The notes under the pieces: generated by a model | What the model saw: the letters and a program-made list of their open reading frames with translations, nothing else | Told to the model about the DNA's origin: nothing | Databases searched by the model: none | Translations under genes and position numbers: made by a program | NCBI RefSeq assembly: GCF_000010305.1 | Contig: NC_012489.1 | Location: forward strand, 4,223,646-4,287,645 | Source: Gemmatimonas aurantiaca T-27 | Lineage (GTDB): Bacteria; Gemmatimonadota; Gemmatimonadetes; Gemmatimonadales; Gemmatimonadaceae | DNA: 64,000 nt | Direction of reading: 5' to 3' | Shown: positions 1-64,000 of the stretch, piece after piece | Layout of the letters: every line of letters starts with the position of its first letter | Position numbering within the stretch: position 1 is the stretch's first letter

Positions 1-2
1 CG

Positions 3-767
3 AGCGGTATCGGCGCCGAGTTGGCACGACAGTTTGCGGCAAGTGGTGCACGGGTGGCCTTGGCCGCGCGTGATGGTGCCCGTCTCGAGCAGGTGGCAGC
101 GGCATGTCGGGCCCAGGGCGGTGACGCGCTGGTGGTGGTGGGCGACGTGAGTGTGGAAACCGACTGCGCGTCGATCATCGCGCGCACGGTGGCTGCATTC
201 GGCCGTCTTGATGTCCTGGTGAACAATGCCGGTCTTGGCTCCAGCGCCCCATTCGAGAGCATCACCGACCTGTCCATCTTCGAAACGCTGATGCGGGTGA
301 ACTATCTCGGTAGTGTGTGGTGCACCGCCCATGCCTTGCCACACCTGCGCGCGACATCAGGACGCATCGTGGCCATCTCGAGCCTCACCGGGCTCACGGG
401 TGTACCCAAACGCACGGCCTATGCCGCCACAAAACACGCGATGGCCGGCTTTTTCGATTCGCTGCGCATCGAACTCGATGGCAGTGGTGTGTCGGTGACG
501 GTGATCTATCCCGGTTTTGTCTTCTCCGAAATCAATCAACGGGCGTTGTCGTCCGACGGGACGCCATACGGAGAGCGCGGTTACAAGCGTCAGCCCGGGG
601 AGACGATGCCCACGGACGAATGCTGCCGTCTCATCCTGCAAGCCACGGCGCGCCGGGATCGTGATCTCGTCATGACCTGGCGTGGAAAGATCGGACGTCT
701 GCTGAAGCTGATCTCGCCGCGCCTCGTCGACGGCATCGCCAAACGGGCCATCGAGACGCGGCAGTAG
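3..767 (+). CDS. SDR-family oxidoreductase (5' truncated)
   Basis: Short-chain dehydrogenase/reductase, an NAD(P)-dependent cytosolic oxidoreductase of unknown substrate. The frame is open to the window edge: the codons before the TTG at position 21 read SGIGAE, the end of the TGxxxGIG dinucleotide-binding loop, so the true start lies upstream and TTG is not the start. The NNAG motif follows, then the catalytic triad (Ser in ISSLTG, Tyr and Lys in AYAATKH). The C-terminal segment rich in Arg/Lys and Leu (WRGKIGRLLKLISPRLVD) is usual for the DltE/YqjQ-like SDR group. It is the first of six same-strand genes with short gaps; 65 nt separate it from tsaC. Fold is certain, substrate is not. Confidence 0.9.
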   Translation, partial: SGIGAELARQFAASGARVALAARDGARLEQVAAACRAQGGDALVVVGDVSVETDCASIIARTVAAFGRLDVLVNNAGLGSSAPFESITDLSIFETLMRVNYLGSVWCTAHALPHLRATSGRIVAISSLTGLTGVPKRTAYAATKHAMAGFFDSLRIELDGSGVSVTVIYPGFVFSEINQRALSSDGTPYGERGYKRQPGETMPTDECCRLILQATARRDRDLVMTWRGKIGRLLKLISPRLVDGIAKRAIETRQ

Positions 768-832
768 CGCTGGACGAGGCGGTCGGCACACCGCCCCCTG
801 CACCGGCGCACGATTGTCGATAGAGTATCGGG

Positions 833-1924
833 ATGCGTGTTGTTGCCGTGGACGCCGTCCACCCCGATCCCGATGTGCTGGCTGATGCCGCACAGATCCT
901 TCGTGCTGGTGGGCTGGTGGCCTTTCCGACGGAGACGGTCTACGGGCTGGGGGCCAACGCGCTCGACCCCGATGCGGTGGCACGCATTTACGCCGCGAAG
1001 GGCCGGCCGGCGTGGAATCCCGTGATCATGCACGTGGCCAGCGCCGATATGGCGGCCGGATTTGCATCGCACTGGCCGATCAGTGCGGCACGACTGGCGG
1101 AGCGCTGCTGGCCCGGGCCGCTCACGCTGGTGGTACCTCGAGCGGATCATGTGCCGGACATCGTGTCCGCCGGCGGCGATACCGTGGCCCTGCGTGTGCC
1201 GTCGCATCCGGTGGCACTGGCGCTGATCACCGCCGCGGGGTGTCCTATCGCCGCTCCGAGTGCGAACCGGTTCACCCAGGTGAGCCCGACCACCGCGCAA
1301 CATGTGGTGGCCTCGCTGGGGGATCGGGTGGGTTTGGTGCTCGATGGTGGCCCCAGTACCGTGGGCATTGAAAGCACCGTGGTGGATTGCACCGGTGACA
1401 CGGTCACGATCCTGCGCCCCGGCATGCTGGGTCGGGAGACGCTCGAAGCGGCGCTCGACGGATTGGGCGTGGCCGTTCGCCATGCGGCGCCACGTGCCGT
1501 TCCACATGCCGCCTCACAGGCCTTGGCAGAGGCTTCCACGCATGCCGATGATGGCACACCAGCGGCCCCCCGTTCGCCTGGCATGGCAGACCGGCACTAT
1601 GCCCCGCGTGCCGATGTGTGGTTGTTTGCGCCGGAGCAACAGGCCGAGGTGAGCACAGCGTTGATCGCGCGCCAGGAAGGGTCAGCGGACTCCGGGCCGA
1701 CCATGGCGCTGCTCCGTGGCACGGTGTTCGGTCCTTCCTCGGGCAATGGGCCGGAGATGATGACGCTGACCATGCCGCAGGCGCCCGATGCGTACGCGCG
1801 AGCCCTCTACGCGGCGTTGCATGAGGTGGACGCGCGGCGTGCGTCGCTCGTGCTGATCGAGATGCCTCCCGACGAGCCGGGATGGGAAGGCGTGCGGGAC
1901 CGGCTCACGAGGGCGTCCCGGTAG
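833..1924 (+). CDS. tsaC: L-threonylcarbamoyladenylate synthase (Sua5/TsaC family)
   Basis: Makes threonylcarbamoyl-AMP from threonine, bicarbonate and ATP, the first step of t6A37 modification of ANN-decoding tRNAs, in the cytosol. The N-terminal YrdC domain (about residues 10-200) shows [11 protein letters not shown], the K-G-R-P nucleotide-binding segment and [18 protein letters not shown], all diagnostic. At 363 aa it is longer than TsaC (about 190 aa) and matches the Sua5 type with an extra C-terminal domain (about residues 220-363), joined by an Ala/Thr-rich linker; the HYAP motif ([12 protein letters not shown]) typical of Sua5 is present. ATG at 833 begins directly before the conserved domain. 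The fabI ATG lies 14 nt after the stop, suggesting cotranscription. Confidence 0.95.
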
Positions 1925-1938
1925 AGTATCTTTCGGGC

Positions 1939-2856
1939 ATGCTACCTATCGATCTGACTGGAAAGCGCGCCCTCGTGGCGGGCGTTGCGGATGACAATGG
2001 TTTTGGCTGGGCCATTGCCAAAGCCTTCGCGGAAGCGGGTGCGAGTGTGTGTGTGGCCACATGGCCACCAGCGCTCAACATCTTTCTGAACCTGATCGAG
2101 CGCGGCAAGATCGACGAGTCGCGCCAGATGCCGGACGGTTCATTGCTCACCTTCGAGCGCATCTATCCGCTCGACGCGGTATATGACGCACTCGAGGATG
2201 CCCCCGCCGATGTGCGCGAAAACAAGCGTTACAAGGAACTCGGCGATTTCTCCATCGACGGCCTCGCACAGCGTCTCGTGGCCGACTTCGGCGAGCAGCC
2301 GCTCGACATCGTCTTCCATTCGCTGGCCAATGGCCCCGAAGTGAAGAAGCCGCTGCTCGAGGTCAGCCGCGCGGGTTACCTCGCTGCATCGAGCGCCAGT
2401 GCATACTCGCTCGTGTCGATGGTGCAGCGCTTCGGTCCGCTGATGCGTCCGGGCGGTTCGGTGTGCTCCCTCACGTACATGGCCAGTGAGCGCGCCATTC
2501 CGGGTTACGGCGGCGGCATGTCGTCGGCCAAGGCCCAGCTCGAAAGCGATACCCGTGTGCTGGCTTTCGAAGCCGGCCGGAAGTGGGGGCTGCGCGTCAA
2601 TACCATCTCGGCCGGTCCGTATGCGTCCCGTGCGGCCAGTGCCATCGGCATCATTCAGACCATGGTCAAGTATTGCGCGGCCAATTCGCCGCTTCCGGAA
2701 GAACTGGAAGCCCGTGAAGTGGGCACCACCGCGGCCTTCCTGGCCAGCAAGTTGGCCAGCGGTATTTCGGGGTCCACCGTGTATGTCGACAAGGGCTATC
2801 ACGCGATGGGCATGGCGGTGACCATGCCCGCTGGCACCGAGCAGATCAGCGGCTGA
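1939..2856 (+). CDS. fabI: Enoyl-ACP reductase (NADH), long plant/chlamydial type
   Basis: Reduces trans-2-enoyl-ACP to acyl-ACP in the last step of each fatty acid elongation cycle. I place the start at ATG 1939 (MLPIDLTGK) because the Rossmann strand [18 protein letters not shown] follows at once; the 19 upstream open codons overlap the previous gene and look like read-through. The 305-aa protein has the extra segment after the first beta strand (about residues 50-95) and the Tyr/Lys active site inside [19 protein letters not shown], features of the ENR form of plants, apicomplexans and Chlamydiae rather than the shorter E. coli FabI. C-terminal [12 protein letters not shown] is also typical. 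Housekeeping gene, high certainty. Confidence 0.96.
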
Positions 2857-2902
2857 TTTCCCCGGCGTTCTTCAGCGCGTTCCGCTGATCCACTTCTGAC
2901 CC

Positions 2903-4819
2903 GTGACCGACCCGGCGCTACGCACCGTAGACTCTGGTCCCCCCACCGTGCATACGGTGCGGGGACTGGGACTGCGCGCACGGTTGCTGGTCATGTCGTT
3001 GGTGACGATGATGCCGCCGGTGCTGGTGGCCACCATGGTCGATCTGCGCAATGACGGGTGGCCCGGCGCGCTGTTGCTGGCCGGTGCGTTCGCCGCCGGC
3101 GGTGTCATTGCCTATGCCGCGGGCACGTACATCGTACGCCCGGTGGAAGCCCTCATTCAGGACGCCCATGTATTGTCGGCCGGCCTGTCTGGACATCGGT
3201 CCGTGATCCGCTCCAGCGATGAAGTGGGGCAACTCGCCGTAGCGCTGAACCAGATGGCGGAAACGATGGAGCGTCGCACCGCGGCGCTGGCCGACAATGA
3301 ACGACGCTATCGATTTCTGTTCGACTCCAATCCGCTCCCGATGTGGGCATGGGATGCGGAAACGACCAACATTCTCGCGGTGAATCAGGCCGCGATCGAC
3401 AAGTACGGCTACAATCGTGAGCATTTTCTCACGCTGCAGATCGTCGACCTGATCGATCCATCGGAGATGGAACGCTTCAGCGGCGCACGTCTCCCGTTTT
3501 CCGAAGCCCGTCAGAATGCGGGCAGTTGGATGCACCGCACGGCCACCGGCAAGCGGCTCGAGATGGAGGTCATCACCACCTCTTCGCGTCGCCTGGGTCG
3601 CGCCAGTTGGTTGTCGGTGGGCATGGATATCACCGCACGCCGTGAAGCCGAGCGGGCACTCGCGCGCAGCGAAGAACAGCTTCGCCAGGCGCAGAAGATG
3701 GAAGCCATCGGCACGTTTGCCGGCGGCATCTCGCACGACTTCAACAATCTGCTCACCGGCATGCTCGGCTACTGCGATCTGTTGTTGTCGCAGCTCAATC
3801 CGAGCACCGAAGCATTTGCCGATGTGAACGAGATCCGTGCGCTTGCGGTACGCGGCACCGAACTGTCTCGGCAAATCCTGGCGGTGAGTCGCAAGGCGGT
3901 GTTGCAGCCCGCCGTGCTCGACCCCAACGCCATCGTGTTGGGACTCGACCGCCTGCTGCGCCGCCTGGTGGGTGAACACATTGCGTTGCACACCCATCTC
4001 GACAGCGAAGTGGGTACGGTGCGCGCTGATGCGGGGCAGCTCGAACAGGCCCTGCTCAATCTGGTCAGCAATGCCCGTGATGCGATGCCGAGCGGTGGTC
4101 GCATCGACATCCGGGTCGGACCGATCTCGCCGGAGCAACGTCAGCGTTTCACGCTCGACGCTCAGACCGAGTGGACGTCGATCAGTGTCGCCGACAACGG
4201 TACGGGCATGAGCGACGATGTGAAGGCGCACATCTTCGAGCCGTTCTTTACGACCAAGGCCCGCGGCAAAGGCTCAGGACTTGGCTTGGCGCTGGCCTGC
4301 AGCATGGTGGAACGTGCCGGCGGTGAGATCCGGGTGGAATCCACACTGGGTGTGGGCACCACCATGCATCTGCTGCTGCCGCGTCTCGATGAAACCGTGG
4401 AACGCCCCAGCGACGCGGATCAGGAGTCGGGATCACTGGCCGGCACCGAAACCATTCTGCTGGCCGAAGACGAAGACGCCGTGCGCACCGTGGCCACGGC
4501 GGCGCTGGAGCGTCGTGGCTATCGTGTGCTGGCCGCCGCCAATGGTGATGCGGCGCTGGCCATCTCATTGGCATTTCCCGGGCGCATCGACCTGCTCGTC
4601 ACCGATGTGGTGATGCCGGGAATGAATGGACGTGCCCTGGCCGATCGCCTCGTGATGCTGCGTCCTGGTTTGCCCGTGTTGTATGTGTCGGGGTACACCG
4701 ACGACGAGGTCCTGCGAAAGGGAATCAGCGCCGATGAGCGCACGCTGTTGGCCAAGCCATTCACCTCGCTGGAACTGTCCCGTCGGGTGCGCACGATGAT
4801 CGACGGCGCGGCCGTATGA
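2903..4819 (+). CDS. Hybrid sensor histidine kinase with HAMP, PAS and C-terminal receiver
   Basis: Membrane sensor kinase that autophosphorylates on His and passes phosphate to its own receiver. GTG start at 2903. Two hydrophobic segments (about residues 28-47 and 57-78) enclose almost no extracytoplasmic loop, so sensing is probably membrane or cytosolic. HAMP-like region about 78-130; PAS about 130-245; HisKA with phospho-acceptor H278 in GISHDFNNLL; HATPase with NLVSNARDAMP, DNGTGM and GSGLGLALA; receiver about 515-638 with phospho-acceptor D568 in TDVVMPGMNG and the conserved Lys in LAKPF. No output domain, so a partner (Hpt or response regulator) must lie elsewhere. It follows fabI by 46 nt; signal unknown. 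Confidence 0.93.
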   Translation: MTDPALRTVDSGPPTVHTVRGLGLRARLLVMSLVTMMPPVLVATMVDLRNDGWPGALLLAGAFAAGGVIAYAAGTYIVRPVEALIQDAHVLSAGLSGHRSVIRSSDEVGQLAVALNQMAETMERRTAALADNERRYRFLFDSNPLPMWAWDAETTNILAVNQAAIDKYGYNREHFLTLQIVDLIDPSEMERFSGARLPFSEARQNAGSWMHRTATGKRLEMEVITTSSRRLGRASWLSVGMDITARREAERALARSEEQLRQAQKMEAIGTFAGGISHDFNNLLTGMLGYCDLLLSQLNPSTEAFADVNEIRALAVRGTELSRQILAVSRKAVLQPAVLDPNAIVLGLDRLLRRLVGEHIALHTHLDSEVGTVRADAGQLEQALLNLVSNARDAMPSGGRIDIRVGPISPEQRQRFTLDAQTEWTSISVADNGTGMSDDVKAHIFEPFFTTKARGKGSGLGLALACSMVERAGGEIRVESTLGVGTTMHLLLPRLDETVERPSDADQESGSLAGTETILLAEDEDAVRTVATAALERRGYRVLAAANGDAALAISLAFPGRIDLLVTDVVMPGMNGRALADRLVMLRPGLPVLYVSGYTDDEVLRKGISADERTLLAKPFTSLELSRRVRTMIDGAAV

Positions 4820-4844
4820 CTCTCTCTCACCGGACCGTGCCCTC

Positions 4845-5306
4845 ATGATGAACTGGATTCTTGTCGTCATGGGTGTCATCGCATCGATCATCCTGGCGAT
4901 GCTGATCGGCGGCCTGATGGCGCCGGCGCGTCTCGATATCACTCGCACCATTCGCATTGCCGCACGCCGCGATGAGGTGTGGCGCGTGGTGCGCGGCGTG
5001 CAACAGATCCCCGACTGGGCACCGCAACTGCCAGCGCTCGAAGTGACGCAGGAAGACATGCCATCGACACTCACGGTGCGTCTGCGCAATGACAGCCAGG
5101 AGCTCGTCGGTGAATGGCGGCTTCGGCTCGAGGTGGCAGGTGACGGTACCGACCTCTCGGTGTTCGAATCGAGTGTGACGAGCAACCCGATTGCGCGCTT
5201 CCTGCGGAGTTTCCGCAATCGCAATCTGCGCGTGGACGGCTTTCTGGGTGGTGTGGCAGAGCAGTTGGGCGACTATCGCGCGACGCCGCGAGATCAACAG
5301 CAGTAG
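4845..5306 (+). CDS. SRPBCC-fold membrane-anchored protein
   Basis: 153-aa protein with one N-terminal transmembrane helix (about residues 4-26) followed by a polyketide cyclase/START-like SRPBCC domain: RTIRIAARRDEVWRVVRG..IPDWAPQLPALEV is the usual opening of the fold. Such proteins bind hydrophobic ligands in a helix-grip pocket, but the ligand here cannot be told from sequence. It sits 25 nt after the hybrid kinase and 27 nt before an MFS gene, so the three are likely cotranscribed. MM start; either Met is possible. No catalytic residue pattern is visible. Confidence 0.75.
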   Translation: MMNWILVVMGVIASIILAMLIGGLMAPARLDITRTIRIAARRDEVWRVVRGVQQIPDWAPQLPALEVTQEDMPSTLTVRLRNDSQELVGEWRLRLEVAGDGTDLSVFESSVTSNPIARFLRSFRNRNLRVDGFLGGVAEQLGDYRATPRDQQQ

Positions 5307-5333
5307 GAACGCGTTCGCCCCCGCTGTCCCATC

Positions 5334-6542
5334 ATGACCATGCGCGCTGACGACACGCATCCGGACCGCTGGCGCATGCTGGCGCTGATTTCGGTGGCGG
5401 AGCTGCTCGGCATGTCGGTGTGGTTCACGGGCAGTGCCGTTGCGCCCCAGCTCACAGAGCGTTGGGCGCTTTCGGCCACGGACGTGGGGTGGCTCTCCAC
5501 GGTGGTGCAGCTCGGGTTCGTACTCGGTACGGCACTGTCGGCGGTGCTCAACCTGGCCGACGTGGTGCCAGCCCGTCGGCTGTTTGCGACTGCCGCGACA
5601 CTGGGCGCGTTCAGCAATGCGTTGCTGTTGCTCGCCCCGAGCTATGGTTGGGCGTTGGTTGCACGCGCACTGTGCGGGTGCTGCATCGCGGGCGTGTACC
5701 CGCCAGCCATGAAAATGGCGTCCACCTGGTTCCGCGAACGGCGTGGGTTGGCGGTGGGCACAGTGGTGGGCGCACTCACGGTGGGCAAAGCCTCACCGTA
5801 TCTCGCGCAGGCCATTCCCGATGTCACGGTGCGGGCAGTGGTGTTCGCGTCGAGTGGCGCAGCATTGGTGGCGGCTCTGCTCATCGGATGGCGCTATGTG
5901 GATGGCCCGTATGCGTTTCCGGCACGCCGCTTTTCATGGGGCCTGGTGGGCACGGTGTTTCGTGAGCGCCGTTGGCGGTTGGCAACCGGCGGCTATCTCG
6001 GACACATGGCCGAGCTGTATTCGTACTGGACGTGGATTCCCGCGTTTCTTGGCGCGAGTGCGGTGGCGCATGCGGCGGCGACCGGCTCGCCGGTGCCGAC
6101 GCGACTGGTGGGTCTTTTGTCGTTCGGCGTGATCGCGGTGGGTGGCATCGGCTGTTTCTGGGGAGGGCTCGTCGCCGATCGCATCGGCCGCGCGCGCCTG
6201 GTGAATCGCGCGATGGCACTGAGCGGTGCATGTGCGCTGCTGATCGGCCTCACTTTTGGTCGCTCGTGGTGGCTGCTCGCGCCACTCGCTCTGGCGTGGG
6301 GATTCTTCGTGATCGCCGACAGCGCGCAGTTCTCGGTGCTGGTCACCGAAAGTGTTCCGCCGCACGCCGTGGGCACTGCGCTCACCGTGCAGGTGTCCAT
6401 TGGTTTTCTACTGACCACCGTCACCATTCAGATCGTGCCGCTGCTGGTGCAGTGGATTGGGTGGCAGTGGGCATTTGCGGCATTGGCGCTCGGGCCGCTG
6501 TTGGGCATAGCGAGTATTCGGCGATTGCAGCGGCTGACTTGA
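5334..6542 (+). CDS. MFS transporter
   Basis: 402-aa polytopic inner-membrane protein with about twelve hydrophobic segments, of the major facilitator superfamily (proton-coupled or facilitated transport). The N-terminal half holds SVWFTGSAVAPQL, an MFS opening often seen in nitrate/nitrite-like and cyanate-type porters, and the glycine-rich GCCIAGVYPPAMKMASTWF signature (region of TM4-5, with FRERRGLAVG loop). The central loop GGLVADRIGR is the MFS motif A copy in the second half. Substrate not assignable. ATG at 5334, with a second ATG two codons on. It is the last gene of the left plus-strand block; the next gene is convergent. Confidence 0.88.
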   Translation: MTMRADDTHPDRWRMLALISVAELLGMSVWFTGSAVAPQLTERWALSATDVGWLSTVVQLGFVLGTALSAVLNLADVVPARRLFATAATLGAFSNALLLLAPSYGWALVARALCGCCIAGVYPPAMKMASTWFRERRGLAVGTVVGALTVGKASPYLAQAIPDVTVRAVVFASSGAALVAALLIGWRYVDGPYAFPARRFSWGLVGTVFRERRWRLATGGYLGHMAELYSYWTWIPAFLGASAVAHAAATGSPVPTRLVGLLSFGVIAVGGIGCFWGGLVADRIGRARLVNRAMALSGACALLIGLTFGRSWWLLAPLALAWGFFVIADSAQFSVLVTESVPPHAVGTALTVQVSIGFLLTTVTIQIVPLLVQWIGWQWAFAALALGPLLGIASIRRLQRLT

Positions 6543-6593
6543 GGTTGATCTACTTTTTGCCGCGGATGACACGGAAATGCGCGGCAAAGCAGT

Positions 6594-6631
6594 AAAAAGC
6601 TGCCGACCGATCACGAGACCGGCCGGCAGCT
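6594..6631 (-). terminator. Rho-independent terminator of the BNR/sortilin gene
   Basis: On the minus strand, 28 nt after the stop of the BNR gene, an AGCTGCCG / CGGCAGCT stem (6598-6605 with 6624-6631) is followed by a T run (complement of the A run 6594-6598). On the plus strand the same hairpin could stop the MFS transcript, but it is followed only by CTTC, so the main direction is minus. Confidence 0.75.
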
Positions 6632-6658
6632 CTTCAACTCACAGCAACATCGAGACGA

Positions 6659-9600
6659 CTACTGCAGGCGATAGTCGCCCGTCTCGTCTTCTTCTGCGCT
6701 GGTCTGACGCGCCCCCGGAGTATCGGCCGCCTTCACTTCAATGGCCGGATGTCCGTGCTTCTTGCGGATCTCGTCGATGGCGGGGATCAGATCCTTGTAC
6801 GCCTTGCGCAGTTCCACGAGATAGCCTTCCAGCTCCTTCGTGAGCAGATCGAAGACCTGCTGTGACTGCCGCGTGGGACGTGCTTCGGTGCTGGCCACCA
6901 CACCCGACAACGCCGCGATCTGGTTGTTCACCTTGATCGGGTAGTTGAGCGGATCCTGACCCGATTGGTTCTTGACCTGATAGATCTCCGCTTCCATCGC
7001 GCTGATCTTCTGATCGAGATCCTTCACCAGCGTCGCGTAACGCGCCGAGTCGCTGCCGACCGCGTTCATCTTCTCGACCGCCTGCTGACGGACGTAGCGC
7101 ACCGTGCGCACGGCGTCATTGGCATCGGTGGTCCGATCGCGGATCTGCATGAGCAGCTTGTACTGCGCCAGGAGATCGGCGCCCGTCGCGTTGCTACGCG
7201 GATCCTTCTTCACCACCAGGCGTGCATCACCCAACGACTGGCCGTCCACGAGCAGACGCACCGTGAAATTGCCGGGCGGAATGAGCGGACCATTGGTGGC
7301 GCCGGCCCACATGATCATGCCCGGGAACGTGGTCGCATCGCCTTCGCGGAGATTCCACGAGAACGTGTTCATGCCGACGTTGTTCGAAGGCGGACGATCC
7401 GCCGCCACCGAGCGACGGCCACCAGCGGCAGGCGTCGGCGCGACAGCGTCGCTGGCAAAGCTGCGAATGGTGCGGCCGGTGGAGTCGCGGAACTCGATGG
7501 TCACGCGCTTCGCCGGCTCCTTGAGCCAGTAGTACACGATCGTGCCGGCCGGCGGGTTCTGACCCACCGGTGAGGCTGCGCTGCCGCCGCCACCAAAACC
7601 ACCGCCCCAGTTGAGACGGTACGCCGCGCTCGGCGTGAACAGGTGCGCCCGCTTGGCCAGCAGCGTGGTGTTCACCTGACGCAGCAGGCTGATGTCGTCC
7701 ATCACGTAGAACGACCGACCGTGCGTACCGGCAATGACATCGCCCTCCTTGATCGCGATATCGTGCACCGGCACCATCGGCATGTTGCGGCGCAGCGAGA
7801 ACCAGGTGCCACCGTCATCGAGCGACGCCCAGAGGCCACGTTCGGTGCCGGCGAACAGCAGCCCCGGACGCACCTCATCTTCGCGAATCACACGCGTGAA
7901 TTCGTGGGCCGGAATGCCGTTCGGCTTGCCGCTGCCGTCGATGCGCGTCCACGTCTTGCCGAAATCCGTCGTCTTGAAGAGATACGGCTCGTTGTCGTCC
8001 ATCTGGAAGCGGTTGGCCGCGACATACGCCGTACCGGCGTTGAAGTGGCTGGCTTCGATGATGGAGACACGCGCCCATTCCCGTTCCTTCAGGATGGCCG
8101 GCGTCACGTTGGTCCACGACACGCCGCCATTGCGGGTGACGTGCACCAGGCCGTCGTCGGTGCCGGCCCAGATCGTGCCCTTGGCGATCGGTGATTCGGC
8201 GATCGCGAACACCGTGCCGTAGTACTCGACGCTGGTCTGGTCCTTCGTGATCGGACCACCCGACGGACCGAGCGTGCGCGGATCGTTGCGTGAAAGGTCG
8301 GGCGAGATGGCGGTGTAGCTGTCGCCTTCGTTCACCGTCTTGAACAGCACGCTCGAGCCGACGTACAACGTCTTCGGATCGTGTGGGCTCACCAGCAGCG
8401 GGAACGTCCACTGCATGCGGTACTTCGCGTCCTTCGCATCATGGCCCATCGGATTGAGCGGCCACGGATTGATGTCACGCGTGAGTCCCGTGCGCATGTC
8501 CTTGCGCGTGAGGTAGCCGCCGTAGCTGCCCGCAAACACGATGTCCGGGTTGTTCGGCAGCGGCGCAATGAAGCCCGACTCACCACCACCAGCGTCCTTC
8601 CACATGTCGATCGTGATGCCACCCGGCGCACGCGACGGACCACACAGCGTGCTGTTGTCCTGCTGCGCGCCGCAGATCTGATACGGGAAGTGGTTGGTCG
8701 TGGTGACGTGATAGAACTGCGCCGTGGCGTAGTCCTCGTCCGTCCAGCTCTTGCCGCCGTCGGTGGACACGTTGGCGCCGCCGTCGTTGGCCTCGATCAT
8801 GCGGTTCGGGTCTTCCGGCGCGACCCAGAAGTCGTGCGAGTCGCTGTGCTTGACGCCCTGCACGTTGCTCCACGTCTTGCCACCATCACGCGAGACCTGG
8901 AACGACACGTTGCTGGCGTACACCACATCCGGATTCTTCGAATCGGCGTAGATCTTCATGTAGTACCACGCCCGCTGACGCAGCTTGCGCTCGTCATTCA
9001 CACGCTGCCACGTGGCGCCCGCATCATCGGAGCGGAACACGCCGCCTTCTTCGGCTTCGATGATGGCATAGAGACGCTTCGAGTCACCACCGCTGACGGT
9101 GACGCCGATATTGCCCCAGAGACCCTTCGGCAGACCGGGGTTCCGGGTGATCTCGGTCCAGGTGTCGCCACCATCGGTGGTCTTGAACATGCCCGAACCC
9201 TTGCCGCCTGAGACCAGCGTCCAGGGCTTGCGATGCGCCTGCCAGAAGCCGGCATACAACACGTTCGGGTTGGCCGGATCCATCACCAGATCGGCCGCGC
9301 CCGTGGAATCATCGCGGAAGAGCACCTTCTGCCAGTTCTTGCCGCCGTCCTTGCTGCGGAAGATGCCGCGCTCGGCGTTCGGGCCCCACACATGCCCCTG
9401 CACCGCCGCGTACACAAGCTCGGGGTTCGTGGGGTGCACGCGCACCTTGGCGATCTGACGCGAATCATTCAGACCGATGTTGACCCACGTCTTGCCACCG
9501 TCGGTGGTCTTCCACATGCCATCGCCATGGGAGACGTTGCCGCGGATCGCAAACTCGCCACCGCCGACATACACGACATCGGGATTGCTCGGCGCCACTG

Positions 9601-9946
9601 CGACCGCACCCGTGGTGCCGCCGAAGTAGCCATCCGTCATCGGCAACCAAGTGTCACCACCATCGGTGGTCTTGTAGACACCACCGCCGGTGGTGCCCAT
9701 CCAATACTCCTTCGGGCGGGCAACCGAACCGGCCACCGCGACGGAGCGACCGCCACGGTACGGACCGATCTCGCGCCACTTGAGCGAGGAGATGGCACCG
9801 GTATCGAACGGCGCCGACAGCAACCCAGGACCCGCGGGACGAACAGCAGCGGGACGCGCCGCCGGTCGTGCCGTTTGAGCACCTAGGGGCAAAACAGGAG
9901 TTAGCGCCGTGGCCAGCAGGGCCAGGCGCGGAACGAGGTACTTCAC
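6659..9946 (-). CDS. Secreted sortilin/VPS10-like BNR-repeat protein (glycosyl-hydrolase-like propeller)
   Basis: 1095-aa exported protein. The start is GTG at 9946, not the longer frame to 9979: a GGAGG Shine-Dalgarno lies 9 nt upstream and the protein then begins with a clean signal peptide ending near LGAQ. After KWREIGPYRGGRSVAVAG there are at least nine BNR/Asp-box repeats (for example TTDGGDTW, TTDGGKTW, SKDGGKNW, SDDAGATW, SRDGGKTW, STDGGKSW, TRNGGVSW) forming one or two beta-propellers to about residue 700. A C-terminal region (about 800-1095) has a beta-domain (GNFTVRLLVDG) and a helical stalk. The family is annotated as VPS10/sortilin or WD40/YVTN glycosyl hydrolase; no catalytic residues are established. 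Monocistronic with its own terminator. Confidence 0.88.
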   Translation of the reverse strand: MKYLVPRLALLATALTPVLPLGAQTARPAARPAAVRPAGPGLLSAPFDTGAISSLKWREIGPYRGGRSVAVAGSVARPKEYWMGTTGGGVYKTTDGGDTWLPMTDGYFGGTTGAVAVAPSNPDVVYVGGGEFAIRGNVSHGDGMWKTTDGGKTWVNIGLNDSRQIAKVRVHPTNPELVYAAVQGHVWGPNAERGIFRSKDGGKNWQKVLFRDDSTGAADLVMDPANPNVLYAGFWQAHRKPWTLVSGGKGSGMFKTTDGGDTWTEITRNPGLPKGLWGNIGVTVSGGDSKRLYAIIEAEEGGVFRSDDAGATWQRVNDERKLRQRAWYYMKIYADSKNPDVVYASNVSFQVSRDGGKTWSNVQGVKHSDSHDFWVAPEDPNRMIEANDGGANVSTDGGKSWTDEDYATAQFYHVTTTNHFPYQICGAQQDNSTLCGPSRAPGGITIDMWKDAGGGESGFIAPLPNNPDIVFAGSYGGYLTRKDMRTGLTRDINPWPLNPMGHDAKDAKYRMQWTFPLLVSPHDPKTLYVGSSVLFKTVNEGDSYTAISPDLSRNDPRTLGPSGGPITKDQTSVEYYGTVFAIAESPIAKGTIWAGTDDGLVHVTRNGGVSWTNVTPAILKEREWARVSIIEASHFNAGTAYVAANRFQMDDNEPYLFKTTDFGKTWTRIDGSGKPNGIPAHEFTRVIREDEVRPGLLFAGTERGLWASLDDGGTWFSLRRNMPMVPVHDIAIKEGDVIAGTHGRSFYVMDDISLLRQVNTTLLAKRAHLFTPSAAYRLNWGGGFGGGGSAASPVGQNPPAGTIVYYWLKEPAKRVTIEFRDSTGRTIRSFASDAVAPTPAAGGRRSVAADRPPSNNVGMNTFSWNLREGDATTFPGMIMWAGATNGPLIPPGNFTVRLLVDGQSLGDARLVVKKDPRSNATGADLLAQYKLLMQIRDRTTDANDAVRTVRYVRQQAVEKMNAVGSDSARYATLVKDLDQKISAMEAEIYQVKNQSGQDPLNYPIKVNNQIAALSGVVASTEARPTRQSQQVFDLLTKELEGYLVELRKAYKDLIPAIDEIRKKHGHPAIEVKAADTPGARQTSAEEDETGDYRLQ

Positions 9947-9955
9947 GGGGCGGGA

Positions 9956-9960
9956 CCTCC
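9956..9960 (-). promoter_or_regulatory. Shine-Dalgarno GGAGG deciding the BNR gene start
   Basis: GGAGG on the minus strand, 9 nt before GTG 9946. The ATG at 9979 lies upstream of this site, so initiation at 9946 is favoured. Confidence 0.7.
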
Positions 9961-10128
9961 GTATATGTGAATGACGCATTGCGACTATTGCGAAGGCATT
10001 TCCTCACCGCAAGGCTTTTTCCCTGACGTGCCTCCGGAGCGGTCCACAGAACCCGCCCACGGCGGCGCGCCGTACGCCTCGTCTCGTTCCCTGAAACCGT
10101 TCGGCCCACCTTGCGTAGAGAGATACTG

Positions 10129-10142
10129 AAGTGATATCACTT
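10129..10142. promoter_or_regulatory. Perfect 14-bp palindrome upstream of the SPFH-RHH operon
   Basis: AAGTGATATCACTT is its own reverse complement. It lies 27 nt before the SPFH ATG in a locally AT-rich stretch. A -35-like TTGCGT at 10111-10116 would place the -10 inside the palindrome (about 10134-10139), so a bound protein would block transcription. The ribbon-helix-helix protein of the same operon is the obvious candidate ligand (inference). Confidence 0.6.
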
Positions 10143-10169
10143 TAATACCAACCCCCTCCAGAGGTTTAC

Positions 10170-11039
10170 ATGCTTCGCGAAAACGAGGTTCGTCCGGTGC
10201 CTGGGCTCCTCGTGGCGATCCTGCTGATCGCCGCGATCCCCGCCTCCGTTGCCCTGATCATTTGGGGCTCCCGGTACTCCGCACCGGTGTCCATCATCGC
10301 CGGCGGTATCGGCATCACGGTGGCGTCGTTGAGCTTCAAGGGGCTCTTTACCGTGGACCCCAACGAAGGGCAGGTACTGACCCTGTTTGGCAACTACGCG
10401 GGCACCGTGCGCCGCTCGGGCCTGTGGTTCGTCAACCCGTTCATCCATCGGACGGCGGTGTCGCTGCGGGTGCGCAACTTCGAGACGAACAAGCTCAAGG
10501 TGAACGACGCGCAGTCGAACCCCGTGGAAATCGGCGCCATCGTGGTGTGGCGCGTGACGGATACGGCCGAAGCCATCTTCGAAGTGAACGACTACGTGCA
10601 GTACGTCGCCGTGCAGAGCGAGTCGGCGCTGCGGGCATTGGCGTCCACGCACCCGTACGATTCACACGGCACGGGTGAGATTTCGCTCAGCACACACCAG
10701 ACCGAGGTCAACAAGGGCCTGCTCGAGGCGCTGCATGAGCGCCTGGCCAAGGCGGGTGTGGAAGTGATCGAAGCCCGAATCAGCCACCTGGCCTATTCGC
10801 CGGAGATCGCGGCGGCCATGCTGCAGCGTCAGCAGGCCAGCGCGATCGTGGCGGCGCGTCAGACCATCGTGGAAGGTGCCGTGGGCATGGTGGAGATGGC
10901 CCTCGAAGCGCTCAAGGCGCGTGACATCGTGGAACTCGATGGGGAACGCAAAGCGGCCATGGTGAGCAACCTGCTGGTGGTGCTCTGCTCGGAACGTTCG
11001 GCGCAACCGGTGGTGAACACCGGCTCGCTGTACACCTGA
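10170..11039 (+). CDS. SPFH/Band 7 (prohibitin-like) membrane protein
   Basis: 289-aa member of the stomatin/prohibitin/flotillin superfamily, which forms membrane-bound oligomeric scaffolds. Two hydrophobic helices (about residues 11-32 and 36-55) precede the SPFH domain that starts at [32 protein letters not shown] and runs to about residue 200; an Ala/Glu-rich helical region ([25 protein letters not shown]) follows. Shine-Dalgarno AGAGG lies 5-6 nt before the ATG. The RHH gene starts 36 nt after the stop, and a perfect palindrome covers the promoter, so the pair looks like an autoregulated operon. The role of this SPFH subgroup is not known to me. Confidence 0.9.
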
Positions 11040-11075
11040 TTCAGCACGTGACAACCGTGTGCCCGGTACTGCACC

Positions 11076-11342
11076 ATGGCTGAACGCAAGTCGTTCCTCC
11101 TTCGGGTGGATCGTGACGTGCTCGACGCGGTGCAGCGCTGGGCGAACGACGATCTGCGCAGCCTGAACGGACAGATCGAGTTTCTGCTGCGGCATGCACT
11201 CCGCGATGCGGGGCGTATGCCAAACACGAAGACCGACCGGGCCACCGGCCGGCACACCGATTCTCCAGCGGATTCTTCATCGGATCCACAAGCCGATCGA
11301 CGCGATGTCGACCAGCCAGATGCCCTCTCCTCCGACGAATGA
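11076..11342 (+). CDS. Ribbon-helix-helix (Arc-like) DNA-binding protein
   Basis: 88-aa protein whose first 47 residues form an Arc/MetJ ribbon-helix-helix: strand [19 protein letters not shown], turn [18 protein letters not shown]. The strand would insert into the major groove as a dimer. The C-terminal 40 residues are polar and disordered (Asp, Ser, Thr rich). The downstream hydrolase ATG lies 9 nt after its stop. It probably binds the palindrome upstream of the SPFH gene. A role as an antitoxin is possible from fold alone, but no toxin-like partner is adjacent. Confidence 0.8.
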
Positions 11343-11351
11343 GTGTGTGAC

Positions 11352-12983
11352 ATGTTGCATCTCATCTTCCGACGCGGTCGACGCGTCGGTCTCGCGACCG
11401 TCGTCCTTGTGCTGTGTGGCGTGATTGCCGGCCTGGTGCTCGCGCGTTCGGCAGGCGCGCAGGCTGCGCCATCGGCCGGCATCATCCCGCCCACCTTGTT
11501 CGTCTACCTGCGCGGGAATGACACGGTCGCCACCGAGACGTTCAGTGCGGACGCGGGTGCGTTGCGCGGGGCATTGGTGCTGCGTGGACAGCCGTCCCTC
11601 ATGTGGACACAACAACGCAGCGGCACCACGCTCACGGCGCTCGATGTGACCGTGCGCGCGGCCGGAGCATTGTCGGATGCTGCGCCGCTGCAGGAAGTGA
11701 CTCTCACGCCGCGCAGCGACAGTGTGGTGATCGTCTCGCGATCGGGCGGCCGCTCACGCACGCAGGCCGTGGCCAGTCGTGATGGTGCCCTGCCATTGGT
11801 AGGGCAGTCGGTCATGCACGCCGCTGTTGTCTCCCGTGCGGCCAGACAGATGAATCGGCGCGTGGTGCCGGTGTTCATGGCCTCCGGCCTGCAAACCCTC
11901 GACGGCACCGTGGTGACCGTGGGTGACACCACCACGCTCTCCATCTCGGGACTCGCCGTGCGCACCGTGTGGAGGGGTGACCTGCCCGTGGAAGTCACGG
12001 TACCGGCGCAGGGACTGCGGGCGGTGCGCGCCACGGGTCCGATCACGCTCGCACCGGCTGACGCGATCAGCTACAACGCGCCGGTGAACGCACCGTATGG
12101 TGCCGAGCAAGTGACCATTCCCACCTCGCGGGGCTATACACTCGCCGGAACACTCACCAAGCCGACGGGCGCTGCGGGCAAGGTGCCTGTGGTCATCACC
12201 ATCAGCGGCAGTGGCCCGCAGGAACGCGATTCCCGGCTGCCCGGCATTCGTGGCTATCAGCCGTTCCGCGAGATCGCCGACACACTCGGCCGCCGCGGCA
12301 TCGCCGTCCTGCGTTATGACGATCGTGGCGTCGGCGCGAGCGGCGGTGCCTCGTCGCGCGGCAGTGCCACCAGTACGGACTTTGCCGACGATGTGCAGTC
12401 GGTGATTGCGTGGCTCAAGACCCGCTCCGATATCGACCCGGCCCGCATTGCACTGGCCGGTCACAGTGAAGGTGGACTCATTGCGCCCATCGTGGCGGTG
12501 CGTGAGCCATCGCTGCGTGCCATCGCGTTGCTGGCCGGACCGGCGTACGATGGCCGCCGCATTCTGGTCTCCCAGAACGAGACGGTCATCAAGGAGCTTT
12601 CCGGCGTCACGGACGCACAGCGGGATTCGCTGCGTCGTCGTGTTCCGGCGTCGCTCGATTCCGTTGAGCGCACCAATCCGTGGTTCGGCCAGTTCATGCG
12701 CACCGATCCGCGTGTGATGCTGCGGCAGGTGAAGCAGCCCGTGCTGGTGCTGCAGGGTGACACCGATCTGCAGGTCACGCGTGAACAGGCAGATTCCATC
12801 GCCACCACGCTGCGGGCCGCCGGCAATCGTCGCGTGACCCTGCGTCATTTCCCGGCTACCAATCACCTCATGCTGGCCGATTCAACGGGCGCGCTCAATG
12901 GCTACGCCCTGCTGCCCAACACGCAGGTGCGCCGAGAAGTTCTCGGCGCCCTCGCGGATTGGATGGTGCAGACACTCAGATAG
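11352..12983 (+). CDS. Secreted alpha/beta hydrolase with N-terminal beta domain
   Basis: 543-aa serine hydrolase, exported. I use ATG 11352 (MLHLIFRR); the open frame begins three codons earlier at GTG. A signal anchor (about residues 10-35, ending SAGAQ) precedes a beta-rich N-terminal domain (about 40-230) and an alpha/beta hydrolase domain (about 245-543). Oxyanion region [10 protein letters not shown], nucleophile in GHSEGG, acid in LQGDTDLQV and His in ATNHLML give a full triad. The layout is that of the prolyl-oligopeptidase/dienelactone-hydrolase-like group of peptidases and esterases. It is possibly cotranscribed with the SPFH-RHH pair (9 nt gap) and overlaps the convergent neighbour by 8 nt. 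Confidence 0.85.
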
Positions 12984-15900
12984 GCGCCCGTACCCCACGC
13001 AACGATCCCTGCCACTCGACGATCCAGCCGCGCGCCCGCCAGCGCGCGAGCAGGGCGTCGTATTCCGGTTTGTAGTTGGGAACACCCAGCATGGGTGAGT
13101 AGACCCAACGATGCGTGGGCGAGTACGCCGTGAGCACACCCGGCGCATCAGGCAGATCGATTGCCTCGAGCCACAGCGAGTCGTTGCCCACGCGCACCCA
13201 TCGTGGTGTGGTGGGCACGACCATGGCTGTTCGTGGAGCGGTCTTGCCAACGGCTTTTGCCGATCCGGCGATGGAGGTCGGATCGGTAGCCAGCAGTGAC
13301 TGCACGACGGCGCGCGTGCCCGGTGCGACATAGAGTGCGCGGTTGCTGCGTGCAAACCATCGCGCGCCCCCGTTGCCCATACCAGGGCGCGCCACGACGC
13401 CGGCTGCGAGACCGACGCCCGTTGCTCGTGTGAGCCAGGCGTCGATCGTGGGCAGCGATCCTTCGGATTGTGCGGTCTCGAAGAGCACCCATCCACCGCC
13501 GATGCGCACGGCGCCGGCACTGCCCACCAACTGCGGAAACACCACAAAATGGTCGGCCGTCACGCGCACCGAATCGAACGGCAACTGCCACATGGGCCGG
13601 CGTTCGGTGGCGAGATAGCGTGCCGCCATCTCGTCACTGATGGCAAACGAATCCGCCGGCGCTGGCGCATTCACGGTGATGGCGAGTGCCGTGATCCGCT
13701 TGTATGGGCGGCCAACACGCCGGATATCACGTTGCCGCGGCAGGAAAACACCCGGTGGTACTCGCGTCCAGTTGGAGAACCAGATCTCCACCGACATGAC
13801 CCCCCACGACGCGAGGCCAAAATCGTTTGTTTCGTCGGCGACGAACCGCACGAGTGCCGGCAGGCCATCGGTACGACGCAGGAACCAGGTGGACGGAAAG
13901 CCATCAACCGTGGCGAACACACGGGCATGTATCACACCGTCGATGGACGTATCGCGTTGCGCGTGCAGATCGCCAGCCTTGCGCGCCAGCAGCAACATCT
14001 GCTCCGGCGCAAAAGCAAACTGCTCTCGGCGCTCGGTGATATACGCGATGTTGAGGGGCATGACGGTGGGTGTACCGCCCGGCCCATTGAACGAGCGGGC
14101 GGCGACCGTATCACGCACGATGTCGACGAATGTGCCACCGGTCAGCGGCATCCGCACATTGCGCCATCCTTTGAGCGCATAGTTGCGCAGATCGCTGTTA
14201 CGCTCGAAGGACGGCTGGTCCGGATACGGATGTTCTGCAAACGTCGTGCGCTGCCACTGCGTGAGCAGATCCATGCGCATGGTCGTGATCGCCCGGAGTG
14301 CGGAATCACCGCCCATGCGCGCGATGGCTCGATCGAGCAGGGCGGATGCCACACGATCTGCCGGAGGTGCCGACGCTGCTGCCGGGGCTCGTGCTGATGC
14401 TGATGCGGGCGTTTCAGCACCAGCGGGTGGAGCCGGCACGCGCAGCATCGGCGTCGTGATGGTATCCGAAGCGACGGTCTCTCCGTTGAGGAACCGGGCC
14501 AGCACCTCCGCTATACGAGGTGATGCGACCCACAGGTCGTCATCATGGCCGGCTCCATCGAGCAGCAACGTGGTGGCGCGCCGGAATCCGCGTCTGACCT
14601 CATCGGCATTACTCGGCGGTGTTCGCCCGTCCATGCTGCCGCTGATGAACAGAGTCGGCGTTGCTGACCGAAGGGGCGCACGGAAGGCGTCTCCCAGATC
14701 GGGCACACCAAAATCTGCGGCCTCGAGTGTGGTCCACGGAAAATTGAGTGCGCTGCCCAACACGCTCCGTCGCTCGCCGTTCTGCACCAGTGATCGACGT
14801 GCCCGACTGGCACCACTCGCCAGATCCATGGCCAGTGGCATGGCCGCAGGGCGCAACACCGCGTCGCGCAATCCACTGACCAACTGCGCCACCAGAGAAG
14901 CATCGCCTTGCTGCACCTGACTGAGCATCACTGGAACGAGCGACGCAGTCTGTGTGCGCCCCAACGCAGCCGCCACGGCGAGTTGCAAATCGAAGGCGCC
15001 GATCACCATCGGTCCGCCCACACCTGGCGGTCCCTGCACCGTGCCCGTGAGCGGGCGCTTGGCCAGTGATTGCACCGCGTCTCGCAGCGACCGCTGCAGA
15101 TCCGGCGTCATGGTGCGGGCCACCGGATCCTTGGCCGACCACGCCGACAGTCGACCCAATATTGCATCCGCATCGCGGGGATCTTTCCAGGTGTGATCCG
15201 GTCCTTCGGTACCCATCAACACCACACGCTGCACGACGGTGGGGTGCAGCCGCAGTGTGGCCAGTGCGAGATGCGTGCCATAGCTCATCCCCCAGAGACT
15301 CACCTGCTCCACGCCCAGCGCACGGCGCAGCGCATCGATGTCATGCGCGCTCTCGACCGTCGTGTATGCGGCCAGATCGACACCCTGGCCCCGCCACCAC
15401 GCCACACAACGCGATGTTTCCTGCTGCACCGTCGCCACGTAGCGTGCTTCGGTGATCAGCGAATCATTGTGCAACGGCGCCGCCGCAGGGCGTGGGCATG
15501 ACGGCGGAGGGTCAGAACGACCGGTTCCGCGTTGATCGAGCAGAATGACATCGGCATGTTGCCGCACGGCATCGAAGACGGGCCAGCGACCACCTCGGGC
15601 CGCTTCGATACCCGACCCGCCGGGGCCACCCGCCAGGTAGATCACCGGTGCGATGCCCGGTGTCGCACGAATGGCACGCAGTCGTACCACACGCAGTGTC
15701 TGCGCGGGGCCGTTGGGCACGGCATGACGACGTGGCACATCGAGCACCCCCAATTCGGCGTCGATGCTCCCGTGCGCGCGTGTGACGAGTGTGTAGGGTT
15801 CGAAGCGGATCTGCGATGAAGCACCGGATTGGGCGCTTGCCGCTCTAAGCGTGGCAAGGGAGGCCAGCACCAAAGACGCGGTGAATCCGACCCGTCGAAC

Positions 15901-15996
15901 GATCCGTGATCGCCGGTACGCGATCCGCTGTGTGGAGCACATTGATGTGAGCATGGATGCACAGTGCGGCCTCCTGACACGCTTCGGTGCACACAA
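12976..15996 (-). CDS. Exported TAP-like alpha/beta hydrolase fused to a degenerate metallo-beta-lactamase-like domain
   Basis: 1006-aa protein. The start is uncertain: a TTG/ATG choice places Met15 (MLTSMCST) as a likely start before the signal peptide ending near ASAQS. Residues about 60-500 are a tripeptidyl/prolyl aminopeptidase-type alpha/beta hydrolase: GGPGGSG oxyanion loop, DQRGTGRSD, nucleophile in GMSYG (about residue 236), acid in SGSMDGRTP (about 453), His in DGAGHDDD (about 483). After a Pro/Ala linker, residues about 540-1006 resemble the Gemmatimonadota-type MBL-fold lipoproteins (MGGDSALRAI opening, then an MBL core). In the core the zinc motif HxHxDH is replaced by ARPGMGN just before GGARWFA, so metal binding should be lost. 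Two usually separate genes seem fused. Confidence 0.75.
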   Translation of the reverse strand: MCAPKRVRRPHCASMLTSMCSTQRIAYRRSRIVRRVGFTASLVLASLATLRAASAQSGASSQIRFEPYTLVTRAHGSIDAELGVLDVPRRHAVPNGPAQTLRVVRLRAIRATPGIAPVIYLAGGPGGSGIEAARGGRWPVFDAVRQHADVILLDQRGTGRSDPPPSCPRPAAAPLHNDSLITEARYVATVQQETSRCVAWWRGQGVDLAAYTTVESAHDIDALRRALGVEQVSLWGMSYGTHLALATLRLHPTVVQRVVLMGTEGPDHTWKDPRDADAILGRLSAWSAKDPVARTMTPDLQRSLRDAVQSLAKRPLTGTVQGPPGVGGPMVIGAFDLQLAVAAALGRTQTASLVPVMLSQVQQGDASLVAQLVSGLRDAVLRPAAMPLAMDLASGASRARRSLVQNGERRSVLGSALNFPWTTLEAADFGVPDLGDAFRAPLRSATPTLFISGSMDGRTPPSNADEVRRGFRRATTLLLDGAGHDDDLWVASPRIAEVLARFLNGETVASDTITTPMLRVPAPPAGAETPASASARAPAAASAPPADRVASALLDRAIARMGGDSALRAITTMRMDLLTQWQRTTFAEHPYPDQPSFERNSDLRNYALKGWRNVRMPLTGGTFVDIVRDTVAARSFNGPGGTPTVMPLNIAYITERREQFAFAPEQMLLLARKAGDLHAQRDTSIDGVIHARVFATVDGFPSTWFLRRTDGLPALVRFVADETNDFGLASWGVMSVEIWFSNWTRVPPGVFLPRQRDIRRVGRPYKRITALAITVNAPAPADSFAISDEMAARYLATERRPMWQLPFDSVRVTADHFVVFPQLVGSAGAVRIGGGWVLFETAQSEGSLPTIDAWLTRATGVGLAAGVVARPGMGNGGARWFARSNRALYVAPGTRAVVQSLLATDPTSIAGSAKAVGKTAPRTAMVVPTTPRWVRVGNDSLWLEAIDLPDAPGVLTAYSPTHRWVYSPMLGVPNYKPEYDALLARWRARGWIVEWQGSLRGVRAPI

Positions 15997-16064
15997 TCGC
16001 CGAACGACACCAACAGCCCGCTGAACGACACCGGCCGATCAGCGGTGCCGTACTACCTTCCATC

Positions 16065-17840
16065 ATGGTTGCCTCGCGCCTGCGTCTGGTCCTCATCCCC
16101 TTCCTGCTGTTCTCGTTGCTCATCGTCGGCTTCATGCTTGGCGACGCACCAGCGGGTGCGCACATCGAAGCAATGGGCATGCGGCTCGACACCGATCCGG
16201 TGGCGCAATGGCGTCCACTCGACGGTCGGCTACTGCGGGGCTGGGCCGGTCCCTACACACTGCGCTATCGCGTGGTGCTCACGGATTCACACACCGCCCG
16301 CCCGCTGGGCATTCTCATGGGACTGCGCGCGGCGAGCGTAGCGACCTGGGATGATGTGGCGCTGGCGCCGAATGGTGTGGTAGGGAACAGTCGGTCGTCG
16401 GAAGTACCAGGACGGATTGACTGGATTGTGCCGGTGCCAACCACGCGCGCTGCACCCGGTCCGCACACGCTCACGATTCGTGCATCAAGTCAGCGAGTGA
16501 TGCCCGGTTTCTCGCGCGCGGATCTGCAGGTGCGTGTGCAGGCGCTCGACGAGCTCTATGGCATGCGCTACCGCGGATGGCTGCTGCCGGCATTGGCGGT
16601 GGGATGCATGCTCGTGGCTGCACTGTATGTCGGTGCGGTGATTGCGCGCACCGGAGCGCGACAGGGTGCCTGGCCACTACTCGGGCTGTGTGTGGTGGGC
16701 ATCGTGCTTCCCGCCCTCGAGGCGTGGCGGCCTCTCGTGGGATATCCCTACGATCTGCATCTGGCTCGATTGCTCGCCATTCGTATCCTCACCGCGATAT
16801 CGGCGCTGCTGCTGCCCGCCTACTTCGCGTTGCGGTTTGGCCGGCATCCACTCTCTCGTCGCCGATCCATCGCCTATGGACTCTATGCGCTGCTCGTGCT
16901 GGGAGTGGCGCTCTTCGCGGCCCCCTTCGATCTGGCGGGATGGATTCTGCATGTGAGTGGACTGGGCATGTCCATACTCATCACCCGGCGCGCCATCAAC
17001 GGTGGCTGGCATAGCACCGCTGGAATGCTCACAGTGCTGCTGGCCACCACTCTCGTGGCTGCGTTGCTCGCACCAGGCATCTACATCGATGGTCTATACG
17101 TCATTGCCTTTGCCGCGATTCTGGTGACCGTACTGCTCGCCCACGCGGGATACTTGCGTGCAAGCGCCGAGCAGAGCGCGGCGCTCGAGGCAGCCCGAGC
17201 ACGTCTGAGCACGGCATTGCTGCGCGGTAGCATTCATCCGCATTGGCTCATGAATACGCTGACGTCGCTCCAGGAGCTCATCGAGCGCTCACCAGCGGAT
17301 GCCAGTCGCATGGTGGAGCTGCTGGCCGAAGAATTTCGCATGGTGCGTGCGGCCAGCGAAGAGGGGTGGATTCCTGTGGACGAAGAGGTCACACTCTGTC
17401 GAACACATCTGGCGATTGTCTCGATTGGTCGGCCTGAGCCACTCACGTTGCGGGTTGAAGGAGCCACGCTGTGGCGAGAGCATGCCCTGCCACCCGGTGT
17501 GTTGCACACGCTGATCGAGAATGGTCTCACACACGGGGCCAACGCCGCGTACCACGGTGATGGTGCCTCATCGGCATCCGCAGTCTCGGATTTTGTGCTG
17601 CAGGCGCACGCGCAGGATGCGACATACCTCACCCTTGTCATGTCCGTGCCTGGCGTCCCCCGTACGGGCAAGTCGATTGTTCCGGGCACGGGCACCCGTT
17701 TCATCGAGGCCAGCTTGCGCACGGCCTTCGACAACGACTGGCAGTTTGCGCAGGCGGCGCACGGTGGCCGATGGGTGAGCACACTGCGGCTCCCGCGGGC
17801 GGCGATGCGACATGGATGGCGGGAGCGTGGGGCATGCTGA
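16065..17840 (+). CDS. LytS-type membrane sensor histidine kinase
   Basis: 591-aa sensor kinase from ATG 16065 (MVASRLRLVLIPF); the 26 upstream codons overlap the divergent gene. A first membrane helix (about 5-25) is followed by an extracytoplasmic beta-domain of about 150 residues and then some seven hydrophobic helices (about 170-350), recalling 7TMR-DISM sensors. The kinase part has the His_kinase box IHPHWLMNTLTSLQ with probable phospho-acceptor H393, and an ATPase with TLIENGLTHG as N-box and a short GTGTRFIEASL G-box. The response regulator ATG (17834) overlaps its stop (17838-17840), so the pair is translationally coupled. Signal unknown. Confidence 0.88.
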   Translation: MVASRLRLVLIPFLLFSLLIVGFMLGDAPAGAHIEAMGMRLDTDPVAQWRPLDGRLLRGWAGPYTLRYRVVLTDSHTARPLGILMGLRAASVATWDDVALAPNGVVGNSRSSEVPGRIDWIVPVPTTRAAPGPHTLTIRASSQRVMPGFSRADLQVRVQALDELYGMRYRGWLLPALAVGCMLVAALYVGAVIARTGARQGAWPLLGLCVVGIVLPALEAWRPLVGYPYDLHLARLLAIRILTAISALLLPAYFALRFGRHPLSRRRSIAYGLYALLVLGVALFAAPFDLAGWILHVSGLGMSILITRRAINGGWHSTAGMLTVLLATTLVAALLAPGIYIDGLYVIAFAAILVTVLLAHAGYLRASAEQSAALEAARARLSTALLRGSIHPHWLMNTLTSLQELIERSPADASRMVELLAEEFRMVRAASEEGWIPVDEEVTLCRTHLAIVSIGRPEPLTLRVEGATLWREHALPPGVLHTLIENGLTHGANAAYHGDGASSASAVSDFVLQAHAQDATYLTLVMSVPGVPRTGKSIVPGTGTRFIEASLRTAFDNDWQFAQAAHGGRWVSTLRLPRAAMRHGWRERGAC

Positions 17841-18532
17841 GGGTGCTGATTGTCGAAGATGAGCCGTTGGTACAGCAGCGCATCGCGCGACTGTGTCGCG
17901 AGCTGCTTGGCCCATCGGCACAGATCGACTGCGCCGCGTCGCTGGACGATGCCGACGACGCGCTGCGTCAACGCGCCATCGATGTCTTGCTGCTCGATCT
18001 CAACCTGCAAGGCGACGATGGCTTCACGCTGCTGCATCGGGCGATCGCGTCCACGTTCCACACGATCGTCATCTCGGCGCATGCGGATCGAGCACTCGAC
18101 GCCTTCGCGCTCGGCGTACTCGACTTCCTCGCCAAGCCGTTTGCAACAGCGCGACTGGCACAGGCGCTGGAACGCGCGCAGGTCGCGTCCCGCACCTCCG
18201 GGCGCGCAACCCAGCAGCTCGGCGTGTGGCGCGCACGGGGTGTGGCGCTGGTGCCGGTGGAGGAAATCGCGTGGATCCAGGCGGATGGTGACTACAGCGC
18301 GTTGCAGCTCGTGAACGGTCGTCGTGAACTGCACGACAAGAGTCTGGATCGTCTGCAGCAATTGCTGCCCGCGGCCTTCGTGCGTATCCACCGTTCCTAT
18401 CTCGTGAACATGCAGCAGGCCGACGCCCTGCATGTCGAAGGGGGTGGTCGTTATCGCCTCCGCATGCAGGGAGGCACCGAACTACCCGTGGGGCGGTCGC
18501 GGGCGCAATCGGTGCGGGAGCGATTGCTGTAG
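17834..18532 (+). CDS. LytTR-family response regulator
   Basis: 232-aa DNA-binding response regulator. ATG 17834 is chosen because it begins MLRVLIVEDEP, the classic receiver strand, and overlaps the kinase stop. Acidic pocket E8/D9, phospho-acceptor D55 in LLLDLNLQG, conserved Lys K101 in AKPF. The C-terminal LytTR domain (about 130-232) shows VEEIAWIQADGDYSALQL, LPAAFVRIHRSYLVN and GTELPVGRSRAQ, the hallmarks of this beta-sheet DNA-binding fold. LytTR targets are usually paired 9-bp direct repeats, which I could not find confidently nearby. Target genes are unknown. Confidence 0.94.
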   Translation: MLRVLIVEDEPLVQQRIARLCRELLGPSAQIDCAASLDDADDALRQRAIDVLLLDLNLQGDDGFTLLHRAIASTFHTIVISAHADRALDAFALGVLDFLAKPFATARLAQALERAQVASRTSGRATQQLGVWRARGVALVPVEEIAWIQADGDYSALQLVNGRRELHDKSLDRLQQLLPAAFVRIHRSYLVNMQQADALHVEGGGRYRLRMQGGTELPVGRSRAQSVRERLL

Positions 18533-18933
18533 CAATCCTGCCTCAAAAGTTGGCAACGATTTGAGCGGCACTTGGGCATCAGCACCCTCCCCAACAATTC
18601 AAACGCGCTACCCTTCATTCCCTTTCCATCCTGCGGCTTTCGCGCGCAGCGCCGGCGGGTAGCCCTTTCCATCCATGGCCTTTCCTTTCCGTGCCGAGCA
18701 TGTCGTGTCGCGGGACGGCAAAGGGACTCAAGGGTTACCTGCCGGCGCTGCGCGCGAAAACGGCAGGATGGGAAGGGAATGAAGGGAGTGATTTATTGCG
18801 TGATTGGTATTGGAGTTCATTTTTGACAACATCGAGTCGGGACACCCCGTAGCTTTCGAGGGACCGGCATCGTGCTCACAGCACGCAGGATCATGCCGCC
18901 CGAACGGGTTTTGGCCCTCCCTCGATCCCACCA
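18533..18933. other. Intergenic region with a long palindrome
   Basis: About 400 nt between the LytTR gene and a metalloprotease gene. It holds the long imperfect inverted repeat at 18611-18787 and, after it, a TTGACA-like box near 18826 without a convincing -10. I see no convincing coding sequence here; the short open frames across the repeat are mirror-image artefacts of the palindrome. Confidence 0.6.
18611..18787. repeat. Long imperfect inverted repeat (two ~57-bp arms)
   Basis: The left arm 18611-18668 and right arm 18730-18787 are reverse complements with about five mismatches in 57 positions by eye. The best-matched core is CGCGCGCAGCGCCGGC. The loop of about 61 nt (18669-18729) itself contains short complementary pieces (TTTCCGTGCCG with CGGCAAAGG). 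A transcript would fold into a hairpin of about 177 nt. It may be a REP/BIME-like or non-autonomous mobile palindrome, or a structured RNA; no transposase is nearby. Confidence 0.75.
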
Positions 18934-21498
18934 ATGCGCTATAGCCCATCTCCACTTGCCTCGGTCGGTCTGGCGACCGCAGGCCTCTTGCTCGGTGCCT
19001 GCGCGCCGAAACCCACGCCGGCACCTGCGCCCGCTCCGGCGGCGAGCCGTCCTGCGGGAGCAACAACCCCTGCCCCGGGTGGCGCGCCCAGCGCACAGCC
19101 TGCTGGTGGTGCAGCCGGCGGCGGACAGGATCCGCAGCCTCGCGCCTACAACGCCGTCATCACATCGCGCGCGGTGACCAAGAGCGGCGTGTTCAAGGTG
19201 CACCAGGTGGGCTCGCGTCTGTACTTCGAGATTCCCCGCGCCGAGCTGGGCAAGGACTATGTAGTGGTCACCACGCTGGCCGGTACGCCCGATGAAATCG
19301 GCCTTCGCGGCACCCAGGGTGGCAACAACGTGGTGCGCTTCGAACGCCGCGATCATCGCATCTATGTGCGCGAAGCCTCGTTCCGGGACATGATTGCCGA
19401 TACGGCCGCTTCGCAGCGGCTGGCAGCGGAACTGATCGGCGTGACCAAAATCCTCGCCGCGCTCAACGTCGAAGCCTATGGCCCCGACAGTGCCGCGGTG
19501 GTGGAGGTGACGCGCATGTTCACGGGCGGCGTACCCGAATACTCGGCGCTCGGACGTCGTGCACAGGTGGATGCCGCCCGATCATACATCGAACGGTTCG
19601 CCGCCTACTCGCGCAATGTGAACGTGACGGCCGTGCAGTCCTTCACGCCGCAGGGTGCGGCGCCGGCAGGTGGCGGTGGCCCGCCGGGCGCGGCCAACCC
19701 CAATGCGCCCAGTACGGAGAAGTACACCTTCTCCATCGCCAAGCTGCCGGAACAACCGATGATGCCGCGCATGCACGACGAACGCGTGGGCTACGGCACC
19801 GTGGTGCAGCGGGATTTCTCCGGGGCCACCCAGCGCGTGGAAACGCGGCGCTACATCTCGCGGTGGCGCCTCGAGTGCAGTGATCGCAAGGTGGGCAACC
19901 TGTGTGTGCCCAAGAAGCCCATCACGTATTACCTCGACCCGGCCACACCGGCCTGGATCAAGCCGTGGATCCGCAAGGGCATCGAAGCCTGGGTGCCGGC
20001 GTTCGAGGCGGCCGGTTTTCATCAGGGTATCGTCGCGGCCGAAGCACCCGCCAACGATCCCGATTTCTCGGGTGAAGATGCCACGGTGAGCATGGTGCGC
20101 TGGTTGCCGTCGGCCACCGAAAATGCCGTGGGTCCATCGCTCAAGGATCCGCGCACCGGTGAAATTCTCGACGCCGATGTGCAGACGTATCTCAACGTCA
20201 TGAACCTGACGCGGGCCTGGTACTTCACGCAGGTCGCACCGCTCGATCCGCGCGCGCAGAAGCTGCCGTTCCCTGACACACTGGCCGGGCGTTTGCTCGA
20301 GTACGTGACCGCGCACGAAGTGGGACACACACTGGGCTTCCCGCACAACTTCAAGGCCAGCTCGATGTATCCGCTGGACTCGGTGCGCTCGAAGACGTGG
20401 GTGGCCAAGATGGGCCACACGCCCACGCTGATGGACTATTCGCGCTACAACTATGTCGCGCAACCCGAAGATGGTATCGCGCTGGACGACCTGATCCCCA
20501 AGGTCGGTCCGTATGACATCTATGCCGTGAAGTGGGGCTACAGCCCCATCGCCGGAGCCCGCACGCCAGACGACGAGCGTCGTCAGCTCGACCAGTGGGC
20601 ACGCATGCAGGACACCATTCCGTGGTATCGCTTCAGCGGTGATGCCGGCGGTGTGGACCCCGCAGAACAGTCGGAAGCCGTTGGTGATGCCGACGCCGTG
20701 CGCGCCACCGCACTGGGCATCAAGAATCTCAAGCGCGTGATGGGGTTCCTGGAGAGCGCCACGGCGTGGAAGGAAGGCGACACGTACGACAATCTCGAGG
20801 AACTGTACGGCCGCACCGTGAATCAGTGGGCCACCGAGCTCGGTCACGTGGCGCGCATCGTCGGTTCCGAATACCGACACGAGAAGGTGGTGGGTCAGGT
20901 CGGTCCGATCTGGCGCAACGTGGAGCCGGCACGCCAGAAGGAAGCCGTGCAATTCCTGCTCGACAACGCCTACGTCACGCCCACCTGGTTGCTCGACGAA
21001 AATATCCTGCGCAAAGTGGAGCCGAGCGGCTCCCTGAATCGTGTGGGCGCCGCGCAGGCCCGCTCACTCACCGCCATGCTGGCCAACGACCGGCTCGTGC
21101 GCATGGTCGAACTGGAAGCCCGGGCGAGCACACGGCGGGATGTGTATCCGGTGGCCGAGCTGCTCACCGATCTGCGCCGTGGGCTGTGGAAGGAGACGGC
21201 AACGGGCGCGCCGATCGACGCGTTCCGTCGCCGTTTGCAGCGCGTGTATCTCGAGCAGATGGCGGCGAAGATCAATCCGCCGACACCGGCCGCTGGTGGT
21301 CAGGGCGGCCAGGGTGGTGGGTTCGGCGGACAGGCACCGGTGAGCCCGGCCGACATCCGTCCCATCATCAAGAGCGAAATGCGAGCGCTCGACGCGCAGC
21401 TCGCGGCGGCGATTGGCCGGACCAGTGACCGCATGAGCAAGGCGCACCTCGAAGATGCGCGCGACCAGATCAAGACGATGCTGGATCCCAAGAACTGA
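18934..21498 (+). CDS. Zinc-dependent metzincin-like lipoprotein protease (DUF5117/DUF4953 type), copy 1
   Basis: 854-aa lipoprotein: signal peptide with lipobox LGAC, then a Pro/Ala-rich tether (to about residue 65). An N-terminal beta domain follows, then CSDRKVGNLCVPKKPITYYLDP and the catalytic domain with HEVGHTLGFPH (His461, His465, His471), which fits HExxHxxGxxH, and a Met-turn in LMDYSRY. This is the architecture of the DUF5118-DUF5117-DUF4953 zinc protease family. It presumably acts in the periplasm or at the outer membrane; substrate unknown. A Gly-rich insert (GGQGGQGGGFGG) lies near the C terminus. It ends at a strong bidirectional terminator and has a close paralogue 1 kb downstream. 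Confidence 0.9.
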   Translation: MRYSPSPLASVGLATAGLLLGACAPKPTPAPAPAPAASRPAGATTPAPGGAPSAQPAGGAAGGGQDPQPRAYNAVITSRAVTKSGVFKVHQVGSRLYFEIPRAELGKDYVVVTTLAGTPDEIGLRGTQGGNNVVRFERRDHRIYVREASFRDMIADTAASQRLAAELIGVTKILAALNVEAYGPDSAAVVEVTRMFTGGVPEYSALGRRAQVDAARSYIERFAAYSRNVNVTAVQSFTPQGAAPAGGGGPPGAANPNAPSTEKYTFSIAKLPEQPMMPRMHDERVGYGTVVQRDFSGATQRVETRRYISRWRLECSDRKVGNLCVPKKPITYYLDPATPAWIKPWIRKGIEAWVPAFEAAGFHQGIVAAEAPANDPDFSGEDATVSMVRWLPSATENAVGPSLKDPRTGEILDADVQTYLNVMNLTRAWYFTQVAPLDPRAQKLPFPDTLAGRLLEYVTAHEVGHTLGFPHNFKASSMYPLDSVRSKTWVAKMGHTPTLMDYSRYNYVAQPEDGIALDDLIPKVGPYDIYAVKWGYSPIAGARTPDDERRQLDQWARMQDTIPWYRFSGDAGGVDPAEQSEAVGDADAVRATALGIKNLKRVMGFLESATAWKEGDTYDNLEELYGRTVNQWATELGHVARIVGSEYRHEKVVGQVGPIWRNVEPARQKEAVQFLLDNAYVTPTWLLDENILRKVEPSGSLNRVGAAQARSLTAMLANDRLVRMVELEARASTRRDVYPVAELLTDLRRGLWKETATGAPIDAFRRRLQRVYLEQMAAKINPPTPAAGGQGGQGGGFGGQAPVSPADIRPIIKSEMRALDAQLAAAIGRTSDRMSKAHLEDARDQIKTMLDPKN

Positions 21499-21517
21499 TT
21501 CAGCGCCGCGAAGCAAA

Positions 21518-21556
21518 ACGGGCTGCCGGAGAGGTCTCCGGCAGCCCGTTCGTTTT
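21518..21556. terminator. Strong bidirectional terminator
   Basis: A perfect 13-bp stem (21518-21530 with 21537-21549) with a 6-nt loop is followed on the plus strand by TCGTTTTT. On the minus strand the stem is followed by TTTT. It separates the convergent protease and PEP-CTERM genes. Confidence 0.9.
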
Positions 21557-21585
21557 TCACACCGTCCAGCAGGAAACAACCGCGC

Positions 21586-22260
21586 TCAGACCGTCCGACG
21601 GCGCGCCACTACCGCCAGGCCCGCCAGGCCGGCCGCCATCAACACCCAGGTGGACGGCTCCGGCACCACCGTACTGGCCGCCGTGAACTCGGTCACCAGA
21701 CCATAGTGCTCAGCCCCGAGGCCAAAATCGTGCATACGGCTGGTCACGGTATTGGCCGCGTCATGACGCCCCTGATAGTACGCAAAACCACCGGTCGGAT
21801 GCGTGAGGCCACTCACGCGAATGTCGAGCAGCAGGTTGCCGTTCGCAGGATTGTACTGAAAGGGCGCGCCGCTGAAGGAGAGCACCGACGGCGCAGCGCC
21901 ACCCGTCAACTGGAAGACGCCGAACAGTGCCGCATCGGCGCCGACGTTGTTGTCCATCGTCGTGCTGAGGCCATTCACCGGGGCCGTCGTGGTGGACAGG
22001 TAGAACGAGTAGGTGCCACTGTTCAGCGAACCCGCCGAACTGGCGCCCAGAAAGAAGGAGATCGACCCGATGTTGATGGGCGCAAAGGCCGAGGCGCTGT
22101 AGACCTGCTGATACCGGGTCGATGGGTTGCCAGCATACAAGCACCCAAAGGGGAAGCAGTTCTCGTCGGTTGCAGGGCCGCCCACCACCTGCGCCTGCAG
22201 GGGAGACACGAGGAGGGTCGTGGCGACGGCGAGACGCGTCAAAAATCGAACAGACTTCAC
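21586..22260 (-). CDS. PEP-CTERM sorting domain protein
   Basis: 224-aa exported protein from GTG 22260 (VKSVRFLTRLAV), chosen because a signal peptide ending near LQAQ begins there. The C terminus has the tripartite sorting signal VPEPST, a hydrophobic helix (VLMAAGLAGLAVVA) and a basic RRR tail, recognised by exosortase (EpsH/XrtA-type) and associated with exopolysaccharide-producing bacteria. The mature part is a beta-rich domain (ISFFLGASSAG, YSFYLSTT) with two Cys near the N terminus. No exosortase gene is in the window. It is encoded on the opposite strand between the two protease paralogues. Confidence 0.88.
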   Translation of the reverse strand: MKSVRFLTRLAVATTLLVSPLQAQVVGGPATDENCFPFGCLYAGNPSTRYQQVYSASAFAPINIGSISFFLGASSAGSLNSGTYSFYLSTTTAPVNGLSTTMDNNVGADAALFGVFQLTGGAAPSVLSFSGAPFQYNPANGNLLLDIRVSGLTHPTGGFAYYQGRHDAANTVTSRMHDFGLGAEHYGLVTEFTAASTVVPEPSTWVLMAAGLAGLAVVARRRTV

Positions 22261-22515
22261 GTGGTTTTCCAGGGATAAAAAAGACTTTTGCGGGGAGGAA
22301 AGTGCTCCTCCTTGCAGATGTCGCATCCTGACCGGCGCGGTCTCATTCGACAATGGGACCTACAGCCCCCTGCCGGGGCGACAGATGCCTCTTCCGTCCA
22401 GAGACGGGACTGACGACCGCGCCGACTCGGCCCTAGACTCCAGCCACACACGGGTCGGACCAGGTCGCCTCGGCGAGCCTCCGGCCGGTGGCCTTTCTCT
22501 CTCCTGTCAGGTCCA

Positions 22516-25101
22516 ATGCACAACCGTCGTTTCATGCCGCTTCTGGCGGCGGGCCTCGTGCTCGCCGCCTGCCGCCCGGCCAGCAAGCCGGCGCCTGCTG
22601 CGACTCCTGCCGCAACGCCCGCAGGTGCCAACAATCGACCGGCCGGTCAGACACCTGCCGGTCCAACCGCTGGCCAGCCGCCCGCCGGCACTCCCAATCT
22701 GTCGGCGCTTGCCGGCGCACTGGGTGGTCAGGGTGAACCGACGCCGCGTCCGTACGCCACCGTGATCACCTCACGCGCCAGGTCGAAGCAGGGCGTGTTT
22801 GCGGTGCACCAGGTCGGCGCGCGCCTCTATTTCGAAGTCCCCGCCGCGCAGTTGGGCAAAGACTTCATGGTCACCACCGTGCTGGCCGGCACCAACGCCG
22901 CGATCACGGGCAGCACCAACGGCCCCACGCGCCTCGTGCGTTTCGAGCGCCGCGACAACCGCATCCTGCTGCGGGACGTCAACTACAACAACGTCGCCTC
23001 CGACACCACGCTGCAGACCGCGCGCGCGATGTCGCTGATCGAGTTCTTCCCGATTCTCGCGTCGTTCAACGTGGATGCGTACGGCAAGGACAGCGCCGCC
23101 GTCATTGAAGTGACGCGCCTGTTCACCGGCGGCGTGCAGGAGTTCACCGCCAACGGCCGACGCGCCGCCGTCGATGCCTCACGCTCGTTCATCGACAAGT
23201 TCTCGGCGTTCTCACGCAATGTGAACGTGACGGCCGTACAGACCTTCACGCCGCAGGCCACGCCGGGCGCAGCACCGTTGCCGATTTTTGGCGGCGGTGG
23301 TGGTGCCGTCACGACCACCACGGAAGCGTACACCTTCTCGATCGTGCGGCTGCCGGACGATCCGATGATGCCGCGTCTCGCTGACGAACGCGTCGGATTT
23401 TTCTCCCGGGCCCGCACCGATTTTGGGTCACGCGAACAGCGGGTGCTGCCACGTCGCTACATCAGCCGCTGGCGCCTCGAGTGCTCCGATCGCAAGCAGG
23501 GTAACCTCTGCGTGCCGAAGAAGCCGATCACGTACTACGTCGATCCGGCCACACCCACCTGGCTCGTACCCTGGGTGAAGGCGGGCATCGAAGAGTGGCA
23601 GCCGGCGTTCGAAGCGGCGGGCTTTGCCAAGGGCATCATCGCCGGCGATGCGCCGAACGATCCCGAGTTCTCGGGTGAAGATGCCAGTGTGGCCATGATC
23701 CGCTGGTTGCCGTCGCCGGTGGCCAATGCGCAGGGCCCGAGTCTGGTCGATCCGCGCACCGGCGAGATCATCGACGCCGATGTGCAGATGTATCACAACA
23801 TTCTGGACCTGCAGCGTGAGTGGTACTTCTCGCAGGTTGGACATCTCGACAAGCGCGCGCAGACGTTCCCGTTCCCCGATTCGCTGATGGGACGGCTCAT
23901 TCAGTTTGTCGTGGCACACGAAGTGGGACACACGCTGGGCTTCCCGCACAACTTCAAGGGCAGCTCGATGTACCCGCTGGATTCGGTGCGCTCGAAAACG
24001 TGGGTGGCGAAGATGGGCCACTCGCCGTCGATCATGGACTACGCGCGTTTCAATTACGTGGCGCAGCCGGAAGACAACATCCCGCTGGCCGATCTCGTGC
24101 CGCGGGTGGGCGTGTACGACACCTACGCCGTGAAGTGGGGATACTCGCCCATCGCCGGTGCCACGTCTCCGGAAGGCGAACTGCGTCAGCTCGATGCGTG
24201 GGCGCGCATGCAGGACACCATTCCGTGGTATCGCTTTGCCAGTGATGCCGGTGCCGGCGGTGCCGATCCGGGTGAACAGTCGGAAGCCATCGGTGATGCC
24301 GACGCCGTCGCGGCCACGGCGCTGGGCTTCAAGAACATCGCCCGCGTCATGAAGCTGGTGGACGGCGCAGCGAGCGGTGACAAGACCGCCGATTTCTCGC
24401 TGCTGCGGGCCACCTACAACGGCGTGATCAATCAGTGGGCACTCGAAGCCAACCACGTCACGAAGATCGTGGGTGGTCTCGACAAGCAGGAAAAGCGCCA
24501 GAGCCAGAGTGGCCCGGTGTGGACGCCGGTATCACGCACCCGGCAGAAGGCGGCGGTGAAGTTCCTGAACGAGCAGGTGTTCGCCACGCCCGCCTATCTG
24601 ATCGACGTGCCCACGCTGCGCCGGCTCGAATCGGAAGGAAACATCAACCGCGTCGTGAACGCGCAGGCCCGCGCACTGGGCAGCTTGCTCAACAACACCA
24701 AGCTGCAGCGCCTCGTGGAAATCGAAGCCACGTCCAGCAGCCAGGCCACCGTATACCCGGTGGGCGAGATGCTGACCGACGTGCGCCGGGGCTTGTGGAG
24801 TGAAGTGGCGAGCGGCAAGGCCATCACGGCCTACCGTCGTCGCCTGCAGAACGTGTACCTCGAGCAGATGGCCACCAAGATCAAGCCGCCGGCCACGTCG
24901 GCCGCCGAGGTGCAGATCTCCCAGTTGCTGGGCATTCCGCTGTCCCAGCCGCGCGATTTCCGCGCCATCGTGAAGGATGAGGTGCGCACCCTCGATCGTG
25001 AGCTGGCCAACGCGATCGGCCGGACCAGCGACCGCGCGTCACGGGCGCACCTGCAGGACGCCCGCGACCAGATCAAGGCCATGCTGGACACGGACAAGTA
25101 G
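22516..25101 (+). CDS. Zinc-dependent metzincin-like lipoprotein protease (DUF5117/DUF4953 type), copy 2
   Basis: 861-aa paralogue of the gene at 18934. Lipobox LAAC and a Pro/Ala/Thr tether are followed by the same domain order. The catalytic motif is HEVGHTLGFPH (from about His468) with Met-turn IMDYARF, and long shared blocks such as CSDRKQGNLCVPKKP and SSMYPLDSVRSKTWV. The tether and the loop before the catalytic domain (FGGGGGAVTTTTE) differ most from copy 1. Tandem duplication is likely. Predicted to be an envelope-anchored protease; no substrate evidence. A perfect stem-loop follows at 25111. Confidence 0.9.
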   Translation: MHNRRFMPLLAAGLVLAACRPASKPAPAATPAATPAGANNRPAGQTPAGPTAGQPPAGTPNLSALAGALGGQGEPTPRPYATVITSRARSKQGVFAVHQVGARLYFEVPAAQLGKDFMVTTVLAGTNAAITGSTNGPTRLVRFERRDNRILLRDVNYNNVASDTTLQTARAMSLIEFFPILASFNVDAYGKDSAAVIEVTRLFTGGVQEFTANGRRAAVDASRSFIDKFSAFSRNVNVTAVQTFTPQATPGAAPLPIFGGGGGAVTTTTEAYTFSIVRLPDDPMMPRLADERVGFFSRARTDFGSREQRVLPRRYISRWRLECSDRKQGNLCVPKKPITYYVDPATPTWLVPWVKAGIEEWQPAFEAAGFAKGIIAGDAPNDPEFSGEDASVAMIRWLPSPVANAQGPSLVDPRTGEIIDADVQMYHNILDLQREWYFSQVGHLDKRAQTFPFPDSLMGRLIQFVVAHEVGHTLGFPHNFKGSSMYPLDSVRSKTWVAKMGHSPSIMDYARFNYVAQPEDNIPLADLVPRVGVYDTYAVKWGYSPIAGATSPEGELRQLDAWARMQDTIPWYRFASDAGAGGADPGEQSEAIGDADAVAATALGFKNIARVMKLVDGAASGDKTADFSLLRATYNGVINQWALEANHVTKIVGGLDKQEKRQSQSGPVWTPVSRTRQKAAVKFLNEQVFATPAYLIDVPTLRRLESEGNINRVVNAQARALGSLLNNTKLQRLVEIEATSSSQATVYPVGEMLTDVRRGLWSEVASGKAITAYRRRLQNVYLEQMATKIKPPATSAAEVQISQLLGIPLSQPRDFRAIVKDEVRTLDRELANAIGRTSDRASRAHLQDARDQIKAMLDTDK

Positions 25102-25110
25102 CCCTGGACC

Positions 25111-25138
25111 GCCCAGGCAAGCGACGACTTGCCTGGGC
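25111..25138 (+). terminator. Hairpin after protease copy 2 (weak terminator)
   Basis: An 11-bp perfect stem GCCCAGGCAAG / CTTGCCTGGGC with a 6-nt loop, 10 nt after the stop, but without a T tract. It may be a Rho-dependent or RNA-stability hairpin rather than an intrinsic terminator. Confidence 0.45.
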
Positions 25139-25291
25139 AACAGGCCGGATTTCAGGGGGTGGTCGTGCAATCGCGCGGCCACCCCGCATTTTTCCCCCGT
25201 CCCCGGAGCGTATTCGGGGCATGCCACGTAGAACCACTGTGCCGGGCGAGTCAGAAGCGCCCGCGGTACCGGCGTCTCCCGCTCCTCAGCC

Positions 25292-28200
25292 ATGTGGATT
25301 GTACAACTCGCCCTTCGGCGCCCCTACACCTTCATCGTCGGCGCGCTGTTGGTGGTGCTTTTCGGTGTCCTCTCGGCCATCCGGATGCCCACGGACATCC
25401 TGCCGGAGCTCGACATTCCGGTGGTCTCGGTCATCTGGTCGTACAACGGCCTCCCGCCCGAGGAAATGGAGCGCCGGTTTGGGACGCCCTATGAGCGCGC
25501 GGTCACAACCACCGTCAACGACGTCGAGCATATCGAGTCGCAGTCGCTGGCTGGCGTCACCGTCATCAAGGTGTTTTTCCAGCCGGGCGCACGCATCGAG
25601 TCGGCGGTGGCGCAGCTCGCCGCCGTGTCCCAGTCCATTCTGCGCATCATGCCGCCGGGTGCGGCCGCGCCGTTCATCGTGCGGTACAACGCCGCCAATG
25701 TGCCGGTGCTGCAGCTCGCGCTGGGCGGCGACTCGCTGTCCGAGCAGCAACTGTCAGACCTTGGCACCAACGGCATCCGCACCCGCCTCGCCACCGTGCG
25801 CGGCGCCAGTGTGCCACAGCCCTATGGCGGCCGATCACGACTGATCAACGTGGATCTGGACCCGGTCCAGCTCTTCGCGCGCGGCCTCTCGCCCACCGAC
25901 GTCAGCGACGCCATCACGGCGCAGAACCTCGTGCTGCCGGGCGGTACGGCCAAGATCGGCGAACGCGAGTATGTGGTGCGCCTCAACGGCAGTCCGGACA
26001 TGGTCGAGGCCATGAACGACCTGCCCATCCGGGTGGTCAACGGCGCGCTGGTGCGCATTCGTGATGTCGCCTATGTGCGCGACGGCTATTCGGTACAGAC
26101 CAACATCGTGCACCGTGATGGTGTGCGTGGCGCGCTGATTCAGGTGCTCAAGTCGGGTGGCGCCTCCACCATCGACGTGGTGAACCGTGTGCGCGAGGCG
26201 CTTCCGGGCATCCTCGCCACGCTGCCACCGGCCCTCAAGGTCGACATTCTCGCCGACCAGTCGCTGTTCGTGAAGGCGGCGCTCAAGGGCGTGGTCATCG
26301 AAGCCCTCATCGCGGCCTGCCTCACGGCGGCCATGATTCTGATCTTTCTGGGTAGCTGGCGCTCCACGCTCATCGTTGCGCTGTCCATTCCGCTGTCGAT
26401 TCTGTGCTCGGTCACCGTGCTGTCCATGCTGGGACAGACGCTCAACGTGATGACGCTGGGTGGCCTCGCGCTCGCCGTGGGTGTACTGGTCGACGATGCC
26501 ACGGTGGGCATCGAGAACATCCACCGTGTGCAGGAACACGAACCCGATATCGAGAAGGCCATTCTCGATGGCGCCGGTCAGATTGCCATCCCGACGCTGG
26601 TGTCGACGCTCGCGATCTGCATCGTGTTCGTGCCGATCTTCTTCCTGAGCGGCGCAGCAGGCTCGCTGTTCCGTCCCTTGGCGATGGCGGTGGTGTTTGC
26701 GATGATGGCGTCGTACGTCATCTCCCGCACCCTGGTGCCCACCCTGGTGCGGTACGCCATGGAGCGCGAGCGTGCGCTCGAAGCCAAGCGTGCCGGCATG
26801 CCGAAGCGCCCCGGCTTCTTCGCGCAATTCCACCACAGCTTCGAGCACCGCTTCGAACAGTGGCGCGTGAATTACCGGGAGACGATCACCACCATGCTGG
26901 CACGCCCCGCGCGCCTGATGACGGTGGCGGGGCTCGTCGTGCTCTCGGCCGCCGCACTCTCGCCGTGGCTGGGTCGCGACTTCTTCCCGCAGATCGATGC
27001 CGGCCAGATCCGCCTGCACCTGCGCGCACCGGTGGGCACCCGCCTCGAAGAAACCGCGCGCATCGTGGCCGCCGTGGAAGCCCGCATTCGCGACATCATT
27101 CCGCCGGGTGATCTCGCCACGATGATCGACAACATCGGACTCGCGACGACCAGCTCCACCAATCTGGCGTACAGCGACAATCCGACCATCGGCATGACCG
27201 ACGCCGATCTGCTCATCTCACTCACCGAACATCGGGTCGGCAAGACGGCGGACTATGCGCGGCGCATTCGCCGCATGGTGCGTGACGAATTCCCCGATGT
27301 GCTGGTGTTCTTCCAGTCGGCCGACATCGTCGGGCAGATTCTCAACGCCGGCCTGCCGGCACCGGTGAACGTGCAGGTGGTGGGTGCCAACCGGGCCGAG
27401 AACATCAAGGTGGCGCGTGTGCTGGAGGAGCGGATCAAGAAGATCCCCGGTGCCGTGGATGTGTACCTGCAGCAGCGTCTCGAAGCGCCGCAGCTCAACG
27501 TGACGGTGGACCGTGCCCGCGCCGCGTCGATGTCGCTCACACAGCGTGATGTGGCGAACGATCTGCTGGTGTCGCTGGCGTCCAGCGGCCAGGCGCAGCC
27601 GAATGTGTGGCTCAATCCGCAGAACGGCGTGCAGTACAGTGTGAGCGTGCAAACGCCGCAGTATCGCATCGCGTCCATCGAAGACATCGGCCGCACGCCG
27701 GTGCTCAGTGCGGCGGGTGTCAACAGCGGTGCGATGCCACAGCTCTTCCAGAACATCGCCACCGTGCAGCGTGGCACGAGCGTGGGTGTCATCAGCCACT
27801 ACGATGTGGCACCGGTCTACGATGTGTATGCCAACGTGCTCGATCGTGATCTGGGGGCCGTGGCCGGTGACATCGATGTGGTGCTCGATTCCCTCAAGGA
27901 ATCGCTGCCGCGTGGTACCACCCTGGTGATGCGCGGACAGGTGGCCAGCATGCGCACCTCGTACACCGGCCTGGCGACGGGCCTCGTGTTCGCGATTGTG
28001 CTGGTGTACCTGATCATGGTCATCAACTTCCAGTCGTGGCTCGACCCGCTCATCATCGCTTGCGCGCTGCCGTTGGCCCTGGCCGGCGTGATCTGGGCAC
28101 TGTATGCCTGCGGCAACACGATCAGTGTGCCGGCCTTCATGGGCGCCATCATGAGTATGGGTGTGGCCACCGCCAACGGCATTCTCGTGGTGTCCTTCGC

Positions 28201-28486
28201 CAATGAACGCATGGACGCAGGGCTCACCGCGCTCGAGGCTGCCATTGAAGCGGCGGCCACGCGTCTGCGCCCAGTGATCATGACGGCGCTGGCCATGATC
28301 GTGGGTATGGTGCCGATGGCGCTGGGACTCGGTGAAGGTGGCGAGCAGAACGCGCCGCTCGGCCGCGCCGTGATCGGCGGCTTGCTCTTTGCGACATTTG
28401 CGACGCTGACCCTGCTTCCCTTTGTTTACAGCCGCCTGCGTGCTCACCGGCACGGGGTGGTTCTCCCGCTGGAATTGACCTCGTGA
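25292..28486 (+). CDS. RND efflux permease (AcrB/HAE-like)
   Basis: 1064-aa inner-membrane resistance-nodulation-division pump driven by proton influx. N terminus VQLALRRPYTFIVGALLVVLFGVLSAIRMPTDILPELD-like opening is typical, with TM1 at about residues 10-30. TM2-TM6 cluster lies at about 335-500 and includes GVLVDDATVGIENI (about 396-410), holding the paired Asp of the proton relay, and a second cluster at about 870-1050. The lengths suit the hydrophobic/amphiphilic efflux type rather than the metal-exporting CusA type. The adaptor gene follows with overlapping stop and start, giving the unusual order permease then adaptor. No outer-membrane factor is present here. Confidence 0.93.
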   Translation: MWIVQLALRRPYTFIVGALLVVLFGVLSAIRMPTDILPELDIPVVSVIWSYNGLPPEEMERRFGTPYERAVTTTVNDVEHIESQSLAGVTVIKVFFQPGARIESAVAQLAAVSQSILRIMPPGAAAPFIVRYNAANVPVLQLALGGDSLSEQQLSDLGTNGIRTRLATVRGASVPQPYGGRSRLINVDLDPVQLFARGLSPTDVSDAITAQNLVLPGGTAKIGEREYVVRLNGSPDMVEAMNDLPIRVVNGALVRIRDVAYVRDGYSVQTNIVHRDGVRGALIQVLKSGGASTIDVVNRVREALPGILATLPPALKVDILADQSLFVKAALKGVVIEALIAACLTAAMILIFLGSWRSTLIVALSIPLSILCSVTVLSMLGQTLNVMTLGGLALAVGVLVDDATVGIENIHRVQEHEPDIEKAILDGAGQIAIPTLVSTLAICIVFVPIFFLSGAAGSLFRPLAMAVVFAMMASYVISRTLVPTLVRYAMERERALEAKRAGMPKRPGFFAQFHHSFEHRFEQWRVNYRETITTMLARPARLMTVAGLVVLSAAALSPWLGRDFFPQIDAGQIRLHLRAPVGTRLEETARIVAAVEARIRDIIPPGDLATMIDNIGLATTSSTNLAYSDNPTIGMTDADLLISLTEHRVGKTADYARRIRRMVRDEFPDVLVFFQSADIVGQILNAGLPAPVNVQVVGANRAENIKVARVLEERIKKIPGAVDVYLQQRLEAPQLNVTVDRARAASMSLTQRDVANDLLVSLASSGQAQPNVWLNPQNGVQYSVSVQTPQYRIASIEDIGRTPVLSAAGVNSGAMPQLFQNIATVQRGTSVGVISHYDVAPVYDVYANVLDRDLGAVAGDIDVVLDSLKESLPRGTTLVMRGQVASMRTSYTGLATGLVFAIVLVYLIMVINFQSWLDPLIIACALPLALAGVIWALYACGNTISVPAFMGAIMSMGVATANGILVVSFANERMDAGLTALEAAIEAAATRLRPVIMTALAMIVGMVPMALGLGEGGEQNAPLGRAVIGGLLFATFATLTLLPFVYSRLRAHRHGVVLPLELTS

Positions 28487-29682
28487 TGCGCTCTGCCATG
28501 CGAACCCCTGCCTCATCATCCCTTCGCGCCGGTCTCCGCACCAGCACCCGTGCGCGCCACGGCCGGATGATGCCGATCGTCTTTGTGCTGATCTTCGCGG
28601 GACTGTTGGCTGCCGGGTTGCTGCCTCGACTCGCGCAATCACGGGCCCGCGCCGACGAGAGCGCACGATCCACCGCCGTGCCCACCGTGTTCACCGAGCC
28701 GGTGAAGCGCGATACCACCACCACACCGTTTGAGCTGCCGGCCACACTCACGGGTGTGCACGAAGCCAGCATATTCGCACGCACCAACGGCTTCGTGCGG
28801 CAACTGCGCGTCGACATCGGATCGCCGGTGCGGGCGGGGGATACGCTCGTCGTGCTCGACATGCCGGAGTTGCGCGAGCAGGAACGCCAGGCCACCGCGG
28901 TGCTCGAACAGACCGAAGCCAGCGCCAAGTTGGCCAAGACCTCGCTCGACCGGTGGAAGCAGCTCGCGACGCAGGGTGTGGTGACGCCTCAGGAATTCGA
29001 TGAGCGTACGGCCACCGCCAATGTGACCGACGCCAACGCGCGCGCAGCCCGCGCCAACCTTGCCAACCTGCGTGAACTGCAGCGCTTCGGCGTGCTCGTC
29101 GCGCCGTTCCACGGTGTGGTCACCGCACGATCCATCGATATCGGCTCGCTGGTGGTGGCCGGTGCTGCCGCTGGTGCGCGACCGCTGCTGTCGCTGGTGC
29201 AGACCGACACGGTGCGCGTGATGTTGCAGGTGCCACAGAGCGCCGCGCCGCGAGTGCGGGTGGGCATGCGGACGGCCGTGGTGGTGAGTGACCTGGGCAA
29301 CGAAGAGATCATGGGCACGGTGGTGCGCACCGCCGGCGCCATCGATCCGGTCACGCGCACGCTGCTCACCGAGGTACACGTGCCCAATGCCCAGCGCCGT
29401 CTGCTGCCAGGCATGTTCGCCACGGTGCGCCTCAAGGTGCCGTCGTCGCCGTCGCTGCGTGTGCCGGCCATTGCGCTCATCGTGCGCGGCGACGGCACGC
29501 AGGTGGCGCGAGTGGAAAAGGACACGGTGCGACTCGTGCCCATCACCATTGGGCGCGACTACGGGACCTCGCTCGAAGTGCTCGGCGGTCTCCAGCCCGG
29601 TGATCAGGTGGTCGTGAACCCGCCCGAATCCATGGCTTCGGGCCAGCCCGTGAAAGCCATCGCCCGGGGCGGGGTCAAGTAG
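28483..29682 (+). CDS. RND efflux periplasmic adaptor subunit
   Basis: 399-aa membrane fusion protein that bridges the permease and an outer-membrane channel. Start at GTG 28483 or ATG 28486, overlapping the permease stop, so translation is coupled. A signal anchor (about 27-46) is followed by the half-lipoyl motif (FVRQLRVDIGSPVRAGDTLVVLD), a coiled-coil hairpin (about 125-185, EQERQATAVLEQTEASAKLAK), second half-lipoyl (LVAPFHGVVTARSIDIGSLV) and beta-barrel/proximal domains (VMLQVPQ..). Works with the gene before it; the TolC at 49325 could serve as outer-membrane partner, but this is speculative. Confidence 0.92.
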   Translation: MMRSAMRTPASSSLRAGLRTSTRARHGRMMPIVFVLIFAGLLAAGLLPRLAQSRARADESARSTAVPTVFTEPVKRDTTTTPFELPATLTGVHEASIFARTNGFVRQLRVDIGSPVRAGDTLVVLDMPELREQERQATAVLEQTEASAKLAKTSLDRWKQLATQGVVTPQEFDERTATANVTDANARAARANLANLRELQRFGVLVAPFHGVVTARSIDIGSLVVAGAAAGARPLLSLVQTDTVRVMLQVPQSAAPRVRVGMRTAVVVSDLGNEEIMGTVVRTAGAIDPVTRTLLTEVHVPNAQRRLLPGMFATVRLKVPSSPSLRVPAIALIVRGDGTQVARVEKDTVRLVPITIGRDYGTSLEVLGGLQPGDQVVVNPPESMASGQPVKAIARGGVK

Positions 29683-29696
29683 CGCCCCAGAGCGTT

Positions 29697-29724
29697 CGCG
29701 GCAGCCGTTCATTGCGCTGCCGCG
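29697..29724 (+). terminator. Stem-loop after the RND operon
   Basis: A perfect 9-bp stem CGCGGCAGC / GCTGCCGCG with a 10-nt loop begins 15 nt after the adaptor stop. There is no T run, so intrinsic termination is uncertain. Confidence 0.4.
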
Positions 29725-29840
29725 GCGGCCCCTGAGACCCGGCCCTATTCCGTTCACCACGGGCCGGACACGGGCCACCAGCAGTTTCCGTACACCGCCC
29801 CTGCAACTCGCGGGTGACCTCGTCGTAGGTTTACGGAAGC

Positions 29841-31703
29841 ATGTCGAATCTATCTGAGACGCCGCCCACGGAACTGGCGGCCCTGCGCGTTGCCCTGCGT
29901 GGGCAGTACGCCATCCAGCGTGAATTGGGCCGCGGCGGCATGGGCATCGTACTGCTCGCCCGTGACGAACGCCTTGACCGTGCCGTAGCGCTCAAGGTGC
30001 TGCCGCCCGCCCTCGCTGAAGCGGGAGAAACCCGCGAGCGCTTCCTGCGCGAAGCCCGCATGGCCGCGCAACTGTCGCATCCGAACATCGTGCCCGTGTA
30101 CCGCGCCGATGAACTGGGCGGCTACGCGTTTTTTGCGATGGGATTCGTGGAAGGGGAATCGCTGGGAGATCGCATCCGCGACCGGGGATCACTACCGGCA
30201 GCGGAAGTCGTGCGTGTCTTGCGCGAGGTCGCCTGGGCGCTCGCGTATGCACACGCCCGCGGCATCGTCCACCGCGACGTGAAGCCGGACAACATCCTGC
30301 TCGAACGTGCCAGCAATCGCGCCATCGTCACCGATTTTGGCATCGCGCGCGCCGACTTCAATCCGGCGTTGACGCAGGATGGCTATGTGCTCGGCACAAT
30401 TCACTACATGAGCCCTGAACAGGCCAGTGGTGACGTGCTCGATGGCCGCAGCGATCTCTATGCCCTCGGGTGCATCGGCTTCTATGCCTTGAGCGGACGC
30501 TTGCCGTTCGAGGGCGCGTCGCCGCAAGCCATTCTGGTGGCACATGCCACGAAAGAACCACCCACGCTGCGCAGCATTGCACCGGACGTGCCGGCCGCAC
30601 TCGCGGCGGTGATCGATCGCTGCCTGCGCAAACGCCCCGACGATCGGTTTGCGACAGGCGAAGAACTCGCCGATGCACTCGCCAAAGCGCTGGAGCATAT
30701 CGAGCACGACGTGCGTGATGCCGGCGGCAAGGATACGCTGAACAGTGACGACGCGATGGCCGTGTGGCGTCGCGCCGCCGAGTTGCAGGCGGAAGCGGCG
30801 GCCCGCCTCGAAACGCGCATGCGGGCCAATGACACGCGCGCGCTTGCCGCACCGCATGAGACCGCGGCCGATCACGGTGCCGGTACCGAAAGCGCCACAC
30901 CCACCGACGCCTATCGCCTGCGCGATGTGGAGGCAGCGGCGATCGAGGCAGGCATTTCGCAGCGCTTCGTGGCGTTGGCGCTCGACGAACTGCGCGCCAA
31001 GCCATCAGGCCAGGCGCTCACGCCGAGCCTCTCGCCGCGCCGCGAACGACTCACCACGCGTCTGCTCGGCACGGCGCAGCGCACTCTGTCGGTCTCGCGC
31101 ACCTTTCGCGCACCGGCGCGCACCGTACTGCAATCTCTCGGGCGTACGCTGCAAGGCAGCCCATGGTCGCTCGCATTGCGCGACACACTGGGTGGTCACC
31201 CGCTGGATGGGGGTGTGCTGGTGTTCGACCTGCCCGCGATGTCCGACTCCAACTACAAGTGGACGTATACGCGATACGGCGTCTATGTCCCGCAGGTACG
31301 TGTGTCACTGAGCGCCACCCCGGGTGATCCGCGCAGTTGCGAAGTCACGATGACCATCGATCTGCGTCGCGGGTTGATGGCGAACATCGCCAGTTGGCTG
31401 GCCGTATCCAGCGCCAGTTCGGTGGGCGGCGGCGTGGTCGGGCTGGCCGTGGGCAAGAAGATGCTGGCCCTGGCCGGCGCCGCACTGGTAGGGCCCATGC
31501 TTGGTGGAGCCATTGTGCTTGGTGGCGTCGCGATCGCCAGTGTGGCCCCCATCTATCGCTGGGGGCTGCGCAAAGCGGAAGACGAGCTCTCCACAGCACT
31601 CGCCGCGGTCGACGTGACCATGCGGGCTTTCGACATTTTTGGGGAGACCCCACCGCCCCCACCACTGCCGCGCTCCCAGAATCCGCCGCTCATCGTGCCC
31701 TGA
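29841..31703 (+). CDS. Serine/threonine protein kinase with C-terminal membrane module
   Basis: 620-aa Hanks-type kinase. Kinase domain about residues 22-290: Gly-loop LGRGGMG, Lys52 in VALKVL, catalytic HRD at 144-146 in HRDVKPDN, DFG at 165-167, and APE-equivalent SPEQ. No PASTA, TPR or WD repeats. A helical segment (about 355-385, VEAAAIEAGISQRFVALALDEL) is followed by a beta-rich region (about 410-515, SRTFRAPARTV..) reminiscent of SRPBCC openings, then two Gly/Ala-rich membrane helices (about 520-575) and a Pro-rich tail. I do not recognise this C-terminal arrangement as a named domain. It is monocistronic, with 121 nt to the pirin gene. Confidence 0.85.
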   Translation: MSNLSETPPTELAALRVALRGQYAIQRELGRGGMGIVLLARDERLDRAVALKVLPPALAEAGETRERFLREARMAAQLSHPNIVPVYRADELGGYAFFAMGFVEGESLGDRIRDRGSLPAAEVVRVLREVAWALAYAHARGIVHRDVKPDNILLERASNRAIVTDFGIARADFNPALTQDGYVLGTIHYMSPEQASGDVLDGRSDLYALGCIGFYALSGRLPFEGASPQAILVAHATKEPPTLRSIAPDVPAALAAVIDRCLRKRPDDRFATGEELADALAKALEHIEHDVRDAGGKDTLNSDDAMAVWRRAAELQAEAAARLETRMRANDTRALAAPHETAADHGAGTESATPTDAYRLRDVEAAAIEAGISQRFVALALDELRAKPSGQALTPSLSPRRERLTTRLLGTAQRTLSVSRTFRAPARTVLQSLGRTLQGSPWSLALRDTLGGHPLDGGVLVFDLPAMSDSNYKWTYTRYGVYVPQVRVSLSATPGDPRSCEVTMTIDLRRGLMANIASWLAVSSASSVGGGVVGLAVGKKMLALAGAALVGPMLGGAIVLGGVAIASVAPIYRWGLRKAEDELSTALAAVDVTMRAFDIFGETPPPPPLPRSQNPPLIVP

Positions 31704-31768
31704 GCGGGTGGCAACGGTGCATGGCGATGGGAAATGAAGGTGCCAGGCGTGGTGACGTGAGGCTGTCC

Positions 31769-31797
31769 TTGCATATCTCTCAGAACTGAGATATATT
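31769..31797 (+). promoter_or_regulatory. Promoter of the pirin operon with embedded inverted-repeat operator
   Basis: A -35 TTGCAT (31769-31774) and -10 TATATT (31792-31797) are separated by exactly 17 nt. An inverted repeat centred on AA (31784-31785) spans 31773-31796 with ten of eleven pairs matched and core CTCAG-AA-CTGAG. It fills the spacer and overlaps the -10, a classic repressor position. Shine-Dalgarno GGAG at 31815-31818 is 6 nt before the ATG. Confidence 0.7.
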
Positions 31798-31824
31798 CAG
31801 CTATACCTCAATACGGAGCTGTTT

Positions 31825-32727
31825 ATGTCCATTCGTCCTGTCAAAAGCATCGTCTCGGCCCAGCCTACCATGGAGGGCGCGGGGGTGCATCTGCACCGCG
31901 CCTTCGGGTTCGGCAACACCAGCGAGACCGATCCGTTTTTGCTGTTCGACGATTTCCGGAATGACGTGCCGCGGCAGTACCAGGCCGGGTTCCCCTGGCA
32001 TCCGCATCGTGGCATCGAGACCATCACCTACGTGCTGACTGGCAACGTCGAACACGCTGACTCGCTCGGCAACCGCGGCTTGCTGGGCTCCGGCGACGTG
32101 CAATGGATGACGGCCGGCAGCGGCATCCTGCACCACGAGATGCCGATGGGCGATCCGCAGGGGCGTATGCATGGTTTCCAGCTATGGGCCAACCTGCCCT
32201 CGTCACTCAAGATGACGGCGCCACGCTATCAGGACGTCAAATCGAAAGACATCGTCGAGATCACGGACGATGACGGCACCATCGTGCGCGTGATTTCCGG
32301 TGAGTTCTGGGGCAAGCGCGGCCCCGTGGACGGTATCGCGGCCGATCCGAGTTATCTCGATGTCTCGGTTCCCGCGGGTGTGAAAAAGTCACTGCCCGTG
32401 GACGCATATCGCAGCACGTTTGCCTACATTTTCGAGGGCAGCGGAACGTTCCGGCACGCATCGGCCAACATCGGTGTACTGACCGAACGCACAGCGGGCG
32501 ATGACGATGACCTCGTGCGCGATATGTCGGGGAATCGCTCGCTCATCCTGTTCGACACTGGCGACGAAGTAGTGGTGCGTGCCGGCGAGAACGGAATCCG
32601 TTTCCTGCTGGTCAGCGGCGCGCCCATCAAGGAGCCGGTGGCATGGCATGGTCCGATCGTGATGAACACCCAGGCCGAACTGCAGACGGCTATGCGCGAA
32701 CTGCGTGAAGGGACGTTCATCAAGTAA
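31825..32727 (+). CDS. Pirin family protein
   Basis: 300-aa bicupin. The N-terminal cupin has the metal ligands typical of pirins in FPWHPHRGIETITYVLTG (two His), EHADSLGN and GILHHEMP-like ITAGSGILHHEM region (MTAGSGILHHEMP). The C-terminal cupin (about 180-290) has FAYIFEGSG and LLVSGAPIKEPVAWHGPIVMNT, the usual pirin ending. Bacterial pirins act as quercetin 2,3-dioxygenases or as metabolic/redox regulators, so the precise role is open. The promoter contains a strong operator-like inverted repeat, pointing to control by a small-molecule- or redox-sensing repressor encoded elsewhere. The first DUF481 gene follows 14 nt after its stop. Confidence 0.93.
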   Translation: MSIRPVKSIVSAQPTMEGAGVHLHRAFGFGNTSETDPFLLFDDFRNDVPRQYQAGFPWHPHRGIETITYVLTGNVEHADSLGNRGLLGSGDVQWMTAGSGILHHEMPMGDPQGRMHGFQLWANLPSSLKMTAPRYQDVKSKDIVEITDDDGTIVRVISGEFWGKRGPVDGIAADPSYLDVSVPAGVKKSLPVDAYRSTFAYIFEGSGTFRHASANIGVLTERTAGDDDDLVRDMSGNRSLILFDTGDEVVVRAGENGIRFLLVSGAPIKEPVAWHGPIVMNTQAELQTAMRELREGTFIK

Positions 32728-32741
32728 CGTTCGCTCACGAT

Positions 32742-33602
32742 GTGATGACGCTTCGACCTGGTCTTGCAGCAACTACATATGTCTCGTTGGGGCTGGCCCT
32801 GCTGCTGGCCCCACGATTCGTGGCTTCTCAGGGCACGTCGAGTGTGAGCTCGGGCAGCCCCACCACGGCCAATGCACCGAAGGACAGCGCCGGGGCGAAG
32901 ACCGCCGCCAAGGCTCCCCGCAAGCGTAAGGCTCTCGATTTCACCGGTTCGCTCGGGTACACACAAACCGGTGGCAACTCGACGGCGCGCAATTTCAATG
33001 TGGGCAACTCGCTCACGTATCGTCTGGCCGGCTGGACCATCAAACAGGACCTCACGTTTGTGTACGGTGAGGCCAATGACCGGGTCAACGCGAACTTCTG
33101 GAACGGCGGCCTGCGTGGCGATCGCAATGTGGCCGAGCGTGTCGACTTCTTTCTGGCGTCGCGGTACGACCGCAACGTGCGGCAGGGCGTGACCAATCGT
33201 TTCCAGCAGGGCTTCGGCCTCAATATGCTGGCCTTCGAAGACAGTCGAAACAAAGTGCACGTGGCTCTTGGTGGTTCACTGTTTTCGCAGCAGCTCGAGC
33301 CTGGCGCGGTCGCCAAGGTGTCACGCGCATTTCCTGCCGCGCGGGCGGCGTTGGACTACCGCTATCGGTTCACGCCGGTGGCGTATCTCCAGCAAACGGC
33401 TGAGTACCTGCCCGCCGTTGGTGACACGGCAACGTCGTATTTCGTGAATACGGAAAGCGCGATCGTGGCACCGATTTCCCGCAATGTGGGCCTCAAGATC
33501 GGGTATGTGATCCGGTACAACTCCGAGCCACCGGTTCGCGACAATATCCCGCTGCGCACCACCGACATGTTTTTTTCCTCGGGGCTCACCCTTACGTTCT
33601 GA
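32742..33602 (+). CDS. DUF481 (YdiY-like) outer-membrane protein, copy 1
   Basis: 286-aa protein with signal peptide (about 1-29) and a basic, Ala-rich linker (TAAKAPRKRKA) before a DUF481 beta-barrel-like domain. Alternating aromatic strands such as FTGSLGYTQTGGNS, VNANFWNGGLR, FLASRYDRNVRQG and a final strand ending in Phe (GLTLTF) suggest an outer-membrane barrel. Function unknown; members appear as salt-induced or envelope proteins. It is followed after 2 nt by a paralogue with shared motifs, and lies in the pirin operon. Confidence 0.85.
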   Translation: MMTLRPGLAATTYVSLGLALLLAPRFVASQGTSSVSSGSPTTANAPKDSAGAKTAAKAPRKRKALDFTGSLGYTQTGGNSTARNFNVGNSLTYRLAGWTIKQDLTFVYGEANDRVNANFWNGGLRGDRNVAERVDFFLASRYDRNVRQGVTNRFQQGFGLNMLAFEDSRNKVHVALGGSLFSQQLEPGAVAKVSRAFPAARAALDYRYRFTPVAYLQQTAEYLPAVGDTATSYFVNTESAIVAPISRNVGLKIGYVIRYNSEPPVRDNIPLRTTDMFFSSGLTLTF

Positions 33603-33604
33603 TC

Positions 33605-34375
33605 ATGCGCACACATCTCTTTGTCACCGCTGCGGCATTGGTTGCCGCTGGCGCGCTCGCTCCGGCCATCGTCAGCGCGCAGGATGCTCCGCCGCCACCG
33701 AAGAAGAATCTCGAAGTCACCGGCACGGCCGGCTTTGCGCAGACCAGCGGCAACGCCAACGCCACCACGACCAACTTCGGCAACAAGGTGAAGTACACGG
33801 CTCGTGGTTGGACGCTGGGCGAGGATCTTGCGTTTTTCTATGGTGAGGCCGAAAACAAGGTCAACGCCAACTTCTGGAACGGCGGCCTGCGTGCCGAGCG
33901 TCGCATCATGGAACGCATCGGCCTGTTCGTGGCCACGCGCTATGATCGCAACGTGCTGCAGGGCATTGCACACCGGTTCGAAGAAGGGTTCGGTGTCGAC
34001 GTGAAGGCGATTGCGACGCCGCGCGATCAGTTGTCGTTCCAGGTTGGTGGTTCGCTGTTTCAACAGCGCCTCACGGCCGGATCCACCGCCACCGCCAAGC
34101 GGAATTTCCCTGCGGCGCGTCTCGGTCTCGACTACAAGCACAGCTTCACGGAGTTGGCCTACTTCCAGCAGACGGGCGAGTACCTGCCCAACCTGTCGGA
34201 CAGTGAAGCCTATCTCATGAACACGGAATCGGCGCTGGTCGCGCCCCTGTCACGCCGACTGGGCCTCAAGCTCTCGTACGTGGTGCGCTACAACAACGCG
34301 CCGCCAGTGCGCGAGAATGTGCGCCTCAAGACCACGGACACCTTCTTCTCGAGCGGCATCACCGTCTCGTTCTGA
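33605..34375 (+). CDS. DUF481 (YdiY-like) outer-membrane protein, copy 2
   Basis: 256-aa paralogue of the preceding gene. Signal peptide ends near SAQDA; a short PPPPKK segment leads into the barrel. Shared blocks include VNANFWNGGLR, ATRYDRNVLQG, RF..GFGVD, QQTGEYLPNL and the terminal FFSSGITVSF, ending in Phe as expected for a barrel recognised by the Bam complex. Two nt separate it from copy 1, so they are cotranscribed and arose by tandem duplication. Terminated by the hairpin at 34410. Confidence 0.87.
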   Translation: MRTHLFVTAAALVAAGALAPAIVSAQDAPPPPKKNLEVTGTAGFAQTSGNANATTTNFGNKVKYTARGWTLGEDLAFFYGEAENKVNANFWNGGLRAERRIMERIGLFVATRYDRNVLQGIAHRFEEGFGVDVKAIATPRDQLSFQVGGSLFQQRLTAGSTATAKRNFPAARLGLDYKHSFTELAYFQQTGEYLPNLSDSEAYLMNTESALVAPLSRRLGLKLSYVVRYNNAPPVRENVRLKTTDTFFSSGITVSF

Positions 34376-34409
34376 TCACGCGGTTCGTAGCGCCGTAGTG
34401 GAAACAACA

Positions 34410-34447
34410 AAGGCGCGGCCGATCAACTGATCGTGCCGCGCCTTCTT
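34410..34447. terminator. Bidirectional terminator between DUF481 and DUF808 genes
   Basis: Stem AAGGCGCGGC / GCCGCGCCTT (34410-34419 with 34435-34444) continues inward through CGATCA / TGATCG with a 1-nt bulge. The minus strand continues TTTGTTGTTT and the plus strand CTTACG, so it serves the minus-strand gene best. Confidence 0.75.
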
Positions 34448-34461
34448 ACGTCTATTCGCGC

Positions 34462-35361
34462 TCAGGCTGGTTTTGCAGTCGGGCGCAGCTTCTTCACCAA
34501 GACCGAGATACCGACCAACACGGCGCCAGCCACCACGCCCAGCAGCGCATCGAGCAGCATCTTGCTCACCGCGGCGACCGGTCCCGTGGCGCTGGCCCAT
34601 CCCTGCAGCACCACGTCGATAGCATGCACGCCGTGCGCGATGATGCCACCGCCCACTGTGAACATGGCGGCAGTGCCGAGCACCGACAGGCTCTTCATGA
34701 GCCACGGTGCCGTCTTGAGAATGACGCCGCCGATGGCGCGGCCACGCTGATGCAGCGCCAGCCCGAGATCGTCGAGTTTCACGATGCCGGCAACGAGGCC
34801 ATACACAAACACCGTGGCGGCCAGGCTCACGAGGGTAAGTGCGCCGATCTGCTGCGCGATGGGCGCCGCACTCATCGTGCCCAATGAGATGACGATGATC
34901 TCGGCCGAGAGCACGAAATCGGTGCGAATGGCACCCTTGATCTTGCCCTGCTCGATTTCGAGCCGCTGTTCATCGGTCAGCTCGGGCTGCGCGACCACCG
35001 AGTGCACGGCCGGCGCGGGATCGTGCTTGTGCAACGCCTTGTGCAGCAGCTTCTCCACGCCTTCGTAACACAGGAACAGGCCACCGATCAGCATCAACGG
35101 CATCACCGCACCAGGGGCAAACGCGCTGATGAGCAGCGCCACCGGCACCAGGATCACCTTGTTGACCAGCGATCCCTTGGCCACCGCCCACACCACCGGC
35201 AGTTCGCGGTCGACCCGCACGCCTGACGCTTGTTCTGCGTTGAGCGCGAGATCGTCGCCCATGACGCCGGAGGTTTTTTTCGCAGCCACCTTGGTGAGCA
35301 AGGCGACATCGTCGAGCATCGACGTGATATCGTCGAGAAGTACGAGCAGGCTGGACGCCAT
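34462..35361 (-). CDS. DUF808 (YedI-like) inner-membrane protein
   Basis: 299-aa polytopic membrane protein. MASSLLVLLDDITSMLDDVALLTKVAAKKT and GVMGDDLALNAEQASGV are the signature opening of the DUF808/YedI family; several hydrophobic segments follow (PVALLISAFAPGAVMPLMLIGG, EIIVISLGTMS, GAVLVGISVLV). Molecular role is unknown in all bacteria I know of. It ends at the bidirectional hairpin and is 36 nt downstream of the hemolysin III gene, so it may be the last gene of a three-gene minus-strand operon. Confidence 0.9.
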   Translation of the reverse strand: MASSLLVLLDDITSMLDDVALLTKVAAKKTSGVMGDDLALNAEQASGVRVDRELPVVWAVAKGSLVNKVILVPVALLISAFAPGAVMPLMLIGGLFLCYEGVEKLLHKALHKHDPAPAVHSVVAQPELTDEQRLEIEQGKIKGAIRTDFVLSAEIIVISLGTMSAAPIAQQIGALTLVSLAATVFVYGLVAGIVKLDDLGLALHQRGRAIGGVILKTAPWLMKSLSVLGTAAMFTVGGGIIAHGVHAIDVVLQGWASATGPVAAVSKMLLDALLGVVAGAVLVGISVLVKKLRPTAKPA

Positions 35362-35396
35362 GGCGTGAAGCGGAAGTCAGGAGATGGCTCGGCGCG

Positions 35397-36062
35397 TCAG
35401 CGCACGAGCGAAGCGTGATTGAGCACCGCGAAATAGTGGCAGACGCTGCCGCCCAGCACGAACAGGTGCCACACCGGGTGCGTCCAAGCGCGACGCTTGT
35501 CGACGTAGAAGATCACACCGACCGTGTACAGCAGTCCGCCGGCCGCGAGCAACACCAGTCCCGCAGTATCGATGGCCAGCACCAACGGCTTGATGGCCAC
35601 GATGACCAGCCAGCCCATCGCGATGTAGAGGAGTGTCGACAGTTTTGCGAAGCGACCACTGCCCACGATCACTTTGAACAACACCCCGATCGCGGCCAAC
35701 GTCCAGACAATGCCAAACAGCGTCCATCCCCACGTGCCACGCAGCACCCCCAGAGTGAACGGCGTGTACGTGCCGGCAATGAGCAGGTAGATCGCGGCGT
35801 GATCGAGCACCCGCAGCCGCTGTTTGATGGTCGGTGTGGACACGGCATGGTAGGCCGTGCTCGCGGCATACAGCGCGATCAGCGTGGCACCAAACACACA
35901 CGCGCCGATGAGAGCCACGCGTTCCCCGCGAGCAGCGGCGGCGATCACGAGAAAAGGCAATCCGATCAGGCTGGCCACCAGCCCCGCGCCATGCGTGAGC
36001 GCATTGGCCAGCTCTTCACGGGGGCCGGCCTGTCGCGTCAACGCGCGCGATCCAGCGTTCAC
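35397..36062 (-). CDS. Hemolysin III / PAQR family membrane protein
   Basis: 221-aa seven-helix membrane protein of the hemolysin III (YqfA/TrhA) branch of PAQR receptors. The expected His and Asp ligands of the PAQR metal site are present: ALTHGAG, STAYH, LDHAAIYLLIAGTYTPF and HPVWHLFVLGGSVCHYF. Bacterial members affect membrane-lipid homeostasis. GTG start at 36062 overlaps the stop of the upstream serine hydrolase as GTGA, so translation is coupled. Confidence 0.92.
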   Translation of the reverse strand: MNAGSRALTRQAGPREELANALTHGAGLVASLIGLPFLVIAAAARGERVALIGACVFGATLIALYAASTAYHAVSTPTIKQRLRVLDHAAIYLLIAGTYTPFTLGVLRGTWGWTLFGIVWTLAAIGVLFKVIVGSGRFAKLSTLLYIAMGWLVIVAIKPLVLAIDTAGLVLLAAGGLLYTVGVIFYVDKRRAWTHPVWHLFVLGGSVCHYFAVLNHASLVR

Positions 36063-37345
36063 CGGCTCACCTGGGCCGCGAGCAACTTCTCGACGAACTG
36101 GTTGAGACTGCCCGCCGTGTCCATCCAGCGAATGACGGCCACGATATCATTGACCGGATCGACGTAGATGAAGTTGTTGCCAGCGCCCACATGCACAAAC
36201 GCCTGCGGCGGTGCCGCCGCGAGATACGACCGGTCGGGGTTCACGAACCAGTTCATGTAGCCGTAGGTCTTCTGCGCCGGCGTGGACGTGAGCGACTGGG
36301 TCACCCAGGCGTCGCTGAGCAACTGGCGTTCGCCCCACTTTCCACGGCGCAGCGTGAGCAGACCGAAGCGGGCCATGTCCCACGCATTGATGATCATGCC
36401 ACCACCCCAGTGACCGCCGCCGCTCACGCTCTGCACTTCGCGGCCATCGAGCACGATCCACGAATTGTCGTAGCCATACCAGCGCCACGTGTCCGACGCG
36501 CCGATGGGATCCATCACGCGCTCCTTGAGCACTTCGGGCAGCGGCTTGCGCCACACCTGCAGGGCGGCCAGCGCGAGCACGTTCACACGCGTGTCGTTGT
36601 ACTCGTACGTCTTGCCGGGCTCTTCACGCGGACGCGTGGTCCAGGTGGCCGCATTCTGCGCCGGACGATCGGCCCACTCGGGCTTGCCCCACAGTGTGCC
36701 TTCCCAGTCGCTCACCTGACGCAGCAAGTGATCCCATGTGAGGCGCCGATTGTGCGGTGAATCGAACGGCATGAGAATGCGATCATTGCCGGGCCAATCG
36801 CGCTCATACCCACGCCCGTTGGGGCGCGCCCGCACGATGGGCGGCATGTACGACGCCACGGTGTCATGCACGCTGCGGATCTTGCCGGCATCCACCGCCA
36901 GTCCCACCACCGTGCTCACGAAGCTCTTGGTGACACTGTTGGTGGTCTCTTCGGCGTCCGGGTTGCCCCAGGTGGCCACCACATAGCCGCCTTTCACGAT
37001 CACGCCGGTCGCATCGCCTCGCGGCGGCAGCGGCCCAATAGGGTCGCCCAACGGTTCACGACCAAACGTGGCATAGTGATTGAGCTCGAGATCGCGCGGT
37101 GAGCGGCTCTCCTTGCTCACCGCAAAGGCCACCGCCTCGGCCAGCTTGGCCGAGTCCATACCGGCGACCGAGGGCGTACGACGCTCCCAGCTTCCAGCGG
37201 GTGGTACGTAGGGCTGAGTGGCCCTGGATGGTGTCCGAGCCGCAGTGCCGGTGCGCTGCGCAACCAGCGGCTGGGAGACCAGCGCCATGAGGGCGAGAGA
37301 CGCCGGCAGGGCGAATGTCGCAGGAAGAGCGGCGGGTCGTGTCAC
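36059..37345 (-). CDS. Secreted serine hydrolase (class C beta-lactamase fold)
   Basis: 428-aa exported serine hydrolase. I choose GTG 37345 (VTRPAALPATFALP), where a signal peptide begins; the frame is open 40 codons further but that part has no family features and overlaps the divergent promoter. Nucleophile motif SxxK appears as SVTK in TTNSVTKSFVSTVVGLA, and the YxN equivalent as YEYND. HLLRQVSDWEGTLWG and WGGGMIINAWDMARFGLLTL are typical of the beta-lactamase-related (DUF/EstB) group. Likely periplasmic esterase or peptidase. It is coupled to hemolysin III downstream and divergent from the VanZ-like gene. Confidence 0.88.
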   Translation of the reverse strand: MTRPAALPATFALPASLALMALVSQPLVAQRTGTAARTPSRATQPYVPPAGSWERRTPSVAGMDSAKLAEAVAFAVSKESRSPRDLELNHYATFGREPLGDPIGPLPPRGDATGVIVKGGYVVATWGNPDAEETTNSVTKSFVSTVVGLAVDAGKIRSVHDTVASYMPPIVRARPNGRGYERDWPGNDRILMPFDSPHNRRLTWDHLLRQVSDWEGTLWGKPEWADRPAQNAATWTTRPREEPGKTYEYNDTRVNVLALAALQVWRKPLPEVLKERVMDPIGASDTWRWYGYDNSWIVLDGREVQSVSGGGHWGGGMIINAWDMARFGLLTLRRGKWGERQLLSDAWVTQSLTSTPAQKTYGYMNWFVNPDRSYLAAAPPQAFVHVGAGNNFIYVDPVNDIVAVIRWMDTAGSLNQFVEKLLAAQVSR

Positions 37346-37446
37346 GCGTCGGGGTGTTGCGGGGGCAAAATCGATGGATCGGCCTGCCTTTCCATCGCAT
37401 GAAAAGCACACGGGAAAAGCTAGCACGCGTCGATACTCTTCCGCAC

Positions 37447-38700
37447 ATGTCCCGTCACCTCTCATCGCAGACTTCGGCGTTCCGTTTCCGGCGCGCGGCC
37501 GATTTCACCGCACTCCGGCTCGGACGGGCGGTGCTGGGCTACCTGGCGCTGATGATTGGCATCATCACCTTGGCCCCGTTCCGCTTTCAGCTCACGCCCG
37601 CACACGGGCTGACCGACATCTGGAACTGGACCGATCTGGTCATGAACGTGCTGATGTTCGTGCCGTTCGGTTACGTATACCAGCTCACCCGCCCCAGAGG
37701 CGCACCGCCCGACTGGCCTCGTGTCGTCGTGCTCGGCGCGGCGATCAGCGGCACCATCGAGCTGCTGCAACTGTTTTCCCCGACCCGCTACACGTCGTTG
37801 TTCGACCTGGCCACGAATACCGCGGGAGCAGCGTTGGGGGCATGGCTCTTTGCGCGGGTGGCCACCCGGGTGCGCGATGAGGATGCCGTGCAGAGTTTTG
37901 CACTCGAACTACCGTTGATGGGACTCGTGTACCTGCTCATTCCGCTCTGCTGGTTGGTGGGACTGGGCAGCGAGGGCGAACTCCGTCGGTGGCTGGTGTT
38001 GCCTATCGCTGCGGTGGCAGGTGGTATCATCGGCACGGTGCACGCGGCATACATGACACCGCGCCGCATCAACAATCGTGTATGGCTGATCGGTGTGGTG
38101 ATCGGCTGGGTACTGGTGGCGCTGGTGCCGGGCACCCGTGGTGACCTGCCACTCATGGCTGCCGGCGGTACCCTCACACTGGGTATCGCTTTGTTGCGCA
38201 GCATCGCGACCGGACGGGCCGTCGCGCGTGACGGTGCGCAGCGTTTCGAATTGCCTACGCTGCGTCTGTTGTTGCCTCTCTTTGCGATATATCTCGCGCT
38301 CTCGTCGCTGTGGCCGATCACTGAAGTCGGGGCCGACTGGCAATGGACGCTGGCGCTCACGCCACCGGGGGTGGAGCTATCCCAGCCGCTGGTATACCGC
38401 GCCCTCGAACATGTCGCGGCTTTCACGCTGGTGGGCTACATCAGCGCCGAGTTCTACGGACGCGACGCACGCTCGTTCACGAGTTCGTTGCCGCGTCTGC
38501 TGGCCTGGACAGCGAGCGTGAGTTTTCTGCTCCAACTGGGCCGCGGTTTGCACCACGACATGGGGACGAGCCTGGCCCTGTTCGTACTCACGCAACTCGC
38601 GGCCGTGTACGGCAGTTGGATGTACGTGCTGCAACGCGCGCACGTGCAGGCACTGGTGGAACGCCGCGCCTTGCTTCGTCAGCTCACGTTGCGCGGTTGA
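37447..38700 (+). CDS. VanZ-like membrane protein
   Basis: 417-aa polytopic membrane protein from ATG 37447 (MSRHLSSQ). The VanZ core near the N terminus is clear: ITLAPFRF, DLVMNVLMFVPFGYVYQLTR, ISGTIELLQLFSPTRYTSLFDLATNTAGAALGAWL. VanZ homologues are linked to teicoplanin resistance and envelope lipid or glycan traits, but the general function is unknown. The protein is about twice the size of a single VanZ domain; the second half repeats a related helical pattern (YRALEHVAAFTLVGYISAEFYGR). Starts divergently from the serine hydrolase and ends just before a palindromic repeat. Confidence 0.86.
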   Translation: MSRHLSSQTSAFRFRRAADFTALRLGRAVLGYLALMIGIITLAPFRFQLTPAHGLTDIWNWTDLVMNVLMFVPFGYVYQLTRPRGAPPDWPRVVVLGAAISGTIELLQLFSPTRYTSLFDLATNTAGAALGAWLFARVATRVRDEDAVQSFALELPLMGLVYLLIPLCWLVGLGSEGELRRWLVLPIAAVAGGIIGTVHAAYMTPRRINNRVWLIGVVIGWVLVALVPGTRGDLPLMAAGGTLTLGIALLRSIATGRAVARDGAQRFELPTLRLLLPLFAIYLALSSLWPITEVGADWQWTLALTPPGVELSQPLVYRALEHVAAFTLVGYISAEFYGRDARSFTSSLPRLLAWTASVSFLLQLGRGLHHDMGTSLALFVLTQLAAVYGSWMYVLQRAHVQALVERRALLRQLTLRG

Positions 38701-38724
38701 ACAGTCGTAACGTCGGGGGCTCTG

Positions 38725-38776
38725 AAACAGCGGGGGAACACAGAGCACGCGGAAACGGAGCAGATAGCACCGATAC
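38725..38776 (+). repeat. Left arm of palindromic repeat split by the IS
   Basis: 52-nt arm that is the reverse complement of 40088-40141 except for a few differences; 34 consecutive core positions match exactly (containing ACACAGAGCACGCGGAAACG). It lies outside the IS terminal repeats. Confidence 0.85.
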
Positions 38777-38784
38777 CACAAAAA

Positions 38785-38810
38785 TGTCGCGTCCTGAATA
38801 ACGTCTACAC
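38785..38810 (+). repeat. IS3 left terminal inverted repeat
   Basis: Starts TGTCGCGTCCT and ends GTCTACAC; pairs with 40035-40060. Confidence 0.8.
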
Positions 38811-38840
38811 ATCCTCTCACCTGTGGAGATGTGCTAACGT

Positions 38841-39299
38841 ATGGAACGCAGCCGTCGCCAGTTTAGTCCCGAGTTGAAGCAACGGATTGTCGAAGAGCTC
38901 GAAGCCGGGCACCTGTCGGTGCGGGAAGCGGCCCGGACCGTGCAGACCAGCGCGGCGATGGTGCATCACTGGCTGGAGGAGTTCGGGCGGTATCGACCGA
39001 AACGGGATGTCGTGGAGGTGGTGATGAAGAGTGAACAGGAGCGCATTGCCGCGCTCGAGAAGGCGTTGGCCGAGGCGCATCTGACCCTCCAGGTCTACGA
39101 CGAGCTCATCACCCAAGCGAACCGCGTGTACAAGACCGATCTAAAAAAAAGCTTTGGTACAACACCGCGCGGGCCTGTTGCGACGAGCGGGCCCTCCCCG
39201 TCCGGGCCGTCTGCGCGCGCCTCGGACGCACCCGCGACGCGTACTACAAACGTGCGGCCCGCGTCGGGGGCGGGGAGCGCGGGGCGTCGAAAGCGGTAG
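38841..39299 (+). CDS. IS3-family transposase OrfA
   Basis: 152-aa frame. Residues 1-60 are a helix-turn-helix (FSPELKQRIVEELEAGHLSVREAARTVQ..) that binds the terminal repeats; residues about 60-100 form a leucine-zipper-like helix (IAALEKALAEAHLTLQVYDEL) for multimerisation. The sensible part ends near residue 105 at the A8 run; the rest is out-of-frame Ser/Pro/Arg sequence, expected if most functional product is made by frameshifting into OrfB. The stop overlaps the GTG at 39299. Confidence 0.88.
   Translation: MERSRRQFSPELKQRIVEELEAGHLSVREAARTVQTSAAMVHHWLEEFGRYRPKRDVVEVVMKSEQERIAALEKALAEAHLTLQVYDELITQANRVYKTDLKKSFGTTPRGPVATSGPSPSGPSARASDAPATRTTNVRPASGAGSAGRRKR
39143..39150 (+). other. Programmed -1 frameshift site (A8 slippery run)
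   Basis: Eight consecutive A at the end of OrfA's conserved part (CTA AAA AAA AGC in frame). A -1 slip continues directly into a frame reading KLWYNTARACCDERALPVRAVC, the conserved N terminus of IS3 OrfB, with no stop before 40012. Confidence 0.75.
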
Positions 39300-40012
39300 T
39301 GCTCGCGCAGGTGGCCGTGGTGCGCGCGGCACAGCCCCGCGTCGGGACGCGGAAACTGCACACCCATTTGGCCGCCGCCGGCGTGGCCGTCGGTCGTGAT
39401 CGGCTCTTCACGTGGCTGCGGGCGGCGGCGGCGCTCGTGCCGCGCAAGCGGCGGCGGACGTTTACCACGTATTCGAAGCACGGGTATGTCGTGGCGCCGA
39501 ATCGCTTGAAGGACGCGGAGATCACGGGACCGCGTCAGGCGGTCGTGAGCGACAGTACGTATCTGCGCCTCGCGCCCGATCGCTTCGCGTATTTGTTTCT
39601 CGTCACCGACGTGTATGCCCGCCGCATCGTCGGCTGGCATCTGAGCCAGGATCTCTCGCACCACAGTGCGCTGCAGGCGCTCCACCACGCGATCCAGACG
39701 ATCGGCGCGGCCGATGGCGTGCTGCATCATTCGGACCGCGGGAGTCAGTACTGCTGTCACGCGTATCGCCGGGCTCTCGCCGCCGCGCGCTTGCTACCCA
39801 GCATGACCGATGCGAATCACTGCTATCAGAACGCCATCGCCGAACGCGTCAATGGGATCTTGAAAGACGAATTTGATCTCGACGCGATCTTCCCGTCTCT
39901 CCCAGCGGCTCAGCGGGCCGTCGCCGACGCCATTCACCGCTACAACACCGTCCGCCTCCACGGGAGTCTCCAGCTGCAGACCCCCGCACACGTATTCACG
40001 CACGCAGCCTGA
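39143..40012 (+). CDS. IS3-family transposase OrfB (DDE integrase), read by -1 frameshift
   Basis: Catalytic half of the transposase. The coding frame is open from the A8 run; an independent GTG start exists only at 39299, which would drop the N-terminal LPVRAVCARLGRTRDAYYKR region. The rve core carries the DDE triad: first Asp in VVSDSTYLRLA, second Asp in HHSDRGSQY, Glu in QNAIAERVNGILKDEF, with the typical Lys/Arg seven residues after the Glu. It ends with RLHGSLQLQTPAHVF. Expressed as OrfAB fusion it should be the active transposase. Confidence 0.88.
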   Translation, partial: KKKLWYNTARACCDERALPVRAVCARLGRTRDAYYKRAARVGGGERGASKAVVLAQVAVVRAAQPRVGTRKLHTHLAAAGVAVGRDRLFTWLRAAAALVPRKRRRTFTTYSKHGYVVAPNRLKDAEITGPRQAVVSDSTYLRLAPDRFAYLFLVTDVYARRIVGWHLSQDLSHHSALQALHHAIQTIGAADGVLHHSDRGSQYCCHAYRRALAAARLLPSMTDANHCYQNAIAERVNGILKDEFDLDAIFPSLPAAQRAVADAIHRYNTVRLHGSLQLQTPAHVFTHAA

Positions 40013-40034
40013 GTCCGACCAAGTCCCTCATCTC

Positions 40035-40060
40035 GTGTAGACAAATTCTAGGACTAGACA
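40035..40060 (+). repeat. IS3 right terminal inverted repeat
   Basis: Starts GTGTAGAC and ends GACTAGACA; imperfect reverse complement of 38785-38810. Confidence 0.8.
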
Positions 40061-40087
40061 TCATGCTGTAATGTTTTTTTGAGTGTT

Positions 40088-40141
40088 GTATCGGTGTCAT
40101 CTGCTCCGTTTCCGCGTGCTCTGTGTTCCCCCCGCTTGTTT
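40088..40141 (+). repeat. Right arm of palindromic repeat split by the IS
   Basis: 54-nt arm complementary to 38725-38776. Between the IS right end and this arm, 40061-40087 holds a T7 run that has no exact counterpart at the left junction. Confidence 0.85.
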
Positions 40142-40158
40142 GCCGTTGCCGTTGCCGT

Positions 40159-40734
40159 TCAGCTCTTCGGCACCTGATAGGTGAGTTGCACGAACTCCGG
40201 CCCCACCTGGCGGACGGCCTTGAGCGCGAGCGCCGGCGTCGCCACACGCCGCGGAAAGAGCGGCGCACCCTGACCCAGTGTCACCGACGTGATGGTCACG
40301 ATCATTTCGTCGAGCAGGCCCGCATCATGGACCTGACCCGCCAGATCGCCGCCACCTACGATCCAGATGTTGGGCGCCGTCTGGCCGGCCGCGTGCCGCT
40401 CGCGCAAGGTCTCCTGCATGGCGTCGAACACCGGTCGTACATCGCCGCGCACGAATCGGACATCGGCGCCTTCGACCACCGGCAGCGTACGGCTGCTGAA
40501 CACCCAACACGGCTGCGCATAAAACCACGGCATGGGAGCGGGAGCATCCGGCGCGAGATGATGGCGCCACAACCACTCGTAGGTACTGGAACCCATGGCG
40601 ATGACACCCACATCACGGATGAACTCCGGGTAGGACGGATCTTCGGTGCCGAACTGCAGCAGCCACTCGAGCGAATGATTCGGATCGGCGATGAAGCCAT
40701 CGAGGCTCGTCGCCGTGAAGTACTGCACGGCCAT
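40159..40734 (-). CDS. Dihydrofolate reductase-like (RibD C-terminal) protein
   Basis: 191-aa protein of the RibD_C/DHFR-like fold, an NADPH-dependent reductase superfamily. Opening VQYFTATSLDGFIAD is the diagnostic strand and loop; MGSSTYEWL, IWIVGGGDLAGQVHDAGLLDEMIVTITSVTLGQGAPLF complete the nucleotide-binding core. These stand-alone proteins (YyaP/YwjB type) are not true DHFR or riboflavin enzymes; substrate unknown. The gene lies 18 nt inside the right edge of the IS-split palindrome and 108 nt downstream of the minus-strand gene ending at 40843; it may be transcribed on its own. Confidence 0.9.
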   Translation of the reverse strand: MAVQYFTATSLDGFIADPNHSLEWLLQFGTEDPSYPEFIRDVGVIAMGSSTYEWLWRHHLAPDAPAPMPWFYAQPCWVFSSRTLPVVEGADVRFVRGDVRPVFDAMQETLRERHAAGQTAPNIWIVGGGDLAGQVHDAGLLDEMIVTITSVTLGQGAPLFPRRVATPALALKAVRQVGPEFVQLTYQVPKS

Positions 40735-40842
40735 GATCGGGAAGGTCTGGGGTAGGCATACACATTGACCCTTACCCGAATATATACCGGCAGAACACGC
40801 TGGCCGTCACCGACCAACAGTGACTTCACGGCAGCGATGACA

Positions 40843-41316
40843 TCACTTCGCGGCAGTGACCAGACCGAGCGCCTGCAGGGCCTGATTCACCTTGGCCGTG
40901 GTGGCAGCGAGTGGCTTTCCATCCTTTCGGATCTCCGGATTGATGTACTCCACGCCGCGCACCTTCCCGTTGGCCTCGACACTCACCACCGCCTCGGCGA
41001 CGCCGTGTTTCCCCTGTGCGCCCTGTTCGATGGAGAACACGAGCACCCACGCCGCATTGTTCTCCCACTGCCGAGTCACGGTGAAATGCGCATCATCCTT
41101 GCGCGTGAGCGTTAGGGGAAGCGACACCCGCGCCCCGTTGCGAACGCCTTCTGCGCGGCCGGTCACCGCGACGTCGGTGTGATGGTGCTCGACCTCGAGC
41201 TCGAAAGCCGTACTCGATGACGCCGGCATGGTGTGCACCTTCAGGTGCGGCGGACCCGCCAGCACCGTGAACCCCAAGGCCAGCACCGACCACCGACGAA
41301 GTCCCGTGTACGCCAT
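40843..41316 (-). CDS. Small secreted protein of unknown function
   Basis: 157-aa protein. ATG 41316 (MAYTGLRRW) is chosen because a very strong Shine-Dalgarno, GGAGGAGGAG, directly precedes it; the longer frame upstream reads into the DUF4097 gene. A signal peptide (about 1-25) leads to a beta-rich domain: FELEVEHHHTDVAVTGRAEGVRNGARVSLPL and HFTVTRQWENNAAWVLVFSIEQG, with a C-terminal amphipathic helix. I do not recognise the family. It lies 100 nt downstream of the sigma/anti-sigma/DUF4097 genes and may belong to the same regulon. Confidence 0.65.
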   Translation of the reverse strand: MAYTGLRRWSVLALGFTVLAGPPHLKVHTMPASSSTAFELEVEHHHTDVAVTGRAEGVRNGARVSLPLTLTRKDDAHFTVTRQWENNAAWVLVFSIEQGAQGKHGVAEAVVSVEANGKVRGVEYINPEIRKDGKPLAATTAKVNQALQALGLVTAAK

Positions 41317-41326
41317 CTCCTCCTCC
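41317..41326 (-). promoter_or_regulatory. Strong Shine-Dalgarno fixing the start of the 157-aa gene
   Basis: GGAGGAGGAG on the minus strand immediately before ATG 41316. Confidence 0.7.
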
Positions 41327-41416
41327 TGTGTGAATGAAAGGGCTGTGCCCACAGGAGAGATGCCACCTGCACCGGAGACGTTTAGCGGGATGGCCCGTGA
41401 ATCGCACCGACCCCAG

Positions 41417-42283
41417 CTATGGCAACCGTTGCACCATGATGGTCCCTTTGAAAGAACGCGCCACCAGGCGACCAAACATGGCCTGCCCCGTGATGCGCTC
41501 CCCTGACGGCGCGCCGGCGCGACTGCTCAGGTCCATCAACGGCGCCTTGCGGGGATCGACGCGCACCGTGATACCGCCACTGTGGGTCTGAATCTCGAGT
41601 TCCGCCTTTGCCAGTAGCGGCCGCTCGATGATCACGTCTCCCCCAATGGTCTCCACACGCCCGTCGGGACGGCCCCCGGTCACCGTCACGGGTCCACTGA
41701 CCGTGGCCACTGAGATCGTGGCGTCGACATCACGAATCACCACGGCCCCCTTGCTGCCCCGTACCCGCAGATCGCCACGCGCCGACTCCACGGTGACTGG
41801 AGCATCGATGGATTCCAGCATGGTGCTGCCCGCGACATCGCGCACCACCATGCGACCACCGATCGTGTAGGCCTCGAGCTCGCCCTGCAGGCCTATGGCC
41901 TCGAGATCCCCGTCGATCTGCTTGATCCAGACCCGGGCCCGTTGAGGCACCTGCACCACCCAGTCGGCTTCTGGCAGCCGAGTGTCGTTCGGGATCTGCG
42001 ATTCCACACCCAGCTTCACATGTGTGCGAGAACCGCCTCCGAAGTAACTCGCGGACGCACCCACCGTTCCGCGCACATGCACCGAGTCATGCGCCCATGT
42101 GCTCACCCGCAATCGCCCCTTGGGGAGATAGATGCGCATGACCACATCGGGCGTGGCCGCAAAACCACGATCGATAGGCTTCCCTTTGGCGACCACGTTG
42201 GTGGTGCCTTGCGCATCAGCAGGCATCACACCCATCACCGTCAGCGCGGCAAGAGCACCGGTCCACCAAACGCGCCGTGTCAC
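41417..42283 (-). CDS. DUF4097-like beta-helix/adhesin-type exported protein
   Basis: 288-aa exported protein with signal peptide ending near ADAQG. The rest is a repeating short-strand pattern (VWIKQIDGDLEAIGLQGELEAYTIGGRMVVRDVAG, APVTVESARGDLRVRGSKGAVVIRDVDATISVATVSGPVTVTGG) characteristic of the DUF4097/putative auto-transporter adhesin beta-strand repeat family. Such proteins often sit in ECF sigma operons and are thought to act in the envelope. GTG start at 42283 overlaps the anti-sigma stop (GTGA), so it is translationally coupled. Confidence 0.85.
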   Translation of the reverse strand: MTRRVWWTGALAALTVMGVMPADAQGTTNVVAKGKPIDRGFAATPDVVMRIYLPKGRLRVSTWAHDSVHVRGTVGASASYFGGGSRTHVKLGVESQIPNDTRLPEADWVVQVPQRARVWIKQIDGDLEAIGLQGELEAYTIGGRMVVRDVAGSTMLESIDAPVTVESARGDLRVRGSKGAVVIRDVDATISVATVSGPVTVTGGRPDGRVETIGGDVIIERPLLAKAELEIQTHSGGITVRVDPRKAPLMDLSSRAGAPSGERITGQAMFGRLVARSFKGTIMVQRLP

Positions 42284-42912
42284 GAGGCCGCATCCCGCAC
42301 ACGACGCTCGAGTTCATCGCGTCGCGTGCGAATGGTGGAACGATATCGACGCAGCTCCGCGTCGTCGGGTGTGGCCTCCAGTGCGGCATCGAGTTCCTGC
42401 ATCGCCGCATCCAGCGCCGAAAACTCCGGGGCGGCCTGTACTTTGGCCATCGATTCCGCTTCGCGCATCACACCGGATTTCAAAGGGGCAGACGGACTGC
42501 TGGTGACCCGCCCCGAGTCGGCCACCATCAGCGGATCGTTCGTCAAACCACCGTTGCGCGTCACGACGGTGACAACAAGCACGGCCGCCGCAGCCAGCGT
42601 CACCACGATGCCACCGCGACGCCAGCGCAGATTTCGCTGATGCCGTGCGTGCTGCAACTGTCGCTGTGCGTCGACAGCAGCGAGTGTCGGCACCTTGAGT
42701 GACGCAGGCAGTGCCGGCGCATAGGTCATCGGTCGTGTGGTTGCCGTCTCGAGCAACACCTCGCACTTCGCACAGGAAGCCGCATGCCATTCCAGGCGCG
42801 ACGCGGCCTCCGGTGACAACGTCCCGTCGAGATAGGCCGCCACCTGCGAGGACACGAGATCACAGGACATCTCCCCGTCGTGGGGTCGGGACTGCTGAGC
42901 AGTGTCGTTCAT
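42280..42912 (-). CDS. Anti-sigma factor with zf-HC2 domain
   Basis: 210-aa single-pass membrane protein. The N-terminal zinc-binding anti-sigma motif H-x3-C-x2-C is present in LEWHAASCAKCEVLL, preceded by VAAYLDGTLSPE, the usual zf-HC2 opening. One transmembrane helix lies at about residues 105-122 (GGIVVTLAAAAVLVVTVVT), and a helical, charged periplasmic part follows (about 150-210, ELDAALEATPDDAELRRYRSTIRTRRDELERRV). It should hold the sigma factor encoded just upstream inactive. ATGA overlap with the sigma gene and GTGA overlap with the DUF4097 gene. Confidence 0.9.
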   Translation of the reverse strand: MNDTAQQSRPHDGEMSCDLVSSQVAAYLDGTLSPEAASRLEWHAASCAKCEVLLETATTRPMTYAPALPASLKVPTLAAVDAQRQLQHARHQRNLRWRRGGIVVTLAAAAVLVVTVVTRNGGLTNDPLMVADSGRVTSSPSAPLKSGVMREAESMAKVQAAPEFSALDAAMQELDAALEATPDDAELRRYRSTIRTRRDELERRVRDAAS

Positions 42913-43451
42913 CGGTCGAGCATCCCGCGCAACAGTCGTCGCGCCCGGAACAGGTGAGCCTTGGAGGTGCCTTCGGCGATACCAAGCTGGTCGGCGATTT
43001 CGGCGTGTGCATAGCCGCCGACGTCATGCAGCACGAAGACCGCACGCGCGCCGGCTGGCAATCGGGACACCGCCGTTTCGAGATCCATGGACAGTGCGAT
43101 GTCGGGGCTGCGCATGGGGCCGTCCAAACGAGGAGCGGCGCCGTCGTCACCATCGGCGAGGTCCGACTCGATCGCCACCCGCAGCGCCCGGCGTTTGCGG
43201 CTGCGTTCGTTCACCAGCAACACATTCACGGCCACGCGATGCAGCCAGGTGCCGAATGCACAATCACCGCGGAACGTGCCCAGCCGCTCCCAAACACGCA
43301 CGAAGGTGTCCTGCACCAGTTCTTCGGCCATCTGCCGATCGCTCGTCAGACCCAGAGCCAACGCGAACAATCGTGGCGCGTGCAGGTCATACAGCCGGGC
43401 AAAAGCCGCGGCGTCCCCCTCCTGCGCGGCGCGCACGACGGGGTCGATCAC
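42909..43451 (-). CDS. ECF RNA polymerase sigma factor
   Basis: 180-aa sigma-70 family factor with only regions 2 and 4. Region 2: FARLYDLHAPRLFALALGLTSDRQMAEELVQDTFVRVWERLGTF-type sequence; region 4: AVSRLPAGARAVFVLHDVGGYAHAEIADQLGIAEGTSKAHLFRARRLLR-type helix-turn-helix. GTG start at 43451. It is followed with a 4-nt overlap by its zf-HC2 anti-sigma, so the pair is a standard envelope-stress module. I could not define an autoregulated -35/-10 pair in the 164 nt upstream. Confidence 0.95.
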   Translation of the reverse strand: MIDPVVRAAQEGDAAAFARLYDLHAPRLFALALGLTSDRQMAEELVQDTFVRVWERLGTFRGDCAFGTWLHRVAVNVLLVNERSRKRRALRVAIESDLADGDDGAAPRLDGPMRSPDIALSMDLETAVSRLPAGARAVFVLHDVGGYAHAEIADQLGIAEGTSKAHLFRARRLLRGMLDR

Positions 43452-43615
43452 GGCAGACGCCGACGGGAGCTCAGAAACGCCCGTCAGGCCACCACTCAGG
43501 GGAATCGGCAGGGCACACGGGATATGATACCGCCCGGCGCACCGAGGTTTAGAGCCTCTGCTTACCCAGAACGCCCCGGGTACAGCGCCCGACCGACTCC
43601 AGGCGCCATCGCCTC

Positions 43616-44140
43616 CTAGGGTGCGCCAACCCCGCGGGTCACGTACACCACCTCGTCATCGATCGCGTTGGGCAGCGGATCGAGCGACAACCGTGTCGGG
43701 TATCCCGCGACGGGGTCGTAGGTGACGTCCTTGAGCGTCCCCGACTTCCCGAGCGTGTTGCGCACCTCGCTGAAGAGCTGATCGACCGTACGGAACGCGG
43801 TGAGTGGCGGCGTATCGAACCCGTTCTGAGGCGGTGCCGCTGGAGTAGCCGCCGAGACCGCTCCATTCGTGACGGTCACGATGAACTCCGAACCCGCGAA
43901 GCCACAGAAGCACTGAACCTGCTGGCGCATCACGTAACTGTTGGAAGCGGGCTGTACGAGCCGCCACCGTGCTTCCGCGGCGGTCAGCTCCGAATCGCCC
44001 GGGCCGGTGGAATCGCTGCAGGCTGTGAGTATCACAGCGGCCAGTGCGAGCGCCACCGGACGCGCGGCGCGGATGCCAGTGTACGATACGCGACGCAGCG
44101 CGTTCATCGACCGGCTGAGGTGGGACGGGATGGGTCGCAT
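43616..44140 (-). CDS. DUF6174-like lipoprotein
   Basis: 174-aa lipoprotein: lipobox LTAC followed by SDSTGPG, a tail typical of Gemmatimonadota lipoproteins. The mature part has the pattern W..V.P.SNSYVMRQQVQCFCGFAGSEFIVTVTNG with a C-x-C pair and later VDQLFSEVRNTLGKSG, which matches the DUF6174 layout. Function unknown. The start could also be ATG 44107 (MNALRRV). No coupling with the sigma operon 164 nt downstream or with uvrA 31 nt upstream is evident. Confidence 0.75.
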   Translation of the reverse strand: MRPIPSHLSRSMNALRRVSYTGIRAARPVALALAAVILTACSDSTGPGDSELTAAEARWRLVQPASNSYVMRQQVQCFCGFAGSEFIVTVTNGAVSAATPAAPPQNGFDTPPLTAFRTVDQLFSEVRNTLGKSGTLKDVTYDPVAGYPTRLSLDPLPNAIDDEVVYVTRGVGAP

Positions 44141-44171
44141 ACCTGCGATACCCGGCCCTCTGCTGGTTGTG

Positions 44172-47087
44172 TCACCTGCGCCGGGGTGCCGGAGGCAGTT
44201 TTTCCCGCAGAAAGCGCCCCGTGTGTGAGGCCTTTGTGCTGGCGATCACTTCCGGAGTGCCTTGAGCGACAATGGTGCCACCCGCATGGCCACCATCCGG
44301 GCCCAAATCGATCACATGATCGGCCGTTTTGATCACATCGAGATGATGTTCGATCAGAATGACCGTATGCCCCGAATCCGCGAGACGGTTGAGCGACTGC
44401 AGCAGCCGCACCACATCGGCCAGATGCAGACCGGTCGTGGGTTCGTCGAGGATGTACACCGTGTGCTTGGTGCGCTGCAGCTTGCTGAGCTCGGCGGCGA
44501 TCTTCACACGCTGCGCCTCACCACCCGATAGAGTCGTGGCCGACTGACCGATCGTGAGATAACCCAGCCCCAGTGTATTCAGCACATCCACGCGGCGGGC
44601 AATCACGGGTTCGTCCCGGAAGAACTGCACCGCTTCTTCGATGGACATGTTGAGCACATCATCGATGGTCTTGCCACGCACCGTCACATCGAGTGTCTCG
44701 GCATTGAATCGTGCGCCTTTGCAGGCACCGCAGATCACTTCCACATCGGGCATGAAGTACATCTGCGTGGTGATCACCCCTTCGCCCTGGCACTCTTCGC
44801 AGCGTCCTCCTTTCACATTGAAAGAGAAACGCCCAGCCTTGTATTCGCGTTCCACCGACAGCGGCTCGGCTGTGAACAAGTCGCGAATGGTGTCGTAGAA
44901 CCCCACGTACGTGGCAGGATTGGAGCGCGAATTTCGACCGATCGGACTCTGGTCGATACTCACCACTTTGTGCACATGCTCCATGCCGTCCACACCATCG
45001 TGTTCGCCCGGCAGAGTACGTGTATCCTCGAGTCTTTTCCACAGCGCTCTGTACAGAATGTCATTCACCAGTGTGCTCTTGCCCGACCCGGATGCGCCGG
45101 TGATGGCGACCAACGTGCCAAGCGGAATTTCCACGGTCACATTGCGCAGGTTGTTCTCGCGCGCGCCACGTATGACCAATGAATGTCCTGTGCCTTGGCG
45201 TCGTTTCTCGGGCAGGGCGATGGAACGGGCTCCTGAGAGAAACTGACCGGTGGGCGACGCCTTGCAGCGCAGGATATCCTGTACCGTACCCTGCACCACA
45301 ACGGTACCACCGTGCACGCCCGGTCCCGGTCCCATTTCCACGATGTGATCAGCCGCGCGTACCGTGTCTTCATCGTGCTCCACCACCAGCACGGTATTGC
45401 CGATATCGCGCAACCGTTCGAGTGTGGCGATCATCTTGGCATTGTCTTTCGGATGCAATCCGATGCTCGGCTCGTCGAGCACATACAGCATGCCCATGAG
45501 TCCGGACCCGATCTGGGTGGACAGACGAATGCGCTGAGATTCGCCGCCCGAGAGCGTACCGGAGCGACGATTGAAACTCAGGTAGTCCAACCCAATACCC
45601 AACAGCAGCGACAGACGCCCGCGGATCTCGTCGAGAATCTGTTGGCCCGCACCAGCGCCCCGCCCCACGGGCTTCACCCGGCCCAGAAACGCATGCAGCT
45701 CGTCGAAGTGCATCGCCCCCAGATCATGCACCGATTGGCCCTGCACCGTGAACAACAACCGCGTGGCGCGCAGACGCGTACCGCGGCAATCGGGGCAGGT
45801 GTGTTCCACCATCACCTTGTCGAGCCACGCTTCCATGCGCGAATCCCCTTCCCCGCGCTGCCGATACCGTCGATAGTTGCGCTCGATACGCCGTGCAATG
45901 CCACTGAACCCGACTTCATGACGATCCCAGTCGGCACGTCGTACGGTGCTGTCTGGTGGGGCTTCAGTGCGGAAACGACGCTCCATGCCATACAGCACGG
46001 CATGGCGCGCCGACGCATCGAGATCTTGCCAGGGTGTATCCAGGGAAAATCCCTGCAGTGTCGAGAGCGTCCACATGATGCGACCGTCCCAGGTGTCGGG
46101 ATTGTAGCGATACGCCTCGCGCACAAAACACCCGCCCCGAATGGACCGCTTGGGATCCGGAATCAGCAGATCAGGATGTGTGAGCTTGTCCACGCCGAGG
46201 CCACCACAGGTGCGACAGGCGGCCTCGGGGTTGTTGAACTGGAAGTACTCGGGGGAAATGTCCCCGTAGATGAAGTGCTGTGTGGCACTGCTGTGGGTCG
46301 CGTGAAACTTCGCGATCTCCGCCTTGGTGCGTCCCTTGATGATGTGGATCTGCACCAGACCATCACCTACCAACAATGCTGCCCCGATCGCGGCCTTGAG
46401 TGCCTTCTCATTGCGGCGCCGCACCACCAGTCGGTCGACAATCGCATCCATCTGCTGCACCAGCGCCGTATCCAGTTCCGTCTCTTCTGCGAGATCTATC
46501 GTGGCGCCATCCACAACCACCTGACGGCAGCCTTTCTTTCGCACTTCAGTGAACACCACATCCAGCTCTTCACCGTACACCTTGAACAGCGGCGCACGTA
46601 GCTCCACTTCGGTCCCGTCTGGCAACGAGAGGATCGCCTCCAGGATCTGCGACGCCGACCGACTGGGCACCAGCTCGCCTGTGCGAGGGCAATGTGGTTC
46701 TCCGATCGTGGCGAACAGCAAGTTCAGATAACTCGCCACATCCGTCATGGTGCCCACGGTGGAACGTGGGTTGCTGGCGATGGTCTTCTGCTCGATGGAG
46801 ATGACCGGCGACAGCCCGAAAATGAAATCCACATCGGGTTTGCTCACCTGCGCCACGAACCGCTTGGCAAACGACGATAGACTTTCCATGTATCGTCGCT
46901 GTCCTTCAGCATAGATCGTGTCGAAAGCCAACGACGACTTGCCGGATCCAGACAGACCAGTCACCACGACCAGTCGATCGCGGGGAATCTCCACCGACAC
47001 ATTGCGCAGGTTGTGCACTCGGGCGCCCTGCACCGCCACGGTGGTTCGCGGCGCGGCGCGCTTCGCAGCCGTCTTCTTAGTAGACAT
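44172..47087 (-). CDS. uvrA: Excinuclease ABC subunit A (UvrA)
   Basis: 971-aa DNA damage recognition ATPase of nucleotide excision repair, working as a dimer with UvrB. Start ATG 47087 ([10 protein letters not shown]). Two ABC modules: Walker [10 protein letters not shown] near the N terminus and GASGSGKST near residue 650; two signatures ([18 protein letters not shown]); Walker [10 protein letters not shown] and ILDEPTTGL. The C-terminal zinc module is intact (CEECQGEG...CGACKGARF). In the first, the leading CxxC is missing: the region corresponding to it reads [16 protein letters not shown] before ACRTCGGLG, and the usual CPxCG is CPRTGE. This marks the UvrA subgroup seen in Gemmatimonadota/Acidobacteria-like phyla. 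The nucleotidyltransferase gene overlaps its start by 11 nt. Confidence 0.95.
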
Positions 47088-48084
47088 CGGGAGGTGGGGT
47101 GAGTGCGTAGAAGGCAAGCTCCTGCACATCCGCCGTACTCTTCTTCGTCAAACGCGACGTCACCGACGCTCGGCCAATCAGACCCTGATCGGCGAGATAT
47201 TCACACGTGCCACTCACGTGCTCGATGCCCATCGTGCGAGCAAAATGCGCATCGATCTCGGTGCATGAGCGAGCCTCGGTCACTTCGGCCAGCCACCGCA
47301 CCACCGGTTCCGCAAATGCGGGCGCCAGCGAGAGCAGGTGGGATTCGGCCATCGTGAGCGCACGCTCCACGGCATCGCGGTCTTTGGGCTCATTCAGCAT
47401 GCCGGTATAGATGACGGAAAACAGTTCCGGGTTGAGCGGCAGCGCACGCGGCAGGACTTCACGATCGGAGAGCTGCCCATGACGCATGACTTCCATGCGC
47501 GCCATCGGTGTGGCTGCGGCCAGGATCCACAGCGCGGCATAGTTGTAGTCGCCGCGCGTGAGGAACCACTTGCGGGCCTTGTACAGACACGACAGGGCTT
47601 CGGTGGCGGCGGCCAGCAGTTGGATCTGCGTATCGCGCCCACCAATGACTCGCATGCGCTCGAGCACCGGCGCAATGGACTCGTCGTGTGCATACAGCAG
47701 GCGGCCCTTGCTCAGCATCGAATGCATGAACGAGTTGCTCAACGCACCGTCGGCCAGACGTTTGAACGCTGCGCGGGGCAGCATGAGCGCATGCACGTTC
47801 ACCCCATCGGCATCGAGTGCCATCGACGATGCCGGCACCAGCTTGTCGTCGATGGTCACCAATACGAGATCGATATCCGATCGCTTCCACACGGTGTCGT
47901 GCGCGAGGCTTCCACACAACACGACGGCCAATACCGACCGATCTTCCCGGATCTTCGCAATCAGTGCATCGAGCGCCCGCGCAAAATGCGCCGGCGCGCC
48001 GGAATCCTGTGTGCCGGAATCCGATCCTTTCGACAGGGGTGTTGCATGGGGTGGCGCTGATCGCGAGGCCTTCGGCTTTGCCAT
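47077..48084 (-). CDS. Nucleotidyltransferase-domain protein
   Basis: 335-aa protein with a minimal nucleotidyltransferase domain: [19 protein letters not shown] (about residues 57-75) contains the G-S and D-x-D metal ligands of the pol-beta superfamily. A helical C-terminal domain (about 120-335) follows, with [23 protein letters not shown] and possible HEPN-like features. The N-terminal 30 residues are Ser/Pro-rich and probably disordered. It overlaps uvrA by 11 nt and is upstream of it in the operon. Substrate unknown (tRNA, antibiotic or protein nucleotidylation are all possible). Confidence 0.8.
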
Positions 48085-48105
48085 GCCGAAGAGTTACCGC
48101 CGGAA

Positions 48106-49356
48106 CTACTCCGCCACCACCGGGGCTGTGGCCACCGCCGGTCGGCGAACATCGGGCAGCCACGCCGCCAGCAAACCGATGGCCGGCAGGAAGGCGCACA
48201 CCTGGTACACCGTTTCGATGCTGTACACGTCGGCCAGCTTGCCCAGCACGGCCGCGCCCACGCCGCCCATGCCGAACGAGAAGCCGAAGAAGAGCCCCGA
48301 GATCATGCCCACCTTGCCCGGCACCAACTCCTGCGCAAACACGACGATGGCGGGAAACGCCGAGGCGAGCAGCAGCCCGATGATGACGCTGAGCACGGCC
48401 GTCCAGAACAGATCCACGTGTGGCAATAGAAGGCTGAACGGCAACACACCGAGAATCGACATCCAGATCACGTACTTCCGCCCGATACGATCGCCGATCG
48501 GCCCACCGGCCACTGTGCCCACCGCCACGGCCGCGAGGAACAGGAAGAGATGAAACTGCGCCACTTCCACCGTCACACCGAACCGATGCATCAGGTAGAA
48601 GATGAAGTAGCTCGTGAGGCTGGCCAGGTATACGTACTTGGAAAAAATCAGTAGCAGCAGGATCACGATGCCACGGCGTGCCGTGCCCTTGGGCAACGTG
48701 AACTCGGAAGCCGCCTTGTGTCCCGCGGCCAGTCGGGCAAGGCCGGTGTGTCGGTACCAGAGGCTCACCTTCCACAGGATCGCACACGACAGCAGGGCCA
48801 ACAGTGCAAAAAACGCCAGACTGCTCTGCCCCCATCGCACCACGACCAGTGCTGCGGCCAATGGCCCCAATGCACTGCCGGCGTTTCCACCCACCTGGAA
48901 GAGCGACTGCGCCAGGCCGTTGCGACCACCGGCCGCCATGCGGGCGACACGGGAAGCCTCGGGGTGAAACACCGATGACCCCATGCCCAGCAGGCATGCG
49001 CCCAGCAACACCAGCTCGTATCGGTGTGCCACCGACAGCACCGTCAGGCCGGCCAGCGTGAAGATCGTCCCACCCGGCAGCGCCTGCGGTGTAGGCCGCT
49101 TGTCCGCCATGAAGCCCACCAGGGGCTGCAGGAACGAGGCGGTGATCTGATAGGCCAGCGTGATGAGCCCGACCTGCGAAAAACTGAGGCCCAGTTCGGC
49201 CTTGAGATTCGGATAGATCGCCGGCATCAGGGCCTGCATCATGTCATTGAGCAGGTGACAAAAACTGATGGCCAGCAGGATCCCGTACGCGGGATTGTTC
49301 ATGAGGCTTGCAAGGGTGATCCGATCAGCGGATCCGGGCGCCTCGCTCGAAGTCAT
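48106..49356 (-). CDS. MFS transporter, fosmidomycin-resistance-like
   Basis: 416-aa inner-membrane transporter with about twelve helices. SFCHLLNDMMQALMPAIYPNLKAELGLSFSQVGLITLAYQ, FMADKRPTP and GMGSSVFHPEASRVARM are the hallmarks of the Fsr-type MFS subfamily. Its start is ambiguous: ATG 49356 overlaps the TolC stop by 32 nt, whereas ATG 49302 (MNNPAYG) would leave a 22-nt gap. As the last gene of the adaptor/MacB/TolC operon, it may add a second export route for the same compounds. Substrate unknown. Confidence 0.9.
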   Translation of the reverse strand: MTSSEAPGSADRITLASLMNNPAYGILLAISFCHLLNDMMQALMPAIYPNLKAELGLSFSQVGLITLAYQITASFLQPLVGFMADKRPTPQALPGGTIFTLAGLTVLSVAHRYELVLLGACLLGMGSSVFHPEASRVARMAAGGRNGLAQSLFQVGGNAGSALGPLAAALVVVRWGQSSLAFFALLALLSCAILWKVSLWYRHTGLARLAAGHKAASEFTLPKGTARRGIVILLLLIFSKYVYLASLTSYFIFYLMHRFGVTVEVAQFHLFLFLAAVAVGTVAGGPIGDRIGRKYVIWMSILGVLPFSLLLPHVDLFWTAVLSVIIGLLLASAFPAIVVFAQELVPGKVGMISGLFFGFSFGMGGVGAAVLGKLADVYSIETVYQVCAFLPAIGLLAAWLPDVRRPAVATAPVVAE

Positions 49357-50806
49357 ACAGCGTCAGCCGACGCACGCGATAGTAGGCGTCCCAGTAACCG
49401 CGCAGCGCACGCACATACGCTTCCAGCGCCTGGTCCTTTTCCACCTGCGCAATATAAAGGTTGCTGATGTCGATGCGTCCGATCGTGTACCGGTTTCGGG
49501 TCACCTCGAAGCGTTTGGCGCCCACCGTATCGGCCTTGGCGGCCGTGATCAACTGACGACCCGCCTGTTCCAGTTCCAGGGCGGCGAACCGGGCGTCGAG
49601 CGCTCGCCGCTCACGCAGCACCCGCACATCGGTTTCCACCCGTTCCCGATCGGCCACCGCGGCCTGGATCTGCGCCTTGCGAGCCCCCCACTGTACCAAT
49701 GGCATCTCCACCCCCACGGCAAACTGCTGACTCTGCAGCGGAGACTTGTAGGCTTCGTTGAAATTTTCGGCCGTCTGATTGAACCCCACACTGGCCGATA
49801 CCGTGGCACCAAACCCGGTATTGCGTCGCGCTTCGGCCACCCGCCGATTCTGCTGGATCATCTGCAAGTCGGCATCCCGTAACTGCGCCGCATTCTGCAG
49901 GGCCTCGCGCATGGCCAGGGCCGTGTCCACCGAGATTTCGGGCACGGTGTTGCTCACCTGCAGTACCAGTGGTGCGCTCGAGGGATAACCGAGCTGAAGG
50001 CGAAGGGCCGCCGCGGCCCGCTGCTCATCCAGTCGCGCCGACTGCACGGCGTTCTGGGAACGCAGCACCGCCAACTCACTCTGCAGCAGATCATTCTCGC
50101 CGATACGTCCCACTTCGTAGCGGCCCTTGTTCAGGGTGAACAACGTGTCGTTCACATTGGCGTTGCCCAAGGCATTGGCCAACGCAGTCTGCGCGGCGAA
50201 CAGGTCGAAATACAATGCCGCCGTTTGCTGCGAGATCGATTCTCGCGCCTCGAGGAACTGCTGCTCGGCGGCATCGGCGCGCACATCCTGCTCTTTGTTG
50301 TCCCACGCCTGGGTATTGAGGCGAAAGATCTGCTGACGAACACCGAGTTGCAGAGGAGTGCTGCGCCAGAGCCTGAGCTCCTGTTGGCCCAGCACATTCA
50401 CATTGGTGAGTCCGGACGAAATGAACAGGTCACCACCCGTGAGTGGCAACCGTTGTGCCATCTGCAAGCCAACCGACGATTGCCGCTGCTGCTGCGCGAC
50501 GAATCGGGTGGAGCCATCAGGCTGCACCACCGGTACGATGGCGCGACTGTAGGTTGGCGCTTCGCCGGTCACAGAGAGCTGCGGCAGCAACCGTGCGTTG
50601 AACGACGCATCGCGAAATCGTGCGGCATCCCGGGTCCGTGTGGCGGACCGTGTGGCGGGGCCACGCTCGAGGGCCATCGCAATGGCTTCCTCCAGCAACA
50701 AACCACGACCGGAAGGCGCTGCACTCTGGGCGCCCGCTGTCGCCGACGGCAGCAACATGAGCCCGCCCAATGCGAGACACAGAAGACGACAGGAAACGTT
50801 CATCAT
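49325..50806 (-). CDS. TolC-family outer-membrane efflux channel
   Basis: 493-aa outer-membrane factor. ATG 50806 lies 5 nt after the MacB-like gene stop and starts a signal peptide ending near AGAQS. Repeated heptad-like helices (AEARRNTGFGATVSASVGFNQ, ARFAALELEQAGRQLITAAK, RYTIGRIDISNLYIAQVEKDQALEAYVRALRGYWDAYYRVRRLTLYD) are characteristic of the TolC alpha-barrel. It forms the outer-membrane exit duct for the adaptor and permease encoded upstream, and perhaps for other pumps in this genome such as the RND system at 25292. Confidence 0.93.
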   Translation of the reverse strand: MMNVSCRLLCLALGGLMLLPSATAGAQSAAPSGRGLLLEEAIAMALERGPATRSATRTRDAARFRDASFNARLLPQLSVTGEAPTYSRAIVPVVQPDGSTRFVAQQQRQSSVGLQMAQRLPLTGGDLFISSGLTNVNVLGQQELRLWRSTPLQLGVRQQIFRLNTQAWDNKEQDVRADAAEQQFLEARESISQQTAALYFDLFAAQTALANALGNANVNDTLFTLNKGRYEVGRIGENDLLQSELAVLRSQNAVQSARLDEQRAAAALRLQLGYPSSAPLVLQVSNTVPEISVDTALAMREALQNAAQLRDADLQMIQQNRRVAEARRNTGFGATVSASVGFNQTAENFNEAYKSPLQSQQFAVGVEMPLVQWGARKAQIQAAVADRERVETDVRVLRERRALDARFAALELEQAGRQLITAAKADTVGAKRFEVTRNRYTIGRIDISNLYIAQVEKDQALEAYVRALRGYWDAYYRVRRLTLYDFERGARIR

Positions 50807-50811
50807 CTCGA

Positions 50812-52200
50812 TCATTCGTAACGAAGACACACCACAGGGTCCTGTCGCGCTGCGCGCCAGGCCGGGAGAATGCCGAACACCAACCCCACCGAAATCGACA
50901 CGCCGAAGGCGACGAACACCGACATCCCCGACACGACCGTCTTGATGTCCGCCAACTGCTCGATACCCATACTGATCGCCGCCCCCAGCACGATGCCCGC
51001 CACGCCACCGGCAAGACTGATCAACACGGCCTCGGCCAGGAACTGCGCCAGGATCTCGCGCTGAGTAGCGCCCAGTGCTCGGCGCACGCCGATCTCGCGG
51101 ATGCGCTCGAGGATGGACGCCAGCATGATGTTCATGATGCCGATACCACCCACCACCAGCGAGATGGACGCAATCGCGCCCAATACCATGTTGAAGATCG
51201 ACCGGGTGCGCTGCTCCTGACGCAACAACTCTTCGGGCACGGCAATCTCGAAATCGATCACGCTATTGTGACGACGCTCCAGCATGCGGCGCATGACTTC
51301 GGCCGTAGGCGCCACCGTGTTCGCCTCTTTCACCCGTACGATGAGCCGATCGAGTTGGTGGTAGTTGCGGCGCTCCGCCACCCGATCCGCATCCTCCGCT
51401 TCGTTGCCGGGCACCACCACATTCGCCTCACGGGACGCTTGTTCGATGTCCCGCGCACTCACCCGTGTGCGATCACGGTAGCGCAACAGCATGGTGGTCA
51501 TCGGCACGTACACATCGAGATTGGCGTCGCGAATGCCAAGACGCTGCGCCGTCTGCTCCGACATGGGACGGTCGGCGAGTACCCCCACCACCGTGAGCCA
51601 ATTCTCGCCCACCTTGATCGACTTGCCGAGTGGATCTTCGGTGGTGAAGAAGCGGGCCTTCACGCCGGCACCAATGATGGCGACCGGTTTGCCCTCTTCG
51701 ATCTGCGCGCGATTGAAGAGATGTCCGTTTGCCACGTCGAGATTGAGCAGCGCAAAGTACGCGGTGTCGACACCCACGATCTTGCCCGTGCGTCGGCGCC
51801 CTTGGCGAGTGATGAGGGTATTCAGGACCACCTCACCCGAGGCACTCTCCACCTCGGGAATCACCGCCGCGATGCTGTGCCCATCCCGCGCCGTGAGCCC
51901 AGGTGAAAAACGCCGCGGCTGTTTTTCTCCCGCTTGCTTCGCGGCCTCTTCGCGTTGTTCGACAATCGGCTTGACGATGATGTTGTTGGAACCGAGCAGG
52001 CGCATCTGCGCGATGATCTCCTGTTCGGCGCCACGCCCGATGGCCAGCATGGCGATCACCGACGCCACACCGAACAGAATGCCCAGTGACGTGAGTGCGG
52101 CGCGGAGGGAGTTGTGCGAAAGCGCTTCGATGCCGGAGCGGAAGGCGAATGCGGCCGTTGCAAGGAAGGCGCGCCAGCGATCGGACTGACCCGCCATCAC
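50812..52200 (-). CDS. MacB-like ABC transporter permease (no ATPase domain)
   Basis: 462-aa membrane protein of the FtsX/MacB permease type. TM1 is near the N terminus (LTSLGILFGVASVIAMLAI), a large periplasmic MacB_PCD domain spans about residues 70-335, and three C-terminal helices follow, including ISLVVGGIGIMNIMLASILERIREIGVRRALGATQ, the signature of these permeases. Unlike full MacB there is no N-terminal nucleotide-binding domain, and no ABC ATPase gene is adjacent. The start overlaps the adaptor stop as ATGA. It should pair with an ATPase from elsewhere. Confidence 0.92.
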   Translation of the reverse strand: MMAGQSDRWRAFLATAAFAFRSGIEALSHNSLRAALTSLGILFGVASVIAMLAIGRGAEQEIIAQMRLLGSNNIIVKPIVEQREEAAKQAGEKQPRRFSPGLTARDGHSIAAVIPEVESASGEVVLNTLITRQGRRRTGKIVGVDTAYFALLNLDVANGHLFNRAQIEEGKPVAIIGAGVKARFFTTEDPLGKSIKVGENWLTVVGVLADRPMSEQTAQRLGIRDANLDVYVPMTTMLLRYRDRTRVSARDIEQASREANVVVPGNEAEDADRVAERRNYHQLDRLIVRVKEANTVAPTAEVMRRMLERRHNSVIDFEIAVPEELLRQEQRTRSIFNMVLGAIASISLVVGGIGIMNIMLASILERIREIGVRRALGATQREILAQFLAEAVLISLAGGVAGIVLGAAISMGIEQLADIKTVVSGMSVFVAFGVSISVGLVFGILPAWRAARQDPVVCLRYE

Positions 52201-53591
52201 GGCTTCCCGGACGGGGCCACCTTGGTGGCGGGAGTCGCCGCGGGTGGTGGCGATGCCGATGGTGCCGGCGCCACCTGCACCCCCTTGCCACCAACAGCGG
52301 TGTCCCCTCGCGGCACCGGGCGCTGCGAAGGTGGCAGTTCCACCAATGACATCTTGAGGCCTTCGAGCGGTGGTGACAGCAACACCCGATCCTGCTCCGT
52401 CAACCCGGCCATGATCACCACTTCATCGTCGTTCATCGCGCCAGTGGAGACTTCATGACGCGTGACGGATGCGCCCGATTTGCGATACACGAAGGTGCGC
52501 CCACTGTCGCTGTGCACCGCCTCGAGCGGCACGTACAACGCGTCTTTCACGGTCTGCGTGAGCACCGCATTGGACGTGGTCATGCCAGGACGCAGCGTGG
52601 TGTCCGGCTTTTCCACATGCACACGCACCTCGAACACCTTGGCATCGGCGTTGGGACGCTGTTCGCCAACATTGGCCACCTGCACGATCTTGCCACGCAA
52701 CCGCTTGCTCGGATCGGCATCGAGCGCGATCTGCACTTCCTGATTCACGGCGACCTTCCGCACATCGATCTCATTGAGGAACGTGATCGACTCCATCTGC
52801 GTGAGGTCGGGCAGGGTGGCCACCGTGGGCTCCCAGGGCGTGACCTGCGATCCGGTGGTCTTCTTGCGTCCGTTCCATTCCTTCACATAGATGACCATGC
52901 CGTCGGCTGGTGCACGGATCGTGAAGCCAGCCATGACATCATTGATGATCTTGAGACGATTGCGCTGCCGTTCGAGATCGGCGCCCACTTCGCGCATCTT
53001 GGCGGAGGCCTGTTCCTGTTTTGTCTTGTAGTCGGTCGTCGACTTGGCGAGTCCCCGCGTGGCCTTCTCGAGATCGATTTCCGCCTGCCGTCGCACGCTG
53101 GGGGCTTCGAACTGCGCCTGGTCCTTGGCGATGCGCTTCTCTTCGAGCTGCAGTTGCATGTTCCGCAGGTCTTCACGTGCCTGCGACAAATTGAGCGTCG
53201 TGTCGAGTTGGGCCTGGGTGTACTGCGCATCGGCCTTCTGCAGCGCCAGCGACACTTCTTGCATCTTGGATGCCAGAGGAGACCGGTCGAGTTCGGCCAC
53301 CACATCGCCCGATTTCACCACCGTGCCTTCCGCCACGATGGTCGCAATCTTGAGCTGATAGGCTTCAGCCTGCTGTGTATTTGGCGGCAACTGGATCTGC
53401 ACGAACTTGGGCGCACGCAGTTCACCGGACGTGGTGACCACCACCTCGAAATCGCCGCGTTTCACGGGCACCACACCACTGGCTTCGTTGACGCCGCCGG
53501 TATCGCGGGCGTAGAGCCAGGCGGACGCACCGACCAGCAACACGACGAGTGCACCTACATAGCGAAGCCGGGCACGCAGGTATCGCAGCAT
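52197..53591 (-). CDS. Periplasmic adaptor (MacA/HlyD family)
   Basis: 464-aa membrane fusion protein: N-terminal membrane anchor (about 10-28, VGALVVLLVGASAWLY), lipoyl half (TVVKSGDVVAELDRSPLASKMQEVSLALQKAD), a long coiled coil (about 100-210), a second lipoyl segment (GFTIRAPADGMVIYVKEWNG) and beta-barrel (TGSQVTPWEPTVATLPD). The C-terminal tail is Pro/Ala rich (VAPAPSASPPPAATPATK). First gene of the export operon; its ATGA overlap with the MacB-like gene ensures coupled translation. An inverted repeat lies about 80 nt upstream. Confidence 0.92.
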   Translation of the reverse strand: MLRYLRARLRYVGALVVLLVGASAWLYARDTGGVNEASGVVPVKRGDFEVVVTTSGELRAPKFVQIQLPPNTQQAEAYQLKIATIVAEGTVVKSGDVVAELDRSPLASKMQEVSLALQKADAQYTQAQLDTTLNLSQAREDLRNMQLQLEEKRIAKDQAQFEAPSVRRQAEIDLEKATRGLAKSTTDYKTKQEQASAKMREVGADLERQRNRLKIINDVMAGFTIRAPADGMVIYVKEWNGRKKTTGSQVTPWEPTVATLPDLTQMESITFLNEIDVRKVAVNQEVQIALDADPSKRLRGKIVQVANVGEQRPNADAKVFEVRVHVEKPDTTLRPGMTTSNAVLTQTVKDALYVPLEAVHSDSGRTFVYRKSGASVTRHEVSTGAMNDDEVVIMAGLTEQDRVLLSPPLEGLKMSLVELPPSQRPVPRGDTAVGGKGVQVAPAPSASPPPAATPATKVAPSGKP

Positions 53592-53670
53592 ACAGACACC
53601 ATTCGGGGTGGGGGACCATTTGCGGGTGCGCCATCATGGCACCTGACGAACCACTCCACAGCGGGTGATC

Positions 53671-53690
53671 ACGAGTTTTAATCGACTCGT
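53671..53690. promoter_or_regulatory. Candidate operator upstream of the export operon
   Basis: ACGAGT-N8-ACTCGT inverted repeat in an AT-rich patch about 80 nt before the adaptor ATG. The arms are only 6 bp, so this is a weak call; regulators of efflux operons commonly bind such sites. Confidence 0.35.
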
Positions 53691-53835
53691 AATATTTCCA
53701 TCGTCGACGTGGCTCCGATCTACCCCTCCGACAGGGACAGACTGTCATAGGGTTGCCCACGAGACCCACCAAGCCGAGCGCAACAATCGTCACGCCCGGT
53801 ATCTGGCTTGTCCAGCAAGGAATGAGTCGCGCCGA

Positions 53836-54399
53836 CTATCCCTCTTCAGGGACTTCGGTGATCGGACCGGGTGGCTGTGGGGCCTGATTCGGACGCCACC
53901 AGTCGTCGGGCGCGACGGGCGCTGGTTGGTCAGCACCCACATTCACTGCTGCCACTGTCGCATAAATGAAATTCTCCGATGGCACCGGCGAACCGGCCAT
54001 CCGGCGCAACATGGCCAATTGCCCGGCATGGGTCATCGTGTCGGACAGTGGGCCATGCAGGAACTGCAGATCGCTGATGACCGCCGTCAGCGAACGATCA
54101 GCAAAGTCATCACGCAGTCCTTCGAGCGTGACGTGAAAGCGCTCGATCTCCTGCTGCAAGCCCTCGAGTCGGGGCGGAGCAAACTCGCCGCCCCGCAGAA
54201 ACGTGCGCGCGTAGCCGATGACACCGGTCATGTGCCACAGCAGTTCGTAGGGCGTGCGCACATGATGCGCGGCGCGGAAATCACCAAAATCGGCAGGTGC
54301 ACCGCGCAGTGCCTTCTGCGTGCGGTACGCGATGGACGCCAGAAAGTGCTGCAGCATCGCTCGTGATGCCGCGTCGAACGTGAAGGAAACTGTGGTCAT
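53836..54399 (-). CDS. DinB-family protein (copy 1)
   Basis: 187-aa four-helix-bundle protein from ATG 54399 (MTTVSFTFD). The frame opens 17 codons earlier but overlaps the previous gene. DinB/YfiT-like features: FDAASRAMLQHFLASIAYRT, YELLWHMTGVIGYARTFL and SDTMTHAGQLAML, where the usual third metal His is a Gln. Possible thiol-dependent (bacillithiol/mycothiol-like) transferase or detoxification role, as in other DinB proteins; not assignable. ATG overlaps the stop of the upstream DinB gene as ATGA. Confidence 0.8.
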   Translation of the reverse strand: MTTVSFTFDAASRAMLQHFLASIAYRTQKALRGAPADFGDFRAAHHVRTPYELLWHMTGVIGYARTFLRGGEFAPPRLEGLQQEIERFHVTLEGLRDDFADRSLTAVISDLQFLHGPLSDTMTHAGQLAMLRRMAGSPVPSENFIYATVAAVNVGADQPAPVAPDDWWRPNQAPQPPGPITEVPEEG

Positions 54400-54947
54400 G
54401 TGGTTTCGGTGCGGGAGTCGGCGCGCATCACGGAAAGATACTCGCGCCACGGGCCGACCTCGTCACGATACTGTCGCGCCATGGTGCGACTCACCTGCAG
54501 GAGATGCGCGAGATCATGAGCCACCCAGGTGGCCAGCAACTGGCGCAGTGTCACCGCCCCGAACGCAGGATGCACGCCTTCGAGGGATAGCTGAGCGTCG
54601 GTGAGCGCCCATCCGCGCACGATGGCCAGGTTGGCGGCACGACTCGCAGCAAATTCGTCGAGCAACCGATCGAGTGTCTTGCCTTCACTTTCGCGAAACT
54701 GGGCGAGACGATCGTATGGGGCAAACGTGCGCTCCTCGCCCTGCGCGAGAATGATACGGGCACGGACAACCCAGTCATCGTGCTCGCCGTGCACCAGGTG
54801 CCCAATCACATCGAATGCGCTCCAGGTCTCGCCGCCCTCGGTGGCCTGGGTCCAGGCAGATGGCAGGCCGCCGAGCAGCGCACGCAGGGTGGCGGGCGTG
54901 CGCTCGAGGATCGCCAGCCCTTCGTCGAGGGAAAAGATCATCGTCAT
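54396..54947 (-). CDS. DinB-family protein (copy 2)
   Basis: 183-aa DinB/DUF664-type helical bundle. The metal site His residues are intact: FDVIGHLVHGEHDDWV (first His) and WVAHDLAHLLQV (second and third His). Likely binds a divalent metal such as Ni or Zn; substrate unknown. It lies just upstream of the other DinB gene and translation of the two is coupled; the pair may form a heteromer. Confidence 0.9.
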   Translation of the reverse strand: MTMIFSLDEGLAILERTPATLRALLGGLPSAWTQATEGGETWSAFDVIGHLVHGEHDDWVVRARIILAQGEERTFAPYDRLAQFRESEGKTLDRLLDEFAASRAANLAIVRGWALTDAQLSLEGVHPAFGAVTLRQLLATWVAHDLAHLLQVSRTMARQYRDEVGPWREYLSVMRADSRTETT

Positions 54948-54998
54948 GACTCCGGAAGAGATGTCGGAAGATACGAAGGGCGCCGCAGGACCCGGAGA

Positions 54999-56771
54999 TC
55001 ATCGCGCACCCATCCACCCCCAGTCGCGCAGCGCGTCCTGAATGGCGCGTCGCATCTGTCGTTGACCGGCGGGATGATAAAATCCGAAAAAGTGGCCCGC
55101 GTTTTCCACTTCGCTCAACGCGACCCGATTGCCATAGCTCACGGATTGCTCCACGAAACTGCGCACGGACTTCATGTCGCAGTACTCGTCGTTGGTGGCA
55201 TGCACGAACAAGGTGGGTGGCTGACCAGCCATGATCGACATCAGCGGGGTGAACTCCGATACCACGGCTTGTGCTCCAACCACCTTCCGGAAAAACCCGT
55301 CTTCTGCCGGCCCCCCCGGCAACACACAGGCTCCCACCGCGATGACCGCGGCAGGATACCGCCGTACCGTGGCGGGTGTCGGCGTGGGTGGGTTGTCGCC
55401 TACCGGCAATGGTGGCAGCGGCAGCAACCCGCGAGTCCCCAGGATGGTGGCGAGCGTGGCGCCAGAGGAAAACCCGGCCACACCAACACGCGTGCTGTCG
55501 ATACGGAGCCGCGATGCATGCCGCACGATCCACTCATGCGCCAGCATCGCGTCTTCCACCTGTTCCAGCGGTCCACTGTCAAAACGATTGCTGGTGCGCA
55601 ATTCCACACCCACCACCGTCACACCATTCTCCCGCAACGCACCCATCACGCCGGGTGAGTGCCACCAGGTGCCACTGGCCCACGATCCACCGTGAAACCA
55701 GAGCATGGCCGGCGTGACGACCGTACTATCGACCCCTTCGGGACGTAGGATGTGAACGCGCTGCGCGACGCCATCAATCGTCCGGTAGCTCTCCGTGTGA
55801 TGCCCCTGCTCCATCCCACGATCCACAGCGACGAGCGAATCGATACGACGACGACTGGCCGAATCCACACCCAGCGCCAGCCAGCGACCATACACAGAGT
55901 CGATGCCACGGCTGCCGTTTTCTTCGATCGCGTTGGCCAGCAGGCGTGTCGTGGTGCGGCGCAGCAGCGTGGAGTCGGCGAGCAGCGTCAGGGCGGCCGC
56001 AAACTCGGCGCGCATCCATCGGGCGTCACCACGCTGCAACATCGTGTCGCTGGCCAGTTCAACGCGGGCATTCTCGTGAATCAATGCTCCCAGCAACTCG
56101 GTGTGCTCCGGCAGCGACGACCATCGCAGATCGTCGAGTGGCACCCCCGACAACAGCGCCGTCAGATCCGGCGCCGAGACAATCTTGCGCTCGTCGGATT
56201 CACGCCAGTGAAAATATGGATAGGTCACCCGCCCGAACGTGTGCTTGAATCGCAGTCGCATGGACTCGCGTTCACGAAACGCGTCATCCATGCCGGGCGT
56301 GCGCCGGAGCTGCCGAAGATCTTCGTCGTAGGCGTCCGTCCATTCACGGGAAAACACACTGGGACGTTCGCGCCACAACGCCGAAAGCAGTTCCATGTTC
56401 ATGGCTTTCTGCGCGATGAGATACCGATTGAGCCCCGCGCCACGCCCCTGAAATATCGGATAGGTGCTGGTACTCAACGTGACACGAAGCTCGGCAGCAG
56501 GTTGCACGTAGATCTCCAACGGAGAGCCACACAGCAGACGATAGCCGCCCGGAGCGACGCCGGTGAAACGAAACAGACTGTCCGCACCGCGCTGTGCGGG
56601 TTGCTCATCGAGCATGGCCACACGACACGCCGATCCCGGCGCGCGCAGGATGACCTGACCCCGGGCCGCCTGCAGCGACACCGCCCCCTGCGCCAGCATC
56701 GGCGCCGGTGCCAACAGGCGTATCGATACCAGCGCTCCGCAGAGCCATGACAACTGTCCGATGAAACGCAT
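54999..56771 (-). CDS. Exported esterase-like alpha/beta hydrolase with helical N-terminal region
   Basis: 590-aa secreted hydrolase. I choose ATG 56771 (MRFIGQLSW) because GAGGAAG lies just upstream as Shine-Dalgarno and a signal peptide ending near MLAQG follows. A beta-rich N-terminal part (about 30-100) and a helical middle (about 110-320) precede the hydrolase domain: oxyanion motif WFHGGSW, nucleophile in GFSSGAT, acid in FVHATNDEYCD and His in ENAGHFFGF. This is the HSL/carboxylesterase group of alpha/beta hydrolases. The helical insertion is unusual for that group. Divergent from the class C beta-lactamase-like gene, with 127 nt between starts. Confidence 0.83.
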   Translation of the reverse strand: MRFIGQLSWLCGALVSIRLLAPAPMLAQGAVSLQAARGQVILRAPGSACRVAMLDEQPAQRGADSLFRFTGVAPGGYRLLCGSPLEIYVQPAAELRVTLSTSTYPIFQGRGAGLNRYLIAQKAMNMELLSALWRERPSVFSREWTDAYDEDLRQLRRTPGMDDAFRERESMRLRFKHTFGRVTYPYFHWRESDERKIVSAPDLTALLSGVPLDDLRWSSLPEHTELLGALIHENARVELASDTMLQRGDARWMRAEFAAALTLLADSTLLRRTTTRLLANAIEENGSRGIDSVYGRWLALGVDSASRRRIDSLVAVDRGMEQGHHTESYRTIDGVAQRVHILRPEGVDSTVVTPAMLWFHGGSWASGTWWHSPGVMGALRENGVTVVGVELRTSNRFDSGPLEQVEDAMLAHEWIVRHASRLRIDSTRVGVAGFSSGATLATILGTRGLLPLPPLPVGDNPPTPTPATVRRYPAAVIAVGACVLPGGPAEDGFFRKVVGAQAVVSEFTPLMSIMAGQPPTLFVHATNDEYCDMKSVRSFVEQSVSYGNRVALSEVENAGHFFGFYHPAGQRQMRRAIQDALRDWGWMGAR

Positions 56772-56898
56772 TGTCTTCCTCATACAGAAACGCGATGGCA
56801 CCCGGCTGACCGACGGCGGCGGTGAATCCCCGTCTGAGCCGGTTCGTAGTGTCTGTGTGAAAGTGTAATCCGTCGAACCCTCTTCAGCCTGTACGCCC

Positions 56899-58113
56899 AT
56901 GTCACCCCTGCACGACGCTGCTGCCGTCCCACCCTCCCGTCGTCAGGCGCTGGTCACCATGGGCGCATTGGGCATGGGTCTCGCAGCCCCCCGTCTCGTC
57001 TCGGCCTCGGCCGTGGGAGATTCGGTCAATACCGATGCGGATCCCGATTTCACCCGGCTGCTTTCGCTGGCCCGCGTACCATCGCTGAGCCTGGCCGTCA
57101 TCGAGCGTGGTCGTACACGCACCCAATCCGTTGGCGTCCGACGGTCCGGAGAACCGGAACCCACGACCGCCGACACCGTCTACGCCGCTGCCTCCCTCAC
57201 GAAGATCGTGGCGTCGTACGTGATCCTCGGATTGGTGCACGAAAAGCGTCTCGATCTCGATGTGCCGGTGCATCGGTACCTGCCACTGCCCGATGAAGAC
57301 GAGACCAGCAAGGCCATCACGGCGCGGCACCTGCTCAGCCACAGTGGTGGGTGGCGCAACTGGCGATTCGACGCCACGCAGAAGATCACCGCCGATTTTG
57401 CACCGGGATCGCGGTGGTCCTATTCCGGCGAAGGGTTCTTCTTTCTGCAGCGCATGGCCGAACAGATCACCGGTACGGCCTTTGCCACGCTGGTGAGAAC
57501 GCGGGTGTTCGAACCACTGGGCATGGCACAATCCAGCCTGGCCCCATTGCCCACGTTGCGCGCACAACAAGCCACCGGTCACGATGGGCGCGGTCAACCG
57601 CTGCCAGCGGCCGACAATGATCCGGCGCCGGTACTGCAACAGTTGATGGCGGCACGCGGAAAGACGATGGAGGACGCACGCATCGAGGATCTCGAAGCCG
57701 CGCAACGTACGGTCGCTCCGACCCGTGCAGCGCTGCCGGTGTTTCTCTCGATCAATGCGGCGGCCAGCCTGCTCACCACTGTGCACGACTTCACGCGGTT
57801 CCTGCAGCATCTCGTCGCACCCTCGCGTCCGTCGCCGTCCAGCGCCGCCATCGTCTCCAGCATGATGCAACCGCAGATTCGTGGCAACGACGCCATCCAG
57901 TGGGGACTGGGTGTGGGACTCGAAGACGTCGGGCGGTCGCGCTATGGCTGGCAGTGGGGCGACAACCCGGGGTTCAAGAACTTCTGCTGGTTCGATCCGT
58001 CAGGAGGTCGTGCCATGGTCGTGTTCACCAACGGTGATCGTGGTGCGCGTGTTTATGAACGGGCCGTGCGTGCACTCACCACGGACGATCATCCCGGTTT
58101 TCTCTGGGCATGA
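56899..58113 (+). CDS. Class C beta-lactamase-like serine hydrolase (Tat-type signal)
   Basis: 404-aa exported serine hydrolase. The N terminus has a twin-arginine-like motif in SRRQALVTMGALGMGLA. SxxK nucleophile appears as SLTK in YAAASLTKIVASYVILGLV; second motif YSG in RWSYSGEGFFFLQ; third region around WQWGDNPGFKNFCWFD. The fold is that of AmpC/esterase EstB/D-aminopeptidases; HLLSHSGGWRNWRFD is a usual family block. May be a peptidase or esterase rather than a true beta-lactamase. Shares its promoter region with the divergent esterase gene. Confidence 0.9.
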   Translation: MSPLHDAAAVPPSRRQALVTMGALGMGLAAPRLVSASAVGDSVNTDADPDFTRLLSLARVPSLSLAVIERGRTRTQSVGVRRSGEPEPTTADTVYAAASLTKIVASYVILGLVHEKRLDLDVPVHRYLPLPDEDETSKAITARHLLSHSGGWRNWRFDATQKITADFAPGSRWSYSGEGFFFLQRMAEQITGTAFATLVRTRVFEPLGMAQSSLAPLPTLRAQQATGHDGRGQPLPAADNDPAPVLQQLMAARGKTMEDARIEDLEAAQRTVAPTRAALPVFLSINAAASLLTTVHDFTRFLQHLVAPSRPSPSSAAIVSSMMQPQIRGNDAIQWGLGVGLEDVGRSRYGWQWGDNPGFKNFCWFDPSGGRAMVVFTNGDRGARVYERAVRALTTDDHPGFLWA

Positions 58114-58141
58114 TCAGGCAGGGCGTGCATCTTTCTTCACT

Positions 58142-58957
58142 ATGCACGCCTCCGTCCTCATGCTGCACTCCACCGCCACCACGGCGGACATGTGGGCTCC
58201 CTACGAGTCCACCGTGGCCCCCCTGGGGGTTCCGTTGCGGCCGGCACACATCGGGTATCCACCAGATCGGCCATTGATGCGCGGCCAGGTCGTCACAGCC
58301 GCGGACGACGCCACTGCCATTGCACGACACCTCGCCGTCAGTGGCCACGATGCCGGCACCGTGGATATCGTCGCACATTCCTACGGTGGACTCGTGGGCC
58401 TCACACTGGCCCCGTTGCTGGGCACCCGCCTGCGCTCGCTGTTCCTCTTCGAGCCGACCTTGTTTGCGTCACTGCGCCCAGTGATCGATACGCTCGATGA
58501 CGAGGCCCGCGCCACCCTCGATGCGTTTTCCAATGATCCTCAGTTTCTGCGCGACGACCAATTCGGCGGCAGCGAGGCATGGATCGAGCGCTTCATCGAC
58601 TTTTGGAATCGTCCGGGCTCGTGGCAGCGCATGCCGCCAGCGCAGCAAGCCGTCATCCGCACCCTGGGCTGGAAGATGTATCAGGAGGTGCGCAGCGTGA
58701 ACGGACCGGATGCACTGGAGGGCCTGGGGTTGCCTCACACGGTGCCCATCACCCTGGTATATGGATCCCGCACACCAGCCATCGCGCGGGCGGTGATTGC
58801 CCTGTTGGCCACCCGCTATCCGCATGCCCGGGTGATCACTCTGGAAGGCACCGGGCACATGGCCCCGGTTACGCATATGGAACCCACGCGCGACGTGCTG
58901 GCTGAACACACTGCCTATGTTTCCCGCATTCACGCCCTATCCCTGAGGAGTTCATGA
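58142..58957 (+). CDS. Cytosolic alpha/beta hydrolase
   Basis: 271-aa alpha/beta hydrolase starting at ATG 58142 (MHASVLMLHST); the open frame extends back into the previous gene without family features. Nucleophile in AHSYGG, acid near TLVYGSRTPAIA and His in LEGTGHMAPVTH, as in the menH/haloperoxidase-like group. Substrate unknown. No signal peptide. The GNAT gene follows with a 4-nt overlap (ATGA). Confidence 0.88.
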   Translation: MHASVLMLHSTATTADMWAPYESTVAPLGVPLRPAHIGYPPDRPLMRGQVVTAADDATAIARHLAVSGHDAGTVDIVAHSYGGLVGLTLAPLLGTRLRSLFLFEPTLFASLRPVIDTLDDEARATLDAFSNDPQFLRDDQFGGSEAWIERFIDFWNRPGSWQRMPPAQQAVIRTLGWKMYQEVRSVNGPDALEGLGLPHTVPITLVYGSRTPAIARAVIALLATRYPHARVITLEGTGHMAPVTHMEPTRDVLAEHTAYVSRIHALSLRSS

Positions 58958-59259
58958 GCGATCACGCCGACAACACGGCCACCATCGGGCACTACGAACA
59001 CGAACACCGTGGCGGCTTTCACTACGAGGTGGACGGCAAGCGGTTGGCGTCCATGACCTACAGTCGGGCCGGCGCCTCACTGATCATCATCGATCACACG
59101 GAAGTGGACAAACAACTCTCCGGTCAGGGCGTGGGCCGCAAGTTGCTCGATGCGCTCGTGGCGTGGGCACGCGAAACGGGCACCAAGGTGATGGCGACCT
59201 GCCCCTTTGCGCTGGCGCAATTTGGCAAGGATCCTTCCATTCGCGACGTGTTGTCCTGA
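58954..59259 (+). CDS. Small GNAT-type N-acetyltransferase (YjdJ-like)
   Basis: 101-aa minimal GNAT. FHYEVDGKRLASMTYSRAG, IIIDHTEVDKQLSGQGVGRKLLDALVAWARETG and the short C-terminal LAQFGKDPSIRDVL match the YjdJ/NATD1 group, which contains the acetyl-CoA-binding Q/R-x-x-G-x-G/A motif (QGVGRK). Substrate unknown. ATG overlaps the stop of the hydrolase gene, so translation is coupled. Confidence 0.9.
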   Translation: MSDHADNTATIGHYEHEHRGGFHYEVDGKRLASMTYSRAGASLIIIDHTEVDKQLSGQGVGRKLLDALVAWARETGTKVMATCPFALAQFGKDPSIRDVLS

Positions 59260-59315
59260 CCCGCATGGCAGCCGACGTGCGGCCAACGTAGGCAGCCGCC
59301 TTGCAATCGGCGTTG

Positions 59316-60251
59316 TTACTTGACGCCGTTGCAGCGACCGCGCGAGAGATCCACTTCCGCGCCGATGTAACCAAAACCAGGCCACTCTTCGCGCGAAACG
59401 AGCTCCCGCAGGATACGGCACCCCTTGGCGCTATCGCCACGCACAATGGAGAGATTGGCCAGCGCATAGCCAATCGTGAGCACACCGCCGCCATTGACCT
59501 GCACGGAGCTCCACAGGGTGTCCGCCTTGCGGCCACGCGCAATGTCCACCGCGTCGATGTACCAGCGGCCTTCCGGCACCGTGGCGCTCGACGTGGGCAG
59601 TTTCTCCAGCACGGTTTTGGCCTCCCCCATACGCCCCGCACGCATCAGCGCCGCAGAACGCCACGAGGCGAGCGCAAACCGCAGACCGTCGTGCAGGTCA
59701 TCGCAATGCGCCACCGACGACGACAGCAGAGAAGGCGCCGCGGTGCGGGGGGCAACATCGGCGCACTGACCAAAGGTCGATGCCGCCTCCGCATACCGCC
59801 CGACGTAGTAGTACGCGAGGCCGAGATGATACAGGCTGTGAAAGCTCTGCGGAGACAGCTTGCGTGCAATCTCGAGATCCGCGATGGCGCGATCGAACTG
59901 ACGGGTGGAGAGATAACGCTGTCCACGGAAGCTCAGCGAACGCGCATCCTTCGGCGCGATCGTGAGGGCCTTGCTGTACAACCCGATCGATTCACCGAAC
60001 TGCCATACGCCGTCATACGCCTGGCCAGTGGCCACCAGCGTACCCACATCATTGGGCTGCTTGGTCAGCAGATACTTGGCGCTGTCTACGGAAGCATTGC
60101 TCGGGCGCGGCATCAGGACCCGTCCCAGCAATGATGTGATGGGCCCCGTCTGCACCGGCGCGCCCTGCGCACGCAGTCCGCGTGATTGCAGTGCGATGCC
60201 TGCACCGCCACAGAGGGCCGCAAGAGCAAGCAGGATGGCCGGACGCTTCAT
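59316..60251 (-). CDS. TPR-repeat exported protein
   Basis: 311-aa protein from ATG 60251 (MKRPAILLALAAL), where a signal peptide begins; the frame is open 29 codons further upstream. About four tetratricopeptide repeats (VGTLVATGQAYDGVWQFGESIGLYSKAL, RSLSFRGQRYLSTRQFDRAIADLEIARKL, FHSLYHLGLAYYYVGRYAEAASTFGQCA) form a protein-binding superhelix. The C-terminal third is less regular and ends with a Cys pair region. Probably periplasmic; partner unknown. Follows the siderophore-interacting protein gene on the same strand. Confidence 0.82.
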   Translation of the reverse strand: MKRPAILLALAALCGGAGIALQSRGLRAQGAPVQTGPITSLLGRVLMPRPSNASVDSAKYLLTKQPNDVGTLVATGQAYDGVWQFGESIGLYSKALTIAPKDARSLSFRGQRYLSTRQFDRAIADLEIARKLSPQSFHSLYHLGLAYYYVGRYAEAASTFGQCADVAPRTAAPSLLSSSVAHCDDLHDGLRFALASWRSAALMRAGRMGEAKTVLEKLPTSSATVPEGRWYIDAVDIARGRKADTLWSSVQVNGGGVLTIGYALANLSIVRGDSAKGCRILRELVSREEWPGFGYIGAEVDLSRGRCNGVK

Positions 60252-60356
60252 CTTCACGAGCACAGCGACCACGATCTTTCCCCTCGACAGGACCGAGCTG
60301 CACAAGCCACTGAAAAGGGAACGCCGAGCGTTCGCCATTCGTTGGGCATCGATTGT

Positions 60357-61190
60357 TCAATCATGATGGTTCGACACGCCGGGCTTCCAATACCCACTCG
60401 CACGCATCCAGTCGCGTGGATGATTTCGCACGCTGGTGACGTGTTCTTTGAGACGTCGCATCATACCGGCTTCACCAGCGATGTACACAAAACCCTCACC
60501 GGTCGGCCAATCGAGGGCGTGCACCGCGTCGTCCAGCAGCGTCGTAGCCCCTGGTGCGGCACCGCGTCGATACACATACCGGACATCCAGCGAGGCGCGG
60601 CTGGTGAACGGGAGTGCATCCTGTTCGTCGTCCACTTCGATCAGCACGATCGCGCGCACATCGTCTGACAACTCCTCGAGTCGTCGTCCGATGGCCGGCA
60701 TCGCCGTCTCGTCGCCGAGCAGTAGATACCAGTCGAACACATCGGCAACCACCTGCGAACCGCGAGGCCCGCCGATGCCCAGTTGATCGCCAATCTTCAC
60801 CTGCTGCGCCCAAGCCGTCGCCGGCCCGGCATCGTGCAGAATGAAATCGAGCGTGAGTTCGCGACGTGCCGCATCGAAGTGACGCGGTGTGTAGTCCCGC
60901 ATGGGTGGTGCGGTGATGCCAGGCGCGAACGTCAGTCCATTGGGCCCCGGCGTGGGAAGATGCAGTCCGTCGGCGGTAGGGAAGACCACTTTCACATGAT
61001 CATCCGCGCCATCGCTGCGAAAGCCCTCCAGGGCATCGCCGCCGAGCACCACGCGCTGGATGCGCGGGGCGATCCGTTCAACCCGCTGCACGGTCACCTG
61101 CCGAAACTGTACCGGGAAAGGCCCGTGACGCACCACCCGTGGCACACGCGCTTCTGCATCCACTGCGATATCGCGGCTATTGTCGCTCAT
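60357..61190 (-). CDS. Siderophore-interacting protein (flavin-dependent ferric reductase family)
   Basis: 277-aa cytosolic protein of the ViuB/YqjH family, which releases iron from ferric siderophores by NAD(P)H/FAD-dependent reduction. FAD-binding half: RDYTPRHFDAARRELTLDFILHDAGPATAWAQQVKIGDQLGIGGPRGS; NAD(P)H/SIP half: WYLLLGDETAMPAIGRRLEEL and VYIAGEAGMMRRLKEHV. All expected blocks are present. Its start overlaps the trmL stop by 4 nt. No siderophore transporter is nearby, so its substrate is unclear. Confidence 0.93.
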   Translation of the reverse strand: MSDNSRDIAVDAEARVPRVVRHGPFPVQFRQVTVQRVERIAPRIQRVVLGGDALEGFRSDGADDHVKVVFPTADGLHLPTPGPNGLTFAPGITAPPMRDYTPRHFDAARRELTLDFILHDAGPATAWAQQVKIGDQLGIGGPRGSQVVADVFDWYLLLGDETAMPAIGRRLEELSDDVRAIVLIEVDDEQDALPFTSRASLDVRYVYRRGAAPGATTLLDDAVHALDWPTGEGFVYIAGEAGMMRRLKEHVTSVRNHPRDWMRASGYWKPGVSNHHD

Positions 61191-61684
61191 ACGTCCTTCA
61201 TGACTGGGCTGCCAGGCGACCGACGATGCTGTTGCCGCAGTCGCTCATATATCGCTACGGCCACACTCGTCGAGAGGTTGAGGGATCGCACATGTGGTGA
61301 GGTGATTGGCATCGCCACCATACGATGCGCCCAACGCGTCCGCACCGGTTCGGGCAATCCGGCAGTCTCGCGGCCAAAGATCAGCACGATATGGTCGGGC
61401 TCGCCCAAAGGCGCGTCCCAGAACAGTTGCGTGGCCTTGGTCGAGAAAAAGTATGGCTCACCCAACGTGGGCAACTGTGCTTCGAACGTGTCCCAATCCG
61501 GCCACACGCGCACATCCACATGCTCCCAGTAGTCGAGCCCTGCGCGTCGCACTTCCCGCTCGCCAAGCGAAAACCCGAGTGGCTCGATCAGATGCAACGT
61601 GGCACCGGTGGCAAGGCAGGTGCGTCCCGCATTGCCGGTGTTCCAGTGAATTTCCGGGTGCACGAGCACCACATGTGTAGCCAT
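61187..61684 (-). CDS. trmL: tRNA (cytidine(34)-2'-O)-methyltransferase TrmL
   Basis: 165-aa SPOUT methyltransferase that 2'-O-methylates the wobble base of tRNA-Leu isoacceptors. VLVHPEIHWNTGNAGRTCLATG, LHLIEPLGFSLGEREVRRAGLDYWEHVDV, LIFGRETAGLP and MPITSPHVRSLNLSTSVAVAIYE are the family blocks, including the knotted SAM-binding C terminus. Length is normal (about 155-165 aa). First gene of a trmL - siderophore-interacting protein - TPR row. Confidence 0.95.
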   Translation of the reverse strand: MATHVVLVHPEIHWNTGNAGRTCLATGATLHLIEPLGFSLGEREVRRAGLDYWEHVDVRVWPDWDTFEAQLPTLGEPYFFSTKATQLFWDAPLGEPDHIVLIFGRETAGLPEPVRTRWAHRMVAMPITSPHVRSLNLSTSVAVAIYERLRQQHRRSPGSPVMKDV

Positions 61685-61756
61685 ATCGTTGATCAGGAAG
61701 TGCGTTCACACAGAGATATCAAGAATACCACGTTGCATTCATCGCTGAAGACGACG

Positions 61757-62458
61757 TCATCGCAGGTACGAAAGACCGACACGAAGCTGATTGTGTGAGA
61801 CGCTCCCGCGGAACGTATGATCAGCGTGTGCATCCACATTGTCGAACAATGACGTGGTCCGACCGATCACCGCACGCGACGTGACCAGCCAGCGGGCATG
61901 AGGCTGATAGCGAACCTCCACGCCGGTGACGGCTCCGAAGTGGAGACCACCGCGTGAATCGGTCTGCTCGGTGTCGAGACCTTTTGTCTGACTCTGCATA
62001 TAAGCGAGGAGTGCGTGGCCAAGCACCGCAAACTCGGCCCGCCCGGGACGCCAGAACGCCACATCAACACCACCGTGCATGGCGGTCCAATGGCCGCGCT
62101 CGCGCACGTCCTCAATCGGGCAGTCGATGCCGGCGTAGGGGTAGGGGCGACACACCTTTCTCCGTTCCCGAGCACTGGAGAACGCCACGTCAAAGCCAAG
62201 ACTGGAGTTGACCCGGCGGCCGGGCTGTCGGAATCGCCAGATTGGTGACAATCCCAGCAAAGGGGCGCTCATCGCCTCGTGCCGCACGTCGACCACGATG
62301 GCTTCGTAGCCAAAGGCCGGACGTCGGCCGGGCGCTGTCGCCGTGGACTGTGCCGGCAGTACCGCCAGCGGCGCCCCTGCCGCCAGCACACCGGCCAGCG
62401 CTGCCGCGACCCACCACTCGTGCACCCGCCGGTGCGCCCGCCAGATCCCCGGATTCAT
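61757..62458 (-). CDS. Exported protein of unknown function, barrel-like
   Basis: 233-aa protein. ATG 62458 is preferred over the TTG one codon earlier because a GGGGG Shine-Dalgarno lies 5 nt before it. Signal peptide ends near LPAQS. The mature part has alternating strands with aromatic ends (FGYEAIVVDVRHEAM, SSLGFDVAFSSAR, HFGAVTGVEVRYQ) and ends in NQLRVGLSYLR, so a small outer-membrane barrel is possible. Two Cys bracket a YPYAGIDCP loop. I do not recognise the family. Divergent from the HpcH-like gene. Confidence 0.6.
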   Translation of the reverse strand: MNPGIWRAHRRVHEWWVAAALAGVLAAGAPLAVLPAQSTATAPGRRPAFGYEAIVVDVRHEAMSAPLLGLSPIWRFRQPGRRVNSSLGFDVAFSSARERRKVCRPYPYAGIDCPIEDVRERGHWTAMHGGVDVAFWRPGRAEFAVLGHALLAYMQSQTKGLDTEQTDSRGGLHFGAVTGVEVRYQPHARWLVTSRAVIGRTTSLFDNVDAHADHTFRGSVSHNQLRVGLSYLR

Positions 62459-62533
62459 CAACGCCCCCTTGTCCGCCGTCGTAAGTTCATCAGCCGTTCC
62501 CGCCTACTTTTCCCGCCTTCCCCCAGGATCCCC

Positions 62534-63514
62534 ATGCGCCCTGTTCTAGCGTTCGCCGCTGGCGCCGCTGCCGTGCTTGCACTTCCTGCCATGGCCACGG
62601 CCCAGAAGGCCGATCGCCTCAACCCGGTGATCGCCGTACAGGAGAAGGGATTGCCGATCTTCGGCATCGCCCATCCCGCCATCGTGCGTCGCGGACCGGG
62701 AGGTCCTGGTGGACCGCCGCGTGGGCCAAACGGAGCACCACCCGCTGCCGCACCGGCTACACCCCCAGCGCCGATGCCGGAGATCGTGCTCAGTGATGTG
62801 GCCAAGGAAACCGTGGGATACACGCGGGCAGATTTCCTGTTCACCTCCGCCGCCAACGAGACCTTCTACCGCTATCTCGACGAAATCAAGAAGGCCGGCG
62901 GTTCAGCCCGCACCCATCCGTTCTCGTCCAAGATCGGCATTTTCCACAAGGATCCGGCAGTCGGTCAGCAGGTCATCATCCGCCAGCTCAACGCGGGGCT
63001 CGTGAACATCTCGGCCGAAGAAGTCTCTTCGGCCCAGGAAGTGCGCGACGTGCTCAAGGCCATGCGGTTTGCCTCGGCCGGCGGCACACGCCCCGACACC
63101 GGCTTGGCCGCCGCCGCATCGTACTGGGGTCTTTCGGTCGACCAGTACAAGCAGCGTGCTGATGTCTGGCCGCTCAACAAGAAGGGTGAGCTGTTCCTCA
63201 CCTTGATCATCGAAAGCAAGGAAGGCGTCGCCAAGGCACGGGAAATCGCCGCCGTGCCGGGTGTCGGGCAGATCTTCGTCGGTTACGGCACGCTGGGCGG
63301 TGTATTCCGTGACGATCCCGCCGGCCGCGAGAAGGCCACCTCCGAAATCCTCGCCGCGTGCAAGGAGTTCAAGGTTCCCTGCGGCTTCCCGGCGAACAAC
63401 CCGGCCGAGATGGAACAGCGCATGAAAGAAGGCTGGACCGTCTTCATCATTCAGCGTCGCGACGAAAACGGCATGGGCGCTATCGAAACCGGACGCAAGC
63501 TGTCGGGACGCTGA
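62534..63514 (+). CDS. Exported HpcH/HpaI aldolase-like protein with degenerate active site
   Basis: 326-aa protein; ATG 62534 (MRPVLAFAAG) has Shine-Dalgarno AGGA 6 nt upstream and starts a signal peptide ending near MATAQ. The body (about 65-326) follows the HpcH/HpaI class II aldolase pattern (QLNAGLVNISAEEVSSAQEVRDVLKAMRF, LIIESKEGVAKAREIAAVPGVGQIFVGYGTLGG). The Glu metal ligand is kept in IIESKEG, but the Asp of the usual GPxDL is Thr (GYGTL), and the catalytic His and the usual Arg are not evident. A Gly/Pro/Ala-rich insert (GPGGPGGPPRGPNG) lies near residues 55-80. Exported location is unusual for this family. Confidence 0.75.
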   Translation: MRPVLAFAAGAAAVLALPAMATAQKADRLNPVIAVQEKGLPIFGIAHPAIVRRGPGGPGGPPRGPNGAPPAAAPATPPAPMPEIVLSDVAKETVGYTRADFLFTSAANETFYRYLDEIKKAGGSARTHPFSSKIGIFHKDPAVGQQVIIRQLNAGLVNISAEEVSSAQEVRDVLKAMRFASAGGTRPDTGLAAAASYWGLSVDQYKQRADVWPLNKKGELFLTLIIESKEGVAKAREIAAVPGVGQIFVGYGTLGGVFRDDPAGREKATSEILAACKEFKVPCGFPANNPAEMEQRMKEGWTVFIIQRRDENGMGAIETGRKLSGR

Positions 63515-63550
63515 TCTCCACCGACTGACTGACCAATGGCTGTACAACAC

Positions 63551-63579
63551 GAGAGCCACTCCCGATCGGAGTGGCTCTC
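63551..63579. terminator. Hairpin between convergent genes
   Basis: A perfect 12-bp stem GAGAGCCACTCC / GGAGTGGCTCTC with a 5-nt loop, reaching into the stop codon of the minus-strand GNAT gene. Both flanks have only short T runs, so termination may be weak or Rho-assisted. Confidence 0.5.
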
Positions 63580-64000
63580 AGTGTTTCCGGGCCGACAGAT
63601 GCTGCACGAACACCGTGAGCGGACCGGCTTCATCGTCGCACATGTTCACCGGCATCCACCCCTGCCGCTGCAACAGCGGTCCCGCCGTCGACGTGGCGCA
63701 GTAGACGTGCGCGTATCCCAAGCGTTCGGCATGACTCCTCAGCGCGGCGAGCAACTGCGTGCCGATGCCGGCCCCTCGTCGATGTGGCACCACATAGCCC
63801 GCCACGGCCCACGGCGTGAGATGCCGGTGACTCGCCACGGAGTCTGCCTTGAGTGCAGCAACACCCACCGGCTCACCATGCTCGAAGGCGATCACTCCAA
63901 GGGGCAATGCATCGGGGGATGTGCTGAAAGCCGCCACATCGGCCGCCGCATCACCAGGACCACCGTCGCCGTACCAGTCTGGCCACTCAGCAACGAACCA
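63578..64000 (-). CDS. GNAT-family N-acetyltransferase (5' truncated by window)
   Basis: The frame stays open to the window edge and reads WFVAEWPDWYGDGGPGDAAAD before the GTG at 63937, which matches a GNAT subgroup opening (xEWPxWYG), so the start is outside the window. LPLGVIAFEHGEPVGVAALKADSV, YVVPHRRGAGIGTQLLAALRSHAERLG (acetyl-CoA loop R-G-A-G-I-G) and ATSTAGPLLQRQGWMPV are typical. Substrate unknown. Confidence 0.9.
   Translation of the reverse strand, partial: WFVAEWPDWYGDGGPGDAAADVAAFSTSPDALPLGVIAFEHGEPVGVAALKADSVASHRHLTPWAVAGYVVPHRRGAGIGTQLLAALRSHAERLGYAHVYCATSTAGPLLQRQGWMPVNMCDDEAGPLTVFVQHLSARKH

Follow-up and report, generated by a model that had tools for sequence, protein, structure and literature searches.

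A single gene of Gemmatimonas aurantiaca T-27 joins an S33/TAP-type alpha/beta hydrolase to a second half that ends in a metallo-beta-lactamase (MBL) fold without zinc ligands, and the zinc site was lost before the two halves were joined. We favor, with modest confidence, the reading that an already zinc-less secreted protein was fused onto the hydrolase and serves there as a non-catalytic module for binding or positioning. The gene lies in a window of 64,000 nucleotides, the whole stretch of DNA that was analyzed; the genome is a single contig of 4,636,964 bases.

A hydrolase and a zinc-less MBL fold in one reading frame

The features of the gene and of its divergent neighbors, in window coordinates, are as follows.

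12976..15996 (-), fusion ORF, 1006 aa: single uninterrupted frame of 1006 codons without a stop
15829..15954 (-), putative signal peptide of the Sec type, residues 15-56, with ASAQ as its last residues (from reading the sequence)
14422..15816 (-), S33/TAP-type alpha/beta hydrolase, residues ~61-525 (Pfam, PDB, triad)
14338..14421 (-), Ala/Pro-rich linker, residues ~526-553; end point of the stand-alone hydrolases
13585..14337 (-), domain without a named family, residues ~554-804; located before the MBL domain in every relative
12979..13584 (-), remnant of an MBL fold that lacks zinc ligands, residues ~805-1006 (profiles and alignment)
13366..13392 (-), ARPGMGNGG in place of THHHWDHAGG, residues 869-877 (alignment)
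15987..17840 (+), LytS-like histidine kinase, divergent (Pfam His_kinase 5.7e-12)
17771..18532 (+), LytTR response regulator paired with the kinase (Pfam LytTR 4.7e-19, Response_reg 7.3e-17)

According to the first-pass annotation, one polypeptide combines a hydrolase with an MBL-fold domain that has no zinc motif; the single frame and the profiles described below bear this out. The ORF starts with a TTG that overlaps the divergent kinase gene; judged from the sequence, the true start is likelier to be the ATG at residue 15 (nt 15954), which is located 3' of an AGGAGG. From this ATG the protein begins MLTSMCSTQ...LVLASLATLRAASAQ, which by eye reads as a Sec signal, and this putative signal would imply export of the fusion protein. 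No promoter or terminator patterns were found around the gene. Its 3' end overlaps by 8 bases a convergent alpha/beta hydrolase gene (window 11343-12983, + strand; S33/S9-like, Hydrolase_4 8.4e-17), and no such gene was seen next to stand-alone orthologues of the hydrolase half.

The hydrolase half exceeded the curated cut-offs of both Pfam Abhydrolase_1 (9e-24, 84.9 bits; cut-off 25.8) and the TAP-like, C-terminal Abhydrolase_4 (4.7e-5, 23.9 bits; cut-off 21). Its matches in the PDB were Hip1, carboxylesterase A and related hydrolases, at E about 7e-14. The triad S238 (GMSYG), D456 (SMDGRTPP) and H484 (AGHDDD) was kept in 34 of 34 aligned homologues, in agreement with the intact Ser-Asp-His triad seen earlier in the first half, and Cys167 and Cys197 were present in 25 and 27 of the 34, respectively. 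Because of the triad and the putative signal, we infer that the hydrolase half would be an extracytoplasmic peptidase or esterase with S238-D456-H484 as its catalytic residues.

Two domains in the second half and a lost zinc site

Searched alone against Pfam and NCBIfam, residues 540-1006 gave no family match, and no Pfam match was found in the fused half or in any of the 19 zinc-less members of its family. Homology to MBL proteins was detected with three profiles, one of the zinc-less family (A1), one of relatives that include intact motifs (A2), and one of zinc-less sequences only (A3). Comparison of A1 with A2 by hhalign gave an E of 6.6e-44 over 431 columns, and three of the eight A2 relatives matched Pfam Lactamase_B (L044 at 1.4e-9). 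Against the PDB, the profiles made from zinc-less sequences reached almost only metallo-beta-lactamases, the best being 6bm9 (E 0.0025 with A1, 0.0086 with A3), so the MBL assignment is independent of the A2 relatives; taken one by one, the matches to MBL structures have weak E values (0.002-0.01). The A3 profile aligned GNGG onto the HxHxDxxGG stretch of solved metallo-beta-lactamases. Two single-sequence structure models had pLDDT values of 33 and 37, too low to lend the fold any support.

In the fused protein, ARPGMGNGGARWFA begins at residue 869 (nt 13392 downwards) and is aligned with the THHHWDHAGG of intact relatives. The remaining zinc ligands are also replaced by alignment, the third His by D950, the Asp by M969 and the last His by R1000, so that neither HxHxDH nor any other ligand position is left. 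Earlier, ARPGMGN had been read at nt 13367-13402 where MBL proteins have HxHxDH; the alignment to intact relatives and the PDB profile agree with this, and the start at nt 13392 falls inside that range. Given the profile matches and the lost ligand positions, this is by homology a true MBL domain, for which classical zinc binding is impossible. The extent given for this domain, residues 540-1006, was too wide: it holds for residues ~805-1006, and residues ~554-804 form a different domain.

A Pfam search with residues 554-804 returned nothing; a LolA-like fold is conceivable from its strand pattern. Within the zinc-less family, mean pairwise column identity was 0.50 for residues 554-804 versus 0.31 for residues 805-1006, and most of the constraint on the family thus falls away from the lost zinc site. 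The MBL part being the least conserved region, residues 805-1006 may be a mere scaffold. Alignment of the zinc-less family revealed no invariant His or Cys across the whole second half, and because this half has no zinc site either, a non-catalytic role in binding or positioning would be the most economical one. It could also be argued that the appended half is catalytic in some other way, through domain 554-804 or a rebuilt NGG site and without the classical zinc ligands. The GG of NGG is nearly invariant within the zinc-less family, and residues 554-804 hold most of its invariant residues, several of which are Asp, Glu, Arg or Trp. However, similarity to any Pfam enzyme family is lacking, as are the invariant His and Cys, and we regard such a catalytic role as improbable.

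Loss of the zinc site before the fusion

Relatives of the second half were found in 29 of 298 Gemmatimonadota genomes searched; nearly all of them are stand-alone proteins, about 490 aa long and each with a signal peptide. None turned up in a scan of viral contigs. G. aurantiaca itself has a stand-alone zinc-less paralogue that is 55% identical to the fused second half, and distant members of equal layout keep an intact motif (NTHHHWDHAGG in L044 and L046). The first-pass annotation had pointed to separate Gemmatimonadota genes with an MGG..ALR lead-in, and to homology of the second half with stand-alone MBL proteins of this phylum. Such genes exist, some with an intact zinc motif (L044-L046, L093), and the homology was supported by end-to-end alignment and by the profile comparison. 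Another set of relatives (L039-L043, L101, L102, L112, L117 and L119) has a partly eroded MBL motif (TSDPWAHLGG, TDLAWPHVAG) with one His and the motif-4 Asp retained; this group represents either an intermediate state or a separate loss.

In a tree of 57 proteins, with an arbitrary root, the 28 zinc-less rows formed one group (100/100, in 100% of bootstrap trees) and the rows with an intact motif formed another (100/97). The partly eroded rows were placed between the two, without a single origin being resolved, and because the root is arbitrary, one loss and stepwise loss are not separable in this tree. The fused copy was located inside the zinc-less group, on a branch of 0.44, clustering with stand-alone genes of the same genus (96/97). 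Of the 29 columns in which the other 18 zinc-less members do not vary, it kept 28, as the stand-alone members do, and by both its place in the clade and its retained residues it belongs to the zinc-less (NGG) family. Since the fused copy is nested in a group that is zinc-less throughout, the zinc site was lost long before the fusion. The idea that the motif disappeared in connection with the fusion is therefore not supported: the loss is ancestral to the stand-alone family, the paralogue in the same genome included.

A comparison of six loci with stand-alone zinc-less genes found no neighbor common to more than two of them and hence points to no partner. No comparable family of zinc-less MBL proteins from bacteria came up in literature searches, and the Gemmatimonadota-wide, stand-alone, secreted zinc-less family is to that extent undescribed.

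Locus, joint and distribution of the fusion

Stand-alone orthologues of the hydrolase are 57-61% identical to the hydrolase half. Homologues of LytS and LytTR divergently adjoin the orthologues in L077, L078 and L080, and more weakly those in L087 and L088, which indicates that the fused gene is at the ancestral place of the hydrolase. Just past the LytS/LytTR pair, the window contains a gene for a large Met-zincin protein (DUF4953/DUF5117/DUF5118; 18934-21498, + strand).

The stand-alone orthologues end in ...TKMLRVPRQPTR or ...TKLLRIPTRPQGS (MLRVPRQPTR / LLRIPTRPQGS), and the fused protein reads ...TPMLRVPAPPAG (MLRVPAPPAG) at the joint, followed by AETPASASARAPAAASAPPA into the second half. 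The joint is exactly at the normal end of the hydrolase. At the position of the linker, the stand-alone second-half proteins carry their signal peptide; no lost signal peptide was found in the three frames over the joint, and codon-position GC was even across it, so that a hidden frameshift is unlikely. These results bear on an assembly or sequencing error that joined two genes, a concern raised with the original observation and one to which the occurrence of the fusion in one genome only, known from a single assembly, lends some weight. However, one uninterrupted frame crosses the joint without a shift in codon-position GC, and no alternative frame at the joint gives a signal peptide or a start for a second gene. 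In addition, the linker is of a kind common between domains, and the appended copy is only 55% like the paralogue and thus not a misplaced duplicate. We consider a joining error very improbable.

Full-length queries against 288 genomes of the order, including 179 of the family, found no second fusion, and all other matches covered one half only; with many draft MAGs among these genomes, the absence falls short of complete proof. A search for the same fusion in other genomes had been suggested with the original observation, and in the genomes searched it proved not to be recurrent, being found in the G. aurantiaca genome only. One candidate in G079, with a match extending to query residue 567, was rejected because it consists of a hydrolase and an amidohydrolase. 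There, a TAP-type hydrolase runs without a stop into Amidohydro_1 (2.8e-25; L120:2789-5557, in G079:C4 at about 210.8-213.6 kb); here a hydrolase of the same type, from another genus of the family, has a different domain fused to its C terminus. In an unclassified MAG (L011), a frame of 1445 codons has an apparent multi-pass membrane segment preceding a TAP-type hydrolase, the hydrolase match being at 6001-7581 and the frame open far upstream.

The restricted distribution raises the question of whether the fusion is incidental, that is, whether a duplicated gene happened to come in frame, so that the halves act independently and the appended half adds nothing to the hydrolase. Occurrence in a single genome would agree with this, as would the stand-alone paralogue that remains in that genome and the orthologous hydrolases that manage without the module. 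Nevertheless, 28 of 29 family-invariant columns were kept despite considerable divergence, and no stop has arisen in the 460 codons that follow a long linker. Some constraint thus acts on the second half, and it need not concern the hydrolase. An incidental fusion thus appears unlikely, yet it is the most serious of the alternatives.

Discussion

The favored reading, recruitment of a zinc-less protein as a non-catalytic module, can be put as a sequence of events. The ancestor would have been an exported S33/TAP hydrolase encoded divergently from a LytS/LytTR pair. A second copy of a secreted protein, in which the C-terminal MBL-fold domain had by then lost all zinc ligands, would have been added to the 3' end of this hydrolase by way of an Ala/Pro-rich linker. 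The appended half, incapable of classical zinc hydrolysis, would hold the hydrolase at the ligand or partner that its stand-alone relatives bind, and the conserved domain 554-804 is likely to be more important for this than the MBL remnant. It is possible, and we put it forward tentatively, that an ancient secreted, non-catalytic MBL family of Gemmatimonadota, with a conserved partner domain, has in G. aurantiaca been built into an S33 peptidase for targeting or regulation.

The fusion itself is a species-level curiosity with limited general weight, and the broader point is the stand-alone zinc-less family, for whose role the fusion partner, a peptidase, provides a clue. Intact (THHHWDHAGG), partly eroded (TSDPWAHLGG) and lost (GNGG) zinc sites occur in one layout within one phylum, and this series is a good case of an enzyme fold turned to non-catalytic use.

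The hydrolase half resembles S33 peptidases of the TAP/Hip1 type in its triad, its TAP-like C-terminal part and its two mostly conserved cysteines, but the aligned homologues stop at the hydrolase and the fused protein is 480 residues longer. Among metallo-beta-lactamase fold proteins (Pfam PF00753), the nearest to the second half are L044-L046 and L093 of Gemmatimonadota, which likewise have an MGG lead-in domain followed by the MBL domain and can be aligned with it end to end, whereas HxHxDH, the third His, the bridging Asp and the last His are all replaced in the fused protein. The eukaryotic zinc-less MBL proteins INTS9 and CPSF100 are partners of active subunits (PMC7980224). INTS9, in which NYHC replaces HxHxDH, has been called a pseudoenzyme, and the inactive MBL subunit of RNA-processing complexes was proposed to mediate interactions (PMC7980224). 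The fused second half shares with INTS9 and CPSF100 an MBL fold, in its case assigned by homology, that outlasted the zinc ligands. INTS9 and CPSF100 belong to the MBL/beta-CASP proteins and each pairs with an active MBL subunit, whereas the G. aurantiaca protein is bacterial, shows no insertion of the beta-CASP type and has a serine hydrolase attached.

Follow-up and report, generated by a model that had tools for sequence, protein, structure and literature searches.

R1, a low-copy family of REP-like inverted pairs found near gene ends in the RAYT-less genome of Gemmatimonas aurantiaca T-27

Introduction

REPINs, as presented in the part of PMC3116915 drawn on here, are extragenic and are built from a short palindromic unit that occurs mostly as inverted, hairpin-forming doublets, with some units found singly. 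According to the part of PMC3733652 used here, dimers of REP sequences tagged with GTAG or CGTC come in both HH and TT arrangements and can form one large stem-loop, with spacers that are mostly of 20 to 100 bp and sometimes paired; the main text of that paper does not mention Gemmatimonas. The part of PMC1525189 relied on here describes IS3 elements with PF01527 that have REP sequences as their targets. On palindromes and intergenic repeats of Gemmatimonas aurantiaca and the Gemmatimonadota, literature titles and the opening lines of abstracts held nothing about the elements described below.

Here we describe R1, a new family of REP-like dimers that has few copies and no RAYT in its genome and is known so far from T-27 alone among 30 genomes of the genus. 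One of its copies is a palindrome of about 177 nt in the window, as we call the whole 64-kb stretch of T-27 DNA that was analyzed. Set against the cited part of the REPIN description (PMC3116915), R1 is alike in its short unit, inverted doublets, extragenic place, and single units, but its genome is without PF01797 (RAYT, the REP transposase), its unit was modelled at 61 nt, and only 29 units were found at E ≤ 1. With the tagged REP dimers, as far as the cited part of PMC3733652 describes them, it shares both inverted orders, the spacers, and the possibility of a single large stem-loop, whereas its 29 aligned units, inspected by eye, have no conserved GTAG or CGTC tag. By the marks of a REP or REPIN, R1 is a repeated, extragenic short palindrome that occurs mostly as inverted doublets, and it lacks the GTAG/CGTC tag, a genomic RAYT or Y1 transposase, and a high copy number (29 units at E ≤ 1).

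Results and Discussion

The window palindrome is an inverted pair of R1 units

An earlier note on this DNA had described a large imperfect hairpin, with arms of about 57 nt and about five mismatches, between a LytTR gene and a protease gene. The hairpin was borne out: 52 of the 57 arm positions are paired (91% complementary, five mismatches), with 62 nt between the arms. With a score of 42, it was the sole inverted repeat scoring at least 20 across the 64-kb window in a scan for arms at most 250 nt apart, and when the whole window was dinucleotide-shuffled 30 times, the highest score reached was 17. The RNA fold of positions 18600 to 18800 was computed at −142 kcal/mol, against −77 ± 4 kcal/mol in shuffles (z = −15), and none of 200 shuffles equaled it. 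As the note had also seen, the loop has complementarity of its own, the spacer forming a smaller hairpin, and a sequence is repeated in the left arm and at the loop border. This repeat, CCCTTTCCATCC, lies at 18620-18631 and 18663-18674. It is a purine motif that borders the core of the left R1 unit at both sides; on the opposite strand, the two copies are GGATGGAAAGGG motifs on either side of that core. The labels given to the neighboring genes were likewise correct, as judged from their domains (Table 1), and the histidine kinase, LytTR regulator, and Met-zincin protease genes are all on the plus strand.

Table 1. Positions of the palindrome, its parts, its neighboring genes, and the insertion sequence in the window
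Feature	Window position	Genome position	Strand	Remarks
Whole inverted repeat	18611..18786		.	Arms 18611-18667 and 18730-18786
R1 unit, left copy	18613..18674	G000:C1:4242258-4242319	-	70.0 bits; alone, without the 7 + 4 fold
R1 unit, right copy	18723..18784	G000:C1:4242368-4242429	+	74.6 bits; alone, 7-bp outer and 4-bp inner stem
Spacer, 62 nt	18668..18729		.	Smaller hairpin of its own
Sensor histidine kinase	15987..17840		+	His_kinase PF06580; 3′ end overlaps start of longest LytTR frame
Response regulator, LytTR domain	17771..18532		+	Response_reg and LytTR; palindrome starts 79 nt past last base
Met-zincin protease	18934..21498		+	DUF5118/DUF5117/DUF4953; 147 nt from palindrome to ATG
IS3-like element between R2 arms	38841-40012			Position of its HTH_Tnp_1 (PF01527) and rve frames

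The palindrome is an inverted pair of a unit of about 61 nt, R1, and a search of its own genome (one contig, 4,636,964 bases) with the whole palindrome returned further full and half copies. We built a covariance model of 61 positions from 16 arm-length units. The count of genomic copies that the earlier note had proposed, made with this model at E ≤ 1, gave 29 matches at 17 places, so that the palindrome is not a unique occurrence. Twelve of the places are inverted pairs, which take in 24 of the 29 units, and 5 are singles; 3 pairs, the window's among them, are in minus/plus order and 9 in plus/minus order. Bit scores run from 77 down to 19.9 (L109), a range which implies that some units have decayed. 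The dispersal of the arm unit fits the note's suggestion of a mobile palindrome, with past mobility as an inference. Inspection of the R1 flanks by eye gave no obvious target-site duplication such as a MITE would have.

Conserved along the unit are an AAGGG head, an inner hairpin, and the motifs GAAARC and GCAKGA, the last usually followed by GAAGGG. When units are folded singly, 4 of the 29 adopt a REP-like minimum-energy structure, with a 7-bp outer stem, a 4-bp inner stem (GCGC/GCGC), a TGC loop, and a 3′ bulge (GAAAA); the window's right unit is one of the four, and its left unit is not. An E. coli REP is put together similarly, from an outer stem, a bulge, and an inner stem. Two versions of the R1 outer stem occur among the units, CCTGCCG/CGGCAGG and CCTGCTG/CAGCAGG, and the inner stems vary in length and sequence with pairing kept (GCGC/GCGC, GCCGC/GCGGC, GCGCCGC/GCGGCGC, and GCGTCGC/GCGACGC).

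The strong fold, together with a single weak hit in Rfam (MIR5284, 30.4 bits), could point to a small noncoding RNA gene or a microRNA-like precursor. We regard this as very improbable: the match falls below the MIR5284 gathering score of 93 bits, by which that identity was rejected, no promoter match was found at 18300-19100, and R1 is a dispersed family whose copies come after the ends of genes. MicroRNA families are of a eukaryotic kind. Ten palindrome-holding loci gave no Rfam match at gathering. Readings as an integron attC site, a CRISPR, or a retron were considered and set aside on general grounds.

Most R1 places lie near called stop codons, with an excess between convergent genes

Genes around the R1 places were called with a home-made codon-usage caller. 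Fifteen of the 17 places have a called stop codon no more than 90 nt away, and 16 are in called gaps or reach at most 14 nt over a called gene edge; the weakest unit, L109 (19.9 bits), overlaps a called gene by 14 nt and is far from any stop. Seven places are between convergent genes, 9 between tandem genes, and 1 (L105) between divergent genes. For comparison, we sampled 179 neighboring gene pairs from eleven stretches of the T-27 genome, one of them the window. Of these pairs, 23 were convergent, a significantly smaller share than the 7 of 17 R1 places (Fisher P = 0.006). The convergent excess held when only gaps of at least 50 nt (P = 0.010) or at least 100 nt (P = 0.002) were considered. 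When the places of R1 and of a second family, R2 (see below), were combined, divergent gaps showed no significant shortage (3 of 27).

On these grounds, we consider it probable that R1 is a REPIN- or BIME-like, RAYT-less dispersed element acting, in the window, as an RNA hairpin at the 3′ end of a putative LytTR operon. Two inverted R1 units of about 61 nt would form one giant hairpin. The family may have spread as a nonautonomous element by means of a separate mobilizing activity, and the window copy would now be part of the 3′ untranslated region that follows the histidine kinase and LytTR genes. There, the RNA hairpin would most likely mark or protect the transcript 3′ end and set the kinase-LytTR genes apart from the downstream protease gene. 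Counting against this reading are the missing T-run at the window copy, a REP-like fold in only 4 of 29 units, the absence of a RAYT, the places L105 and L109, the lack of a significant shortage of divergent gaps, and the lack of a clear excess of arm-to-arm compensation within R1 (see below).

Intrinsic bidirectional terminators also lie between or after genes, and by eye a T-rich hairpin can be seen inside several pairs of R1 and of R2; in the R1 plus/minus pairs L089, L091, L097, L101, and L103 it is terminator-like. The window copy differs: no intrinsic terminator or T-run was found at 18300-19100 in a scan that permits loops of 3 to 8 nt only. The stem of a usual terminator is far shorter than the window palindrome.

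R1 might instead be a neutral remnant of palindromes that were once mobile, without a present role, found at gene ends since insertions elsewhere get lost. We think this rather unlikely. Degenerate units scoring as low as 19.9 bits, single units, scattered mismatches, and the lack of a match in the 29 other genomes of the genus all speak for such a relic, but the excess between convergent genes, the inner stems that vary and yet pair, and the 52 of 57 paired positions of the window copy argue against it.

R1 was found in T-27 alone of 30 genus genomes, and no RAYT was found with it

Searches of 30 genomes of the genus found R1 in T-27 alone, both with the covariance model at E ≤ 0.01 and with the whole palindrome in a DNA search at E ≤ 0.001. 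The core of the R1 unit had no exact match in viral contigs, and the palindrome had no match in plasmids and phages (blastn, 1e-5).

PF01797 had no match in the T-27 genome at E ≤ 0.01, and T-27 is not among the 8 of the 30 genus genomes in which this family was found. A RAYT was therefore rejected as the mover of R1, which leaves R1 with no known mover. A family of palindromes from another genome of the genus, G001, occurs with at least 18 matches in ten genus genomes, three with PF01797 (G023, G024, and G026) and seven without. PF01797 is unmatched both in the R1 genome and in G001, which is rich in this other family; if palindromes turn over by place, as considered below, this would point to a mover other than a RAYT.

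A second dispersed family is interrupted by insertion sequences

The earlier note had set the window palindrome apart from another at 38.7 kb, and the two are indeed different. The latter is the left arm (38727-38780) of a copy of R2, a separate dispersed family with ends AGCGGGGGGAACACAGA, whose right arm lies at 40076-40136; the copy is split by an IS3-like element (Table 1). R2 was matched 85 times in its own genome at E ≤ 1e-3; from other genomes, 169 loci with 1.45 Mb in all gave no match. The window IS recurs, at 100% identity over 1,276 nt, between R2 arms at 135.0 to 136.4 kb (L282, G000:C1:133500-138500), and a different transposase (HTH_21 and rve by Pfam) lies between R2 arms at 3406.3 to 3407.7 kb (L283, G000:C1:3404700-3409200). 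These cases resemble the REP-targeting insertion sequences described in the cited part of PMC1525189 in that IS3-type elements lie in dispersed palindromes, although the palindromes here are R2, not R1. They differ in that the insertion separates the arms of a long palindrome and in that two different elements are involved at three places.

The gene context of R2 was 6 convergent, 2 tandem, and 2 divergent at 10 places, which are all the distinct unsplit places among 20 loci fetched (6 loci were second arms and 4 were at IS-split places). At the convergent places, R2 fills the gap to within 0 to 66 nt of the stop codons. Two copies of a third palindrome family of the T-27 genome, with GATCAACAGCCGGAT-like arms, were met by chance (L042:775-885 and L044:1199-1438).

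Orthologous sites in relatives often carry unrelated palindromes

The protease was matched in all 30 genus genomes, and a LytTR gene lies 5′ of it only in T-27 (30 loci fetched, with at most 1,500 nt of upstream sequence each). Thus, the gene upstream varies, while the arrangement of a gene followed by a palindrome recurs. Twenty-four protease orthologues, our own included, were at least 70% identical, and 22 remained after L061 and L071, which have no upstream sequence, were dropped. In 10 of these 22 loci, the gap upstream of the protease gene holds an inverted repeat scoring at least 20, and the 10 palindromes represent 7 types with no blastn similarity to one another at 1e-3. In all 9 loci with a called plus-strand upstream gene (our own included), the palindrome starts between −1 and 79 nt past the upstream stop codon, which speaks for the 3′-end reading given above. 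Downstream of the protease gene, palindromes were found in 2 of 23 gaps.

The unrelated types upstream of the protease gene, set against the 2 of 23 gaps downstream, could reflect place-bound turnover, which we hold to be less likely than not. In this view, certain gene 3′ ends repeatedly gain or rebuild palindromes of any sequence, whether through insertions into hairpins already present or through templated snap-back synthesis, so that a hairpin persists there although its sequence changes from clade to clade. The insertion sequences inside three R2 palindromes fit such a process. So does the gene at the second R1 site (L091), which has palindromes downstream in 8 of 24 loci, in four sequence clusters, and upstream in 0 of 30; palindromes on the short contigs L235 and L241 stand outside the 8 of 24. 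Against it, the T-27 pair at L091 is counted in the 24 and does not score (below 16 in the ungapped scan), one of the eight palindromes (L239) includes a run of N, and the gene at the third R1 site (L103) has palindromes downstream in 2 of 22 loci (our own and G002) and upstream in 3 of 23. The counts downstream of the protease gene and at the L091 and L103 genes left out rows below 60, 68, or 70% identity and gaps of at most 300 nt. As a background, 7 of 70 sampled gaps of 200 to 600 nt held a palindrome. Compared with this, the 6 types in 18 at the protease site, our own left out, gave a P value of 0.006, which rose to 0.13 with the background doubled, for a site that was picked for its palindrome here and not blind.

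Turnover of this kind would be compatible with our preferred reading of R1 as a 3′-end hairpin element, with place, not family, as what is kept. It is possible, though we would not call it probable, that in Gemmatimonas certain gene 3′ ends are kept as long palindromes whose sequence is swapped wholesale between clades by unrelated, clade-specific dispersed families that spread without a RAYT, shape and place being conserved. If so, selfish dispersal, which in REP biology is hard to tell apart from use at transcript ends, would here be parted from it, and a palindrome mover other than a RAYT would be indicated.

Compensatory changes are clearest in the palindromes of relatives

The earlier note had raised the possibility that the structure is under constraint and had proposed that covariation of the mismatches be scored. 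Scored in this way, constraint is only partly supported. Between the arms of the three minus/plus R1 pairs, 3 of 57 base pairs were changed on both sides, a figure matched by 93 of 500 shuffles, with 0 to 2 in slid controls; this lack of a clear excess over shuffles would be in keeping with a neutral relic. For the R1 inner stem, pairing was intact at all 85 cells of the 3 modelled pairs, and 2 double changes were seen, across 29 units in an alignment fitted to the stem.

Compensatory change was found in the sister palindromes of relatives. The palindrome at the protease site of G001, one of the 7 types, is multicopy in a sister clade: it has 51 matches in the G001 genome, a count that covers both strands and hence fewer places, and was matched in 15 of the 30 genus genomes, T-27 not among them. 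In 15 aligned copies of this family, mostly best matches (14 of 20 fetched loci and L062), 8 of 45 predicted pairs showed change on both sides. In three genomes that share one protease-site palindrome, 5 of 47 pairs were compensated, as many as in only 3 of 500 shuffles and against 0 or 1 in slid controls, although two of the three sequences are 98% identical, making this near one comparison.

Some palindromes at the orthologous sites also have an internal structure visible by eye. At the protease site, L068 (1080-1385) is a 306-nt palindrome in which CACGGCAACGGC-like repeats form the outer arms around a different core palindrome. In L233, L234, and L236, palindromes of about 250 to 340 nt lie 3′ of the L091-gene orthologue, and their arms look like short, degenerate direct repeats (ACTGCNACTGCGGTT), which suggests growth through slippage inside a hairpin.
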